Positions 1-44,543 of a stretch of 44,543 bases of DNA are shown one piece after another; position 1 is the stretch's first letter; every line of letters begins with the position of its first letter. The stretch comes from a virus, in IMG/VR virus record IMGVR_UViG_3300049847_000027, positions 1-44,543 of that record; one strand, 5' to 3'. The notes beneath the pieces are model-generated. The model searched no databases. It saw only the letters and a list, made by a program, of their open reading frames with translations, and was not told where the DNA came from. A program made the position numbers and the translations under genes.

Positions 1-166
1 CGGCCGACGCTTGCGCCGACTTCAATTGCTTGGGAATTTTATTTGACGGGAAATCTTCGCAGCACATGACGACGCCGGTACGCGGCCACTGTAACGACTG
101 TGCGCAATCCGTCTTGCGGCCTTGATACTTACAAGCGAACGATTCTAAGTAATCGGTTGCTTTGAT
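1..166. repeat. Direct terminal repeat, left copy
   Basis: These 166 bases recur at 44378-44543. Two positions differ: base 8 (C here, A at 44385) and base 40 (T here, G at 44417). The repeat lies inside one reading frame that continues correctly across the join, so the contig is a circular or terminally redundant genome opened at an arbitrary point. The unit length is 44,377 bp. Mismatches within an assembly overlap point to population variants or errors at the contig ends. Confidence 0.95.
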
Positions 167-307
167 AATCATTGCCGCAATCGCATCATCGTCGGATGGA
201 AGCGACACGCCACGCGCAGCGGCATACGCTTTCACGTCAGCAACGCTAACGTATGCGTTGGCGTCTGCGAAGCCGCTTCCATCTTCGACGATGATTTGAA
301 TTGCCAT
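1..307 (-). CDS. DnaT-like head-tail adaptor protein, N-terminal part (continues at 44543)
   Basis: The ATG at 307 opens a frame that runs off the left edge and, after circularisation, continues from 44377 down to the TAA at 44163, giving 173 residues. The protein starts MAIQIIVEDGSGFADANAYV and later has an ATDYLESF segment and an LQWPRTGV segment. That pattern is typical of the small phage family annotated as DnaT-like ssDNA-binding protein, whose genes sit between the capsid and tail modules and probably encode a head-tail adaptor. It lies directly downstream of two small genes after the capsid gene and upstream of the head-closure gene. The base-40 difference changes Lys to Gln in the two copies; the base-8 difference is silent. 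Confidence 0.85.
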   Translation of the reverse strand, partial: MAIQIIVEDGSGFADANAYVSVADVKAYAAARGVSLPSDDDAIAAMIIKATDYLESFACKYQGRKTDCAQSLQWPRTGVVMCCEDFPSNKIPKQLKSAQASA

Positions 308-317
308 GTTCTACGCC

Positions 318-695
318 TTACGTGCTGGAAAGCGAAATGCTTACGGCTTTCGTGGTCGGGTTTACGGTAATTGTCGCAGTGTTGCCGTTACCGGAAACGC
401 CTTCAATTTGCTGACCGTTCGTCACAATCGCTTGCGTTGAAGAAAGGCTTTGATTCGGGATTGCGTCGGGATCAATGACCGGCTTTGCGTTCCACGGTGC
501 GGAAGCCGGAACGGTGCCCGAAACGTAGTCGGCCGCTTCAAAGTTGCCGGTTGTGCCAAGGCTGCGAATGCCACTGCGCACGGCGACTTCATACGGCGTC
601 GCGGCGGCTGCGTTCAACTTGGCAATGTCCGCCTTTTCGTCAGTTGTGGGCACGTCGCCAGCGGTGAAATAAATTACTTTCTTTTTAGCGGCCAT
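318..695 (-). CDS. Small structural-region protein with N-terminal PT motif
   Basis: A 125-residue protein preceded by a TAGGAA-type ribosome site. The N-terminal half (about residues 6-45) reads KVIYFTAGDVPTTDEKAD and resembles the start of the neighbouring upstream protein (766-1185), which suggests a shared domain. The C-terminal half is rich in Ser, Thr, Asn and Gly with beta-prone repeats such as GNTATITV, as in small head decoration or tail-like proteins. It lies between the capsid gene and the adaptor gene, so a head accessory or decoration role is plausible. That role is inferred from position only. Confidence 0.7.
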   Translation of the reverse strand: MAAKKKVIYFTAGDVPTTDEKADIAKLNAAAATPYEVAVRSGIRSLGTTGNFEAADYVSGTVPASAPWNAKPVIDPDAIPNQSLSSTQAIVTNGQQIEGVSGNGNTATITVNPTTKAVSISLSST

Positions 696-726
696 TGCTG
701 CGGTTCCTACGTTGTAAAGCTTGGAT

Positions 727-758
727 GGAAAACCGGGCGGTTGTTACGCCGCCCGGTT
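727..758 (-). terminator. Stem-loop terminator between two head-region genes
   Basis: A 10-bp perfect stem, AACCGGGCGG at 731-740 with CCGCCCGGTT at 749-758, has an 8-base loop. On the minus strand it is followed by TTTTCC. It lies just after the stop of the 766-1185 gene. The T-run is short, so termination may be partial. Confidence 0.6.
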
Positions 759-765
759 CAACGGC

Positions 766-1185
766 TTAGTTCGACTTCCAAGCCGCCCCAGCGGCCCCAG
801 CGGGGGCAGCACCGGGCGCAACGGCGTTGGCCGGGTCGGTGGCAGGCTCGCCGGTCCCTGCGTCGCCCTGCGGCTCGCCTTCGCCCGTGGCGGCCGGTAC
901 GACAGGCGCAGCGGGTTCACTGGGGGCCGGTGCGTCGCCAACCTTGCCCGCAAGTGCCTTGATCTTTGCGGCGTGCGCTTTGATGGCTTGTGCGGCGGAC
1001 GGAAGCTTTTTGTACGGTGCCGGAATGTGACCGGCTACGCCGTCGCATTCTTCAAGCGCGCCTTCGGCCGGAATCACGCGAGCATTGCGGAAGCAAATTT
1101 GCCCGGTAATTTCGGCGGCTGCGGCCATGTCATCCGGGGTCGGTGCCATGCCGTCAACGAAAAACAAAATCTTGGGAGCTTTCAT
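766..1185 (-). CDS. Head-region protein with Ala/Pro-rich tail
   Basis: A 139-residue protein with an AAAGGTA ribosome site. Residues 3-60 form a compact domain beginning KILFFVDGMAPTPDD and ending near GVAGHIPAPY, with three cysteines or so. Residues 65-139 are low complexity, dominated by Ala, Pro and Gly. The N-terminal pattern K-hydrophobic-FF-x2-G-x2-PT recurs in the next gene (318-695). The gene is immediately downstream of the major capsid gene but separated from it by a strong terminator. Genes in this position often encode capsid decoration or head-completion proteins. I do not recognise a named family with certainty. Confidence 0.7.
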   Translation of the reverse strand: MKAPKILFFVDGMAPTPDDMAAAAEITGQICFRNARVIPAEGALEECDGVAGHIPAPYKKLPSAAQAIKAHAAKIKALAGKVGDAPAPSEPAAPVVPAATGEGEPQGDAGTGEPATDPANAVAPGAAPAGAAGAAWKSN

Positions 1186-1218
1186 GTTTGCGTACCTTTG
1201 ATGAAGGGAACTGTTCGC

Positions 1219-1248
1219 CTAAAAACCGGGGCCATTGCGGCCCCGGTT
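1219..1248 (-). terminator. Intrinsic terminator after the major capsid gene
   Basis: A 10-bp stem, AACCGGGGCC at 1224-1233 with GGCCCCGGTT at 1239-1248, has a 5-base loop. On the minus strand the stem runs into TTTTT (1225-1221). It sits 20 bases beyond the capsid stop codon, a usual place to cap a highly expressed transcript. Confidence 0.88.
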
Positions 1249-1268
1249 ACGAACACTAAGCGTTGCGC

Positions 1269-2243
1269 TTAGTGCGACTTCAACAGGACGCCCGCCAAGT
1301 CCTTGTGCGAAGTGGAATACTTATCCCAGTTCGTACCGGTCAGCAACGCGGCATCGTTCGGCGACTTGCCGCCGTTAGCCTTGTCCCAAGCGAAGCCCAT
1401 GATGCCGAGTTCATACGACCATTCGGCTTGATAGGTGCGAACGATGTTTTCGTTGCCGTTCTTCGTTTCTTCGTTGGCGGTGAAATCGTTGTTCTGATCC
1501 AGCATCAACGCACCCGGCACAAGGCCCAAGGTGTTGTAAACGTTCGGCGTACCCGTGGTAACAAGGTTCGGCGAGTCCGTCATAATCAACAGACGGCCGA
1601 AGGGATCGCGCAGAACGTTGACGGTGCCGTAAACGAACAGACGTTCGGCGTTGGTCAAAGCGTTGGCGTACAGGTTGTGCATCGGCTTGGAATGCATCAC
1701 CCAAGCTTGAATGCGGTTCGACATGTCGCCGTACTTTGCGGCGGCGTCAGCCTGCGCGATGAACGACATTAAGTCGCCCGGTGCGGTGACGGCGGTAATG
1801 TCGTGAACGTTGCTCGCTTGCGTGCCGATTGCGGCCACGGTTGCGCCAAGGCCGGTGTTCAGCATGTCGGCCAGCGTATCGACGGCCAATTGCTGACCCA
1901 GCGCGACGCCCGCAACTTCCGGGTTCTGCTGAATCCACTTGAATTGGCCCGGATCAATGCGAATGGGCGGCGTGCCCGACGCAACCTTGACCATCGTGTC
2001 AACAAGATGGGCAAGCGTCTTTTCGGACACGGTGCCCGAACCGTAGGCGTTACGACGGCGAACGGTGCCGCCTGCGATCTTTGCGAAGAACGCAACATCG
2101 CTGAAATCGCCTTGATGCGCTGCGGCTTGAAGTTGAATGGTTCCGCCCGAAGCTTGATTGAACAAGTTGACCTGCTGTTGCAGGACTTCGGAGAAAGACG
2201 AATATGCGTATTCGCTGTATACCGCTAAATCAGAAAGTGCCAT
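1269..2243 (-). CDS. Major capsid protein
   Basis: A 324-residue protein directly downstream of the scaffold gene and followed by a strong terminator, which is the classic position of the major coat protein. It opens MALSDLAVYSEYAYSSFSEV. Features matching HK97-fold coat proteins include a helical N-arm, a central stretch with NRIQAWVMHSK around residue 180, a LRDPFGRLLIMTDSPNL segment that fits the A-domain, and a C-terminal YELGIMGFAWDKANGG strand. No separate prohead protease gene is visible nearby. The ribosome site is TAGGACG upstream of the ATG at 2243. The assignment rests on order, length and pattern. Confidence 0.88.
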   Translation of the reverse strand: MALSDLAVYSEYAYSSFSEVLQQQVNLFNQASGGTIQLQAAAHQGDFSDVAFFAKIAGGTVRRRNAYGSGTVSEKTLAHLVDTMVKVASGTPPIRIDPGQFKWIQQNPEVAGVALGQQLAVDTLADMLNTGLGATVAAIGTQASNVHDITAVTAPGDLMSFIAQADAAAKYGDMSNRIQAWVMHSKPMHNLYANALTNAERLFVYGTVNVLRDPFGRLLIMTDSPNLVTTGTPNVYNTLGLVPGALMLDQNNDFTANEETKNGNENIVRTYQAEWSYELGIMGFAWDKANGGKSPNDAALLTGTNWDKYSTSHKDLAGVLLKSH

Positions 2244-2254
2244 GTTTGCGCGTC

Positions 2255-2989
2255 CTATTGGGCTTGTTGCTGTTCGGCCTTCTTTGCTTGGATTGTCGCC
2301 GCCAAATCGCGCGGGTTCATCGTTGCAAGGTTCGGCGGCTGTTCACCGGATGCGGGCGGTTGCCCTTGGCCGGTAGGTTTGACGGCACCGCCGTTACTGG
2401 AAGGCGAACCGGCACCGCCGGACGCTTTAGTTACGCGAATGATAGACGAAAAATCCTTGTTTGCAACAAATTCTTCGCCCAGCTTGTCAACGGTCAGCGC
2501 GGATGCCTTGCCGTCCTTATCCAACACTTTGATTGAAGGCGTATCGCCGTCAATGTCAACGGTCAAGCGCCGTTCAATGTGGGGACGAATGATCGCAGGC
2601 GAAGTGCTGATCTTTTCCGCAAGCGACGACGCAGCGTTTTCAAGCAACGATTGTTTGATGAAGCCTTGCGCCTTTTCAAGCTTCGTCGTGACTTCCGCAA
2701 CAGCGGCCGTCTTTTCGTTTTCCATTTGGCGCGTAAGCGTTTCAATGTCGCCGTTCTTACGCGCAGGATTCTTGTTGATGGCTTCCAAGTCACCATTCAA
2801 CTTATCGTTCTTTTGTTCCAACAGTTCGACTTGATCTTTCAACCGTTGGTTTGCACGCTTCAACGGCCCAATATCTTCGTCGCCTTCGGTTTGAAGAACG
2901 TAGTTGTCGCCGTCAGCGACGTATTCAAATTTGATGTTGTCCGCAAGCTTGTCGAACGTGTCTTTTGTGATTTTGCGCTTAAGTGCCAT
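2255..2989 (-). CDS. Capsid scaffolding protein
   Basis: A 244-residue, strongly charged protein between the head morphogenesis and capsid genes. Residues about 40-125 are predicted coiled coil, with repeated Leu/Lys/Glu heptads such as LKRANQRLKDQVELLEQKND. Residues 185-220 are Gly/Ser/Pro-rich and flexible. The C-terminus is a helical Gln/Lys-rich tail ending AKKAEQQQAQ, as expected for a scaffold that binds coat subunits through a basic C-terminal helix. A GGAG ribosome site precedes the ATG. I see no serine protease triad, so a protease-scaffold fusion is unlikely. Confidence 0.85.
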   Translation of the reverse strand: MALKRKITKDTFDKLADNIKFEYVADGDNYVLQTEGDEDIGPLKRANQRLKDQVELLEQKNDKLNGDLEAINKNPARKNGDIETLTRQMENEKTAAVAEVTTKLEKAQGFIKQSLLENAASSLAEKISTSPAIIRPHIERRLTVDIDGDTPSIKVLDKDGKASALTVDKLGEEFVANKDFSSIIRVTKASGGAGSPSSNGGAVKPTGQGQPPASGEQPPNLATMNPRDLAATIQAKKAEQQQAQ

Positions 2990-3016
2990 GTCATCGACTC
3001 CGAATGATTCACCGAA

Positions 3017-4114
3017 TCATGTTGAAAGGATCAAGCCAACTTTTGACTTGAATTGGTTAAGTTGCATTGGAACACCTACAATCAAACTCGCAAAGTCCTT
3101 TGACGAAATTTGACCCGAACTAAGTAAAGCTGCGGCGTCCTTGCCAATGAACTGCGCCGATACTGCGCGCGGTTGCCGCTTAAGCCAAGCATAAAGCGTT
3201 GGCGGCGAAAAGTCACCAAACTGCGATGCAAGCGGAACCGTTATGCTTCGGCACTTGTAATGCGCAGGCGGGATCGGCCCAGCGCCATAACGAAAAATGC
3301 GTTCGTCATGATCGCGGCAAAACTGCGTCGTATTTCCGTCGATAACGGAAAGCCACATATACCGCGCATAAATGGCAGAAACAATCGCCGACGCGCTGAT
3401 TTGGTCAACGTGCGCGAAGGCTGTTTCAATGACCGCGTTTGCTTGATTGCGAATCTTCGCAAGCTGCGTCGAATTGCCCTGCACTGTGCGTTGGCCCGTC
3501 AATTCGGCCAGCGTTTCCGCAACTGACTGACGGTTTGCGTATGCTTTGCGAATCGTATTTTCAACGCTCGCTTGCGCCGAACGGGAAAACGTCGAAATGA
3601 ACGGCAACAGATAAAGGCCGTTCGCAGGAATCGGCGCATTCTTGATCGCAGACCAAAGCGAAGTTTTACCGCCCGGCAGGATCGCAGCCAAGCCGAACAG
3701 CGGGGCAAACGGTAGGAAGCCGCTTTCTTCTTCGACGTACTTATACGCCCGGCTTTCGCTGAACTGTTCGTATTCGCCCGTTGCGAATTGATGCTTGATC
3801 GACGCATAAACAATCGCGCTAACATCAAGCCGAATTTGCATAAAGTCTTGCAACGACTTGATAAGCTTTTCAGTGTACGCGCTGTATACGCGAAGCTGCG
3901 AACGCCGCAACGAAAGCAACAACCGGTTTAATTCGGCTTTACTTAAACCGTCAAGCGTCTTGTATTTGATACGGGCGAATTGCTTGTTCAAATCTTCTTC
4001 AATCGCGGCAAGAACCGCGTTGAATTCTTGCATTTGTCCAAGCTTCACATTTTCAACGAACAGCGCAAGGCGTGTCGTTACGTCGAACAAACGTCCGCTT
4101 TCGGTCAGTGCCAT
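3017..4114 (-). CDS. Head morphogenesis protein (SPP1 gp7 / Mu F-like)
   Basis: A 365-residue minor head protein that follows the portal gene, as in SPP1 and Mu-type head modules. Near residues 265-290 it has VIDGNTTQFCRDHDERIF and then PPAHYKCRSITVPL. This is the Cys/His-rich signature D-x-x-T-x-x-x-C followed by P-x-H-x-x-C-R-C/S of the Mu F / gp7 family. The N-terminal half is helical. Proteins of this family act at the portal in prohead assembly or DNA ejection. Its ATG is preceded by a weak ribosome site, and a copy of the dispersed TGCCCACAW motif lies just upstream at 4122. Confidence 0.88.
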   Translation of the reverse strand: MALTESGRLFDVTTRLALFVENVKLGQMQEFNAVLAAIEEDLNKQFARIKYKTLDGLSKAELNRLLLSLRRSQLRVYSAYTEKLIKSLQDFMQIRLDVSAIVYASIKHQFATGEYEQFSESRAYKYVEEESGFLPFAPLFGLAAILPGGKTSLWSAIKNAPIPANGLYLLPFISTFSRSAQASVENTIRKAYANRQSVAETLAELTGQRTVQGNSTQLAKIRNQANAVIETAFAHVDQISASAIVSAIYARYMWLSVIDGNTTQFCRDHDERIFRYGAGPIPPAHYKCRSITVPLASQFGDFSPPTLYAWLKRQPRAVSAQFIGKDAAALLSSGQISSKDFASLIVGVPMQLNQFKSKVGLILST

Positions 4115-4129
4115 GATTGAATGCCCACA

Positions 4130-5671
4130 TTAAGCGGATGGGGGCGGATTGCCGCCGTCGCCCGGTTGGTTGAACTGCGGGTCATTTTCGGCGGCCAGCG
4201 TCATTGCGTCAATCTGTTCTTTGGAAATGGCGGCCTTCGCTTCCTTGTCATCCAACGTTGCGAGTCCGTAGCGGCGAAGGTCTGCGCGCATTTCTTCAAA
4301 CGTGATCGCGCCTTTCTGCCAAGCTTCAATTGCCATCTTGACTTGTTCCGGCGTAAGCGCGGCAATTTCAAAGTCAATGTTCAATGCGTATTCGATTTCG
4401 CCAGCCGCACCCATCAACCATGCGGCATAGGTCAGGGCCGAACGATACGCGGCGCTTACGTTGTTCGCGCACGACGTAAGAACCGAATTTTCGGCGGCCT
4501 TGTCTTGCGATGCTTCGGTTGCGGTACGCTGCACTTCCTTTTGTTCAACAAGCTTGGCACCTAACGCCGTCATCTGGCGTTCTTTGGTATCCATCGCTTC
4601 TTTAATCATCGTGTTGGCTTCGGCTTGCAACAGTTCAGCCGTTGCGCCAGTCGGAAGCGGAATGCCGCCACGCGAACCGAAAGCTAATTGCCCCTTCAAT
4701 ACGTTCTTAACCCATTCTTCGGTTAAGCCCGTTGCGACCGGCGTAGGCTGGCCGACGACGTAGCACGATTCTTCGTAATCCGCGCTGTTTCGATAGTGCG
4801 CGATATTCAACGAAGCCATGTCGTACATGTTCGGGTTATCGGGGTTAATGTCGTTGTTCTGTGCGCCGATAAACCAAAACGGAATTTCCTTAATCGGCTT
4901 GCCGTCAGGACCGGTCGGCGTGATCGTTTCGGATAAGCGGAAGTCGCCTTTCTTCGGTACGCTCAAACCGTCCCATTTGCCGGGCTGCGGTTCCTTCCAA
5001 ATCTCTTGAACGTAATTGCCTGCGGCGTCAAGCTTCAACACGCGGAATTGCGGCGCGTTCTTGATTTCAAAGCCGTCATCCGAAATCGGGAAGCCTTCAA
5101 GCAACACGACAAGCGCCAACACTTCTTTTGCGCCACGTTCAATGACGCGCCAATTGATGATTTCCATTGGCGAATATGCGTACATTGTCGGCCGGATTTC
5201 ACCGGCTTCAACCTGCGCAGCGCTTGCGCCCCCTTGTGGGGACGTATCGGGAAAGTCAACGAAAACACCGCTACGCGAATAAGCGATGTTGTGTCCTAAG
5301 CTGATTTCGGCAAGCTGATTCAAGCTTGTTCCGGTGCCGGTTGCGTCGGCAATCATCGGATCAAGTGCGGCCGGTAACTTAACGGCCGGGTCTTGGCCGA
5401 ACACCTGACCAATCAAACCCATGACCGTGCGGCGCGTAACGTTGTAGAACACTGCGCGCAATAAATACGCACGGTAACGTTCCTGATTTTCCGGCGACTT
5501 ATCATGCGCGTTCGGCATGGGTAAGTATTTGGTTCGTTGTTCCTTAACGACCGTTTCACCCGCGATGCAATCGCGGATCAATTCGTATTGCGGCAACAGC
5601 CTTACCAGTTCAGGCCGAATGAACGCAACGTTCGGATTCGTGTTGACAGTGCGGCGAATAGCTGCGGCCAT
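4130..5671 (-). CDS. Portal protein (DUF4055-like)
   Basis: A 513-residue portal candidate directly downstream of the large terminase. It matches the DUF4055 portal-like pattern: YRAYLLRAVFYNVTRRTV near residue 68, a GLIGQVFGQDP segment, then IPFWFIGAQNND near 265 followed by MASLNIAHYRNSADYEE. The C-terminal region (about 370-460) is helical, as in portal wing and crown helices, and the last 30 residues are flexible and proline-rich. The protein should form the dodecameric ring through which DNA is packaged. An AAAGGG ribosome site precedes the ATG. Length and order agree with the family. Confidence 0.9.
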   Translation of the reverse strand: MAAAIRRTVNTNPNVAFIRPELVRLLPQYELIRDCIAGETVVKEQRTKYLPMPNAHDKSPENQERYRAYLLRAVFYNVTRRTVMGLIGQVFGQDPAVKLPAALDPMIADATGTGTSLNQLAEISLGHNIAYSRSGVFVDFPDTSPQGGASAAQVEAGEIRPTMYAYSPMEIINWRVIERGAKEVLALVVLLEGFPISDDGFEIKNAPQFRVLKLDAAGNYVQEIWKEPQPGKWDGLSVPKKGDFRLSETITPTGPDGKPIKEIPFWFIGAQNNDINPDNPNMYDMASLNIAHYRNSADYEESCYVVGQPTPVATGLTEEWVKNVLKGQLAFGSRGGIPLPTGATAELLQAEANTMIKEAMDTKERQMTALGAKLVEQKEVQRTATEASQDKAAENSVLTSCANNVSAAYRSALTYAAWLMGAAGEIEYALNIDFEIAALTPEQVKMAIEAWQKGAITFEEMRADLRRYGLATLDDKEAKAAISKEQIDAMTLAAENDPQFNQPGDGGNPPPSA

Positions 5672-5683
5672 TGGATTAACCCT

Positions 5684-7249
5684 TTAAGTAGGCATTGAAA
5701 CTTTGATTGAACGGGCAATTTTGTTGTTGCCCTTTAAGACGCGATAACGTGTCATGTCCCAACTGTGATCTTCGGCGGTCGTGTCTACGTCATCAATTTT
5801 GATGGGATCGCGCGGAAGCTTGGGAATCAGGCCAATACTAGCACGGCAGTTATCCATAAAGTAAATCGCCGGGCCTTCGCCTTTCTTCGCCGCAACCAAA
5901 CGTTCGCGGAATAGTTCCATTCCGTTTTTACGCGAACCCGGCGACTTGTCCGATTCTTCCCATGCAATGCCGAACTTAAGCATTTTCTTTTCAATCGTAT
6001 CAACGTCGGCTTCGCGCACGTCACGAATCTGATTATCCGCAGGGCCGGGCCAAGGCTGCGTTTTAATCCATCCATTTTGCATAAGCGAAATTTCAATGTC
6101 GCGTATGCGTTCCGCAATTTCGCCCGCAGGCTTCTTCAATCCTTTGTTCGTGCCTAGCTTTTCGGTTCCGTAGTATTCAAAGAATTGAATTAACGAACCC
6201 GGCGCGGGACAGAACTTAAAGACTTGATCGCCAATGATTACGGTTGCTTCTTCGCCGTTTGCTTCCGCCCACCAACCCACACTAAAGGGGTGCGAACTGC
6301 CCCAGTCAAACGCGCGATCAATCGACCAACTTTCAGGGATAACGAAGCGCGGGATAACGTGATACTTCTTATCCCAAAGGTCGCCGAACGCATCGCCTGC
6401 CACAACGTCCCAATCGCCGTAAAGCCAAGCCTTACGCAAGTTTTCGTCGGTAATGGATTCAAGTTCCGCAACGTATTCGGGCGGAAGGTATTTGTTTTCA
6501 CGGTACGAACCGAAGATTGCAACTTGCGTGCGAACAACGGTTTCGTTTTCCTGCGTCTGCGGGTTGAATACTTCGACTTCGGTTTTAACGACCGTACCGC
6601 GCGGCGCAGGATCAATGAAACGATCCTTGACCCAGTTGTGACCCGGCCCGGCCGGGTTGGTCGTGCTGAACACTTCAAGCGGGATCGGCGGCAACGGTAA
6701 ACCGTCCGGCGTTAAATACTGGCCGGTTTTCGGGTCTTTCGGCGTGTCGCGTTCCGGGTCAAACGTCGAACGATTGACCGACATGAACTTGTTATAAAGT
6801 GCGTCGGTCGCGTGCTTAGTTAATTCGTTCCAACCTAAGAACGGGTATTCGTGACCGTGGAAGCCTTCATAATCTGCAATCTTTTTGACGTGGCGAAACA
6901 ACAGTTCTTCGCCAGTCGGCCAAACCCATTTGTAAGCCGACGTTGATTCGCGGAAGTCTGCGCCGTCGCCAAACTTCTTAAACCACTTCTTTGATTCGGC
7001 GACCAAACCTGCTAAATGGTCAAACTCTAAATCAAAGATAACGCCGCGCCAGTATTGGCCGTAACCAATACCAACACGGCGGCGGAAACGCATTAACTGC
7101 GTTAGGGTTTTGCCGGGACCGCGTGCGCCTTCGTATAAAGTGTGATGGCACCGCGAATCAATCGCCAGTTCTTGCGATGTTCCGGGTAGCGGTTGCCAAA
7201 TAACTTCAAAGGGCTGAACGTCAAGGTTAGTGTCGGGAAGCGCTAACAT
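5684..7249 (-). CDS. terL: Terminase large subunit
   Basis: A packaging ATPase/nuclease of 521 residues. The Walker A motif GARGPGKT is at residues 41-48. The segment YPFLGWNELTKH carries the hydrophobic strand and catalytic glutamate of Walker B, and STTNPAGPGHNW matches the coupling motif. The C-terminal half begins a nuclease domain at SIDRAFDWGSSHPFS, with later Asp residues in QIRDVREADVDTI. I take the ATG at 7249 as start; it overlaps the TerS gene by 23 bases, and a TTG codon lies one position upstream. The gene follows TerS and precedes the portal gene, as usual for headful or cos packaging phages; the sequence does not tell which. Confidence 0.93.
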   Translation of the reverse strand: MLALPDTNLDVQPFEVIWQPLPGTSQELAIDSRCHHTLYEGARGPGKTLTQLMRFRRRVGIGYGQYWRGVIFDLEFDHLAGLVAESKKWFKKFGDGADFRESTSAYKWVWPTGEELLFRHVKKIADYEGFHGHEYPFLGWNELTKHATDALYNKFMSVNRSTFDPERDTPKDPKTGQYLTPDGLPLPPIPLEVFSTTNPAGPGHNWVKDRFIDPAPRGTVVKTEVEVFNPQTQENETVVRTQVAIFGSYRENKYLPPEYVAELESITDENLRKAWLYGDWDVVAGDAFGDLWDKKYHVIPRFVIPESWSIDRAFDWGSSHPFSVGWWAEANGEEATVIIGDQVFKFCPAPGSLIQFFEYYGTEKLGTNKGLKKPAGEIAERIRDIEISLMQNGWIKTQPWPGPADNQIRDVREADVDTIEKKMLKFGIAWEESDKSPGSRKNGMELFRERLVAAKKGEGPAIYFMDNCRASIGLIPKLPRDPIKIDDVDTTAEDHSWDMTRYRVLKGNNKIARSIKVSMPT

Positions 7250-7718
7250 CAATCAATGCTCGCTGTTGGTTTTGCGCCTTGCGTTCCCATTCGTCATCAC
7301 TGCCCATATCCTTGACGATCATGACGCGATTATTGTTGACCTGAACGTTGACGTTCGTGTCAGCCTTCGCAATGAAGCCGCGCGTTTCAGCGTACAACTT
7401 ATAAAACTTGATCTTTACTTCGCCGTCCCATTGCGTGCGGGCTTGCTCTAAGATTTCGCGCGCGAAGTCGGCCTTAGTGCCAATAAAGTTCAAATCGCCT
7501 TCGTCAGCGCCTTTCAATAAACGCGCTTGTTCGCCGGTAACGATTGGATCATCAAGCCATTTGTTCGCCATGATAAGGGCTTTGCCAGTATCCGACGTGA
7601 CCGCTAGGGCCGCTGCAAAGCGCCCTTCCAAGTCCTGCGGATGCTTCAACAGCGCACCGGCAAATGCCAGCTTCAAGCGCTGTTCTTCATCAATGACAAC
7701 GGCCGGGATAGTGTCCAT
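7227..7718 (-). CDS. terS: Terminase small subunit (probable)
   Basis: A 163-residue protein immediately upstream of, and overlapping, TerL. From the ATG at 7718 it begins MDTIPAVVIDEEQRLKLAF. Most of it is helical and charged, with a LNFIGTKADFAREILEQART segment and a C-terminal part containing VNVQVNNNRVMIVKDMG, a beta element like the oligomerisation strand of small terminases. I assign TerS from gene order and size rather than from a clear HTH motif. The open frame extends 25 codons further upstream, but that part overlaps Rz1, and the start at 7718 leaves a natural gap after the Rz1 stop. Confidence 0.72.
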   Translation of the reverse strand: MDTIPAVVIDEEQRLKLAFAGALLKHPQDLEGRFAAALAVTSDTGKALIMANKWLDDPIVTGEQARLLKGADEGDLNFIGTKADFAREILEQARTQWDGEVKIKFYKLYAETRGFIAKADTNVNVQVNNNRVMIVKDMGSDDEWERKAQNQQRALIDVSASRH

Positions 7719-7743
7719 GCGGAGACTATAACCGGCCGTCTGA

Positions 7744-7974
7744 TTATTTACTAGGCTTGCCGCAGTTCTTCGCAAGCGCTTCGTTGTGGGCAAGGATTTG
7801 TCGCGCTGTCCCGTCCGTTAATACGTCTTGCTTGCTTATGTAAATGAAGCCAACCCATTTGCAAGCGGTGTCGATAACTACGGGGTCAGGCGTCTTATCA
7901 ATCCCGCGACCATTCGTCACGCAACTTGTTAGCAGCATCGCCATTATCAAGACGATTAACTTTGTCCGTTTCAT
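7744..7974 (-). CDS. Rz1: Rz1-like outer-membrane spanin lipoprotein
   Basis: A 76-residue protein starting MKRTKLIVLIMAMLLTSC: a short basic N-terminus, a hydrophobic stretch and a lipobox ending LTSC, so Cys18 should be lipidated after signal peptidase II cleavage. It starts inside the Rz frame and runs past its end in another reading frame, the hallmark of overlapping Rz/Rz1 genes. With Rz it would fuse inner and outer membranes in the last step of lysis. It is less proline-rich than lambda Rz1. A longer in-frame upstream extension is rejected because it would destroy the signal peptide. Confidence 0.82.
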   Translation of the reverse strand: MKRTKLIVLIMAMLLTSCVTNGRGIDKTPDPVVIDTACKWVGFIYISKQDVLTDGTARQILAHNEALAKNCGKPSK

Positions 7975-8215
7975 CTTTCGCCACCTTGATTGTTTCGACT
8001 TCGGTTGCGGCTTGCGCTTGCGCATTTTCCACCTTGCGCACCGCTTCGCCATCAATGCGTTCAACTTCGGCTTTGGCGTGCTTTTCGTTTGCGTCAAGTG
8101 CGCCTTTTCGTTTCGCGTTCTGATAGAAACCGAACACGACCAACAGCGCAGCGCCGACAGCCGCCAGCAATCCCCACAACTGCGCGCCCTTCTTCGCTAA
8201 CCATGCCTGAATCAT
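7898..8215 (-). CDS. Rz: Rz-like inner-membrane spanin
   Basis: A 105-residue protein with one N-terminal membrane helix at about residues 13-31 (WGLLAAVGAALLVVFGFYQ), followed by a long charged periplasmic coiled coil of Ala, Lys and Glu. This is the architecture of an i-spanin. The start overlaps the amidase stop by four bases (ATGA). The downstream half contains the Rz1 start in another frame. Together with the upstream amidase and holin it completes the lysis cassette of a phage of Gram-negative bacteria. Confidence 0.85.
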   Translation of the reverse strand: MIQAWLAKKGAQLWGLLAAVGAALLVVFGFYQNAKRKGALDANEKHAKAEVERIDGEAVRKVENAQAQAATEVETIKVAKDETDKVNRLDNGDAANKLRDEWSRD

Positions 8216-8733
8216 GCTTGCTTCGCCTTGTCAATAAGCACGTCGGCAACGGCCTTGGCCGCGACCCACTTGCGCGCATCGTATGCGCGAAGGTCAAACG
8301 TGTTGGTAATGAACAGGATTTCAACGATGATCCCGCCAGCCTGTACGAAGGCCAAGCGCGAATGCTGACCGCTGTTTTCCGGCTTGGCACCGCGATTGCG
8401 AATGCCTAGCGCGCCTGCAATGGCCTGTGCGATGCTTTCGCCTAACGCCATGTCCTTTGGCCCGGACAGGGTTTCAGCGCCCGTTGCGGACGCACTGGCG
8501 GCGTTGCAGTGGAATTCAACTGCAATGTCAAAGTGCTTGGCTTGGGCCGCCGCTTTGTTCAACGGCAAGTTCTGCGTACCTGCCCCGTCAAGGCCAATGC
8601 GGATGCCTTCGCGTTGCAGGTAGAATGCGACCATGTTGCGGAATTCAACCGCAATATCGGCTTCGCGTCGGCCGTTGGCTACTGCGCCGGGGTCAACGTC
8701 GCTATGTCCAGCGGAAACGAAAATGCTTTTCAT
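8212..8733 (-). CDS. N-acetylmuramoyl-L-alanine amidase endolysin
   Basis: A 173-residue enzyme of the zinc-dependent Amidase_3 type, which cuts the bond between MurNAc and L-alanine in peptidoglycan. Zinc ligands fit His10 (SAGHSD), Glu24 (RREAD) and His75 (VEFHCNA), and the catalytic glutamate fits the GGIIVEILFITN segment near residue 140. There is no signal peptide and no separate cell-wall-binding domain, so release depends on the holin. It overlaps the holin stop and the Rz start by four bases on each side, so the three genes are translationally coupled. Confidence 0.92.
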   Translation of the reverse strand: MKSIFVSAGHSDVDPGAVANGRREADIAVEFRNMVAFYLQREGIRIGLDGAGTQNLPLNKAAAQAKHFDIAVEFHCNAASASATGAETLSGPKDMALGESIAQAIAGALGIRNRGAKPENSGQHSRLAFVQAGGIIVEILFITNTFDLRAYDARKWVAAKAVADVLIDKAKQA

Positions 8734-8996
8734 TGCTGTTTCGCCCGGTCAGCGTCCAACTTGGCTTGCCGAACGAACTTCGCCACAAGCGCCAGAACGA
8801 ACACGCCAACGCCGATAAACGGCGTGTATTGTTCAGGGATCGTTGCTTTCAGGTCAGGCGGCATCATCAACCAAACCTGTAAAGCGAAGTCGGGAAGGGC
8901 CAGCAATGCAGACGTAAGCGCGGTGCCAATTACGCCCAGCCAAAACGACCATTGCTTGAAGATCAAACGCCAGTGCGGCACAATTTGCGGCTTCAT
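8730..8996 (-). CDS. Holin
   Basis: An 88-residue membrane protein with two hydrophobic helices, at about residues 18-36 (LGVIGTALTSALLALPDF) and 60-75 (YTPFIGVGVFVLALVAKF), and a charged C-terminus ending KLDADRAKQQ. Two-helix proteins of this length next to an endolysin are typical holins. The pattern of a loop with DLKATIPEQY between the helices resembles small phage holins of proteobacterial siphoviruses. It is coupled by ATGA overlaps to the preceding membrane protein and to the amidase. Confidence 0.82.
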   Translation of the reverse strand: MKPQIVPHWRLIFKQWSFWLGVIGTALTSALLALPDFALQVWLMMPPDLKATIPEQYTPFIGVGVFVLALVAKFVRQAKLDADRAKQQ

Positions 8997-9361
8997 TTGT
9001 CTTTGTCCCCTTCGGCTGCGGGCGGCGGAATGTTCAGCTTGTATTCAATCATCAACAAGCGACGGTCTGCGGCGTTGTCTGCGGAATAAAGCCCTTTGGC
9101 TTCTTTCCAGCCCCAGCCGATCAAACCGACGCACAGCATTAGAACAGTACCGCCAAGCTTTATGACGAAACTGTTGCGTGAAATTTCTTTGCTTTGTTCC
9201 GCAACGACCAACTTTAACGCTGCGACTTCGGCCGGGGTTGCCTTGAATTCGGCAAATTGAAAACGCATGTCGTCTACCGACGTGCGAACGCCTTTAAGTT
9301 CGTCGGTCATTCTTTCCAAACGGTCTGCTAGAACGGCGATTTGCTGCGGGTTAATTTGCAT
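8993..9361 (-). CDS. Lysis-cassette membrane protein with coiled coil
   Basis: A 122-residue protein starting MQINPQQIAVLADRLERM. Residues 1-68 form an amphipathic helical or coiled-coil region, residues 70-88 one membrane helix (VIKLGGTVLMLCVGLIGWGW), and the C-terminus is short and charged, ending in DKDK. I chose the ATG at 9361 because the frame upstream runs into a terminator hairpin. It is the first gene of the lysis operon. An antiholin or an accessory holin are both possible; the sequence does not decide. Confidence 0.75.
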   Translation of the reverse strand: MQINPQQIAVLADRLERMTDELKGVRTSVDDMRFQFAEFKATPAEVAALKLVVAEQSKEISRNSFVIKLGGTVLMLCVGLIGWGWKEAKGLYSADNAADRRLLMIEYKLNIPPPAAEGDKDK

Positions 9362-9437
9362 ATTCGCTTCGCTCACTGTTCGACCCGTCGCCCCTTGATT
9401 CCCGGCACTATACACGCCCCTTGGCAGACGCGCACGC

Positions 9438-9467
9438 AAAAAGAAGCCCGGCACTAGGCCGGGCTTC
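9438..9467 (-). terminator. Intrinsic terminator before the lysis operon
   Basis: A 10-bp stem, GAAGCCCGGC at 9443-9452 with GCCGGGCTTC at 9458-9467, has a 5-base loop. On the minus strand it runs into TTTTT (9442-9438). It follows the 9517-10080 gene and separates the early region from the lysis and structural operon. Confidence 0.9.
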
Positions 9468-9516
9468 CCCAAGTCGCTTGGCGGGCCGCTGGGGCGCGCG
9501 TAGCAGGCTTGTACGC

Positions 9517-10080
9517 TTACGCAGTGCGCCAGACGCGCGCGCCGCCTTCGACGGCACGAACGACGAACTTGCGGGTTTCCTTGATGGCCGGAACGACGTT
9601 GCCCTTGCGGTCGGTGCGGGTCTGGCCTTCGATTTCTTCGGCGTAACGACGGGTTGCGCTGGAAACCGTGGAAGCAAGCGACTTCGCAACGTTCGGCTTG
9701 TCGGCCGAATTCGGAACGAAGAACGATTGACCCGGCTGCAACTGGTCGAACGGGTAGGTTTCGCCGCCACGACCGCGACCGGTCACGGGGGCAAGGGCGA
9801 TGCCATCTTCAATGGCGAACTGCGGCTTGGAAGCGGGGGCCGATTCGGCGGCCGGGGTCTGCGGTGCGTTCATGCTTTCGATACCCTTTGCGGTGGCGCG
9901 GGTTGCCAGTTCACCCGCTTCATTGGACATGGAAGGGTTGACTTCAACCAAACCATCGGCAAGCGCGCTGGCGTGCGCTTCGGCGGAAGTATACACGAAA
10001 CTTCCGGCTTCGGTAGCCTTGATGACGGCGGAAAGATCGAACGCCGGGGTCTTGGACTTCGGGGCGGGCTTACGGGCCAT
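9517..10080 (-). CDS. Phage protein with C-terminal YPFDxLxxGQSF domain
   Basis: A 187-residue protein with an AGGAGA ribosome site. The N-terminal part is basic (MARKPAPKSK). Residues 60-95 are a flexible Ala/Pro linker. The C-terminal domain runs from ETYPFDQLQPGQSFFVP to KFVVRAVEGGARVWRTA, a pattern I know from uncharacterised phage proteins whose small domain ends in a VRVWR-type strand. A shorter protein at 16078-16341 carries the same YPFDxLxxGQSF opening. It is a single-gene transcription unit, with its own sigma70 promoter at 10128-10155 and a strong terminator at 9438-9467, so it may be made in quantity. Function unknown. Confidence 0.8.
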   Translation of the reverse strand: MARKPAPKSKTPAFDLSAVIKATEAGSFVYTSAEAHASALADGLVEVNPSMSNEAGELATRATAKGIESMNAPQTPAAESAPASKPQFAIEDGIALAPVTGRGRGGETYPFDQLQPGQSFFVPNSADKPNVAKSLASTVSSATRRYAEEIEGQTRTDRKGNVVPAIKETRKFVVRAVEGGARVWRTA

Positions 10081-10127
10081 GTTGCGTTTCTCCTAGCTAG
10101 GTGAGTTCTGCGGAATGCAGGATTTGA

Positions 10128-10155
10128 ATAATACGGATTGCGGCGAGCGTGTCAA
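10128..10155 (-). promoter_or_regulatory. sigma70-type promoter for the 9517-10080 gene
   Basis: On the minus strand TTGACA (10155-10150) is followed after 16 bases by TATTAT (10133-10128). The start codon lies about 48 bases downstream, with an AGGAGA ribosome site between. Confidence 0.78.
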
Positions 10156-10158
10156 CAA

Positions 10159-10365
10159 CTATTTCGTTAAATCTGCATTAAACTTCGGCGGGTCTTTACC
10201 GCCACATTCAGACTTGAACGTTCCGTGATAGTCCGGCCAAACGCCGTCACGTACATTGTTGCAATACTGCTGTTGCTGTTCGTCAATCGCCTGTTTGTCC
10301 ATCATGCCCACAACAATGACGCAGGCTGCGAGGAACAACACGCCGATTACCTGACGGGCCTTCAC
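10159..10365 (-). CDS. Small membrane-anchored phage protein
   Basis: A 68-residue protein with an N-terminal membrane helix at about residues 6-22 (VIGVLFLAACVIVVGMM), then a soluble part with YCNNVRDGVWPDYHG and two cysteines. The pattern YC-x(n)-GWP/VWP-x-Y resembles a family of short phage membrane proteins of unknown function seen in Pseudomonas phages, though this link is from memory. It overlaps the next upstream gene by four bases, so it is part of the same early operon. Confidence 0.68.
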   Translation of the reverse strand: MKARQVIGVLFLAACVIVVGMMDKQAIDEQQQQYCNNVRDGVWPDYHGTFKSECGGKDPPKFNADLTK

Positions 10366-10610
10366 GCTCGCTTACTCGCACGGGCACGGACGTTACGCAG
10401 CTTGCGGGCTGCGCGTTTCTGCTGCGCGGCCTTGCTATTGCGTGCGCTGTTGCCGTTCAAGCTGCGCGGGTTGTTACCGTAGCGCGACGAAAACGACTGA
10501 CGGAAGTTGTCATTTGCGACGGCAAGTTGCGTCAGACGTTCCGCGCCAGTGGTAAGGGCACCGGCAAGACTGGCGAGCGCTGCGACAAGACCAATACGAC
10601 GGTTAAACAT
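10362..10610 (-). CDS. Small basic early protein
   Basis: An 82-residue protein starting MFNRRIGLVAALASLAGALT at the ATG at 10610, chosen because an AAGGAA ribosome site lies in front. Residues 6-22 are hydrophobic, perhaps a membrane segment or signal peptide. The rest is very basic, with many Arg, Lys and Asn residues and a C-terminus ending RARASKRA. It overlaps both neighbours by a few bases. I do not recognise it. Confidence 0.6.
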   Translation of the reverse strand: MFNRRIGLVAALASLAGALTTGAERLTQLAVANDNFRQSFSSRYGNNPRSLNGNSARNSKAAQQKRAARKLRNVRARASKRA

Positions 10611-10824
10611 GGTTGCGATTCCTTTTAAGTTCAATGATGTTGTCACGCCATTGGCGTTCATTGTTGCGGGTATGCCCCGCACGATCCCCGGTGAACGCCT
10701 GCGCCGGGGTGTTCGACCGCTGTTGCTTACGCTTGGCGGTACGACGTTTTAGCACGATGATTCCGACAATGCAAGCGATGACGTATGCTGCGGCAAGTAT
10801 GTTGATGAACATGTCAGTAGTCAT
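10603..10824 (-). CDS. Small membrane protein, basic tail
   Basis: A 73-residue protein with an N-terminal membrane helix (about residues 6-25, FINILAAAYVIACIVGIIVL) followed by a strongly basic cytoplasmic tail. The start is either the ATG at 10824, which overlaps the upstream gene by 11 bases, or the ATG at 10812 just after the upstream stop. Both keep the membrane helix. No family is recognised. Two neighbours also carry N-terminal hydrophobic segments, so this stretch looks like a cluster of early membrane microproteins. Confidence 0.58.
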   Translation of the reverse strand: MTTDMFINILAAAYVIACIVGIIVLKRRTAKRKQQRSNTPAQAFTGDRAGHTRNNERQWRDNIIELKRNRNHV

Positions 10825-11131
10825 CCCATTCACGCGGGTCATAATCCGGGCCGTCATAGTCCGGTTCGGTTTGCTTGAACTTGAAGCGCTTATCGCTATC
10901 GTCCGCTTCGTACATTGCTTCGGCGATTACGTCAAGACCCTTTGGCAGACGTGCAACGCTGATTTCGTCGCCGTCAAGGAAGTATTCGGCTTCGCCAACG
11001 TCGCATTCATCCGGGTAGCAGTTTTCGGGAAGGCCGCTGTAATTGCCCGGCGTAACGTGAACCGGATAAACGCATTCAAGTTCGCGCCCATCCTTCAATT
11101 CAAACGTTACCGTCATCGTGTAGCTTGCCAT
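10814..11131 (-). CDS. Conserved-looking acidic phage protein
   Basis: A 105-residue soluble protein. The N-terminal half (YTMTVTFELKDGRELECVYP) is a beta-rich pattern. An ECDVGEAEYF stretch follows near residue 45, and the C-terminus is a run of Asp and Tyr ending PREWDDY. Acidic small proteins of this kind are frequent in the early regions of siphoviruses, with no known function. It is the first gene after a sigma70 promoter (11162-11190), with an AGGGTTA ribosome site. Confidence 0.7.
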   Translation of the reverse strand: MASYTMTVTFELKDGRELECVYPVHVTPGNYSGLPENCYPDECDVGEAEYFLDGDEISVARLPKGLDVIAEAMYEADDSDKRFKFKQTEPDYDGPDYDPREWDDY

Positions 11132-11161
11132 TGCCGTAACCCTGTTGCCTTGTGTGGGTAT

Positions 11162-11190
11162 AGATTACGACGGCCTTTGCAGCCTGTCAA
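11162..11190 (-). promoter_or_regulatory. sigma70-type early promoter
   Basis: On the minus strand TTGACA (11190-11185), 17 bases, then TAATCT (11167-11162). The ATG of the 10814-11131 gene is about 31 bases downstream. The bases before the -10 (GTCG) match two other early promoters in this window. Confidence 0.82.
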
Positions 11191-11227
11191 GCGATCTAAA
11201 TACGATGTTCAGTTGCCGTTCAGACTG

Positions 11228-11434
11228 TCAAAAGAACCATATTTCGATGCTTGGCGCATCCGGGTTATTGTTGCGGCGCATCACCATTGCCCCATGTTCG
11301 TTGCGGACAACGTAGTATTCGCCTTCATATCGTGCGGTCAGGTCTGCGGCCAGTTCTTCGGCAGGCCAACGCATATTGTGATAGACGATTGCGCGCAACT
11401 TCGCGCGTGCGATTTCGCAGCGTATGCAAGCCAT
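11228..11434 (-). CDS. Small early protein of unknown function
   Basis: A 68-residue protein starting MACIRCEIARAKLRAIVYHN at the ATG at 11434, four bases after the stop of the upstream gene. It has an N-terminal CIRC pair and a C-terminal beta-rich stretch (GEYYVVRNEHGAMVMRR). It might bind a metal through the Cys pair, but only two Cys are present. The last gene before the promoter at 11162-11190, so it ends its own operon. No family recognised. Confidence 0.62.
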   Translation of the reverse strand: MACIRCEIARAKLRAIVYHNMRWPAEELAADLTARYEGEYYVVRNEHGAMVMRRNNNPDAPSIEIWFF

Positions 11435-11438
11435 GTGC

Positions 11439-11672
11439 TTAGTTCCATCCGGGGAAAATGTCGTTAGGGTCTGCGCCCGCCGCTGCGTACCCGCGTGCAT
11501 AGGCGTATGCGTTCAATGCGTTGATTACACCGCCGCAGTTCGCGCAAGTGAACTTGACGTTCAACGTCAGGGGCGGACATGTCGGGAAGTGATGACGCTT
11601 GCATTCATCAAGACGCTTTTGATTCGCCTTGATTTCTTCAAGCAACAATGCAGGGTCGAAGTCTATTGCCAT
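11439..11672 (-). CDS. Small early protein with four cysteines
   Basis: A 77-residue protein. The N-terminal half is an acidic/basic helix (DPALLLEEIKANQKRLDECK). The middle has KRHHFPTCP and then FTCANCGG, so Cys and His residues sit in an arrangement that could bind zinc. The C-terminal part is Ala/Tyr-rich (NAYAYARGYAAAG). It overlaps the VRR-NUC gene by ten bases and is probably co-translated with it. No named family. Confidence 0.65.
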   Translation of the reverse strand: MAIDFDPALLLEEIKANQKRLDECKRHHFPTCPPLTLNVKFTCANCGGVINALNAYAYARGYAAAGADPNDIFPGWN

Positions 11673-12067
11673 GACAAATATTCCTGTAAGACTTTAACGG
11701 CAGATTCCCAGTTGTCGCACACGATCCAACCGAAGCCCTGTGCCTTGACAAACTCGCCGAATTCGTCTTGCTCTTTCGACGTGGTTTTGATCTTGCCCGG
11801 CTTCTTCATTTCGATATACAAGCCGCTGAACTGTCCGCGCTTGACTGGCAAGAACAAATCGGCGACGCCTACCTTGACGCCTTCGGCCTTCAATGCGTTA
11901 CCGCGAATCGCTCGCGTCTTTGCATCGTCGCCACGCGCACCGCCGTTCGGTATGTGATGCAGCCAACGCAGTTCCGGCCATTGCGTCATGTGCAATGCCG
12001 CCCATGCGAAAACGGCCCGTTGGTGGCCGCTTTCGGTTCCGCTTTTGGCTAGTTGGTCCGGCGTCAT
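11663..12067 (-). CDS. VRR-NUC domain nuclease
   Basis: A 134-residue stand-alone VRR-NUC nuclease. The motif order fits: an N-terminal helix with ESGHQRAVFAW (Glu and Gln), LRWLHHIPNGG near residue 35, EGVKVGVADLFLP (catalytic Asp) near 63-75, and GLYIEMKKPG (catalytic Glu-x-Lys) near 82-91, followed by KEQDEF. Viral members of this PD-(D/E)XK clade cut branched or structured DNA, and in phages they sit among early genes. It overlaps both neighbours (four bases upstream, ten downstream). Confidence 0.9.
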   Translation of the reverse strand: MTPDQLAKSGTESGHQRAVFAWAALHMTQWPELRWLHHIPNGGARGDDAKTRAIRGNALKAEGVKVGVADLFLPVKRGQFSGLYIEMKKPGKIKTTSKEQDEFGEFVKAQGFGWIVCDNWESAVKVLQEYLSWQ

Positions 12068-12264
12068 ATTGCGACGCTCGCTTTCGTCAGTTCAAGCGCT
12101 TGTTCAGCGGTGAACCCTTCCTTGACAAGCGCGTCAAAATATGCGCGCTTGACTGCGGCCGTCAACTTCGCATGTGCAATGAAGTTGTCAAGGTTACGCC
12201 GCATCCCTTCGATAGCCGCTGCGAATTCATCCGGCTTCGTTGGGATTTGTCGTATGTTGTCCAT
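12064..12264 (-). CDS. Small helical early protein
   Basis: A 66-residue mostly helical protein, MDNIRQIPTKPDEFAAAIEG onward, with a C-terminal segment EGFTAEQALELTKA that looks like a short helix-loop-helix. The start at 12264 overlaps the preceding gene by 38 bases in another frame; the longer upstream frame lacks a ribosome site. I do not recognise the family. It is coupled by an ATGA overlap to the VRR-NUC gene. Confidence 0.6.
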   Translation of the reverse strand: MDNIRQIPTKPDEFAAAIEGMRRNLDNFIAHAKLTAAVKRAYFDALVKEGFTAEQALELTKASVAI

Positions 12265-12463
12265 TATACTTGGCCCTTTTGACTGCGCCTTCACGACGCT
12301 TGTATTCCATCCGCATTGCGTGCAACTCGCTTTGCATCTGCGGCAACTTAGCACGTTGCTTCGCTTTCTGCAACTGAACGATGCGACCGTTCAGTTCGTC
12401 AATCACACGCTTCAATGTTGCGTCGTCATACGTTGGATAACGGCGCGGGTCATCCGCTTTCAT
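12227..12463 (-). CDS. Small basic helical early protein
   Basis: A 78-residue protein with many Lys, Arg and Gln residues. Residues 15-50 (LKRVIDELNGRIVQLQKAK onward) form a probable coiled coil. A GGGGCTTAGG ribosome site precedes the ATG at 12463, which overlaps the stop of the TraR-like gene by four bases. The C-terminus is basic and could touch nucleic acid. No function assigned. Confidence 0.62.
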   Translation of the reverse strand: MKADDPRRYPTYDDATLKRVIDELNGRIVQLQKAKQRAKLPQMQSELHAMRMEYKRREGAVKRAKYNGQHTTNPNEAG

Positions 12464-12669
12464 CCTAAGCCCCTTCGATCACGGCACTTGCCGCAAGCAC
12501 ATTCGTTGATAGATGCGATGAAAACGACACGGGCGAAATACTCCCCACAAAAGAAGCATTCGCCCGGTTCGCCTTTGGGTATCATCGCGGCCCGCTTACA
12601 TACGTCGCCAACAATAAGCGCTGTTTCATTCTCAATGCGGTCATTGGTTGCGTCGATTTCGTCTGCCAC
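12460..12669 (-). CDS. TraR/DksA-like C4 zinc-finger protein
   Basis: A 69-residue protein that starts at a GTG (12669) behind an AGGGGAAAG ribosome site. It begins VADEIDATNDRIENE, an N-terminal helix with acidic residues like TraR, and has a C4 zinc finger made of CFFC (about residues 38-41) and CACGKC near 58-63. TraR/DksA proteins bind in the secondary channel of host RNA polymerase and alter promoter choice without ppGpp. A phage TraR could redirect host transcription. The usual central IP-x-x-R element between the Cys pairs is altered here, so the match is good but not perfect. Confidence 0.8.
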   Translation of the reverse strand: MADEIDATNDRIENETALIVGDVCKRAAMIPKGEPGECFFCGEYFARVVFIASINECACGKCRDRRGLG

Positions 12670-12694
12670 GTTCTTTCCCCTGTTCGTTGTTGCG

Positions 12695-12997
12695 TTAGTG
12701 AGTGCTGCGGGGCTTACGGCCCTGCAATGCCTGAATCACGGCGTCAAGCTGGTCAGGCGAGTCAACCGTAACGACCTGAACCGTCACGCCTTCCCCTTCG
12801 GCCGGTGCTTCGGCGTCCTGACCCCTGACGTAGCGCGAAAGCCTGTCATAGCACTTTTGTTCGCGTTCGTCAAGGGTACTGCCCTTCGCCTTCAAACGTT
12901 CGATCAACTGGAATGCGTCAATCAATGCGTCAGACATATCAAGCACTTGGCCTGCAACGTCTGCAATCATTTCGCGGTTCTTGCACTTGATGCACAT
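12695..12997 (-). CDS. Early protein with helical N-domain
   Basis: A 100-residue protein that begins MCIKCKNREM, so it has an N-terminal CxxC. Residues 10-55 are helical (DVAGQVLDMSDALIDAFQLI onward). The middle is an Ala/Glu-rich linker, and the last 30 residues look beta-alpha (VTVQVVTVDSPDQLDAVIQA). An AGGATGA ribosome site precedes it. It lies two bases from the upstream gene. No recognisable family. Confidence 0.65.
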   Translation of the reverse strand: MCIKCKNREMIADVAGQVLDMSDALIDAFQLIERLKAKGSTLDEREQKCYDRLSRYVRGQDAEAPAEGEGVTVQVVTVDSPDQLDAVIQALQGRKPRSTH

Positions 12998-12999
12998 GG

Positions 13000-13242
13000 C
13001 TAATCATCCTTATATGGTAAGCGCCGTTCGATTACGGCGGGTTTATGATGGCGCTTTGTATTACGTTTGTCAAGCGCCCGTTCAACCAAACTGATAACTT
13101 CGTCAAGCGGTTTGGCTATTTCTTCCATGCGGTGCGTCACTGTTGCTTGCCGAATGTCCGCAGTGAACTTGCCTTGCCAGTTCGACGCATCGCGCGCACT
13201 GCGTAGCCTATTCAATGCGCGCTCTAGTTCGCTCTTACGCAT
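13000..13242 (-). CDS. Small basic early protein
   Basis: An 80-residue protein starting MRKSELERALNRLRSARDAS at the ATG at 13242. I chose this start because a GGAG site lies just upstream and the frame beyond it overlaps a terminator hairpin. It is helical and very basic, with C-terminal KRNTKRHHKP, so nucleic-acid binding is possible. No family recognised. Confidence 0.63.
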   Translation of the reverse strand: MRKSELERALNRLRSARDASNWQGKFTADIRQATVTHRMEEIAKPLDEVISLVERALDKRNTKRHHKPAVIERRLPYKDD

Positions 13243-13254
13243 GGCTTGCACTCC

Positions 13255-13282
13255 AAAAGCCCGGCCATTGCTGACCGGGCTT
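13255..13282 (-). terminator. Stem-loop between early genes
   Basis: An 8-bp stem, AAGCCCGG at 13257-13264 with CCGGGCTT at 13275-13282, has a 10-base loop. On the minus strand the stem ends in TTTT and then directly forms the GGAG ribosome site of the next gene. The short T-run and the overlap with a ribosome site suggest partial termination or control of downstream translation. Confidence 0.6.
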
Positions 13283-13288
13283 CGTTCG

Positions 13289-13528
13289 TTAATTGGCGCG
13301 GTCTGCGTCAATTATTGCAATTTGTTCAACGATGGAATCAAAGTAATCGTCCATCCCGGCTTTATACGTGCCCTTCAACCAATAATCGTTGCCGAAGGTG
13401 CAGCAGGTTACGGCAACCGCCCTGCACATGCCACGCAATACAACCGTCTTTGTGCCGTCCGCTTCCTTTACTGCGACATAATGCGTTCCGTCGCCGTAAT
13501 CATTTTGATAGAAGCTTTCGATTTGCAT
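13289..13528 (-). CDS. Small early protein, cysteine-containing
   Basis: A 79-residue protein starting MQIESFYQNDYGDGTHYVAV at 13528 behind an AGGTGA site. It is beta-rich in its first half (VKEADGTKTVVLRGMC), has an adjacent pair CC (VAVTCCTFG) near residue 42, and an acidic helical end. The fold looks like a small single-domain protein, but I do not recognise it. It is the first gene after the promoter at 13648-13676, with an unusually long leader of about 115 bases, and is followed by a hairpin. Confidence 0.63.
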   Translation of the reverse strand: MQIESFYQNDYGDGTHYVAVKEADGTKTVVLRGMCRAVAVTCCTFGNDYWLKGTYKAGMDDYFDSIVEQIAIIDADRAN

Positions 13529-13647
13529 TTCATCACCTGTATTTGATTGGGTTGGTCGATGGTGCATTAGGGCTTGCCGAGCGTGACGCCACTGAATCCG
13601 GCGTTCCTTGCTGTACGGTGCGGGCCTGCTATCCCTTCGACACGTAT

Positions 13648-13676
13648 AGAATACGACAACCCAATGCGGCTGTCAA
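13648..13676 (-). promoter_or_regulatory. sigma70-type early promoter
   Basis: On the minus strand TTGACA (13676-13671), 17 bases, then TATTCT (13653-13648). The base pattern GTCG before the -10 matches the promoters at 11162 and 14510. The 119 bases between it and the next start codon hold no gene that I can support. Confidence 0.82.
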
Positions 13677-13712
13677 TACGTCAATTCGATACGATTTAAG
13701 TTGCGTTCAGGT

Positions 13713-13880
13713 TCAACGCTTACCCTTCAATTCCCTTGCGGCCTTGTCCCAGCCCTTGAACCATTCGACAGCCGGGATGCTATCTTGCGGGAAGTACGGG
13801 TTACGATCACGACGCAAGCCGCAAAGGCAAGCGTTATAACCTTCGTTCGCTTCAATGGATTGGTTCAACGTGACGTTCAT
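13713..13880 (-). CDS. Ribosome modulation factor-like microprotein 1
   Basis: A 55-residue frame beginning MNVTLNQSIEANEGYNACLC. The ATG overlaps the stop of the upstream gene (ATGA). The pattern EGYNA-x(n)-NPYF-x(n)-EWFKGWDKA follows that of ribosome modulation factor, whose E. coli form has RGYQAG, CPYQ and SQWLGGW. RMF docks on the 70S ribosome and promotes inactive dimers. A related gene lies at 15395-15559. In phages such short proteins have no proven role; control of host ribosomes is an inference from the family. Confidence 0.78.
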   Translation of the reverse strand: MNVTLNQSIEANEGYNACLCGLRRDRNPYFPQDSIPAVEWFKGWDKAARELKGKR

Positions 13881-14119
13881 AGCGCTTCTATGTCCTCGCT
13901 TACGCCTGACGCTGCAACAGCTTCTTCAAGTGTTATGACGCCCTTTTCAACCAACAGTTCAGCCAAACGGCCAAACGCTTCGGCAGACTTGCGGGCCAGT
14001 GCGTCAGCCCTTTCAAGCTGGCCGTCAGCTTCGTATGCGCCAATGTAAGGGGTCAGCGCATCCGACAATTCGCATTGACGGTCTTTGCTGCCCCATTGGC
14101 CTTTGATTGTTACGCGCAT
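13877..14119 (-). CDS. Small early protein, acidic helical
   Basis: An 80-residue protein. It starts MRVTIKGQWGSKDRQCELSD, a beta strand opening, followed by alanine- and glutamate-rich helices (LERADALARKSAEAFGRLAE), and ends with VSEDIEAL. The fold is probably a small helical domain. It is translationally coupled to the RMF-like gene by an ATGA overlap and lies four bases after the 52-residue microprotein. No family recognised. Confidence 0.65.
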   Translation of the reverse strand: MRVTIKGQWGSKDRQCELSDALTPYIGAYEADGQLERADALARKSAEAFGRLAELLVEKGVITLEEAVAASGVSEDIEAL

Positions 14120-14123
14120 GGCT

Positions 14124-14282
14124 TCAATCCTCGCTTATCTTGAATACGGCAGGCTTGCCGCAAGTCTTGTTCTTGGCTGCGAAGCGCTCGCAACGCACCT
14201 TGCGCGTTTCTTCATCGGTGCGCAAGTCAAGCGCCACATACGAACGAAAGAACCGATTAAGACGCATCTTGAACGATTGCAT
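14124..14282 (-). CDS. Basic 52-residue microprotein
   Basis: From the ATG at 14282 the frame reads MQSFKMRLNRFFRSYVALDL and ends FKISEDQ-like (actual end FKISED) at the TGA at 14124. It contains a CERFAAKNKTCGKPAVFK segment with two Cys and many basic residues. It begins one base after the stop of the 31-residue gene and ends four bases before the next start, so the tight spacing supports it as a real gene. An internal Met six residues in is an alternative start. Function unknown. Confidence 0.6.
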   Translation of the reverse strand: MQSFKMRLNRFFRSYVALDLRTDEETRKVRCERFAAKNKTCGKPAVFKISED

Positions 14283-14283
14283 G

Positions 14284-14379
14284 TCAGACCCAACCGAAGT
14301 AACGAAGGACGGGACGCAGTGCCTTCACATAGAATGCGATAGCAACTGCGGTGCAGACTGCGATAATCACGATTTCCAT
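14284..14379 (-). CDS. 31-residue single-helix membrane microprotein
   Basis: A very short frame starting MEIVIIAVCTAVAIAFYVKA at the ATG at 14379, with an AAGGAA ribosome site seven bases upstream. Residues 3-18 form one membrane helix, and the tail is basic and aromatic (LRPVLRYFGWV). It is the first gene of its operon, after a promoter at 14510-14538 and a leader with a stable hairpin. It could modulate a host inner-membrane protein. Support is the ribosome site, the tight downstream spacing and the clean membrane helix. Confidence 0.58.
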   Translation of the reverse strand: MEIVIIAVCTAVAIAFYVKALRPVLRYFGWV

Positions 14380-14410
14380 TGCGAAGTTCCTTTGCGTGGT
14401 GGCGGTCAAC

Positions 14411-14429
14411 GGCCGGGAACGACCCGGCC
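14411..14429. other. GC-rich leader hairpin
   Basis: A perfect 7-bp stem, GGCCGGG at 14411-14417 with CCCGGCC at 14423-14429, closes a 5-base loop. It lies in the leader of the operon that starts with the 31-residue protein, about 32 bases before the start codon. There is no T-run, so it is not an intrinsic terminator. It may stabilise the leader or shape translation. Confidence 0.5.
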
Positions 14430-14509
14430 ACCCTTCCCCTGTTGGCTACAACCTATCGGCCATCCAACCCGGCGATGCTTTACGATATAGCTACGTTGAC
14501 CATGTGCAA

Positions 14510-14538
14510 AGAATACGACGCCTAACATTGACTGTCAA
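14510..14538 (-). promoter_or_regulatory. sigma70-type early promoter
   Basis: On the minus strand TTGACA (14538-14533), 17 bases, then TATTCT (14515-14510). It drives the operon that begins with the 31-residue membrane protein, after a leader of about 125 bases. Confidence 0.83.
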
Positions 14539-14567
14539 GCGTCGCAAACTACGTCGTTCAGGTTGTA

Positions 14568-14999
14568 TTAAGCTTTCGTTGCCTTCCAATACCGACAGCC
14601 TAGTTCCTTGCGGTCGCCCAATTCGTACAGTTCGACGCTTGAAACGCTACCGTCTGCGGCGTAAATGTCCAGTTCAACAACCTGTGCCGTGCCCACAATG
14701 GGGCCGTGACGACCGTTCAATGGGCCGCCGACTAGGAAGCAATCGACGGTTGGAACGCCCTTGGCATCGTATGTCGTTTCGGCTGGGTAACGCTGCAACT
14801 GTTCAACCGGAACCCAAACGGGTTCAAGGTCTTTCATTGCTACGCGCTTAGGGGTGTCAACAAACCGTTCTTTAACCCAGTTGTCGCCGCTTGGGTTGGA
14901 TTCGTAAACAATATGCGGTGCAGCCTTCGGCCCTGTCACCCATGTATCAGGCTTGTCAGGTTGCGGCAATGGCACGTCGTCATCAATGCGAATGTTCAT
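14568..14999 (-). CDS. Early protein of unknown function
   Basis: A 143-residue protein overlapping the upstream zinc-knuckle gene by four bases (ATGA). It starts MNIRIDDDVPLPQPDKPDTW. Residues 35-50 read SGDNWVKERFVDTPKR, which by chance resembles the HNWVKDRFIDPAPR segment of the TerL in this window. The C-terminal half (TVDCFLVGGPLNGRHGPIVG, then IYAADGSVSSVELYEL) is beta-rich. I know no function. It is the last gene before the promoter at 14510-14538. Confidence 0.66.
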   Translation of the reverse strand: MNIRIDDDVPLPQPDKPDTWVTGPKAAPHIVYESNPSGDNWVKERFVDTPKRVAMKDLEPVWVPVEQLQRYPAETTYDAKGVPTVDCFLVGGPLNGRHGPIVGTAQVVELDIYAADGSVSSVELYELGDRKELGCRYWKATKA

Positions 15000-15187
15000 G
15001 CTATGTAATCATCCGGTTTGCGGTTGTGCGGTGCGACGATCTTAGGACACGACGAACGCTTGTGCGTGTTCGATCCACAATAGCCGCATCGCAAATGCAG
15101 GCGGTTTGACGATCCCGCCCAAGTCTTAGGGCAATTGACTTTTGTATGATTGTTCGCACCGCAATACGTGCAATGTTGTCTAGGCAT
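14996..15187 (-). CDS. Tandem CCHC zinc-knuckle protein
   Basis: A 63-residue protein from the ATG at 15187. It has two exact C-x2-C-x4-H-x4-C zinc knuckles: CTYCGANNHTKVNC near residues 6-19 and CGYCGSNTHKRSSC near 34-47. The linker and ends are basic. Zinc knuckles of this spacing bind single-stranded nucleic acid in retroviral nucleocapsids and some cellular proteins; in phages they are rare as small free proteins. The first knuckle shares the core CGAxNHTKV with the zinc ribbon of the SF2 helicase in this window (27039 onward). Confidence 0.78.
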   Translation of the reverse strand: MPRQHCTYCGANNHTKVNCPKTWAGSSNRLHLRCGYCGSNTHKRSSCPKIVAPHNRKPDDYIA

Positions 15188-15395
15188 CGTCAATACTCCT
15201 AGCTGAAAGTTCCTTGCCACAATGCGAGCATACAACGCGCATGGCGTTCATGCGTTCTTTGAACTTGTGCGCTTTATTCCAGCGCTCTCTTGCTTCTTCG
15301 TTTCCGATGTTCCACTTGCCGGGAAAAGGTGAAACGCGCCAATAGCTACGCTTCGACCTCGGGTAATGCTGCAATTTGATATGCGGCTTGTCCAT
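15180..15395 (-). CDS. Small basic protein with C-terminal CxxC
   Basis: A 71-residue protein, MDKPHIKLQHYPRSKRSYWR onward. It is basic and aromatic in its first 40 residues and ends with VVCSHCGKELSARS, so it has one CxxC pair that could form half of a zinc site. It overlaps its neighbours at both ends (8 bases downstream, TAATG upstream). No family recognised. Confidence 0.66.
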   Translation of the reverse strand: MDKPHIKLQHYPRSKRSYWRVSPFPGKWNIGNEEARERWNKAHKFKERMNAMRVVCSHCGKELSARSIDDA

Positions 15396-15559
15396 TATGC
15401 TTCGTCCCTAGCTTTCTTCCAGCCGTTCATGAAATCGCGGCGTGCGTTAGTACCCATAAAGTAGGGACAGGAATGCAACGCATCCGGCCCGCGAGGTTCG
15501 CCATGAGCAAGCAACGCACGAATGTATGCGTTATAGCCTTCCTGTTCGTATTTGTTCAT
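15395..15559 (-). CDS. Ribosome modulation factor-like microprotein 2
   Basis: A 54-residue frame that starts MNKYEQEGYNAYIRALLAHG at 15559 and ends KKARDEA. It has the RMF order of motifs: QEGYNA, then SCPYF, then FMNGWKKA, closer to E. coli RMF around CPY than the copy at 13713-13880. It is coupled to both neighbours by TAATG overlaps, which strongly supports translation. Together with the other copy it suggests a duplicated ribosome-targeting function; this is inference from sequence pattern only. Confidence 0.8.
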   Translation of the reverse strand: MNKYEQEGYNAYIRALLAHGEPRGPDALHSCPYFMGTNARRDFMNGWKKARDEA

Positions 15560-15804
15560 TATCCAGCCCTCAGTTCAAGTTGACGGGTCAGTTCCTTCAA
15601 GCGCAGCAACGACACACCGCCGCTGCTGCCAACGTGAATGAACTTCGTTGCAACGTCATAGGTGAAGCCGGTAGGCGATACGCCATAAACGCGCTTGTAT
15701 GCTTCGCCATACGCCTTGTATGCGTTGTGTACCTGCTGCGGCGTGCGAAGCTTCTTCGGCACCTTGATACGCGGCGGCTTGACGTGAGATTCAATCTTGA
15801 ACAT
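15559..15804 (-). CDS. Small early protein, helical and basic
   Basis: An 81-residue protein, MFKIESHVKPPRIKVPKKLR onward. A basic Pro-rich N-terminus is followed by a helix containing VHNAYKAYGEAYKRVYG, a loop, and SLLRLKELTRQLELRAG at the C-terminus. The pattern suggests DNA or RNA binding, but no family can be named. It lies between the RMF-like gene (TAATG overlap) and the 15809 gene (5 bases). Confidence 0.64.
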   Translation of the reverse strand: MFKIESHVKPPRIKVPKKLRTPQQVHNAYKAYGEAYKRVYGVSPTGFTYDVATKFIHVGSSGGVSLLRLKELTRQLELRAG

Positions 15805-15808
15805 GCGC

Positions 15809-16081
15809 TTATTCCTTCGCCCATTCGGGCCATTTGAACATCATTTGAAAGCCTGTACCGGCTCGCAATGCTTCTTCGTCGGTCAGGTGCTTATCAGGGT
15901 GCGTTACGTCCTTAAACACGCGCAACAGTTCGACGCACATGCGATCAAAGTGTGCGTCAGAAATGGTCGGTTCGTCAAGCTGGTAATACTTGTATGAATG
16001 CCTGACGTATTCAATGAACAACAGATTCGGGTTCAGTTCGCCAAGGGGTGCTGTTCCCCAATGCCCACATTGAGCGGTCAC
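15809..16081 (-). CDS. Conserved phage protein with SDxxFDxxC motif
   Basis: A 90-residue protein. I place the start at the GTG at 16081, which overlaps the upstream stop (GTGA). The core reads FIEYVRHSYKYYQLDEPTIS, then DAHFDRMCVELL and HPDKHLTDEEALRAGTGFQM. This matches a small phage family with (Y)-x-x-SD-x-x-(Y/F)D-x-x-(C) and a later AGTG, whose start resembles the N-terminal subdomain of NAD-dependent ligases. I do not claim ligase activity because the adenylation domain is absent. Confidence 0.68.
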   Translation of the reverse strand: MTAQCGHWGTAPLGELNPNLLFIEYVRHSYKYYQLDEPTISDAHFDRMCVELLRVFKDVTHPDKHLTDEEALRAGTGFQMMFKWPEWAKE

Positions 16082-16341
16082 GACACGCGCGCCACTTCGC
16101 ACAACCCTAAGTCATCGTGCTTGATGAACTTAAATTGCTTTTCAGTCTTTGCGTTTTGCTTGTATACGCAAATACGAAGCGACTTCCAATTCACTTCTTC
16201 AAGCTTGGCCGTGAAGGATTGACCAATCGCCAGCGAGTCAAACGGATAAAGCGCGTTCGACTTTGGCTTAGGCTTTGCGCCTTTGGCTTGCGGTGAAGAT
16301 TCGACAATTGCAAACGATGGTTGCTTCTTTTCCTGCGACAT
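16078..16341 (-). CDS. Small protein with YPFDxLxxGQSF motif
   Basis: An 87-residue protein. A basic N-terminal linker (MSQEKKQPSFAIVESSPQAK) leads to ALYPFDSLAIGQSFTAKL at about residues 31-48, then a beta-rich end (QFKFIKHDDLGLCEVARVS). The same YPFDxLxxGQSF opening starts the C-terminal domain of the 9517-10080 protein, so the two are probably distant paralogues. It is the first gene of the minus-strand early arc, directly after the promoter at 16372-16400. Function unknown. Confidence 0.74.
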   Translation of the reverse strand: MSQEKKQPSFAIVESSPQAKGAKPKPKSNALYPFDSLAIGQSFTAKLEEVNWKSLRICVYKQNAKTEKQFKFIKHDDLGLCEVARVS

Positions 16342-16371
16342 GATAACCCCGTTAACGTTATAAGTGCCAGC

Positions 16372-16400
16372 ATACTAACAGCAGTCTAACGGTATGTCAA
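16372..16400 (-). promoter_or_regulatory. sigma70-type promoter, start of the minus-strand early arc
   Basis: On the minus strand TTGACA (16400-16395), 17 bases, then TAGTAT (16377-16372). The start codon at 16341 is about 30 bases downstream, behind a GGGG-containing ribosome site. Confidence 0.82.
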
Positions 16401-16464
16401 GCATATCTAACCCATTCATTTCGTTGAAGGTCTAGTTGAATAGCTAAGTTATTGAAATCATTGT

Positions 16465-16491
16465 AAATATAATAAATATAATAAATATAAG
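16465..16491 (+). repeat. Three tandem AT-rich 9-mers
   Basis: Three head-to-tail copies: AAATATAAT at 16465-16473 and 16474-16482, then AAATATAAG at 16483-16491. They lie inside the divergent control region and may serve as a DNA-unwinding element. Confidence 0.85.
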
Positions 16492-16524
16492 GCTAAAAGC
16501 ATCTTAATTAAGGAACTGTATAAT

Positions 16525-16549
16525 GTGTAATAGTTACACGGTTACACGG
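16525..16549 (+). repeat. Inverted and direct repeats in the control region
   Basis: GTGTAA (16525-16530) and TTACAC (16534-16539) form a 6-bp inverted repeat with a 3-base centre. GTTACACGG occurs at 16533-16541 and again at 16541-16549, sharing one base. This could be a protein-binding site for replication or transcription control. Confidence 0.7.
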
Positions 16550-16676
16550 GCTCAGGGGAGGGGTACGGCCATTAAACGTTCAATTCATTCAACTTATTGA
16601 TTTCTAAGGGATTTCGCATCATACTTAACTTATATTTAACATGTTTTTATTATACCGTAGTCAATTAAAGTAAATA

Positions 16677-16705
16677 TTGACATTTAACAAACAAGCGTGT
16701 ATAAA
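16677..16705 (+). promoter_or_regulatory. Near-consensus sigma70 promoter, plus strand
   Basis: TTGACA (16677-16682), exactly 17 bases, then TATAAA (16700-16705). It faces the 16739 gene, whose GTG start lies about 34 bases downstream behind AAAGGAG. This is one of the strongest promoters in the window. Confidence 0.88.
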
Positions 16706-16738
16706 ACGAAAGCGCCTAATGCGCAAAGGAGAACTTTC

Positions 16739-16915
16739 GTGGCAACAAATGTCGTAACGCACGCTGTTTCGCAATGGGGCGCTTCTTGGATTGTTGTGGG
16801 CGTAAAAATTCAAGATGGCAATTTGCAATCTGTTTCGCATGACTCGGTTTGGGTTGATGAACAAAAGGCGATTGCTAGAGCGCAAGCACTTGGGACGCTT
16901 ACGCAAGGCGATTGA
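16739..16915 (+). CDS. Small early protein under a strong promoter
   Basis: A 58-residue protein that starts at a GTG (16739), chosen because an AAAGGAG ribosome site lies seven bases before it. It begins VATNVVTHAVSQWGASWIVV and ends ARAQALGTLTQGD. The middle is beta-rich (IVVGVKIQDGNLQSVSHDSV) and the end is helical. An in-frame ATG at 16697 overlaps the promoter and is rejected. The strong promoter and near-perfect ribosome site suggest that the protein is made early and in quantity, as for host-takeover proteins. Function unknown. Confidence 0.7.
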   Translation: MATNVVTHAVSQWGASWIVVGVKIQDGNLQSVSHDSVWVDEQKAIARAQALGTLTQGD

Positions 16916-16993
16916 CGCCGGGCTTGACTGACCGGGGGCAGGGATGCACCATTCCCATGGATGGGCCTAGCCGGGCCTGCTAGGGGCCAGCGC

Positions 16994-17314
16994 GTGACGT
17001 GTGCGAAACAGGTAGTCAAAGCAACTATCATCACAACGGACGGTCGAACGTTCGTCGGATTTAATGACGTAGACAACCCGCAGGCGACGTGCCCGCGTGG
17101 CGATATGCCGTCGAACGTTGGTTATCACCTGTGCCGCGACGTGTGCGGGCAACAGGGGCACGCCGAAGTCATGGCGTTACTTGCGGCCGACTTCGACGTT
17201 GAAGGAGCGACGTTGATATTGGAAGGGCACAAGGCCGTATGTCCAACGTGCATGGCGGCATTGAATGCGGCGGGCATTGCACGAATTGAAGTCAAAGAAA
17301 AACCCGGCAATTAG
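16994..17314 (+). CDS. Cytidine deaminase-like zinc protein
   Basis: A 106-residue protein. I place the start at the GTG at 16994 behind AGGGG; an upstream ATG at 16961 lacks a ribosome site. The deaminase signature is HAE at residues 56-58 and CPTC at 83-86 (PTC following HKAVC), spaced as in CDA-fold enzymes, where His and two Cys bind zinc and Glu shuttles the proton. Extra Cys residues at 33, 47 and 51 could bind a second metal. Substrate unknown: free nucleotide, DNA or RNA are all possible. It follows the 16739 gene under the same promoter and ends in a terminator. Confidence 0.75.
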   Translation: MTCAKQVVKATIITTDGRTFVGFNDVDNPQATCPRGDMPSNVGYHLCRDVCGQQGHAEVMALLAADFDVEGATLILEGHKAVCPTCMAALNAAGIARIEVKEKPGN

Positions 17315-17328
17315 CCGGGTTTCTTTTT
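17300..17328. terminator. Bidirectional terminator between convergent genes
   Basis: A 9-bp stem, AAACCCGGC at 17300-17308 with GCCGGGTTT at 17314-17322, has a 5-base loop. The plus strand continues with CTTTTT and the minus strand with TTCTTTG. It serves the deaminase-like gene on the plus strand and the methyltransferase gene on the minus strand. Confidence 0.9.
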
Positions 17329-18145
17329 ACTTTAAGGATGAAAGAATATGGGCTATTACGTCAACAGTCCAACAATTGCCCAGGGCTTCGTACCTGTGAG
17401 TTTTTGAAACGCCGTGAGTGTAATTGTCCGGCAATGTTTGCAAACGTTCGCATTCAATTTCGGTAAGCACTCGGCAAAAATCTTCGTAAGCTACAAGACC
17501 CGCATTATTTTGTCGGTCTTGCTTTGTCGTAAGGCAATTCGACTTGTGGCGATGCGTAATGTTTGGGCATTGCATTGACCACATTCTTTGTCGGCTTGGC
17601 GTTTTGTTCAATTTGTAAGGACGCAGTATTTCAACATCGCGTTCAAGAATTGTTTGCAAACTGACATTTTTATCAGCAGGGGGCCAAAACTTAAAGTTTG
17701 CCCAATAAAGCCTGTTTCTGTTTTGCGCCGAAACCGTTGCGCTGTTTATAAGTATGGGCAAAACGCCTAAATGCTGATTGATTCTTTGTTGCCAATCGAA
17801 CCGCATTTGCACGTTTTCTAAAAGGAACTTTGAATCGCCGTTTTCTTCCAAAATTCTAAGAAATTCAAAATAGAGTTTTGATCTTGGATCGTCAAACCCC
17901 ATTTGATAGCCAGCGTTTGAAAAACCCTGGCAAGGGGAACCCGCTAAAATTAAATCAAACTCGCCGCGATTTACTTTAAGCTTTGTAACGTCGCCGACTT
18001 GCTCAATATCGGGCCAATTTTTTTTGCTAATTATACGTGCAAACGGATTGATTTCCGAAGCAACGTATCTTTCAACTTTTATACCGGCACGTTCTAAGGC
18101 AAGTCGGCCGCATGAAATACCATCAAACAAACTTAAAACTCGCAT
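17327..18145 (-). CDS. DNA cytosine-5 methyltransferase
   Basis: A 272-residue C5 methyltransferase. Motif I is LSLFDGISCG (residues 4-13), motif IV GSPCQGFS has the catalytic Cys72, motif VI ENV is at 110-112, motif VIII QNRNRLYW is at 141-148, and motif X is near the end (ALGNCWTVDVIA). The short region between VIII and X implies a small target-recognition domain, as in DNMT3-like phage enzymes. The start is the ATG at 18145 behind AAAGGAAAG; the upstream extension lacks a ribosome site. No restriction gene is adjacent, so self-protection is likely. The gene looks AT-richer than its neighbours, which suggests acquisition. Confidence 0.93.
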   Translation of the reverse strand: MRVLSLFDGISCGRLALERAGIKVERYVASEINPFARIISKKNWPDIEQVGDVTKLKVNRGEFDLILAGSPCQGFSNAGYQMGFDDPRSKLYFEFLRILEENGDSKFLLENVQMRFDWQQRINQHLGVLPILINSATVSAQNRNRLYWANFKFWPPADKNVSLQTILERDVEILRPYKLNKTPSRQRMWSMQCPNITHRHKSNCLTTKQDRQNNAGLVAYEDFCRVLTEIECERLQTLPDNYTHGVSKTHRYEALGNCWTVDVIAHILSSLK

Positions 18146-18158
18146 AGCTTTCCTTTTG

Positions 18159-20453
18159 TTATAAGTTGAAGGTTCGTGGAACCGCAATCATGTATGCAAC
18201 TGCGTTCGTTTTGTATTGCTGCGACATTGCCGAACGTGATACTTCCGTTATGTCACCGCGTTCAACCAACGTCTTTAACGCTCGCTTGATTGCGTGACTT
18301 GATCCCATCTTGTCCTTACGGTAGATGGCAACAGCGGCAAGCTTGCGTTGAAGGTATGCGTAAGGGATGACACGTTCCGAATGCAGATTGCCCATGTTCG
18401 GAATGTATTTTTCAACTTCGCTGAACGGTGACGTGACGTAAGTTTTAATCGTGTTGATGATCGTTTGAAGCTGTTTCGTTTCGTCGTTGTCAATGCCGAT
18501 TTCGCCTGCGTCAAACTTGCCAAGCAAGTTGCGAACGTCAGCGATAACGAAGTTGATTGCCCATGTCGCATGTTCAACGTTGACGGTCGGGTGATACGGG
18601 TCGCAGCCAACGGCAATGATTGCAGCAAGCTTCAACGCTTTGATATGGGCGCGGTTCCAAAGGTGGCGGCGAACTTCGCGGTCAGCGCCATTGATGTTGT
18701 CATCGCAATGACGGTTGAAGCTATCAAACAGCGACTTTGCGTCGTCATCAATCTGGACGTGCAACGCCTTGTTTTGCGAATTCAATTGCAGCGAGAACGC
18801 GCACAGTTCGCCAAGCTTTTGAATCAAGTCAAACGACGGTCGCGCGAGCATGTGACCTTCGTTTAACGGCGGGCGCGGCCCGGTGTATTCAATCATTGAA
18901 AAGCGCGGCAACAGACCTGACGCAATCATGCCTTCGTTCAGTACGTTGTAAAACGTTTCGGCCGTCGTTTCGCCAAGCATGGTGAACGCGGGTGCGAGCA
19001 ACGAAGTTGTGTTCTTTTCTTTGTCGCTATAAATCGTCGGGCGCAGAACGTTTCCTTCGCCAGATTTATTGAACAGTTCAAGGTATGCGCGAAGCAAGCT
19101 GACCAAATGCGGCGGCGCATTCTCATTGCACATTTGCTTGAAGTAAAGGCCGAATTCGCCAACGATTGAAACGAAGCTAGGCGACGTGCGGCCAAGGTGC
19201 TTAATCAGGGCTGGTGCGGAACTGACTTCGGCCGGGCCGATGAAGTCGGATGCGGCAGGTACGCCACGTTGAACTTCGCCCATCAACTTGTCAATGCCGC
19301 GTGCAATCGCTTCTTTGCCCGATCCCGTGGGGGCGAGCAACAGAATGTATTGATTCAATCCAGTTCCGCTAATGTTGTAACTGCGGCCGATGATCCCGCT
19401 AACTAATCCGATGGCACCTGCAAGCGCGATTTCGGCGACTTGACGCGGCGCTTGTGCGTAAATGAATTGCGCGACACTGCCCACAAGGCCGGGCGGCGGG
19501 GTGTATACGGATCGGTTGGGCGAAAGGTCGGTTGAAGGCTGCGCAGGTTCGGCCTTGGGCTGCGTCGGTTGTTCGCGCTTTGCTTCAATCGCTTCATTCA
19601 ACATGTTGCGCAATCCGTCAATGTCAACCGGGGGCAACATGCGGTCAAAGCAACGGTCAAGCATGTAATTAATGCGGTACTGCGCGCGTGACTTTTCGCG
19701 TTGTCCTAGCGCCGAACGCAAGAACAGGTTTTGAACCTGAAAGCGGTTTTCGGAATAGAACGCGAGAATGTCAACAAGGGCAAAGTCGGCTTCGGATTGC
19801 GAAGGGTAATACTTTTGCCAATTGCCGTCATAGAACAAATCGTTGAACTTGTCGGAGTTCGCAGCGCGACCCGCCATTTCAAGCACTTCTTCATCGCGCA
19901 GCTTGGCTTGTTCAAGGCCAGCGTAAAACATTGCTGCGCCCTTGCCTTCGGACATTTGCCCATGCAAGACCTGCAACAATTCGTTGTGTTCGTTGATAGG
20001 TGCATCGCGGTAAACGTTGCCGGTCATCGTCATGTATCGTTGCGACGAATACACTTCGATAAAGCTGCGGCGACGACCTGACGGAACGCTACCTTTTACG
20101 ATGATATGCAGGCCAGCACCAGACGGCGACAATTCGGCGTAGCTATCAAATTCATTGAACACTTTGATTTGACGGTCAAGCGACTGTTGATCGCCTTTCG
20201 TGTCATCAAGGTCAATGAACGTATAAGGGTCGTTGTCGGTCAATACGAAACCGATGCCCGAATACATGTTCGTTTGAAGCGCGGCAACGGCTTCGTCGTA
20301 ACCAACCCATGTTGACGGGTCAGTCACCGAAGCCATGCGATGATTGATTGGCGAATACGGAACCTTCGTCGGCTTGTCTGCGTCACGATCTTCATAACGC
20401 CATACAATCCACTGTTTGAAGGCCCGCATTTCGTTTGGGATATTTCCAAACAT
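18159..20453 (-). CDS. Bifunctional primase-helicase (PrimPol-like N-domain, DUF3987-like C-domain)
   Basis: A 764-residue replication protein. The N-terminal 150 residues carry PrimPol-like signatures: FIDLDDTK (80-86, metal-binding Asp residues), SPSGAGLHI (109-117) and a later YMTMTGN. After a linker with Gln/Pro repeats near residue 300, the C-terminal part holds a P-loop, LLLAPTGSGKEAI, around residue 375. The residue after the P-loop Lys is Glu, not Ser/Thr. Later segments such as VSIVGEFGLYF fit a DUF3987-type helicase. It would prime and unwind DNA for the phage polymerase. It is transcribed with the HTH regulator (six-base gap upstream) and the methyltransferase. Confidence 0.85.
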   Translation of the reverse strand: MFGNIPNEMRAFKQWIVWRYEDRDADKPTKVPYSPINHRMASVTDPSTWVGYDEAVAALQTNMYSGIGFVLTDNDPYTFIDLDDTKGDQQSLDRQIKVFNEFDSYAELSPSGAGLHIIVKGSVPSGRRRSFIEVYSSQRYMTMTGNVYRDAPINEHNELLQVLHGQMSEGKGAAMFYAGLEQAKLRDEEVLEMAGRAANSDKFNDLFYDGNWQKYYPSQSEADFALVDILAFYSENRFQVQNLFLRSALGQREKSRAQYRINYMLDRCFDRMLPPVDIDGLRNMLNEAIEAKREQPTQPKAEPAQPSTDLSPNRSVYTPPPGLVGSVAQFIYAQAPRQVAEIALAGAIGLVSGIIGRSYNISGTGLNQYILLLAPTGSGKEAIARGIDKLMGEVQRGVPAASDFIGPAEVSSAPALIKHLGRTSPSFVSIVGEFGLYFKQMCNENAPPHLVSLLRAYLELFNKSGEGNVLRPTIYSDKEKNTTSLLAPAFTMLGETTAETFYNVLNEGMIASGLLPRFSMIEYTGPRPPLNEGHMLARPSFDLIQKLGELCAFSLQLNSQNKALHVQIDDDAKSLFDSFNRHCDDNINGADREVRRHLWNRAHIKALKLAAIIAVGCDPYHPTVNVEHATWAINFVIADVRNLLGKFDAGEIGIDNDETKQLQTIINTIKTYVTSPFSEVEKYIPNMGNLHSERVIPYAYLQRKLAAVAIYRKDKMGSSHAIKRALKTLVERGDITEVSRSAMSQQYKTNAVAYMIAVPRTFNL

Positions 20454-20459
20454 GCGGGG

Positions 20460-20684
20460 TTATTCCTTCGATTCGGCGGATTGCTTGCGCATGTAATCGC
20501 GCACCCGCATTACGCGGTTGAACGATGGATCGGGAATTTTGTTGCGGGCGAACTGCGACAGCCAACCGACAGAAACGGAAGCGCCTTCGGCGATGGCTTC
20601 AATGGTCAATGTGCGCGGACGGTTCGTCAGCAGGTTCAACGTTTCGGTCAGTTCTGGATGCGTCGCAACATCAAGCGAAGTCAT
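20460..20684 (-). CDS. HTH transcriptional regulator
   Basis: A 74-residue DNA-binding protein. Residues 26-55 (LTIEAIAEGASVSVGWLSQF, then ARNKIPDPSFNRVMRVRDYM) match a small helix-turn-helix family in which GVSVGWLSQFARN forms the turn and recognition helix. It has no dimerisation domain beyond the C-terminal helix. An AAGGTG ribosome site precedes the ATG. It faces the control region 20685-20815, whose 21-bp-spaced direct repeats are good operator candidates, and heads the operon with the primase-helicase. A Cro-like switch or auto-regulator is likely; lysogeny is not implied, since no integrase is present. Confidence 0.8.
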   Translation of the reverse strand: MTSLDVATHPELTETLNLLTNRPRTLTIEAIAEGASVSVGWLSQFARNKIPDPSFNRVMRVRDYMRKQSAESKE

Positions 20685-20741
20685 GCGGTTAACACCTTAG
20701 TTATACGGCCGAAGTCCGGCAAGATGGGCCGTATGATGACC

Positions 20742-20772
20742 CGCAAAATTTTTCGCGTCAAGCGCAAAATTT
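20742..20772 (+). repeat. 21-bp-spaced direct repeat, candidate operator
   Basis: CGCAAAATTT occurs at 20742-20751 and at 20763-20772. The repeat spacing of 21 bases puts both sites on the same DNA face, and the second copy abuts a -35 element at 20775. Confidence 0.75.
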
Positions 20773-20774
20773 GC

Positions 20775-20803
20775 TTGACAGCCAAAACGGCCTGCCCTAG
20801 CCT
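20775..20803 (+). promoter_or_regulatory. Promoter candidate for the plus-strand replication operon
   Basis: TTGACA (20775-20780), 17 bases, then TAGCCT (20798-20803). The -10 is poor (three of six positions), so activation or an alternative -10 is possible. It lies 13 bases before tRNA-Gln. Confidence 0.5.
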
Positions 20804-20815
20804 ACGCTTCCACGA

Positions 20816-20890
20816 TGGGCCGTCGCCAAGCGGTAAGGCACCGGGTTTTGATCCCGGCATTCGTTGGTTCGATTCCAACCGGCCCAGCCA
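20816..20890 (+). tRNA. tRNA-Gln (UUG)
   Basis: The 75-base sequence folds as a full tRNA. The acceptor stem TGGGCC pairs with GGCCCA, followed by G73 and an encoded CCA. The anticodon stem CCGGG/CCCGG encloses loop TTTTGAT, giving anticodon UUG. The T arm contains GTTCGATTC. It would read CAA (and CAG by wobble), and lies at the start of the plus-strand replication operon. Confidence 0.95.
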
Positions 20891-20915
20891 TTTCACCCAA
20901 CGCAGGAAGAAGCGC

Positions 20916-21665
20916 ATGAATGACGGAATCGCAACCGAAGAACGGACGTTCGATTACATTGCGGAAGCCAACGTAACCGCGTCGAACAACTATCATGGCG
21001 ACAAAGTACCGTTGTCGTATTTGGTCGGCGTACTGCACAACGCAATCACCGCATTGCAGCAGTTGGACAAGATCAAGAAAGCGTTGTTCTACGGCCGTGA
21101 CCCCGGCATTCCCGAACACCTGCATAGCGTCGGCCTTGGATGCCAAGTTGCACCGGGCCTGATCGACGCACAAGACCCGCACAAGGGCGAATTCCTGTTG
21201 CATTCCATTGTGGGCACCGCTACCGAAGCGGGCGAACTGTTGGAACTGCTGCACAAGGCTTTGGTCGGAACTGAAAAGTTCGATGAAATCAACTTCATTG
21301 AAGAAATCGGCGATGGCTTTTGGTACGCAGCCATTGGCCTTGGCATCATCGGATCGAACTTCGGTGAAGTTCAGTACCGCAACATTGCGAAGCTGCGGCA
21401 TCGCTTCCCGCAAAAGTTCACCGAATACGACGCGAACAATCGTGACCTGTTCGGCGAACGCGCCATTCTGGAAATGCAGACGAAGCCGGAATGCGGCATT
21501 GAAAATTGGATTCAGGTTGGCAACGTCTTGATTGGCGATTTGCGCGGCCATCCTGTTCACGGCGATACCGAAGGTTCGCGCACGTCTGCAATCGTTCGCA
21601 TGGATGAAGCGAACGGCATTTGCGAAACGCGCAACACGATTTATAAGCTTGGCCGGAAGGCTTGA
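20916..21665 (+). CDS. MazG-like NTP pyrophosphohydrolase with extra C-terminal domain
   Basis: A 249-residue protein starting MNDGIATEERTFDYIAEANV at the ATG at 20916, with an AGGAAGAAG ribosome site. Residues 95-145 carry the all-alpha NTP-PPase pattern: TATEAGELLELL (first Glu-x-x-Glu pair), then INFIEEIGDGFWYA (Glu-x-x-Asp). MazG-type enzymes hydrolyse nucleoside triphosphates or alarmones. Residues 195-249 form a separate end domain (WIQVGNVLIGDLRGHPVHGD, then TSAIVRMDE and TRNTIYKLG). I know similar tails in other phage proteins. It is the first protein gene after tRNA-Gln. Confidence 0.82.
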   Translation: MNDGIATEERTFDYIAEANVTASNNYHGDKVPLSYLVGVLHNAITALQQLDKIKKALFYGRDPGIPEHLHSVGLGCQVAPGLIDAQDPHKGEFLLHSIVGTATEAGELLELLHKALVGTEKFDEINFIEEIGDGFWYAAIGLGIIGSNFGEVQYRNIAKLRHRFPQKFTEYDANNRDLFGERAILEMQTKPECGIENWIQVGNVLIGDLRGHPVHGDTEGSRTSAIVRMDEANGICETRNTIYKLGRKA

Positions 21666-21690
21666 CAGGCGGCAATAATCGTGTTTTAAT
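21662..21690 (+). promoter_or_regulatory. sigma70-type promoter inside the replication region
   Basis: TTGACA (21662-21667), 17 bases, then TTTAAT (21685-21690). It overlaps the last codons of the MazG-like gene. A 7-bp hairpin (21694-21719) begins near the expected transcript 5' end. The 21744 gene starts about 50 bases downstream. Confidence 0.78.
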
Positions 21691-21693
21691 GGC

Positions 21694-21719
21694 GCAACGG
21701 TCGGCGAATCGGCCGTTGC
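21694..21719 (+). other. 5' leader hairpin
   Basis: GCAACGG (21694-21700) pairs with CCGTTGC (21713-21719). The hairpin lies at the predicted 5' end of the transcript from the promoter at 21662-21690, where such structures protect mRNA from decay. Confidence 0.5.
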
Positions 21720-21743
21720 CCCTAAACTGAACAGGTGACGCAT

Positions 21744-22256
21744 ATGAACAACGGATGGACACAGCAGCCCCCGGCCGAACTGGTCAAGGGCACGCCGGAA
21801 TGGCTGGCAGAACGCGACCGCATCCTTGCCGCATGGGAAGCAAGCAAGCTGACGCTTGAAAAGGCCAAAGACGACGAAATGAACTTGCGCAAGCAATTCG
21901 TCAAGTTCGCCTTTGACAACGAAAAGCTTTCCGGCACCGAACGTATCGAACTGAACAACGGCTATCAGGCAAAGGCCGTCAAAAAGGTCAACTTCAAGTT
22001 CACGTCGCATGATGAAAACGTGAAGGTCGTTGACGCCGTTGACAAGGCACTTACGCAGATTGAAGCACTTGGCGGCGAAGCGCCGTTCATTGCTGACCGT
22101 CTTGTGAAGTGGACTGCCGATCTTTCGGTTGGCGAATACAACAAGCTGCATGAAAGCGAAACCGGCCGCAAGGTCAAGGCGCTGATTGACAGCGTGATTG
22201 AAACGACCGAAGGCGCACCGACTCTTGAAATCGTGCCGCCGAAGGGGTCGAAGTAA
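21744..22256 (+). CDS. Phage protein in the recombination module, unknown function
   Basis: A 170-residue protein starting MNNGWTQQPPAELVKGTPEW at the ATG at 21744, five bases after AGGTGA; an in-frame GTG three codons earlier is part of the same site. Residues 25-70 are a long charged helix (DRILAAWEASKLTLEKAKDD). The centre is beta-rich (TERIELNNGYQAKAVKKVNF). The C-terminal half is helical. It lies just before the Sak4-like ATPase gene, so a recombination or replication role is plausible. The helical opening recalls nuclease-inhibitor proteins of the Gam type only loosely. Confidence 0.7.
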   Translation: MNNGWTQQPPAELVKGTPEWLAERDRILAAWEASKLTLEKAKDDEMNLRKQFVKFAFDNEKLSGTERIELNNGYQAKAVKKVNFKFTSHDENVKVVDAVDKALTQIEALGGEAPFIADRLVKWTADLSVGEYNKLHESETGRKVKALIDSVIETTEGAPTLEIVPPKGSK

Positions 22257-22293
22257 TAAACGAAGCTTCCCGGTTGCCCACAAGTGGCCGGGA

Positions 22294-22366
22294 CGCTTTG
22301 CGCTGCGCTCTAGGAAGAACGGACCCTTGCCGTATGGCCGCATATGGTAGAGCGCAGCGCAAAGCG
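22294..22366. repeat. 19-bp perfect inverted repeat with 35-base centre
   Basis: The left arm is at 22294-22312 and the right arm at 22348-22366, complementary over all 19 positions. The centre holds a second short palindrome, TATGGCCGCATA (22334-22345 approximately). A 6-bp GC hairpin at 22268-22293 lies just before it. The repeat fills the gap between the 21744-22256 and 22385-22576 genes. It is large for an operator and has no T-run, so it is not a normal terminator. Confidence 0.9.
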
Positions 22367-22384
22367 AATTGACAGGGGCGAAGC

Positions 22385-22576
22385 ATGAAAGCAATAAAAC
22401 GCCGTACCGCTGCGCGCAGCAACATTCCAGACCATCCCGGTTTGTATTACTGGACGGAATGGAAGTGCCTTGTTACCGTAGTTATGCGCGGTAAGGGTTT
22501 GTTCGTCACGCCGCCCAATGGCGTTGAAATCAAGATCACGCCCAATATCGCCGGGCGCTTTGACAAAAGGCATTAA
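22385..22576 (+). CDS. Small protein upstream of the Sak4-like ATPase
   Basis: A 63-residue basic protein with an AGGGGCGAAG ribosome site. It reads MKAIKRRTAARSNIPDHPGL and then YYWTEWKCLVTVVMRGKGLF, a beta-rich pattern like a small SH3-type or OB barrel, and ends GRFDKRH. It starts 18 bases after a large inverted repeat and ends two bases before the ATPase gene. No family recognised. Confidence 0.66.
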   Translation: MKAIKRRTAARSNIPDHPGLYYWTEWKCLVTVVMRGKGLFVTPPNGVEIKITPNIAGRFDKRH

Positions 22577-22578
22577 AC

Positions 22579-23271
22579 ATGCAACAGAAAGATTTGAAGC
22601 CCGCATCATCCTTCGCACAGAACTACGGATTCAAAGCCCTTGCATACGGGCCGCCCGGCGAAGGCAAAACCCCGCTTATCAAGACCGCACCGCGCCCCGT
22701 AATGCTGGTATGCGAACCCGGCATGTTGTCCATGCGCGACGCGCACCACGTCCCGGCATGGGAAGGATACACGCCCGAAAAGTGCGCCGAATTCTTTACG
22801 TGGTTGAAGTCATCGCACGAAGCTAAGAACTTCGATACGGTTTGCGTCGATAGTTTTTCGCAGTATGCCGAAATCATCTTGAAACAAGCCCTTGCGCGTA
22901 ACTCGCACGGTTTGAAGGCATATGGCGTCATGGCTGAAACCGTCAACGAAACGGCGCACTTGCTGTATTTCATGCCGCAAAAGCACATGTATTTAGTGTG
23001 CAAAGAAACCGTCATTGACGAAGGCGGAATGAAGAAGCGTAAACCGTATTTCCCCGGTCAGGATTTGAACGTAAAGATTCCGCATCTTTTCGATTCAATC
23101 TTGCACATTGCCAAGGCGCAAATTCCCGGTATCATCAAACCGACGCTTGCCATTCGCACGTTTGGCACGTTGGACGTGATGGCCCGTATTCGCACAAGCC
23201 GCCCGGATTTGTTCAACGAATATGAACCGCCGGATTTGGCCGCGTTGATTCAAAAGGTAATGCAAAACTAA
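22579..23271 (+). CDS. Sak4-like RecA-fold ATPase (AAA_24 type)
   Basis: A 230-residue P-loop ATPase. Walker A is GPPGEGKT (residues 24-31), where Thr closes the motif, and Walker B is NFDTVCVDSFSQ near residue 88-99. The pattern of a short RecA-like core with no further domains fits the phage Sak4 / AAA_24 group, which assists single-strand annealing and recombination-dependent replication. It sits just before a DUF669 single-strand-binding-like gene and near a PD-(D/E)XK nuclease, a common phage recombination set. Function is from family knowledge. Confidence 0.87.
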   Translation: MQQKDLKPASSFAQNYGFKALAYGPPGEGKTPLIKTAPRPVMLVCEPGMLSMRDAHHVPAWEGYTPEKCAEFFTWLKSSHEAKNFDTVCVDSFSQYAEIILKQALARNSHGLKAYGVMAETVNETAHLLYFMPQKHMYLVCKETVIDEGGMKKRKPYFPGQDLNVKIPHLFDSILHIAKAQIPGIIKPTLAIRTFGTLDVMARIRTSRPDLFNEYEPPDLAALIQKVMQN

Positions 23272-23277
23272 GAACAC

Positions 23278-23362
23278 GCCCCGTTGGCGAAATTGGTAGA
23301 CGCACCGGACTTAAAATCCGTTGCCGCAAGGCATGTCGGTTCGATTCCGACACGGGGCACCA
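23278..23362 (+). tRNA. tRNA-Leu (UAA)
   Basis: The 85-base sequence has an acceptor stem GCCCCGT/ACGGGGC, discriminator A and encoded CCA. The anticodon stem encloses loop CTTAAAA, giving anticodon UAA. A long variable arm (TTGCCGCAAGGCATG region) marks a class II tRNA. It begins six bases after the Sak4-like gene and is followed by the DUF669 gene, so it is embedded in an mRNA and must be processed out. Confidence 0.96.
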
Positions 23363-23421
23363 AAACGGCACAAGCTTTCGGCCGTGTTAAAACGAAGGCA
23401 CACTTTGCAAAGGTGACGAAA

Positions 23422-24231
23422 ATGGTTCAGCTTTTGAACGGCTTTAACCCGATGGATTATGACCCGACGCAGGGCGGCGGCAGTTGGCCGCTTGGCAAGC
23501 ATCCGGTTGTGATCGAATCGGCCGAAGTGAAGGCAACGCAGGACAACAATAGCGGTTATCTGCAACTGAACTGCAAAATCATCGACGGCCCGAACGCCGG
23601 TCATGTGGGCGCTTACCGTCTGAATCTCTACAATCAGTCGGCGAAGGCGGCCGAAATCGCGCACAAGCAACTGTCCGCAATCTGCCACGTTACGCAGACG
23701 TTCCAGCTTGGGCACGACGGAACGCAGGTTTCGGCGTTGTTCGGCAAGCCGTTTGTTGTCGAAGTCGGATATCAAAAGGGCGAAGAACCCGGCCCGAACA
23801 ACCCGGACGCGAAGGGTTACACCGAAATCAAGCGCGTTTATGACATGGGCGGCAACGAACCCGGCAAGAACGGTTCGGCGCAGCAGACGCCGCAAGGTTT
23901 CGGCGGTCAGCAGGGCAACGGCGGCTTCGGTGGCGGCCAGCAACAGCCGCAGCAACAGCAGCCGCAGCAGAACGCCCCGCAGGGCGGCCAGTCGGGCGGC
24001 GCGCAGGCTTGGGGCGGTGGCGGGCAGGGTGCCGGGGCGCAGCAGCCCCAGCAGCAGCCGCAGGGCCAGCAGGCCGGGGGTTGGGGTGCCGGTCAGGGAC
24101 AGGGCCAGCCGCAGCAGCAACCGCAGCAACAGCCGCAACAGCAGCCGCAGAACAACGGCGGTGGCTGGTCGCAGAACGGCGGCAATGCAGGCGGTAACGG
24201 TGGCGGTGCGCCGTCGTGGGGCCAGCGCTAA
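23422..24231 (+). CDS. DUF669-family single-strand-binding-like protein with Gln/Gly/Pro-rich tail
   Basis: A 269-residue protein; I use the ATG at 23422 behind AAAGGTGACG, since the frame upstream lies in tRNA-Leu. Residues 1-140 match DUF669: NPMDYDPTQGGGSWPL, then a beta-rich core with IESAEVKATQDNNSGYLQLN and an EIAHKQLSAICHVTQ helix. From about residue 150 the chain is low complexity, with PQQ, GQQ and GGG repeats, and ends APSWGQR. The tail lacks the acidic DDxxPF tip of bacterial SSB. DUF669 genes sit beside Sak4-type and nuclease genes, where a single-strand-binding role is inferred. Confidence 0.87.
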   Translation: MVQLLNGFNPMDYDPTQGGGSWPLGKHPVVIESAEVKATQDNNSGYLQLNCKIIDGPNAGHVGAYRLNLYNQSAKAAEIAHKQLSAICHVTQTFQLGHDGTQVSALFGKPFVVEVGYQKGEEPGPNNPDAKGYTEIKRVYDMGGNEPGKNGSAQQTPQGFGGQQGNGGFGGGQQQPQQQQPQQNAPQGGQSGGAQAWGGGGQGAGAQQPQQQPQGQQAGGWGAGQGQGQPQQQPQQQPQQQPQNNGGGWSQNGGNAGGNGGGAPSWGQR

Positions 24232-24258
24232 CCGTCCCGCAGTTGACAACGTAGGATC

Positions 24259-24293
24259 AAACACGGCCGGGCGAAAATCCGGCCGTGTTTCTA
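24259..24293 (+). terminator. Stem-loop after the DUF669 gene
   Basis: A 12-bp stem, AAACACGGCCGG at 24259-24270 with CCGGCCGTGTTT at 24279-24290, has an 8-base loop, followed by CTAAC. The T-run is short (TTT), so it may be an attenuator or processing site. The next ribosome site follows about 6 bases later. Confidence 0.6.
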
Positions 24294-24309
24294 ACAGGGG
24301 AAACAACGT

Positions 24310-24888
24310 ATGTCAGACCGGGTTAAGAACCCCTTACCCGTTCCAGAACAATGCGACAATTGCGCGTCATTTGACGTTGCGTTTGTAGGTAACGAAGTTT
24401 TATACGGCCGTCCTTTCGGCGATTGGCCGTATTGTTACCATTGTTCAGGTTGCGGCGCGGCGGTCGGTTGCCATCCAAACACCCGCATTCCACTAGGCCG
24501 AATGGCCGACAAGAAAACCCGTCAAATGCGAGCCGAAGCGCATAGGCATTTTGACCCGCTTTGGAAATCAGGCGGCATGACTAGAACGGATGCTTACAAA
24601 ATGCTTGCACGGCATTTAGGCATTCCCCATGAAAAATGTCACATATCGCAAATGAACGTCGAACAGTTGCAATATGTGATTGAACAGTGCAAGGGCTTAA
24701 CCTTCGACAGCACCGCCAAAGTTGTTCAACGCCGGAAGGAAAAGAAAGATGCAAAACGATCTAAGCGAACTGAACGGGAAAAGCGAAATCGCTATCACAA
24801 TGGTAAGCGAATCGAAGGCCCAAACCCTTTCATTAGACGCGCCCGGCGTAGCAAACAGGATCGCGGCACGGGTCTTGAAGGAGATTGA
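24310..24888 (+). CDS. DUF3268-family zinc-finger protein
   Basis: A 192-residue protein. It matches the DUF3268 pattern: CDNCAS with NEVLYGRPFGDWPYCYHC, then CGAAVGCHPNTRIPLGRMAD, TRQMRAEAHRHFDPLWKSGG, and KCHISQM. The three Cys pairs and His residues suggest a zinc-bound domain. The C-terminal 50 residues are highly basic (RRKEKKDAKRSKRTEREKRN). The last 140 bases overlap the start of the next gene in another frame. Function is unknown; its place between the DUF669 and nuclease genes points to DNA metabolism. Confidence 0.87.
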   Translation: MSDRVKNPLPVPEQCDNCASFDVAFVGNEVLYGRPFGDWPYCYHCSGCGAAVGCHPNTRIPLGRMADKKTRQMRAEAHRHFDPLWKSGGMTRTDAYKMLARHLGIPHEKCHISQMNVEQLQYVIEQCKGLTFDSTAKVVQRRKEKKDAKRSKRTEREKRNRYHNGKRIEGPNPFIRRARRSKQDRGTGLEGD

Positions 24889-25831
24889 CGCATATTGCGT
24901 TCAAACGTATGACGGCGGGCACCGCACGCATTTAGGCGCTTCGTTGATCGGTCGAAGCTGCAAACGTTACCTTTGGTACGTGTTCCGCTGGTGTTTACGC
25001 GCAGCGACGGACGGTCGGCGGCAACGCCTGTTCAATCGTGGGCATCGTGAAGAAGCGCGTTTCGTTGAATGGTTGGAAGGCATCGGCTTTCGCGTTTGGT
25101 TTGAAAACCGTGACGGCTTTTGGTATCACCCGGAAAGCGATTCCTACGGCCTTTCAACTGACGGTAATTTGCCGGATGGCTTGTGCGATTGGATCACCGA
25201 AGAACACCAGCAATACCGCGAACACGTTGCGACCGCAAAGGCGCGCGGTCTTGAATTCCCGCAGTATCGGATAAGCGACAGCAACGGCCATTTCGGCGGA
25301 TCGCTTGACGGCATCGCATACTTTCCGCCCGGCTGGGGCATTGACGAACCTGTGTTGCTTGAATTCAAGACGCATGGCACAGGGCACAAGTTCGCCAAGT
25401 TGAAAGACAACAAAATGCCGGTTGAAAAGCAAGAACACTTTGCGCAGACTTCAACGTATGGCGTTAAGTACGGCTTCCGTTTCGTTCTGTATTTTTCCAT
25501 TTGCAAGAACGATGACGACTTGCATATTGAAGTGTCCAAGCTTGATTGGAACTTAGGAACGCAAATGTTGGCGAAGGCGAACCAAATTATCGGTTCGCAA
25601 ACCCCGCCGCCGAAGCTTTCCGAAAGCCCGACGTATAGCGAATGCGGTTATTGCGATATGAAGTCGATTTGCCACGGCGGCGCACAGATTGAACGCAATT
25701 GCCGAAGCTGCGAACACGCTTCGCCGATTGAAAACGCTGAATGGCATTGCGCGATTCATAGTCCAACAAACGGCCCGATTCCGAAGAACGTAATTCCGAC
25801 CGGATGCCCTGATTACAAGGCTATCGTTTAA
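24749..25831 (+). CDS. PD-(D/E)XK-family exonuclease (RecB/Cas4-like)
   Basis: A 360-residue nuclease candidate. I set the start at the ATG at 24749 behind GGAAGG and accept a 140-base overlap with the DUF3268 gene; an internal ATG at 24800 is also possible. Around residue 65 it has SLIGRSCKRYLWYVFRW, the helix-with-Cys pattern seen before the core. The catalytic core fits HFGGSLDGIAYF (Asp) and VLLEFKTHGTGHKF (Glu-x-Lys), then EHFAQTSTYGVKYGF (Gln). The C-terminal region has Cys clusters (CGYCDMKSICHGG and CRSCEH), perhaps an Fe-S cluster as in Cas4/AddB-type nucleases. It would act with the Sak4-like ATPase and helicase. Confidence 0.85.
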   Translation: MQNDLSELNGKSEIAITMVSESKAQTLSLDAPGVANRIAARVLKEIDAYCVQTYDGGHRTHLGASLIGRSCKRYLWYVFRWCLRAATDGRRQRLFNRGHREEARFVEWLEGIGFRVWFENRDGFWYHPESDSYGLSTDGNLPDGLCDWITEEHQQYREHVATAKARGLEFPQYRISDSNGHFGGSLDGIAYFPPGWGIDEPVLLEFKTHGTGHKFAKLKDNKMPVEKQEHFAQTSTYGVKYGFRFVLYFSICKNDDDLHIEVSKLDWNLGTQMLAKANQIIGSQTPPPKLSESPTYSECGYCDMKSICHGGAQIERNCRSCEHASPIENAEWHCAIHSPTNGPIPKNVIPTGCPDYKAIV

Positions 25832-27480
25832 TGTTCGACAACAGTTCGCAGATTGTGCCGGTTGATTTTGAATCGCGCTGGTATCAAGCCGAAGCCGAGC
25901 AATCAATTTTCGATTACTTCGACAGCGGCGGCCGGGGAAACCCGGTCGTTGCGATGCCCACGGGTACGGGCAAGAGCATCGTTATTGCAAACTTCCTGCG
26001 TCGGGTTTATCGGTATTGGCCCGGTCAGCGAATTATGATGCTGACGCACGTTAAAGAACTGATCGAACAGAATGCAAAGAAAGTGATGCAGGTTTGGCCG
26101 ACTGCGCCGCTTGGCATTTACAGCGCCGGATTGAAGCGCCGCGACTTGATGTTGCCGCTTACGTTCGGCGGCGTCGCAAGTATCAAGAATGTCATTCGTC
26201 AGTTTGGTCATATTGACCTGTTGCTTATTGACGAATGCCATTTGCTTTCCCCCGATGATGACACCATGTATCAGTTCATCATCGCCGAATTGCTCGCAAT
26301 GAATCCTTGGCTTAAGGTTGTAGGGTTCACCGCAACGCCGTTCCGAATGAAGCAAGGCATGATTACGGACGGCGGTATTTTCACCGATATTTGCTATGAC
26401 ATTACCGATTACGAATCGTTCAATCGTTTGGTTTCGGAAGGCTTCATTTCGCCGCTTATTCCGAAGCGAACGAACATTGAAATTGATACGTCAAATGTCG
26501 GTCTTGTCGGCGGCGATTTCAACCGCAAGGCGCTTAACGCAGTCAGTGACAAAGATGAAGTTACTTGGGCCGCGTGCAAAGAAATGGTTGAACTTGGATA
26601 CAACCGCGCATCGTGGCTGACGTTCGCTAACAGCGTTGAACACGCCGAACATATCGCGGCAATGCTGCAAAGCTTCGGCATCGTCGCTGCCGCCAGTCAC
26701 AGCAAGTTGAAGGGCAACGAAAACGACGCGCGCGTTGAAGCGTTCAAGCGTGGCGAAATTCGTTGCTTAGTCAACATGGGCAAGTATACAACTGGCTTCG
26801 ATCATCCGCCGATTGATTTAATCAGCATGTTGCGCGCAACTGCGTCGCCGGGTTTGTGGGTTCAAATGCTTGGCCGTGGCACGCGACCGTTTGAAGGTGA
26901 CGGCTTCTTTCCTCGCAAGGAAAACTGTTTAGTGTTGGACTTCGCAGGCAATACGCGAAGGCTTGGCCCGATCAATGACCCGGCGATTCCGCGTAAGCCG
27001 GGCATGGGCGGCGGTGACGCGCCCGTTCGCATTTGCGACAACTGCGGCGCTTACAACCATACGAAGGTTCGTTTCTGTTGCAATTGCGGCGTTGAATTTA
27101 CGTTCAATTCCAAGTTGATGAAAACCGCAGCAACTCACGAACTGTTGAAGTCGGATGCCCCGCAAGTCGAATACTTCCCGGTTAGCCGGGTGCTGTATAA
27201 CCTGCATGAAAAACGCGGTCAAAGTGGCGAACTGTTGTCACCGCCTTCAATCAAGGTATCGTATATTTGCGGTATCCAAATGTTCAACGAATGGATTTGT
27301 TTAGAGCATGGCGGCATGGCGGGTAAAAAAGCGCGGGACTGGTGGCGGCAACGCATGGGCACCGAACCGCCCGCATCGACATACGAAGCCCTTTTGACCG
27401 TCAATCAATCGCGCGTACCCGCCAAGATTCGCGTTCACGTCAATAAGAAATACCCGGAGATTCTAGGCCATGAATTTTAA
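25831..27480 (+). CDS. SF2 DEAD/DEAH-box helicase with C-terminal zinc ribbon
   Basis: A 549-residue helicase. Motif I is MPTGTGKS (about 40-47), motif II DECH (about 133-136), motif III TATPF (about 167), and motif VI QMLGRGTRP (about 345). The DECH box and overall length fit UvsW-like or type III restriction-like phage helicases. A zinc ribbon follows near 403 (CDNCGAYNHTKV, then CCNCG). It begins at the stop of the nuclease gene (TAATG overlap). It probably unwinds or remodels replication and recombination intermediates. Confidence 0.9.
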   Translation: MFDNSSQIVPVDFESRWYQAEAEQSIFDYFDSGGRGNPVVAMPTGTGKSIVIANFLRRVYRYWPGQRIMMLTHVKELIEQNAKKVMQVWPTAPLGIYSAGLKRRDLMLPLTFGGVASIKNVIRQFGHIDLLLIDECHLLSPDDDTMYQFIIAELLAMNPWLKVVGFTATPFRMKQGMITDGGIFTDICYDITDYESFNRLVSEGFISPLIPKRTNIEIDTSNVGLVGGDFNRKALNAVSDKDEVTWAACKEMVELGYNRASWLTFANSVEHAEHIAAMLQSFGIVAAASHSKLKGNENDARVEAFKRGEIRCLVNMGKYTTGFDHPPIDLISMLRATASPGLWVQMLGRGTRPFEGDGFFPRKENCLVLDFAGNTRRLGPINDPAIPRKPGMGGGDAPVRICDNCGAYNHTKVRFCCNCGVEFTFNSKLMKTAATHELLKSDAPQVEYFPVSRVLYNLHEKRGQSGELLSPPSIKVSYICGIQMFNEWICLEHGGMAGKKARDWWRQRMGTEPPASTYEALLTVNQSRVPAKIRVHVNKKYPEILGHEF

Positions 27481-27709
27481 GGATACGATGAACAGCAAAC
27501 TTCGCAGTGACAATGAAAATGAACTTGTCATTGCCATTCAAGACGGCGCGGTTAAGTCGCATCGTTGGATGACTTGCCTTAACTGTTTGTATTGGCATCG
27601 TAACAATACAAGCGCGGGCGATGAAGGATGCGACAAGTTTTCCGCCATGCCGCCGCCGCATATCATCGTAAGCGGTTGTAAAGATCACGAATTTGACATT
27701 CCGTTTTAA
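27470..27709 (+). CDS. Small zinc-like protein after the helicase
   Basis: A 79-residue protein starting MNFKDTMNSKLRSDNENELV; a second Met at residue 7 is an alternative start. It has CLNCLYW near residue 37 and further Cys at about 54 and 70 with DHEFDIP at the end, a C-x2-C-x(n)-C-x(n)-C layout like that at the C-terminus of the nearby nuclease (CRSCEH to CPDY). It may be a free-standing zinc module. Its start lies inside the helicase gene by 11 bases. Confidence 0.7.
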   Translation: MNFKDTMNSKLRSDNENELVIAIQDGAVKSHRWMTCLNCLYWHRNNTSAGDEGCDKFSAMPPPHIIVSGCKDHEFDIPF

Positions 27710-27718
27710 GGGGCGAAC

Positions 27719-28066
27719 ATGGATACAATTTGCTGGTGTAATGCGTGCTACGCTCGCCGTTTCCCATACGGCGCAGACGACCGCCGCAAGTTTGACGACT
27801 GCGACGCGCAACAAGCGCTTGATTACGCTTTCGCACAGAACGCCGCAGCGCAACCCGTGGCGCTTGATGCCGTCGTTGAAGCGAACCGAAAGTTGTTGCT
27901 TGAACGTTCTAACGTAGGCGTCGCAAAGTATGGCGTTACGTTGGCCGCGTCTGGCCTGTCCCGGCGTGCGCTGTTACAACATGCCCTTGAAGAAGCGCTA
28001 GACTTAGCGAACTACCTTCAAGCCGAATTGATGCGTCTTGATAGCGAAGGTGAAGGCAATGGCTAA
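27719..28066 (+). CDS. MazG-like small domain protein
   Basis: A 115-residue protein with an AAGGGGCG ribosome site. The N-terminal CWCNACYARRF is cysteine-rich and may bind zinc. The C-terminal half reads LLLERSNVGVAKYGVTLAAS, then ALLQHALEEALDLANYLQAE, the pattern of a phage family with Glu-Glu-x-x-Asp-x-x-x-Tyr-Leu helices that resembles MazG/dUTPase-fold NTP-PPases. I have no evidence for activity. It overlaps the clamp-like gene by eight bases. Confidence 0.7.
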   Translation: MDTICWCNACYARRFPYGADDRRKFDDCDAQQALDYAFAQNAAAQPVALDAVVEANRKLLLERSNVGVAKYGVTLAASGLSRRALLQHALEEALDLANYLQAELMRLDSEGEGNG

Positions 28067-29075
28067 GTCAGCGGCGGCAAAGCGCGCACGTAAACCAAAG
28101 GATGCAGCGAACGGCGCAGCGTCGTTGATCGAAGCATTGAAGTTCGTTGCACTGGCGCAGCAAAAGGAAGGCACGCCAGTTCAAACGCATTGCATCGTTA
28201 GCGAAGGCCGCGCAATGGCCTTCAATGGCATTTTCGCAACTGGGCATTTGATCGAAGATGACTTGTCAGCGTGCCCACATACAACCCGGTTGCTTGATGC
28301 GCTGGGGAAGTGTGGTGCGAACCTGTCAATCACGCAGTTGGATAGCGGGCGGCTTTCCGTCAAGTCTGGCGCGTTCAAGGCGTTCATTCCGTGCGTTCAA
28401 TTCAACGAACTGCCGATGATTGAACCTGACGCACCATGCGCCGCGATTGATGACCGCTTGAAGGCTGGATTTGATCTTGTCGCACCGATCCTTAGCGAAA
28501 CCGCACAAAAGGCGATGTTCGCCGGGGCGCTGTTGCAGGCCGGTTCAATTGTGGGCACGAACGGGCATGTCCTTGTCGAATTCTGGCACGGGATCGACCT
28601 TCCGCCCGGTCTGTTGATTCCGAAGGCTGCGTTGCAGGCAATCACGAAAACGTCAAAGAAGCTTACCCGATTCGGTTTCTCGCCGAACTCGGCAACGTTT
28701 TTCTTTGAAGATGACAGCTTCATAAAGACGCAGCTTTATTCGGAACCTTACCCGGATTACGGGCGAATCTTTCCAGCCAATGTAAACCCTTGGCCGTTGC
28801 CCGAAGGCTTCTTTGAAGGCATCCGCAAAGTTCAATCGCTGTCTGACGACAAGATTGCGTATTTTGATGCGGCGGGCTTTACGGTAAAGGACGCGCAAAA
28901 GAATCAAGCGGGATCGTATGAAATCGAAGGTCTGAAACAGGGTTTGGCTTTCAACATGGAATATCTGTCCATCGTTGAACCGATCTTCAAGCAAGTTGAC
29001 TTTGACGCCGAACCGGGTAAAGCTGTGTTCTTCGGCGAAAACGCGCGCGGCGCATTGATGGGGATTCGTTCGTAA
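28059..29075 (+). CDS. Sliding-clamp-like protein (DNA polymerase III beta-type)
   Basis: A 338-residue protein starting MAKSAAAKRARKPKDAANGA at 28059 with a GAAGGTGAAGG ribosome site. After a basic tail it has repeated beta-alpha-beta clamp-like units: ALKFVALAQQKEGTPVQTHC, GHLIEDDLSACPHTTRLLDA, VKSGAFKAFIPCVQFNELPM, then GIDLPPGLLIPKAALQAITK and further. The length is a little short of bacterial beta clamps (about 366). It directly precedes the family B polymerase gene, so it probably tethers it to DNA. No clamp-loader gene is visible. Confidence 0.82.
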   Translation: MAKSAAAKRARKPKDAANGAASLIEALKFVALAQQKEGTPVQTHCIVSEGRAMAFNGIFATGHLIEDDLSACPHTTRLLDALGKCGANLSITQLDSGRLSVKSGAFKAFIPCVQFNELPMIEPDAPCAAIDDRLKAGFDLVAPILSETAQKAMFAGALLQAGSIVGTNGHVLVEFWHGIDLPPGLLIPKAALQAITKTSKKLTRFGFSPNSATFFFEDDSFIKTQLYSEPYPDYGRIFPANVNPWPLPEGFFEGIRKVQSLSDDKIAYFDAAGFTVKDAQKNQAGSYEIEGLKQGLAFNMEYLSIVEPIFKQVDFDAEPGKAVFFGENARGALMGIRS

Positions 29076-31105
29076 TGTTCTTCGACAGTGACGAATTTAC
29101 AAAGCGGATGCTTAAAGGCAAGTCCAAGGGGACTGACCTTAGCAAGCTTGCGCGACCGCCGCTAACACTGCGGCCGTTCGTTGAATTCACCGACATTGAA
29201 CTTGCGCAACGTCCTATCGGTTCGCCGATGATTTACGACGCTGAATGTTATCCGAATTTCTTTTGCGTATCGTTCAAGTGTCCTGAAACTGGCAAGGTTG
29301 TTTATTTTGAACGCTCGCCCCGGTCGGATTTTGACGGGGAACGTTTGCGTTGGATGATGTTTAAGTTTTGTACGGTCGGCTTCAACAGCTTTGCATACGA
29401 CGTGTGCATGGTGTTCGCAGCGGCCCAAGGCTTCGATTGCGCGAAGCTGAAAGCACTTTCAAACGCGCTGATTGGCGAAGGTATGCGCCCGCGCGAAGCG
29501 CAAAAAGAATTCGGGTTCCGCATTCCGTTCGACGTGCTGAACCAAATTGATTTGATCGAAGTTGCGCCGCTTGAAGGTGGCTTGAAGCTGTACGCCGCAC
29601 GCTTGCAGGCTGCAAGGTTGCAGGATTTGCCGTATGACCATACGCAATATCTGACCGAAGAAGAAGCGGAAATCGTCAAGTATTACAACATCAACGACGA
29701 CGATAATACGATTCTGTTGTATAAGGAATTGTTGCCCGAAATCCAATTGCGCGAAACATTGGGCAAGGAATACAATCAAGACTTGCGCAGCCGTTCAGAT
29801 GCGCAGATCGCCGAAGCGGTGATTGCAAGTGAATTGGCAAAACTGACGGGCAAGTATCCGCAAAAGCCGAAAGCGCACGTCACTAGCGTTCAATACGAAG
29901 CGCCGTCATGGATTGGCTACGTTTCCCCGGAACTGCGAAGCATCGTTGACCGCATTGAAGCCGCAACGTTCCCGCTTGACGGTAACGGGTCGCCAATGTG
30001 GCCGGAAGGCTTGGGCGAAAAGGAACGCACTAAAAGCGGTTACACTTGGGTTCTTAAAGCCCGCATCGGCGATTCAGTTTATAAGCTTGGCATGGGCGGC
30101 CTGCATTCGTCCGAACAGAACGTTGCACACGTCGCCACGGCTGACACGCTGTTGATTGACCGCGACGTTGCCAGCTATTACCCGCGAATCATCTTGAATG
30201 AACGTTTGTTCCCCAAGCATCTTGGGGAAGCGTTCTTGCACGTATACGAAGCGCTAGTTAACAAGCGCCTTGCCGCAAAGAAAGCAGGCAACAAGACAAT
30301 CGCCAATGCGTTGAAGATTACGATTAACGGCGGATTCGGCAAGTTCGGCAACCTGTATTCGCTGCTGTATTCGCCGAAGCTGTTGTTGCAAGTAACCATT
30401 ACCGGACAACTTGCACTGTTGATGCTAATTGAAATGATCCAGCATCACGGAATCCCGGTCGTGTCTGGCAACACTGACGGTATCGTAATTAAGTGCCCGG
30501 TTGACCGTTACGACGAACTTAACCGCATCATCGCTATGTGGGAACAAATCACAGGGTTTGAAACCGAAGAAACCCGTTACAAGGGTCTGTATTGCCGTGA
30601 CGTGAACAATTACTTTGCCGTCAAGGAAAAGGGCGACGAAAAGGCAAAGCTTTTGTCGGATCGGCTAGGCGTTAAAATCAAAGGATCGTATGCCGAAGTT
30701 GGCAGCGCGCTTAATAGCGTCTTGTCAAAGAACGCCGAACATTTGATTTGCTCCGACGCAGTTGTTTACGCATTGACACAAGGCACGCCAGTTCGTCAGA
30801 CAATTGAAGCTTGCACGGACATTAAGCGATTTACTACCGTTCGCAAGGTGAACGGCGGGGCTGAAAAGGACGGCGTATTTATCGGCAAAATCATTCGTTG
30901 GTATTATGCCAAGGAAGTTGCCGGGCAAATTCGATACATTGCGACAGGTAACGCCGTACCAAAAAGCGAGGGGGCGAAACCCTTAATGGATTTGCCCCCT
31001 GAATTCCCTTCGGATATTGATTTTGATTGGTACGTTGAACAGGCCGAAGATACGCTTGAAAAGATCGGCTTTAAGCCGAAAAAGCAAGCCGTAATGTTCT
31101 TCTAA
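29075..31105 (+). CDS. Family B-like DNA polymerase
   Basis: A 676-residue polymerase. The N-terminal 3'-5' exonuclease has ExoI IYDAECYPN (about 52), ExoII GFNSFAYD (about 101) and ExoIII YYNINDDDNTILLY (about 203). The polymerase domain has motif A DRDVASYYP (about 361), motif B KITINGGFGKFGN (about 412) and motif C SGNTDGIVIK (about 463). In motif C the first aspartate of the usual DTD is replaced by Asn, leaving one Asp. The gene starts at the clamp gene's stop (TAATG) and ends exactly where the convergent tail gene ends. Confidence 0.9.
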   Translation: MFFDSDEFTKRMLKGKSKGTDLSKLARPPLTLRPFVEFTDIELAQRPIGSPMIYDAECYPNFFCVSFKCPETGKVVYFERSPRSDFDGERLRWMMFKFCTVGFNSFAYDVCMVFAAAQGFDCAKLKALSNALIGEGMRPREAQKEFGFRIPFDVLNQIDLIEVAPLEGGLKLYAARLQAARLQDLPYDHTQYLTEEEAEIVKYYNINDDDNTILLYKELLPEIQLRETLGKEYNQDLRSRSDAQIAEAVIASELAKLTGKYPQKPKAHVTSVQYEAPSWIGYVSPELRSIVDRIEAATFPLDGNGSPMWPEGLGEKERTKSGYTWVLKARIGDSVYKLGMGGLHSSEQNVAHVATADTLLIDRDVASYYPRIILNERLFPKHLGEAFLHVYEALVNKRLAAKKAGNKTIANALKITINGGFGKFGNLYSLLYSPKLLLQVTITGQLALLMLIEMIQHHGIPVVSGNTDGIVIKCPVDRYDELNRIIAMWEQITGFETEETRYKGLYCRDVNNYFAVKEKGDEKAKLLSDRLGVKIKGSYAEVGSALNSVLSKNAEHLICSDAVVYALTQGTPVRQTIEACTDIKRFTTVRKVNGGAEKDGVFIGKIIRWYYAKEVAGQIRYIATGNAVPKSEGAKPLMDLPPEFPSDIDFDWYVEQAEDTLEKIGFKPKKQAVMFF

Positions 31106-31441
31106 TCAAACCCAAGTTCCGCCGACGTAGCGCTTTTCGGTCGAAGTCGCAATGTCATAGGCTTGGATATACGGCGGCGGTTCGATGAATACCCACAAGT
31201 CAGCCCCGGTGCAAAGGGCCACGTCGCCGACGTGCCCTGCCCATGCCCCGGTCGCCCCGGTGGCAGGTATCCAGCGCTTGCCCGCGTCGCCCGCCACGGT
31301 CGCCGGGGGAGCCGTCAGGGCCATTGACTGCACGGCCAAGGGCAACAGCGCGTCAATGGTCTGCATCGCTTCGTTGAACGGCACAGACGGTTGAAAGCTA
31401 TCCGATGGCATATCGGGAAGATTTACGTTCGGTGTTGACAT
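31106..31441 (-). CDS. Tail-tip associated protein (DUF2793-like)
   Basis: A 111-residue protein. It reads MSTPNVNLPDMPSDSFQPSV, then FNEAMQTIDALLPLAVQSMA and GKRWIPATGATGAWAGHVGD and ends WVFIEPPPYIQAYD, then KRYVGGTWV. This is the DUF2793 pattern (asparagine/proline start, central NEA-x-x-x-xD-A, then W-x-x-P-P-x-G end), found at the end of siphophage tail operons. It probably attaches to the tail-tip or fibre complex. It is the last gene of the long structural arc, and its stop abuts the polymerase stop. Confidence 0.78.
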   Translation of the reverse strand: MSTPNVNLPDMPSDSFQPSVPFNEAMQTIDALLPLAVQSMALTAPPATVAGDAGKRWIPATGATGAWAGHVGDVALCTGADLWVFIEPPPYIQAYDIATSTEKRYVGGTWV

Positions 31442-31450
31442 TTGCGTTCC

Positions 31451-33634
31451 TTATGTGCTAACGGCTGGCGAATACGGCCCTTCGCCCGTGACTGTGTTCA
31501 ACGCGCAAACCTGAACCGTCAGGCCGCCCGGCGCGCTGTTATAAGTTGCGGTCATGTTCGGCGTATCAATCGTGTGACCGTTGCTGAACTTGATTCGATA
31601 GCCTGCGAAATACTTACCGTTGCGCGGTGCGGTTTCAATGCCCAGTCGGCCGCGACCAATAAAGCTAACCGTTACGTTGTTCGATCCGTCACGAACTGCG
31701 GTGACATGGTGAACCGGGAATTCGCGTTGCGACACGCCTTCAAGGTAATCATACGCGGTCGCAATCGTTTCATCTTCGGTCAGGCCAAGGCTTACCGGCT
31801 TAATTTGAATTTCCTTGCCAAGCATCCATTGTTGTGCTTGTAAAAACGCGATGCTTGAATCAATGACAACGAAGCGGGTTCCGGTCGGCCAAAATTCAAC
31901 GTCGGTCGCTTTACGACCGCGAATTAAACCGCTAAGGCGATAATGATACTTGCCGCCAACCATGCCAAGCAACAAGGCAAATTGGAATTGCAACAGTTCA
32001 TCACCAATGACGCAACGATTGCCGTTTTTCAACAGGTTTTCATAACTAAGCGATTCAAGCGCGAAGTTTGTAAGCACTTCAACGGTTTGATCGGCCTGAT
32101 ATTCCGCGCTGATTTCGTCTTGAAGGTCGGTCAGCGTTTCCCCAATGGTGGCCGGGGTTTCAATCTGCATCGCTTCAAAGAAGTTCGCGCCGTTGTCGGT
32201 GCTGATAAGGATTTGTGCGCCATACCATGCTGACGACTGCCCACATACGGCCAAGTAAACGCCTAGTTCGTCGTCTTGATCGCGCAATGTGGGAATGTTC
32301 AAGATTTCAAGCAACGTTTCGCCAACCAAACCCGGCGTTGTCGAAACAGGCGGCGGCAACGAATGACCAATGCCAAGCGTCGCGTAAACGTCCTGCCCTG
32401 CATCGGCGACACCTTCAAACTTAATTAAAGGGTGATCGTCGTTGCGTTCAGTGATGCGGACACGATGCCAATTGCCGTCTTTATCTTCGACTTCAACAAC
32501 GTCAGTTGAAACAACCTGCGCGTATTTCAGCCAAGTTGCGAATTGGTAGGTTTGCTGTTCATACCATGCGATTTTAAGCTTGACAGTTGCAGCCGTCATG
32601 CCTTGATCGGCAGTCAAAACAACTTCGCTTTCTAACTTTTGTTCTTTCGTCGCCTTAATCAAATTGCTTCGACGGCGCGCGGTTTGCTTGTTAGTTGCGA
32701 AGCCGCCTGCCGGGTCAAGGTGATTGACCGTAACAGCCTTCGGCAATTCGATTTCTTGGATGCGCGTTTCTTTCAACGCCGAAGGATCATCCGCAACAAG
32801 ATCGGCATACGGAATTCGCACGATGGCTTCACGGCCACGGCGCGGAAAATAAATCTTGCGGTCAGTTTCCGACTTGTCGAAGAAGAACACTTCGCGCAAT
32901 GCGTCAATGCGCTTGTTAACGCCATCATCGGTGTTGCATTTGTAGCCGATAACTTGCGTGTCGTAAAGTTCGGAAACGTCAACGTTAATCGGCAGGATGC
33001 CCGCGCGGGTACAAAGCGCGGTGACAATATCGCCAAGGAACGGCGGCGCATTGCCAAGGCCAACGTACATGAATTGAAGCCGAAGCTTGTTCGACATGCC
33101 CACATGAATAAGGCGCGTCACGCCAGTTGCAATCAACGTGCGTTCGGTTAAATAGCGGTCGCGCTGTTGGCGATACCGCAGGCTTGCGCCGCTGACATAC
33201 GCAAGGATAACGTCGGAAATTCCCGACTGCGTATCGCGCTTGTCATCGTGCGTAACTCGCGGGTTCTTTGCTGAACCTAGTTGCGTTTCCCAAAACGTGA
33301 AGCCGGGTAAAAGATCGTCGTAAAAATACAGCTTGGCTTGTCCGGCCTGCACAAACGCAACGACGGGTTGCATATTGCGATCAAACGCAAGCGATACTTC
33401 GCTAATATCCGCGCGAGTAAACAGCACAGTTTTAGGCACGCCAAACGCGGTGACAAAAACGTCACCCGTTTGACGGTCATATTCAATCGTCCAAGGCTTA
33501 ACGCGAATACCTTGCGACGGATCGTTTAGCGCCACTCCGCCCCATTCAACCGATTTAAGCGGGGTTCCTAAATAAAACGAATCGCTAAACGACCCTATAA
33601 CCGGCGTCGTTGAAACGCGGTTTTCTGGAATCAT
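31451..33634 (-). CDS. Tail tip / host-interaction protein (GTA-like hub)
   Basis: A 727-residue protein, largest of the tail tip. It begins MIPENRVSTTPVIGSFSDSF and is beta-rich throughout, with hub-like segments such as LRYRQQRDRYLTERTLIATG, and a C-terminal YNSAPGGLTVQVCALNTVTG that looks like a fibronectin-like strand. The order after the NlpC/P60 gene and its size resemble the C-terminal part of gene-transfer-agent or siphophage central tail proteins (J-like). It may carry the receptor-contact region. It overlaps the preceding gene by four bases. Confidence 0.78.
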   Translation of the reverse strand: MIPENRVSTTPVIGSFSDSFYLGTPLKSVEWGGVALNDPSQGIRVKPWTIEYDRQTGDVFVTAFGVPKTVLFTRADISEVSLAFDRNMQPVVAFVQAGQAKLYFYDDLLPGFTFWETQLGSAKNPRVTHDDKRDTQSGISDVILAYVSGASLRYRQQRDRYLTERTLIATGVTRLIHVGMSNKLRLQFMYVGLGNAPPFLGDIVTALCTRAGILPINVDVSELYDTQVIGYKCNTDDGVNKRIDALREVFFFDKSETDRKIYFPRRGREAIVRIPYADLVADDPSALKETRIQEIELPKAVTVNHLDPAGGFATNKQTARRRSNLIKATKEQKLESEVVLTADQGMTAATVKLKIAWYEQQTYQFATWLKYAQVVSTDVVEVEDKDGNWHRVRITERNDDHPLIKFEGVADAGQDVYATLGIGHSLPPPVSTTPGLVGETLLEILNIPTLRDQDDELGVYLAVCGQSSAWYGAQILISTDNGANFFEAMQIETPATIGETLTDLQDEISAEYQADQTVEVLTNFALESLSYENLLKNGNRCVIGDELLQFQFALLLGMVGGKYHYRLSGLIRGRKATDVEFWPTGTRFVVIDSSIAFLQAQQWMLGKEIQIKPVSLGLTEDETIATAYDYLEGVSQREFPVHHVTAVRDGSNNVTVSFIGRGRLGIETAPRNGKYFAGYRIKFSNGHTIDTPNMTATYNSAPGGLTVQVCALNTVTGEGPYSPAVST

Positions 33635-34635
33635 GGCGTGTTGTCAACTTGAAGTTCAATGGTAAAAGTAAAACGATGAAGATTCGATTTATTGACGGGC
33701 GGCGAAATAGTAAACTGCCAAAAGCCGATGCCGCCTTGCCCCATTGCTGACCACGTAATCAAAAGACTACTTCCGGTTGGATAACGTGACCAGCACTGAC
33801 GCTTTTTGCTTCCGGGTACATAGGCGTTTGTACCAGCTTGCGCGCCCTGCGCGGTGTTTGATTGGCCCATGCCAGTTCCGCCCGTTTGAGACAGAATGGA
33901 ACTTGACGTAATCGGAACTAAGGCTGCAACGGGGCTTCCACCTGTTGCGTATCCGACCCATAAATTCGATGGCTGGGTACTCCATGCGGCAGGAAAAGCG
34001 CTCCAATTGCCTGTGCTGTCTACGCCCCAAGGACGCCAAGTGACCGTGTGATTGTTTCCGTTTTCAGTTAAAACAATCGTTTGGTCAGTGTAATTGACAT
34101 GACGACGGAAGAATTGCGTTAATTGCAGTTCTTCATCTGCTAAAACTTCAAAGGTTGTCGGATTGCCGCCGCCGTCCAAAACAAGCGCACGACTTGCAAG
34201 CGGTGTCGTGTTCGTCGGGTTAGTTTGGCGGAATGCGGAGCCAACTTCGGAAATGTTGCCAGTTGCACCACCGGCTTCAAAGATTGTCACCCATGAACTT
34301 TGAAAATAGCCGGTTCCGTCACCGTTATCAACCCAAAGCGACGCGCCCTTGCCGCCGCTTGTATAGCGTCCGGCTAAAAACGATTGCAATAGCGTGTTAG
34401 TAATGGCAGGGGTTGCGTTGCCTGTTCCGACGACACCTGCGATAGTTCCTAAGCTGTCGCCAGTGGTTGCACCGAAAAGCGCTTCAACGCCGTAATTCGT
34501 AAATACGTTCGGCGATTCGGCGCTTTCACGGCGGCTAATTTCATTGCCGTCAGCGTCTCGCTTGATGGCCGACAAAACGTAAACAAATTCGGGTTTGATG
34601 CTAAAGGTTGCAATGGCGTTCATTTCGTCGGTCAT
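33631..34635 (-). CDS. Tail tip or fibre-associated protein
   Basis: A 334-residue protein rich in Gly, Ser, Thr and Asn with beta-strand pattern. It begins MTDEMNAIATFSIKPEFVYV and contains VVGTGNATPAITNTLL near residue 75 and QSNTAQGAQAGTNAYVPGSK near 270. The Gly-Thr-Gly-Asn-Ala-x-Pro pattern with beta-rich surroundings is common in phage tail-fibre and tip proteins of proteobacterial siphoviruses. It lies between the hub (ATGA overlap) and the large tip protein. Role inferred from context. Confidence 0.72.
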   Translation of the reverse strand: MTDEMNAIATFSIKPEFVYVLSAIKRDADGNEISRRESAESPNVFTNYGVEALFGATTGDSLGTIAGVVGTGNATPAITNTLLQSFLAGRYTSGGKGASLWVDNGDGTGYFQSSWVTIFEAGGATGNISEVGSAFRQTNPTNTTPLASRALVLDGGGNPTTFEVLADEELQLTQFFRRHVNYTDQTIVLTENGNNHTVTWRPWGVDSTGNWSAFPAAWSTQPSNLWVGYATGGSPVAALVPITSSSILSQTGGTGMGQSNTAQGAQAGTNAYVPGSKKRQCWSRYPTGSSLLITWSAMGQGGIGFWQFTISPPVNKSNLHRFTFTIELQVDNTP

Positions 34636-35543
34636 GGCACGATTACCTCAATGCTGATTGGCGTTGCAATGTTAGTCATTTTCACGTCTTGCATACGATC
34701 CAAGACTATGCGTGTTTGCTTATTTTCAATTTCAACAGGTGCGCCCGCAACTGTAATTTTACCTTGCAAGCTACTTTGCAACTGGCGCATCAATTTGTTT
34801 TCAATTTCTACGGGGCCGCCTGAAACGCCAAAGCTTTCAACGCTTTGTTGCAATTGTCGCATTAAGCGATTTTCCATTGCAACAGGCATCGCCGACGCAA
34901 AGAACGCGGGTTCTTCAATAGGGGGCAACGGATTTTGAATCCGCGACGCCACCGCATCAACCGCCACGTCAATAACATCTTCCATGACATACGGCGGCGA
35001 ACTCGCGTAGCTTGTGCCGATGGCGATGCAAATTGCTTCGTATGTGGGCACCGCGCCGCCGTTGTCGGTAACGTCATCATCTTCAACAACGATATACGCG
35101 ATGCCGCGATGCCCCGAAACCTTGCCCGCACCCTTATACGATTCAATCGTTGAATCCGGCATTTGGGTTTCAGTGCCGAAATAGAACGTCGCTTTCTGCG
35201 CCCATTTGGCCGCATACGCTTTATCGTCAACGCTCGCGTCAGGGTCTTGCGTCCAAACGACTTTGCCGTTTCGCTTGATCGTCCAAAAGCCGTAAATTGG
35301 CCCTTCGCAAAACGCAATCGCATAGGAAAGCGTATAGCTGTATTCTTCGCTTTTTACGCCGCCTTTACCTTGCTTCTTTTTCTTAACGTGTTCCTTCGGC
35401 GGCATTGGCGCAAAGATAATGTTTCCCTCGCAAGGGAACTTGCCAAAGCCAAACGGAATGGGAATGCCAACGGTCGAAGTTTGCGCCGCAAACTCGGTCA
35501 GTCGGTTTCCCTTGATTGTAATTGAACCGAATAAGCCTGCCAT
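34632..35543 (-). CDS. Tail hub protein with C-terminal 25-residue repeats
   Basis: A 303-residue protein. The first 120 residues have MAGLFGSITIKG, then VGIPIPFGFGKFPCEGNIIF and LSYAIAFCEGPIYGFWTIKR, a pattern found at the N-terminus of GTA-like and J-type central tail proteins. Residues 215-303 contain three tandem repeats of about 25 residues beginning VAMENR, VEIENK and VEIENK with IVL/LMR helices, and a fourth partial copy. The repeats suggest a rod or coiled-coil extension. It starts behind an AGGATAA site, after the NlpC/P60 gene. Confidence 0.78.
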   Translation of the reverse strand: MAGLFGSITIKGNRLTEFAAQTSTVGIPIPFGFGKFPCEGNIIFAPMPPKEHVKKKKQGKGGVKSEEYSYTLSYAIAFCEGPIYGFWTIKRNGKVVWTQDPDASVDDKAYAAKWAQKATFYFGTETQMPDSTIESYKGAGKVSGHRGIAYIVVEDDDVTDNGGAVPTYEAICIAIGTSYASSPPYVMEDVIDVAVDAVASRIQNPLPPIEEPAFFASAMPVAMENRLMRQLQQSVESFGVSGGPVEIENKLMRQLQSSLQGKITVAGAPVEIENKQTRIVLDRMQDVKMTNIATPISIEVIVP

Positions 35544-35549
35544 TTCGGA

Positions 35550-35966
35550 TTATCCTAAGCGCCAGACTTTTTCAATTCGACGTAACCACTTAACGTCAAG
35601 TATATGTTCAGTGACCCGTTCAACCATTGAATCGGTATGGATCAATGAAAGCGCACCGGGAATCGTCGGATGATTAAGCACGATGCCCACATGACGAATC
35701 GGCCCCCTGTATTGCATGGCGGCAAGGTCGCCTTCCTGCAATTGGTCAATTGTTGGCTTCAACAGCAAAGGCGGCCCGAAAGCCGCCGTCATTGCATTTT
35801 CAAGTTCGCTGTTGTACGGGTCGCGCGGATACGGCGGGATTTTGTCGAAGTCGTATCGAATCGCATAGGCCAGTAAGCCGACGCAATCAATCCCGTCAAA
35901 ACTGCGCCCTTGATGCAAAAAGGGTACGTCTTTTAATGCGCGTGCCCGCTTCGCAATATCGGTCAT
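35550..35966 (-). CDS. NlpC/P60-family tail peptidase
   Basis: A 138-residue cysteine peptidase. The catalytic Cys28 lies in FDGIDCVGLLAYA, the His is near residue 92 in PIRHVGIVL, and the third residue near 109 in LIHTDS. NlpC/P60 domains cleave peptidoglycan peptide bonds and in tails help the phage cross the cell wall; they also mature the tail tip. The gene sits between DUF2163 and hub genes, as in gene-transfer-agent-like tail clusters. It overlaps DUF2163 by four bases. Confidence 0.9.
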   Translation of the reverse strand: MTDIAKRARALKDVPFLHQGRSFDGIDCVGLLAYAIRYDFDKIPPYPRDPYNSELENAMTAAFGPPLLLKPTIDQLQEGDLAAMQYRGPIRHVGIVLNHPTIPGALSLIHTDSMVERVTEHILDVKWLRRIEKVWRLG

Positions 35967-36850
35967 AATGAATTCTGCGATTTAATGTAAGCGCCGGGAA
36001 CCATCAACGATTGATCTTCGGTCGGTGTCAGGTGTTCAGCCCGCATATTAACGATATTGCCATATGCGATGCAATCGGTTTCGGTTTTACCGCAGTCTTT
36101 GCGAAGCCGAACGGCGGTGCCATCCGTTAAAGGATACGGCGCAATATAACTAAGCTTTACTTGCGCGCCGTTCGTCGCCCAACTTTCAACTTCCAAGTCA
36201 GCGCCAGCGTTCGGCCCGTCAACAATTCGGATGACACCTAATTCAAAATAGCCATCCGGTTGCGTAATTCCGTTGACCTTGAAAACAAGGTAATCGTTTT
36301 GATTCGGCAACGTTTCAACAGTTCCGTCAAACCAAACGAAAGGCATTCCGCATTTATCATCGCCGAATTCTGCGCGACAAGTCAGGCTGTAAAACTGATT
36401 TGCGTTGATTACAAGTTGCTGCGTTAGGCTGCGGAATTCAACCTTGCGCTTGTCCTTGGCATCGCTGCTGTATTCGATTTCGCCAACGGTGCCGTAACCG
36501 ACGATTTCATACCCGCCGCTAAGGCGAAGATACGCAACGCGATAAATGGTGATTTCGGCTGCGTCGAACGCGCCGGACAAAACCTTTTGTTCAACGGTCT
36601 GACTGAACCAACCAATCAGTTTTGTATTGTCAACCGTCATATCGGCCGACGATTGGATATTTTGCGGGCGCAATTCTTCGTCCGGCTTGTATGCAACGAC
36701 GCCTAAGCCGTCGTCAAACCGAACAACAAAATCGGCAGTAGTGAAGCCGTATACGACATTTTCACGGGTAACGACTTTGATAACAAAACAAGTCGAAGTT
36801 CCGCGCTTTCCGTATGCGTCTTGCAGGGAAATTGGAATAATCTTCGCCAT
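35963..36850 (-). CDS. DUF2163-family tail protein
   Basis: A 295-residue protein that fits the DUF2163 pattern of siphophage distal tail/hub proteins: MAKIIPISLQDAYGKRGTST, then YGFTTADFVVRFDDGLG, ADMTVDNTKLIGWFS, and in the C-terminal part SLTCRAEFGDDKCGMPF and DCGKTETDCIAYGN, the Cys pairs typical of the second domain. It is probably the gene-transfer-agent gp13-like hub neighbour. It lies immediately downstream of DUF2460 with a one-base overlap and just before NlpC/P60. Confidence 0.87.
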   Translation of the reverse strand: MAKIIPISLQDAYGKRGTSTCFVIKVVTRENVVYGFTTADFVVRFDDGLGVVAYKPDEELRPQNIQSSADMTVDNTKLIGWFSQTVEQKVLSGAFDAAEITIYRVAYLRLSGGYEIVGYGTVGEIEYSSDAKDKRKVEFRSLTQQLVINANQFYSLTCRAEFGDDKCGMPFVWFDGTVETLPNQNDYLVFKVNGITQPDGYFELGVIRIVDGPNAGADLEVESWATNGAQVKLSYIAPYPLTDGTAVRLRKDCGKTETDCIAYGNIVNMRAEHLTPTEDQSLMVPGAYIKSQNSL

Positions 36851-37479
36851 TATTCTTCCCAGCTACTCGGCACGTTGGTTGCGGTAATGTCGCGCTTCAC
36901 TTCCATCAATTCGACCTTCGCCGTATTCGCACGCCAACTGTTAATTGTCATGCTGTTATAATCGGCGTCGAATCGAACCCAAACGTAAAATTCACCCGAC
37001 CATGAATAAGTGCCGCTGCCCCATGCGGACGACGGCGTAAACATGCCGGTTTCATAATCGAACGTGCCGGTCACAGTTGAACCGCCCGGCGACTTAACCG
37101 TTACTGTGCCAGACTTCAACGCTTGAATTGGGCGAATGGTGTACGCCTGACCAAACGAATATGTCTTGTAAAGCTGTACGGCGTTGGTCGTGCCCGCTTC
37201 AACCTGCAACGGTTGATCGGTCGCAACGTAGTCGTTCCAGTCCTTGAACTTGAAGTAATGACGACGCCCCTTGCAAGCATGGAACGTCGCAATGATGAAA
37301 TCCCTATCTTCGTCGGTGATGTTGCCGAAGCTGGCCGAATAGCGATGACGCGCATATTGCCAAGCGCTATCAATGTATTCAAAGCCGTTTTCTAAATCAA
37401 CGACTTCATTAGAGTATTCCGGGCCGCCTTCAAACCCGTAATCAACTTGTTCATCTAAAACCGCGTTAATGAATCCCAT
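36850..37479 (-). CDS. DUF2460-family distal tail protein
   Basis: A 209-residue protein. It contains the DUF2460 hallmarks: FINAVLDEQVDYGFEGGPEY, then DSAWQYARHRYSASFGNI and FIIATFHACKGRRHYFKFKD. DUF2460 proteins are distal tail proteins in gene-transfer-agent-like phages and form a ring at the tail tip. The gene starts at the stop codon of the tape measure gene (TAATG) and ends where DUF2163 begins, so the tip genes are translationally coupled. Confidence 0.9.
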   Translation of the reverse strand: MGFINAVLDEQVDYGFEGGPEYSNEVVDLENGFEYIDSAWQYARHRYSASFGNITDEDRDFIIATFHACKGRRHYFKFKDWNDYVATDQPLQVEAGTTNAVQLYKTYSFGQAYTIRPIQALKSGTVTVKSPGGSTVTGTFDYETGMFTPSSAWGSGTYSWSGEFYVWVRFDADYNSMTINSWRANTAKVELMEVKRDITATNVPSSWEE

Positions 37480-40424
37480 TAGCCGCCACTCCTAACAAGT
37501 TCTTTGGTCGTTTCGCGGCGAATCGCTCGCGCTTCCTGTTCGGCCGTGCGACGGTCGCGCTTGCCTGCAACGGTGACGTTGACGGTTTGGTTATACGCAA
37601 TATCGCCGCCAGACATGCGGACAGGTGCCGCGCTGACTTCCGCTGCATCACTTTGGCCCCGGCCCAACGCTTCAACCGGCAGACGGCCACGGCGCAGCGC
37701 TTCAAGGTTGCCAACGCCAATGCGTGCGGTAGACGGTGCGTCAAACACGTATTCTTGACCATGCACCGGCCCGGCAATGCTGTTTGTGGGCAAGTTGCCG
37801 GTATAGCCGCCTTCCTTGAATCCGGCGTTCTGTGCGCGGATTTGTTGGACGTTTGCCATACCCGCAGCGATGGCCGCAGCCGCAGCCGCAGCGCCCAAGA
37901 TCGGGCCGATATACGGAATGCCAGCCATTGCGCTAAACGCGGCGGTTGCGCTTTGATACGTTTGAATCAACGTTTGCGCAATAGCGGCTTTCTTACCGAT
38001 AGCCGCTTGCTTTTTGTTCTGCGAAGTCTGCAACGTCGCCAACGCGCCCAAAGCGGTTGTTGCGCCTTGAATCTGCGTTTGGTATTGCTGTTGGAACAAC
38101 GCCATTTTCGCTTGTAACGCCGACGTTTCGCTAATCACGTCCTGTTGGCGCAGCGCGTCAATTTGCGCGTACATGTCCGTATAGGACGCAATTTGCGCTT
38201 GCTGGAATTCGGCCGTTGCTTCAAGCGCCGGATTGTCCGTTGCAAGTGCGCTGACCGCATCGCCCCCGGTGAAGCCGTTGTTGCCAACTTCGCCGATTGC
38301 GGTTTGCGTGCGCGTTGCACGGTTGACCGACTGTTGCGCTTGACTGCCCTGTTGCAGTTCGTCGCGCATCGAAGAAACGATGTTTAATTGCTGCACAAGC
38401 TTCAACTTTTCGCGCAGCGCGTTCAATTCTTCTTCGCGTAACGGCTTACCTTCCTGCAACGCCTTGTTCATGGCTTGCATTACTTGCTGTTCAACTTCGC
38501 GTTGCGGGCCAAGCATCCCAAGCAACTTGATTTGTTCGTCAAGTTCCTTGTTCATATCGTGCAACGGATCGGACGCAGCCGCAAACGCATCTTTGGCGCG
38601 TGCAATTTCGGCGTTGTATTGCGCTTGCGAAATCGCGCCCATCTTAATCAACTTATCCGCCGCCGCAAGCGAAGCGTTGTATTCGCGCAGGGGGCCGGTA
38701 GCGTTTTGATAAATGCGGTCGAACTGCGTTTGAACGTCCTTGGCATCGTTCAACGCTTGAATCTTGTTGCGCAATGCGTCGATTTCTTCCTGACGCAGCG
38801 GTTGACCTTCCTTCGCAAAACGCAAGGCGATTTCGTCCGCACGGTTCGCAGCATCGCGGGCCGTGGCAAGAACGAACATGTTTTTAGCTTGCGTATCAAG
38901 TTCGGCGTTGATTTGCGCAAGTTCCTTCGCGCGGTCAAAGCCCTTGCGGCCTTTCTTGCCCGCGCTGTCATCTTCGCCAGCCGCTTTGCGGATGCGGTCT
39001 TGTGCGTTCTTCAACGCTTGCGCGCGAACGTCCGCGCCGAACTTCGTTACGATTTGGTCGGCTTGCATGTAACCGTTAACGATTGCGTCGCGCACGTCGG
39101 TTTGCATTGACTTCGCATCGTCGCTAAGTTCAAGACGCGGCAACTTGAATTCAACCGGACCATCAATGCCAAGCAACTTGCCTAGCGGACTGCCCACAAG
39201 GGCGGAACTGATTTGGTTGATGCCGAATTCAATTGCGGTGATCGCGGCGTTGACGCCTTGCTTTGCGGCGAGTTCAAGCGCGGCCGGAATGTCCTTCCAA
39301 ACAGCCTTGATTACGTTGGCAAGCGAAAGCCACATGCCAAGTTGAACGCGAATCCAAACCGAAAACGCTTTCGTGATCCAATCAAGCGCGATGTTCCACC
39401 ACTTGACAACCCAATCAGTCACGGGCTTCAAATAGTCGGTTGCGTAACGGCCGATGACTTGGAACGTAGCTTTGAAAGTGTCGCCAAACGTGATCTTCGT
39501 TTCTTCGCCCGACTTCTTCAATTGCTTCAATTGATCTTCGGTCAGCTTCAAGCCGTCAACAAGCTTCTTCGGATCAACGCCCTTATTGAATTCGCGCGTG
39601 AACAGCGAGAAAGGCGCGGCAACTGCGCCAACCGCAGCGCCAAGAATTGCGAGCATGGGAACGAAGCGCATAACGATTGCGCCAAGCTGACGAAGAACAG
39701 CGCCCAAGCCTACGCCGGACGTTCCCAAGATTTGACCAATTTGTGCGCCCTGTTGCGCAAAAATGGTAAGCGGTTTTTGACCGGACGCGAAACCAACTGC
39801 AACGTCGTTAAGCTGATACGACAGGTTGATTAATTCATGCCGTGCAAGACCGGCTTTCTTTGCGGTTTCGCCAAGGTTCTTTGCGAACGCTTGTTGATAC
39901 TTCGGATTGCGCGCTAATACGGCGTCGAAACGATCATGAATCCCGGTAATCGTTTGAATTTCGCGTTCGTTGGCCGCAAGGCTGCGGGCCTGCTGGGAAG
40001 CCGCCTGCGCGGCTCGCGCACTGGCCGCCGCCTGACGGTCGGCCGAAGCTGCGGCGCGCTGCTGGGCCGCGTCCAGACGCAGGGCGGCCCCAGCCGCGTT
40101 GGACTGGGCCTGCGCGGCGCGGGCGGTGGCAGTGGCAAGGCGTTGTTCGGCACTCGCTGCGTTGGCCGCTGCGGCGCTAGTCTTTTGCGTTTCGGTGGCG
40201 AGTCGTTGCGCCGACATTGCGGCGTTCGACATTTGCTTTTGCGCGTTAGTTACGACGCTGTTAAACTGCGCAATTGCAGTCGGCTTAACGCGGTTAAGCT
40301 GCGTAACAAGCTTGGCGACGTTCTGATACGCGCCGCGCGCCTGACTGGAAATCTCCGACAGGTTGCGCGAAATGTTTTTGTCTACGCCGTCCTTAACTTC
40401 AATAACAACAGGTTGGTCAGACAT
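37479..40424 (-). CDS. Tail tape measure protein
   Basis: A 981-residue protein. After a short head (SDQPVVIEVKDGVDKNISRN) it has a long Ala/Gln/Arg-rich coiled coil (about 60-170), hydrophobic stretches near 245-275 (LRQLGAIVMRFVPMLAILGA), further coiled coils, and a second hydrophobic stretch near 870-900 (IPYIGPILGAAAAAAAIAAG). The C-terminus has GPVHGQEYVFDAP and GVGNLEALRRG, a typical end. At roughly 0.15 nm per residue this predicts a tail of about 145 nm. Its ribosome site is TAGGAA. It follows the chaperone genes. Confidence 0.93.
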   Translation of the reverse strand: MSDQPVVIEVKDGVDKNISRNLSEISSQARGAYQNVAKLVTQLNRVKPTAIAQFNSVVTNAQKQMSNAAMSAQRLATETQKTSAAAANAASAEQRLATATARAAQAQSNAAGAALRLDAAQQRAAASADRQAAASARAAQAASQQARSLAANEREIQTITGIHDRFDAVLARNPKYQQAFAKNLGETAKKAGLARHELINLSYQLNDVAVGFASGQKPLTIFAQQGAQIGQILGTSGVGLGAVLRQLGAIVMRFVPMLAILGAAVGAVAAPFSLFTREFNKGVDPKKLVDGLKLTEDQLKQLKKSGEETKITFGDTFKATFQVIGRYATDYLKPVTDWVVKWWNIALDWITKAFSVWIRVQLGMWLSLANVIKAVWKDIPAALELAAKQGVNAAITAIEFGINQISSALVGSPLGKLLGIDGPVEFKLPRLELSDDAKSMQTDVRDAIVNGYMQADQIVTKFGADVRAQALKNAQDRIRKAAGEDDSAGKKGRKGFDRAKELAQINAELDTQAKNMFVLATARDAANRADEIALRFAKEGQPLRQEEIDALRNKIQALNDAKDVQTQFDRIYQNATGPLREYNASLAAADKLIKMGAISQAQYNAEIARAKDAFAAASDPLHDMNKELDEQIKLLGMLGPQREVEQQVMQAMNKALQEGKPLREEELNALREKLKLVQQLNIVSSMRDELQQGSQAQQSVNRATRTQTAIGEVGNNGFTGGDAVSALATDNPALEATAEFQQAQIASYTDMYAQIDALRQQDVISETSALQAKMALFQQQYQTQIQGATTALGALATLQTSQNKKQAAIGKKAAIAQTLIQTYQSATAAFSAMAGIPYIGPILGAAAAAAAIAAGMANVQQIRAQNAGFKEGGYTGNLPTNSIAGPVHGQEYVFDAPSTARIGVGNLEALRRGRLPVEALGRGQSDAAEVSAAPVRMSGGDIAYNQTVNVTVAGKRDRRTAEQEARAIRRETTKELVRSGG

Positions 40425-40425
40425 T

Positions 40426-40860
40426 TTATTTCCTAAGCTTGAACGACGCTTTCATTTTGCGCCCAAGCAACAAGGCGCGTTCGATAAACCCTGCGGGGAC
40501 TTGCTGCGAATAGCCGTCATTCAAACGACGAATGTACGGAAGCGTATTCGCAATGAAGATTGATTGCCCCGGCTTTTTGTTTTTCAACGTGTCTTTCGCC
40601 ACGTTCAAGGCTTGTGCGGCGCTTTGCCGTTGCGTTGAACCGTGCTGACCGGCGAAGTAAGGGCCGTGCGGATCGCTGACCGGTGCCCCTATTGTTACGT
40701 CCCAATTCGACAACGCCTGCGACGTGTCAACAGGCGTGTGATACACAAGATCGCCGACGATGGTTAGCGCGGTCTTAACGGCGTGATCGCTGGCAGATTG
40801 CGCGATTTTCTCGCCCAACTTGTCAACGTCATTCGCCAAATCAAGCAACGTGCGTGCCAT
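40426..40860 (-). CDS. HK97 gp10-like neck/minor tail protein
   Basis: A 144-residue protein starting MARTLLDLANDVDKLGEKIA at the ATG at 40860. It matches the HK97 gp10-like group: VYHTPVDTSQALSNWDVTIG near residue 40, then QALNVAKDTLKNKKPGQSIF and IFIANTLPYIRRLNDGYSQQ. Such proteins act in head-tail joining or tail initiation; here the gene sits between the chaperones and the tape measure, which is less usual. Its start overlaps the chaperone T stop by one base (TGATG). Confidence 0.8.
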   Translation of the reverse strand: MARTLLDLANDVDKLGEKIAQSASDHAVKTALTIVGDLVYHTPVDTSQALSNWDVTIGAPVSDPHGPYFAGQHGSTQRQSAAQALNVAKDTLKNKKPGQSIFIANTLPYIRRLNDGYSQQVPAGFIERALLLGRKMKASFKLRK

Positions 40861-41641
40861 CACTTCACCTTTTGTTTCGCCTTCATTTCGCTTTCAAGGC
40901 GTTTCATGTGGGCATTGTCCAACGCTTTAACGAAGTAAAACAAATCTTCGGTCAAGTCTGCGTCGAACGAATACGCAAAGGCATATTCTTTAATCTTGCT
41001 CCAAGGAATCGGGCCGATGGAATATCCGGCTTGGCGTTCGGTATCTAAATCAAAGAACGCATTGATGAACAGTTCTAAGCCAATGTGAAGTTCAGGGGCA
41101 TTTGCAATCCGGGCGGGTATTGGTTGCCCTGCCCGGATTGCTTGCTTTGCAATGGTCTGTTCGTGCGGCCCCATTTCAAGCAAATACGCCAAAACTTCGG
41201 TCAGTTTTTTGCGCTTTCCTCGCGCGTTGCGTCAAGGAACAGGCTTGCCGAATTCGACTGTTCTTGCAGGTAGTCGTAAAGATCGGGAAGCCGCTTGAAC
41301 AACAACGTTGCGTTTTGCTTGCTGAAATCGGCAAAGCCCTTGTCAGCTTCGTTGCCGGTCACGTCCGACATAAGCACGTTCGACCAACCGCGTAAAACGG
41401 TGTCGCAGAAAACGTCCATGAACGCTTTTTCAAGCTGCACAGAAACGTCAATCTTCAACTGAATTTGACGTTGGAACGGTGCGGCGGCTTTCGTCAACGC
41501 GGCCTGATAAGCCTTGTTGGTCTTGCTGGCGCGTGCGAGAATGAAAGTCGGAATCGAACCGTCATCGTTGCTACCAACTTCGACGGGAACGCCTGCAACT
41601 TCCTTTTCGGAATCGGTCTTGTATTCGCGGGAAAGTGACAT
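40860..41641 (-). CDS. Tail assembly chaperone GT, -1 frameshift product
   Basis: Ribosomes that slip -1 at A AAA AAC (41210-41204) leave the G frame and continue in the downstream frame to the stop at 40860, giving a fused protein of about 260 residues. The downstream part (T domain) has VLAYLLEMGPHEQTIAKQAI and later APELHIGLELFINAFFDLDT, a pattern common to siphophage T chaperones. As in lambda G/GT, the short and long forms bind the tape measure and tail tube proteins during assembly. The T frame has no clear start of its own apart from a TTG, so the fused form is the likely product. Confidence 0.88.
41201..41641 (-). CDS. Tail assembly chaperone G
   Basis: A 146-residue protein, MSLSREYKTDSEKEVAGVPV onward. 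The first 60 residues are beta-rich, and residues 90-146 are helical (VLRGWSNVLMSDVTGNEAD, then KRLPDLYDYLQEQSNSASLF) and end with ATREESAKN at a slippery run and stop. This is the upstream member of a G/GT pair: it chaperones the tape measure protein before tail tube polymerisation. It begins 83 bases after the major tail gene, with a hairpin between. Confidence 0.87.
   Translation of the reverse strand: MSLSREYKTDSEKEVAGVPVEVGSNDDGSIPTFILARASKTNKAYQAALTKAAAPFQRQIQLKIDVSVQLEKAFMDVFCDTVLRGWSNVLMSDVTGNEADKGFADFSKQNATLLFKRLPDLYDYLQEQSNSASLFLDATREESAKN
41204..41210 (-). other. Programmed -1 ribosomal frameshift site
   Basis: The minus strand reads A AAA AAC in the G frame (GCA AAA AAC), immediately before the TGA stop. 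This is a canonical X XXY YYZ heptamer, and slipping back one base joins the G frame to the T frame. Confidence 0.9.
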
Positions 41642-41668
41642 TTGAATTCGCCTGTTGTTCGGTTAAGG

Positions 41669-41694
41669 AAAAGGCCGGGACTGCCCGGCCTTTC
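41669..41694 (-). terminator. Stem-loop after the major tail gene
   Basis: A 10-bp stem, AAAGGCCGGG at 41670-41679 with CCCGGCCTTT at 41684-41693, has a 4-base loop. The minus strand continues TTTTCCTT. It lies between the tail tube and chaperone genes, where a partial terminator would lower chaperone expression relative to tail tube. Confidence 0.72.
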
Positions 41695-41724
41695 CAGTGT
41701 ATCGCGTTTATTGCGGCCTTGCTA

Positions 41725-43314
41725 TCAGCCCGGCATCGCAGCGTTCGGCAGGTACGCAAAATTGACGTACATAAGCGTATAGCCGTTCGCACATTCCGCC
41801 GCTTGCGGTTCAAGCGGAACCGTAATCGGTGCATCCTTTTCGACGTTCAAACGACCGCCGCCAAGGCCAAGCAACGGAATGTCCCAAATCATGCCCGCGT
41901 TCTTGCTCGCAACGATTTCGGAAAGTCCAACGTCGGCGTTGTTACGAATGGCGCGAGTAGCGGCAACCGAAGTGAAGTAAGCCGTAATCGAACCGCTGAC
42001 AACGAAGTTGCCCGCGCTGGTATCAATCGCGCCCATCGTACCAACCGCCTTGTTCGGCGTAATGCCGTTCGCAACGGTTAAGTTCGCTTCGGTCACGTAA
42101 CCGAAAAGCGGCGTCGGGCGCGACGTGGACGGATCAAGGATCGCCATTTTGATGCGGCGAATATCCGACGACGTATTGAACGCATCTTCGCCAAGCGCCG
42201 GAACCAACGTGCCCAGCGTTGCGGACTTGATCTTGTCACCCGCTGCGCCGCTGCGTTGCGTGTTGTCGCAAGCAACAAACGTCAGGTCAACGTTCAACTT
42301 GTCAGCCTGCGGAATGTTCAAGGTCAGTTCGTTACAAACTGCGCCTTCCAAGTATTCCGCTTGTTGATCGCCGGGGTTTTCAGCTTCCGGGCCTTCGCCA
42401 AGCGTGCGTTCAATTTGGTACGAACGGCGCTTGATTAAAGCCGGGGTCTTTTCGTTGCGGATGACGGTTCCGAAGAACAGTTGAAGCGTAATGCCGGTGC
42501 CAACTGCGTTGGTCGGGGTGAATTCGGTATCGTCAAAGGTCAACGCGGTTGCAGTAATCGAAGCAATGCGGGCAAAGCCGCGATTGTCTGCGAAGAACGA
42601 ACCGGCCGCATCGCCGCCAATCCAAATCCATTCACCCAACGTCAGGCCCAGCGTAGTGAAGTCCAGTGCGGCGGCCGACACAAGCGAAGGGATGCCGGAA
42701 ACGACGGCAAACGACAAGTCAGCGGCGGTGCCCTTGAAGCCCACAACTTCAAGGCGCGCGTTCGGCCCCGGCGATGCTTCGTCAACAACGGTTTCGGATA
42801 CAACAACGGTCGTCGCCGTGGCGCTTACAACGGTCTTGATGCCGTTGTTCGCTGCGTTGGCAAAGCCCGATGCTTTGACCAAATAACCGGCCTTGTTGAA
42901 CGGCAACAGTCCGGCCGCCGCTGCATACGTTTTATCGGCTGCGGTTACGCCGGTCAACGCGGTGTTCGCCGTGCCCATCGCAAGGCTGACCGTCGAAGGC
43001 TTACGGCGCGCGTCTGCGAAGAAATAGCCTTGCAGAATGCGGGTAAGGTTGTTTTGCGTAACGTCGGTGTTGTAACCGCCGCTTGCGTCAAGATCGGTCG
43101 GGGTGCCTTTCTTGTTCTGGCGCGACGGATCAATGGGGGCACGGGCAACGGTCGTGATTTCACCGCCGAAATCCGAATAACTATTCGGTTCCTGCCCGTA
43201 CCAAACAGGGTCAAAGCCGTCAACCGCCAAAACGGGAAGCTGCTTTAAGCAAACTTCTTCGGCGATGCTAAGGCCAGTGATGTTGGAATCAATCTTGACA
43301 ACTTCGCAAACCAT
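41725..43314 (-). CDS. Major tail tube protein
   Basis: A 529-residue structural protein. It begins MVCEVVKIDSNITGLSIAEE. N-terminal and C-terminal parts form a beta-rich tail tube domain, with IKRRSYQIERTLGEGPEAEN, then LNIPQADKLNVDLTFVACDN and a C-terminal VPLEPQAAECANGYTLMYVN. The insertion at about residues 105-260 (TAADKTYAAAAGLL, VVSATATTVVVSETVV) is Ala/Thr/Val-rich and may be an Ig-like surface domain. It lies downstream of the tail terminator and is followed by a hairpin; AGGAGAATTC is a near-perfect ribosome site, as expected for an abundant protein. Confidence 0.88.
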   Translation of the reverse strand: MVCEVVKIDSNITGLSIAEEVCLKQLPVLAVDGFDPVWYGQEPNSYSDFGGEITTVARAPIDPSRQNKKGTPTDLDASGGYNTDVTQNNLTRILQGYFFADARRKPSTVSLAMGTANTALTGVTAADKTYAAAAGLLPFNKAGYLVKASGFANAANNGIKTVVSATATTVVVSETVVDEASPGPNARLEVVGFKGTAADLSFAVVSGIPSLVSAAALDFTTLGLTLGEWIWIGGDAAGSFFADNRGFARIASITATALTFDDTEFTPTNAVGTGITLQLFFGTVIRNEKTPALIKRRSYQIERTLGEGPEAENPGDQQAEYLEGAVCNELTLNIPQADKLNVDLTFVACDNTQRSGAAGDKIKSATLGTLVPALGEDAFNTSSDIRRIKMAILDPSTSRPTPLFGYVTEANLTVANGITPNKAVGTMGAIDTSAGNFVVSGSITAYFTSVAATRAIRNNADVGLSEIVASKNAGMIWDIPLLGLGGGRLNVEKDAPITVPLEPQAAECANGYTLMYVNFAYLPNAAMPG

Positions 43315-43324
43315 GTGAATTCTC

Positions 43325-43786
43325 CTAGCCTAGTTCGTCGTAATCGTATTCGGCGACAACGTTAATGCGGTAAAACTGTTCTTCGGGTTCAAGGTTGTCA
43401 TTGATGCGGACGTTGAAGAACGTAACGCCGCCGTCTGTCTTTTTGCCCCGAAATGCGTTCCTTGCAACCTTCGCCAACTTGCGCCCTTGAATTACTGCGT
43501 TAGCAACTGTCTTGGGCAAGAACAGTTGGACGAAGATTAAACCGGAACCATTCCAACGGCGAACAAACGGTTCATCAACACATGCCGATAACGTCGCTTG
43601 TTCTTCAAATACGTTTTGCGTCGAAAACCGCGCCCAAACTTTCGTTCGGTCAACCTTGTCTTTGGTTTCCTTGCCGTACCATTCGACCGCAGGAACGTAG
43701 CCGAAGAACGGTGCGGCATTGGCCTGCCACGCTGTATTAAACAGCGCTTCCATTTCTTTGACGGCAACGTCAAGTTCAGCGGTCAT
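43325..43786 (-). CDS. Tail terminator / completion protein (DUF4128-like)
   Basis: A 153-residue protein, MTAELDVAVKEMEALFNTAW onward. Pattern points: FNTAWQANAAPFFGYVP, VEWYGKETKDKVDRTKVWAR and FVQLFLPKTVANAVIQGRKL, with RINVVAEYDYDELG at the end. This fits DUF4128-type tail terminators, which cap the tail tube and join it to the head. It lies between the head closure and the tail tube genes, the expected place, and its ATG overlaps the closure stop (ATGA). Confidence 0.85.
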   Translation of the reverse strand: MTAELDVAVKEMEALFNTAWQANAAPFFGYVPAVEWYGKETKDKVDRTKVWARFSTQNVFEEQATLSACVDEPFVRRWNGSGLIFVQLFLPKTVANAVIQGRKLAKVARNAFRGKKTDGGVTFFNVRINDNLEPEEQFYRINVVAEYDYDELG

Positions 43787-44160
43787 CCCTTAAACTCTAC
43801 TGTGTAAAGAACTTTTTGCCCGTTCGGTGAAAGCAACTCGATATTGAAGATTTCAAGTGACTTGCCATCACGAATGACGTAATCCGAACCGTCCGGGGTG
43901 AATGGTACGTTGCCCATCAAACCAATCAGCGAACCCATTTTGATTTCATTGGTTCCGCGAAGATAGTTGATGAATTCTTTGTTGTCCTTATTGACCGGAA
44001 GGAAACAGACATAAACGTTCCGGTCAACGGGCGGCCCTTCAATCACTGCGGCCGGGTCTGACGGATCATCCGTCCGTTGCAATTGCCGCCATTGAACCAA
44101 CTGACCATTCTTTTGAATCAGTCGAAGCGCTGTTGCAATTTGACGATCAAAGCGCGCCAT
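43783..44160 (-). CDS. Head closure (neck) protein, probable
   Basis: A 125-residue protein starting MARFDRQIATALRLIQKNGQ at the ATG at 44160. It is beta-rich with VDRNVYVCFLPV, LIGLMGNVPFTPDGSDYVIR and ends LLSPNGQKVLYTVEFKG. Head closure proteins in siphophages often have this shape: a short helix then a beta barrel ending in Gln-x-Val-Leu-Tyr. It lies two bases after the adaptor gene and overlaps the tail terminator. I infer the role from order and pattern. Confidence 0.76.
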   Translation of the reverse strand: MARFDRQIATALRLIQKNGQLVQWRQLQRTDDPSDPAAVIEGPPVDRNVYVCFLPVNKDNKEFINYLRGTNEIKMGSLIGLMGNVPFTPDGSDYVIRDGKSLEIFNIELLSPNGQKVLYTVEFKG

Positions 44161-44162
44161 GA

Positions 44163-44543
44163 TTACACCCGTACAGTGCGCAAAGCGAAACCGACTTGCC
44201 CACATGATGCGAAGAACAGCGGTTCAAGCAAAGATTCAAGCGCCGTGAACGTCGCTGAAATGCCCGCTTGAATCGGGTTCGCGTATTTGGTTGTGATTGG
44301 TCCGACCGTTTCTTCAATGACGTAATCTTGCGCCGTCACGTTCGGTTGCAGAACCAATCCTTCATTTTGAATCAAGACGGCCGAAGCTTGCGCCGACTTC
44401 AATTGCTTGGGAATTTGATTTGACGGGAAATCTTCGCAGCACATGACGACGCCGGTACGCGGCCACTGTAACGACTGTGCGCAATCCGTCTTGCGGCCTT
44501 GATACTTACAAGCGAACGATTCTAAGTAATCGGTTGCTTTGAT
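44163..44543 (-). CDS. DnaT-like head-tail adaptor protein, C-terminal part (start is at 307 across the join)
   Basis: This is the rest of the 173-residue adaptor whose ATG lies at 307. The window's right edge repeats the left edge, so the frame read here is partial only because the contig is cut. The downstream end is ...VLIQNEGLVLQPNVTAQDYV, then VGPITTKYANPIQAG and SLLEPLFFASCGQVGFALRT, a C-terminal pattern with VGPI and a closing helix that fits the family. The stop TAA is at 44163-44165. A copy of TGCCCACAW lies at 44197. Confidence 0.85.
   Translation of the reverse strand: MKATDYLESFACKYQGRKTDCAQSLQWPRTGVVMCCEDFPSNQIPKQLKSAQASAVLIQNEGLVLQPNVTAQDYVIEETVGPITTKYANPIQAGISATFTALESLLEPLFFASCGQVGFALRTVRV
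44378..44543. repeat. Direct terminal repeat, right copy
   Basis: Copy of 1-166 with two mismatches, at 44385 and 44417. The copy here encodes Gln in place of the Lys of the left copy at the second mismatch; the first mismatch is silent. It should be removed once when the genome is circularised. Confidence 0.95.

Follow-up and report, generated by a model that had tools for sequence, protein, structure and literature searches.

Two small proteins encoded in one gene cluster of a phage belong, judging from their sequences, to the RMF/CrpP domain superfamily as divergent representatives and are not canonical ribosome modulation factors (RMFs). The stretch of DNA analysed, hereafter the window, comes from IMG/VR, where it is a virus record of 44,543 bases. 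Among named phages it is closest to Langgrundblatt1, Langgrundblatt2 and Pfeifenkraut, all of Xanthomonas translucens, and from these relatives we infer a Xanthomonas host. Protein A (55 amino acids, 13713–13880; MNVTLNQSIEANEGYNACLCGLRRDRNPYFPQDSIPAVEWFKGWDKAARELKGKR) and protein B (54 amino acids, 15395–15559; MNKYEQEGYNAYIRALLAHGEPRGPDALHSCPYFMGTNARRDFMNGWKKARDEA) are both on the minus strand where an earlier note on this DNA had placed them, and both have the motifs that it described, in RMF order: GYNA, then N/CPYF and then GW-x-KA (EGYNA, NPYF and WFKGWDKA in A; EGYNA, CPYF and FMNGWKKAR in B). The coupling to neighbouring genes that the note reported is also present. The start of A lies in an ATGA overlap with the 80-amino-acid gene directly upstream (13877–14119, minus strand), which is identical in Langgrundblatt1. 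B is flanked by TAATG junctions, to an 81-amino-acid conserved phage gene directly upstream (15559–15804, minus strand; PHROG_10560, 85–86% identical in the three sister phages) and to a 71-amino-acid gene directly downstream (15180–15395, minus strand). The downstream side of A is uncoupled, with a gap of about 145 nt.

An RMF-only hidden Markov model, run on the 545 window frames of at least 30 amino acids, gave its highest score to B (18.3 bits) and its next highest to A (12.9 bits), and one in 20,000 shuffles of each protein reached its score. The model was built from six cellular RMFs: that of E. coli, which matches Pfam RMF at 79.6 bits, and five others. The Pfam profile (PF04957) matches A with E = 6.4e-6 (26.6 bits) and B with E = 0.011 (16.2 bits), neither of which attains the gathering score of 27.9 bits; against the NCBIfam Rmf/CrpP profile (NF041886), a family spread on mobile elements, both score 15–19 bits (B, 18.6), under the cut-off of 28 that the B homologues of Siara, Bixia and Salva phages exceed. 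At the family level, the B profile aligns with cellular RMF in hhalign at 96.8% (E = 2.6e-10) and recovers the RMF structures 2jrm (E = 3.6e-4) and 6h4n (E = 0.0095) from 177,635 PDB sequences. The A family aligns with the B family at 87.5% and with RMF itself at only 28.5%, so the assignment of A rests on Pfam and on B; the A profile alone found no RMF in the PDB.

Several further comparisons were set aside or gave nothing. A second A profile (A2) matched PDB RMF very strongly, which was discounted as evidence because the profile contains E. coli RMF. A match of the B profile to PDB entry 9k9w (Glr1262) consists of three weak stretches that take in only the first helix and the PYF motif, and was judged coincidental. 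A tblastn search of phages with E. coli RMF gave zero matches, the distance being too great. Single-sequence AlphaFold models, both of low confidence, place helices at residues 7–24 and 37–53 of A (pLDDT 54) and 3–18 and 38–53 of B (pLDDT 66), and Foldseek with these weak models returned no structural match, to RMF or otherwise. The suggestion in the earlier note that both proteins are RMF-like is supported as superfamily homology, more strongly for B (through its phage family) than for A (through Pfam); an RMF-like function and control of host translation are putative.

Both are real genes: purifying selection acts on A, and the homologues of B are conserved. A occurs in all three sister phages (89–100% identity), and in the core shared with Pfeifenkraut the third codon position holds 11 of the 15 changes (dN 0.04, dS 0.60; dN/dS about 0.07). 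B has no copy in any of the three; its relatives are proteins 48–53% identical to it in the Siara and Bixia groups of Stenotrophomonas phages, with weaker ones in Salva and others. The genes that flank the place of B adjoin directly in Pfeifenkraut (...GGATGACATGAACAAGCC...), and B sits between the same two genes in the window (...GGATAATGAACAAATAC...GCATAATGGACAAGCC...). This adjacency, together with the absence of B from the three relatives, points to a clean one-gene gain in the window lineage; three losses are the less likely alternative. A recent tandem duplication giving rise to B from A was rejected, as the two are 31% identical over their alignment and B has closer relatives in other phages, and the best explanation is that A and B are separately acquired phage accessory microproteins. 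Scans of IMG/VR with protein and family profile found no relatives of B or of its 71-amino-acid partner, and none of B turned up in the bacterial genomes scanned with the B family. The frame of the sole, dubious IMG/VR candidate for a relative of A (L004) did not prove RMF-like on reading.

Nor are A and B copies of a host RMF, because canonical RMF is absent from the sampled genomes of the host family. It was found in none of six named Xanthomonadaceae genomes, and a scan of 297 Xanthomonadaceae genomes gave six RMF matches at E ≤ 0.001, of which one lay above the cut-off and none had the RMF N-terminus; none of 35 genomes of the genus Xanthomonas exceeded the Rmf/CrpP cut-off. The E. coli positive control was detected in every host search, and since the first-look filter scored part of the candidates in each genome (21 in the 297-genome scan), the negative is strong, short of absolute. 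Short HPF (PF02482), the natural partner of RMF, is present in all six Xanthomonadaceae genomes. RMF and long HPF are the known ribosome-dimerisation factors, and the C-terminal domain of long HPF was found in none of 198 host genomes. A literature search gave no report of RMF-based ribosome dimerisation in Xanthomonadaceae hosts.

The 71-amino-acid CxxC protein encoded next to B (KPHI..YWRVS..RWNKAHKF..CSHC; PHROG_31936, E = 1.7e-11) has homologues directly downstream of the B homologues of Siara, Bixia and Salva phages. In Siara, BUCT626 and Salva the partner likewise overlaps the RMF-like gene, and 20 columns of its alignment are invariant. Pfeifenkraut has the partner with no RMF-like gene adjoining, and other phages have related sequences. 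That B recurs with this partner in two phage groups unlike each other in other respects suggests that the two genes may form a shared cassette or have a joint role. The cluster also encodes the TraR-like protein that the earlier note had recognized: a DksA/TraR-like zinc-finger protein of 69 amino acids with a GTG start (12460–12669, minus strand), which matches PHROG_54 (E = 6.9e-6) with CxxC...CxxC present and no Pfam match above cut-off, and whose counterparts in related phages are annotated as DksA-like.

Mutagenesis and cryo-EM of RMF assign R3, K5 and R11 to ribosome binding, with a contact to h28, and G23 and R45 to dimerisation and not to binding, R45 touching the anti-Shine–Dalgarno sequence; a single alanine replacement of any conserved residue greatly lowers 100S formation (PMC8126665). 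A and B resemble E. coli Rmf (6h4n, 4v8g, 2jrm) in their length of about 55 amino acids and in a helix–loop–helix predicted at low confidence, retain G16, Y17, P30, Y31, G43 and W44, and have an aromatic residue at W40. They differ from it in being phage genes with a host family that lacks canonical RMF, in falling below the Pfam cut-off and in being much less basic, with predicted isoelectric points of 8.7 (A) and 7.9 (B) against 10.9 for E. coli RMF. Both lack the N-terminal basic arm (R3, K5 and R11): the first basic residue of A is R23, and the seven residues that precede GY in B include a single K. At the positions of C29 and W40, A has N and W and B has C and F; at those of G23 and R45, A has G and D and B has A and K, so neither has the canonical pair, and the A homologue of Langgrundblatt2 has N at the G23 position. 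Several B homologues are acidic (isoelectric points as low as 4.6).

The account that we favour, tentatively, is that A and B are RMF-core accessory proteins that contact the host 30S subunit and form no 100S dimers. They would be produced during infection, would bind the 30S subunit near the platform and anti-Shine–Dalgarno region, or an associated factor, and once bound might tune or block initiation on host mRNA. Counting for this account are the core homology, the evidence that both are real genes, the host without RMF and the DksA/TraR-like gene in the cluster; counting against it are the missing contacts to rRNA and the anti-Shine–Dalgarno sequence (R3, K5 and R11 and, in A, R45), the low net charge and the structure searches, which returned no match. 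B is the better candidate for ribosome contact, as it retains CPY and has K, also basic, in place of R45. If the proteins do bind ribosomes, they would offer phages a route to translation control in hosts seemingly without RMF and long HPF, and would constitute a minimal natural test that separates the residues RMF uses for binding from those it uses for dimerisation.

Almost as likely is a repurposed fold, in which A and B are small adaptors for a target other than the ribosome (a host or defence protein, or nucleic acid) and the RMF domain serves as a compact scaffold. The many protein settings of the domain fit this explanation: it forms the N-terminus of a 153-amino-acid Rhizobium phage protein and the C-terminus of a Cys-containing Serratia phage protein, and is found in larger bacterial proteins and in an actinobacterial plasmid protein named Rmf/CrpP. 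The residues that contact rRNA have been lost, charge varies widely (isoelectric points from 4.2 to 9.0), and an N-terminal Cys cluster replaces the basic arm in some phage members. Against repurposing, the core pattern of aromatic residues and glycines is close enough for profiles to find RMF, and no other target is known. Were A and B not to bind ribosomes, mobile elements would be using the RMF fold as a small, general-purpose scaffold, and a phage gene labelled ‘ribosome modulation factor’ should not be assumed to have that function.

The A homologue of Langgrundblatt2 has another, Cys-containing N-terminus (CIH...CIKC) on the same core. The RMF-like frames of Siara, BUCT626 and BUCT548 extend upstream, in frame, by 26 residues that include four invariant Cys (M-x-CELC...QCWC); the extended loci of these Siara/Bixia proteins are L005:2423–2650, L006:2420–2650 and L007:2420–2650, and in Siara and BUCT626 the annotated start leaves the extension out. 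Between Siara and BUCT548 this segment has seven synonymous and six non-synonymous codon changes (dN/dS <0.1), and its dN of 0.13 against a dS of 1.8 gives it the look of translated sequence. The true start of the Siara gene is probably upstream of the annotated one, and a Cys-rich piece in place of the basic arm may contact nucleic acid in another way. Neither A nor B of the window has the four-Cys extension, in which respect B differs from its relatives Siara gp083 and those of BUCT626 and BUCT548, although this Beaumontvirinae group shares 48–53% identity with B and the same overlapping downstream KPHI/CxxC gene. Siara gp083 (L005:2498–2653) was deposited as ‘RNA polymerase sigma factor’, and the HHpred match in its record is to 4V8G_CV (99.15). 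PDB entry 4v8g includes RMF (chain 4v8g_AV), and the sigma-factor label is probably a naming slip.

The broader proposal that phages of Xanthomonadaceae supply ribosome-acting RMF-fold factors as a translation switch that the host lacks, B together with its coupled CxxC partner, we consider unlikely. Also improbable is that A, B or both are working RMFs, which would dimerise host ribosomes to 100S together with host short HPF and so pause host translation. The short HPF in all six genomes would allow it, and B retains G16, C29, P30, G43 and W44 and is basic at R45. However, where 100S formation is greatly cut by any one conserved-residue alanine replacement (PMC8126665), A lacks R3, K5, R11, C29 and R45 and B lacks R3, K5, R11, G23 and W40; the A family itself varies (N at G23 in Langgrundblatt2), and RMF-based dimerisation in these hosts is absent from the literature that we searched. 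Least probable of all is chance resemblance through short motifs (GYNA, PYF and GW) in unrelated small proteins, because although the single-protein scores of A and B fall under curated cut-offs, the A profile alone recovers no PDB RMF and A aligns with RMF at only 28.5%, B and A are the top two of the window frames, shuffles reach their scores once in 20,000 and the family-level profiles agree.

Two RMF-domain proteins have been reported from a single phage before, so carrying both is not new: Agrobacterium phage Milano, described in 2019, encodes gp60 and gp76 (PMC6588377). The Pfam RMF profile matches three places in Milano, and both RMF-domain proteins are present in the related phages OLIVR4 and 7-7-1. 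These phages are like ours in having two or more RMF-domain microproteins each, but they are different phages with a Rhizobiaceae host, and their proteins are not close in sequence and are shorter or N-terminally extended. The Serratia and Rhizobium phage proteins mentioned above exceed the Pfam RMF cut-off. Our literature search found no paper on the function of these phage RMF-domain proteins. Among bacterial proteins, two longer ones (L136 and L139; open frames of about 250–300 amino acids) have an N-terminal RMF-like domain and similar C-terminal ends.

Other features lie in the same region. A small protein at 14996–15235 (minus strand) has two CX2CX4HX4C zinc knuckles of the CCHC, retroviral type (CTYCGANNHTKVNC and CGYCGSNTHKRSSC); its top Pfam match is an AIR2-like knuckle (E = 4.9e-4, below cut-off), and a search of the three sister phages gave no match. 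The 97 amino acids encoded at 15809–16102 (minus strand) are a stand-alone Nlig-Ia domain, the NAD+-binding part of NAD-dependent DNA ligase, scoring 39.6 bits where the cut-off is 27; the protein is 92–93% identical in the sister phages, and no remainder of a ligase was seen adjoining it. Promoter-like sites on the minus strand, which are consensus matches only (10 of 12 positions each), lie upstream of the cluster of B (16372–16400, TTGACA-17-TAGTAT) and of the genes leading to A (14510–14538, TTGACA-17-TATTCT), and such sites are only slightly more numerous in the region than in shuffles. The site at 14510–14538 and a further TTGACA-17-TATTCT site at 13648–13676 (minus strand) have GTCGTATTCT in common, and the pair is possibly a repeated phage promoter.
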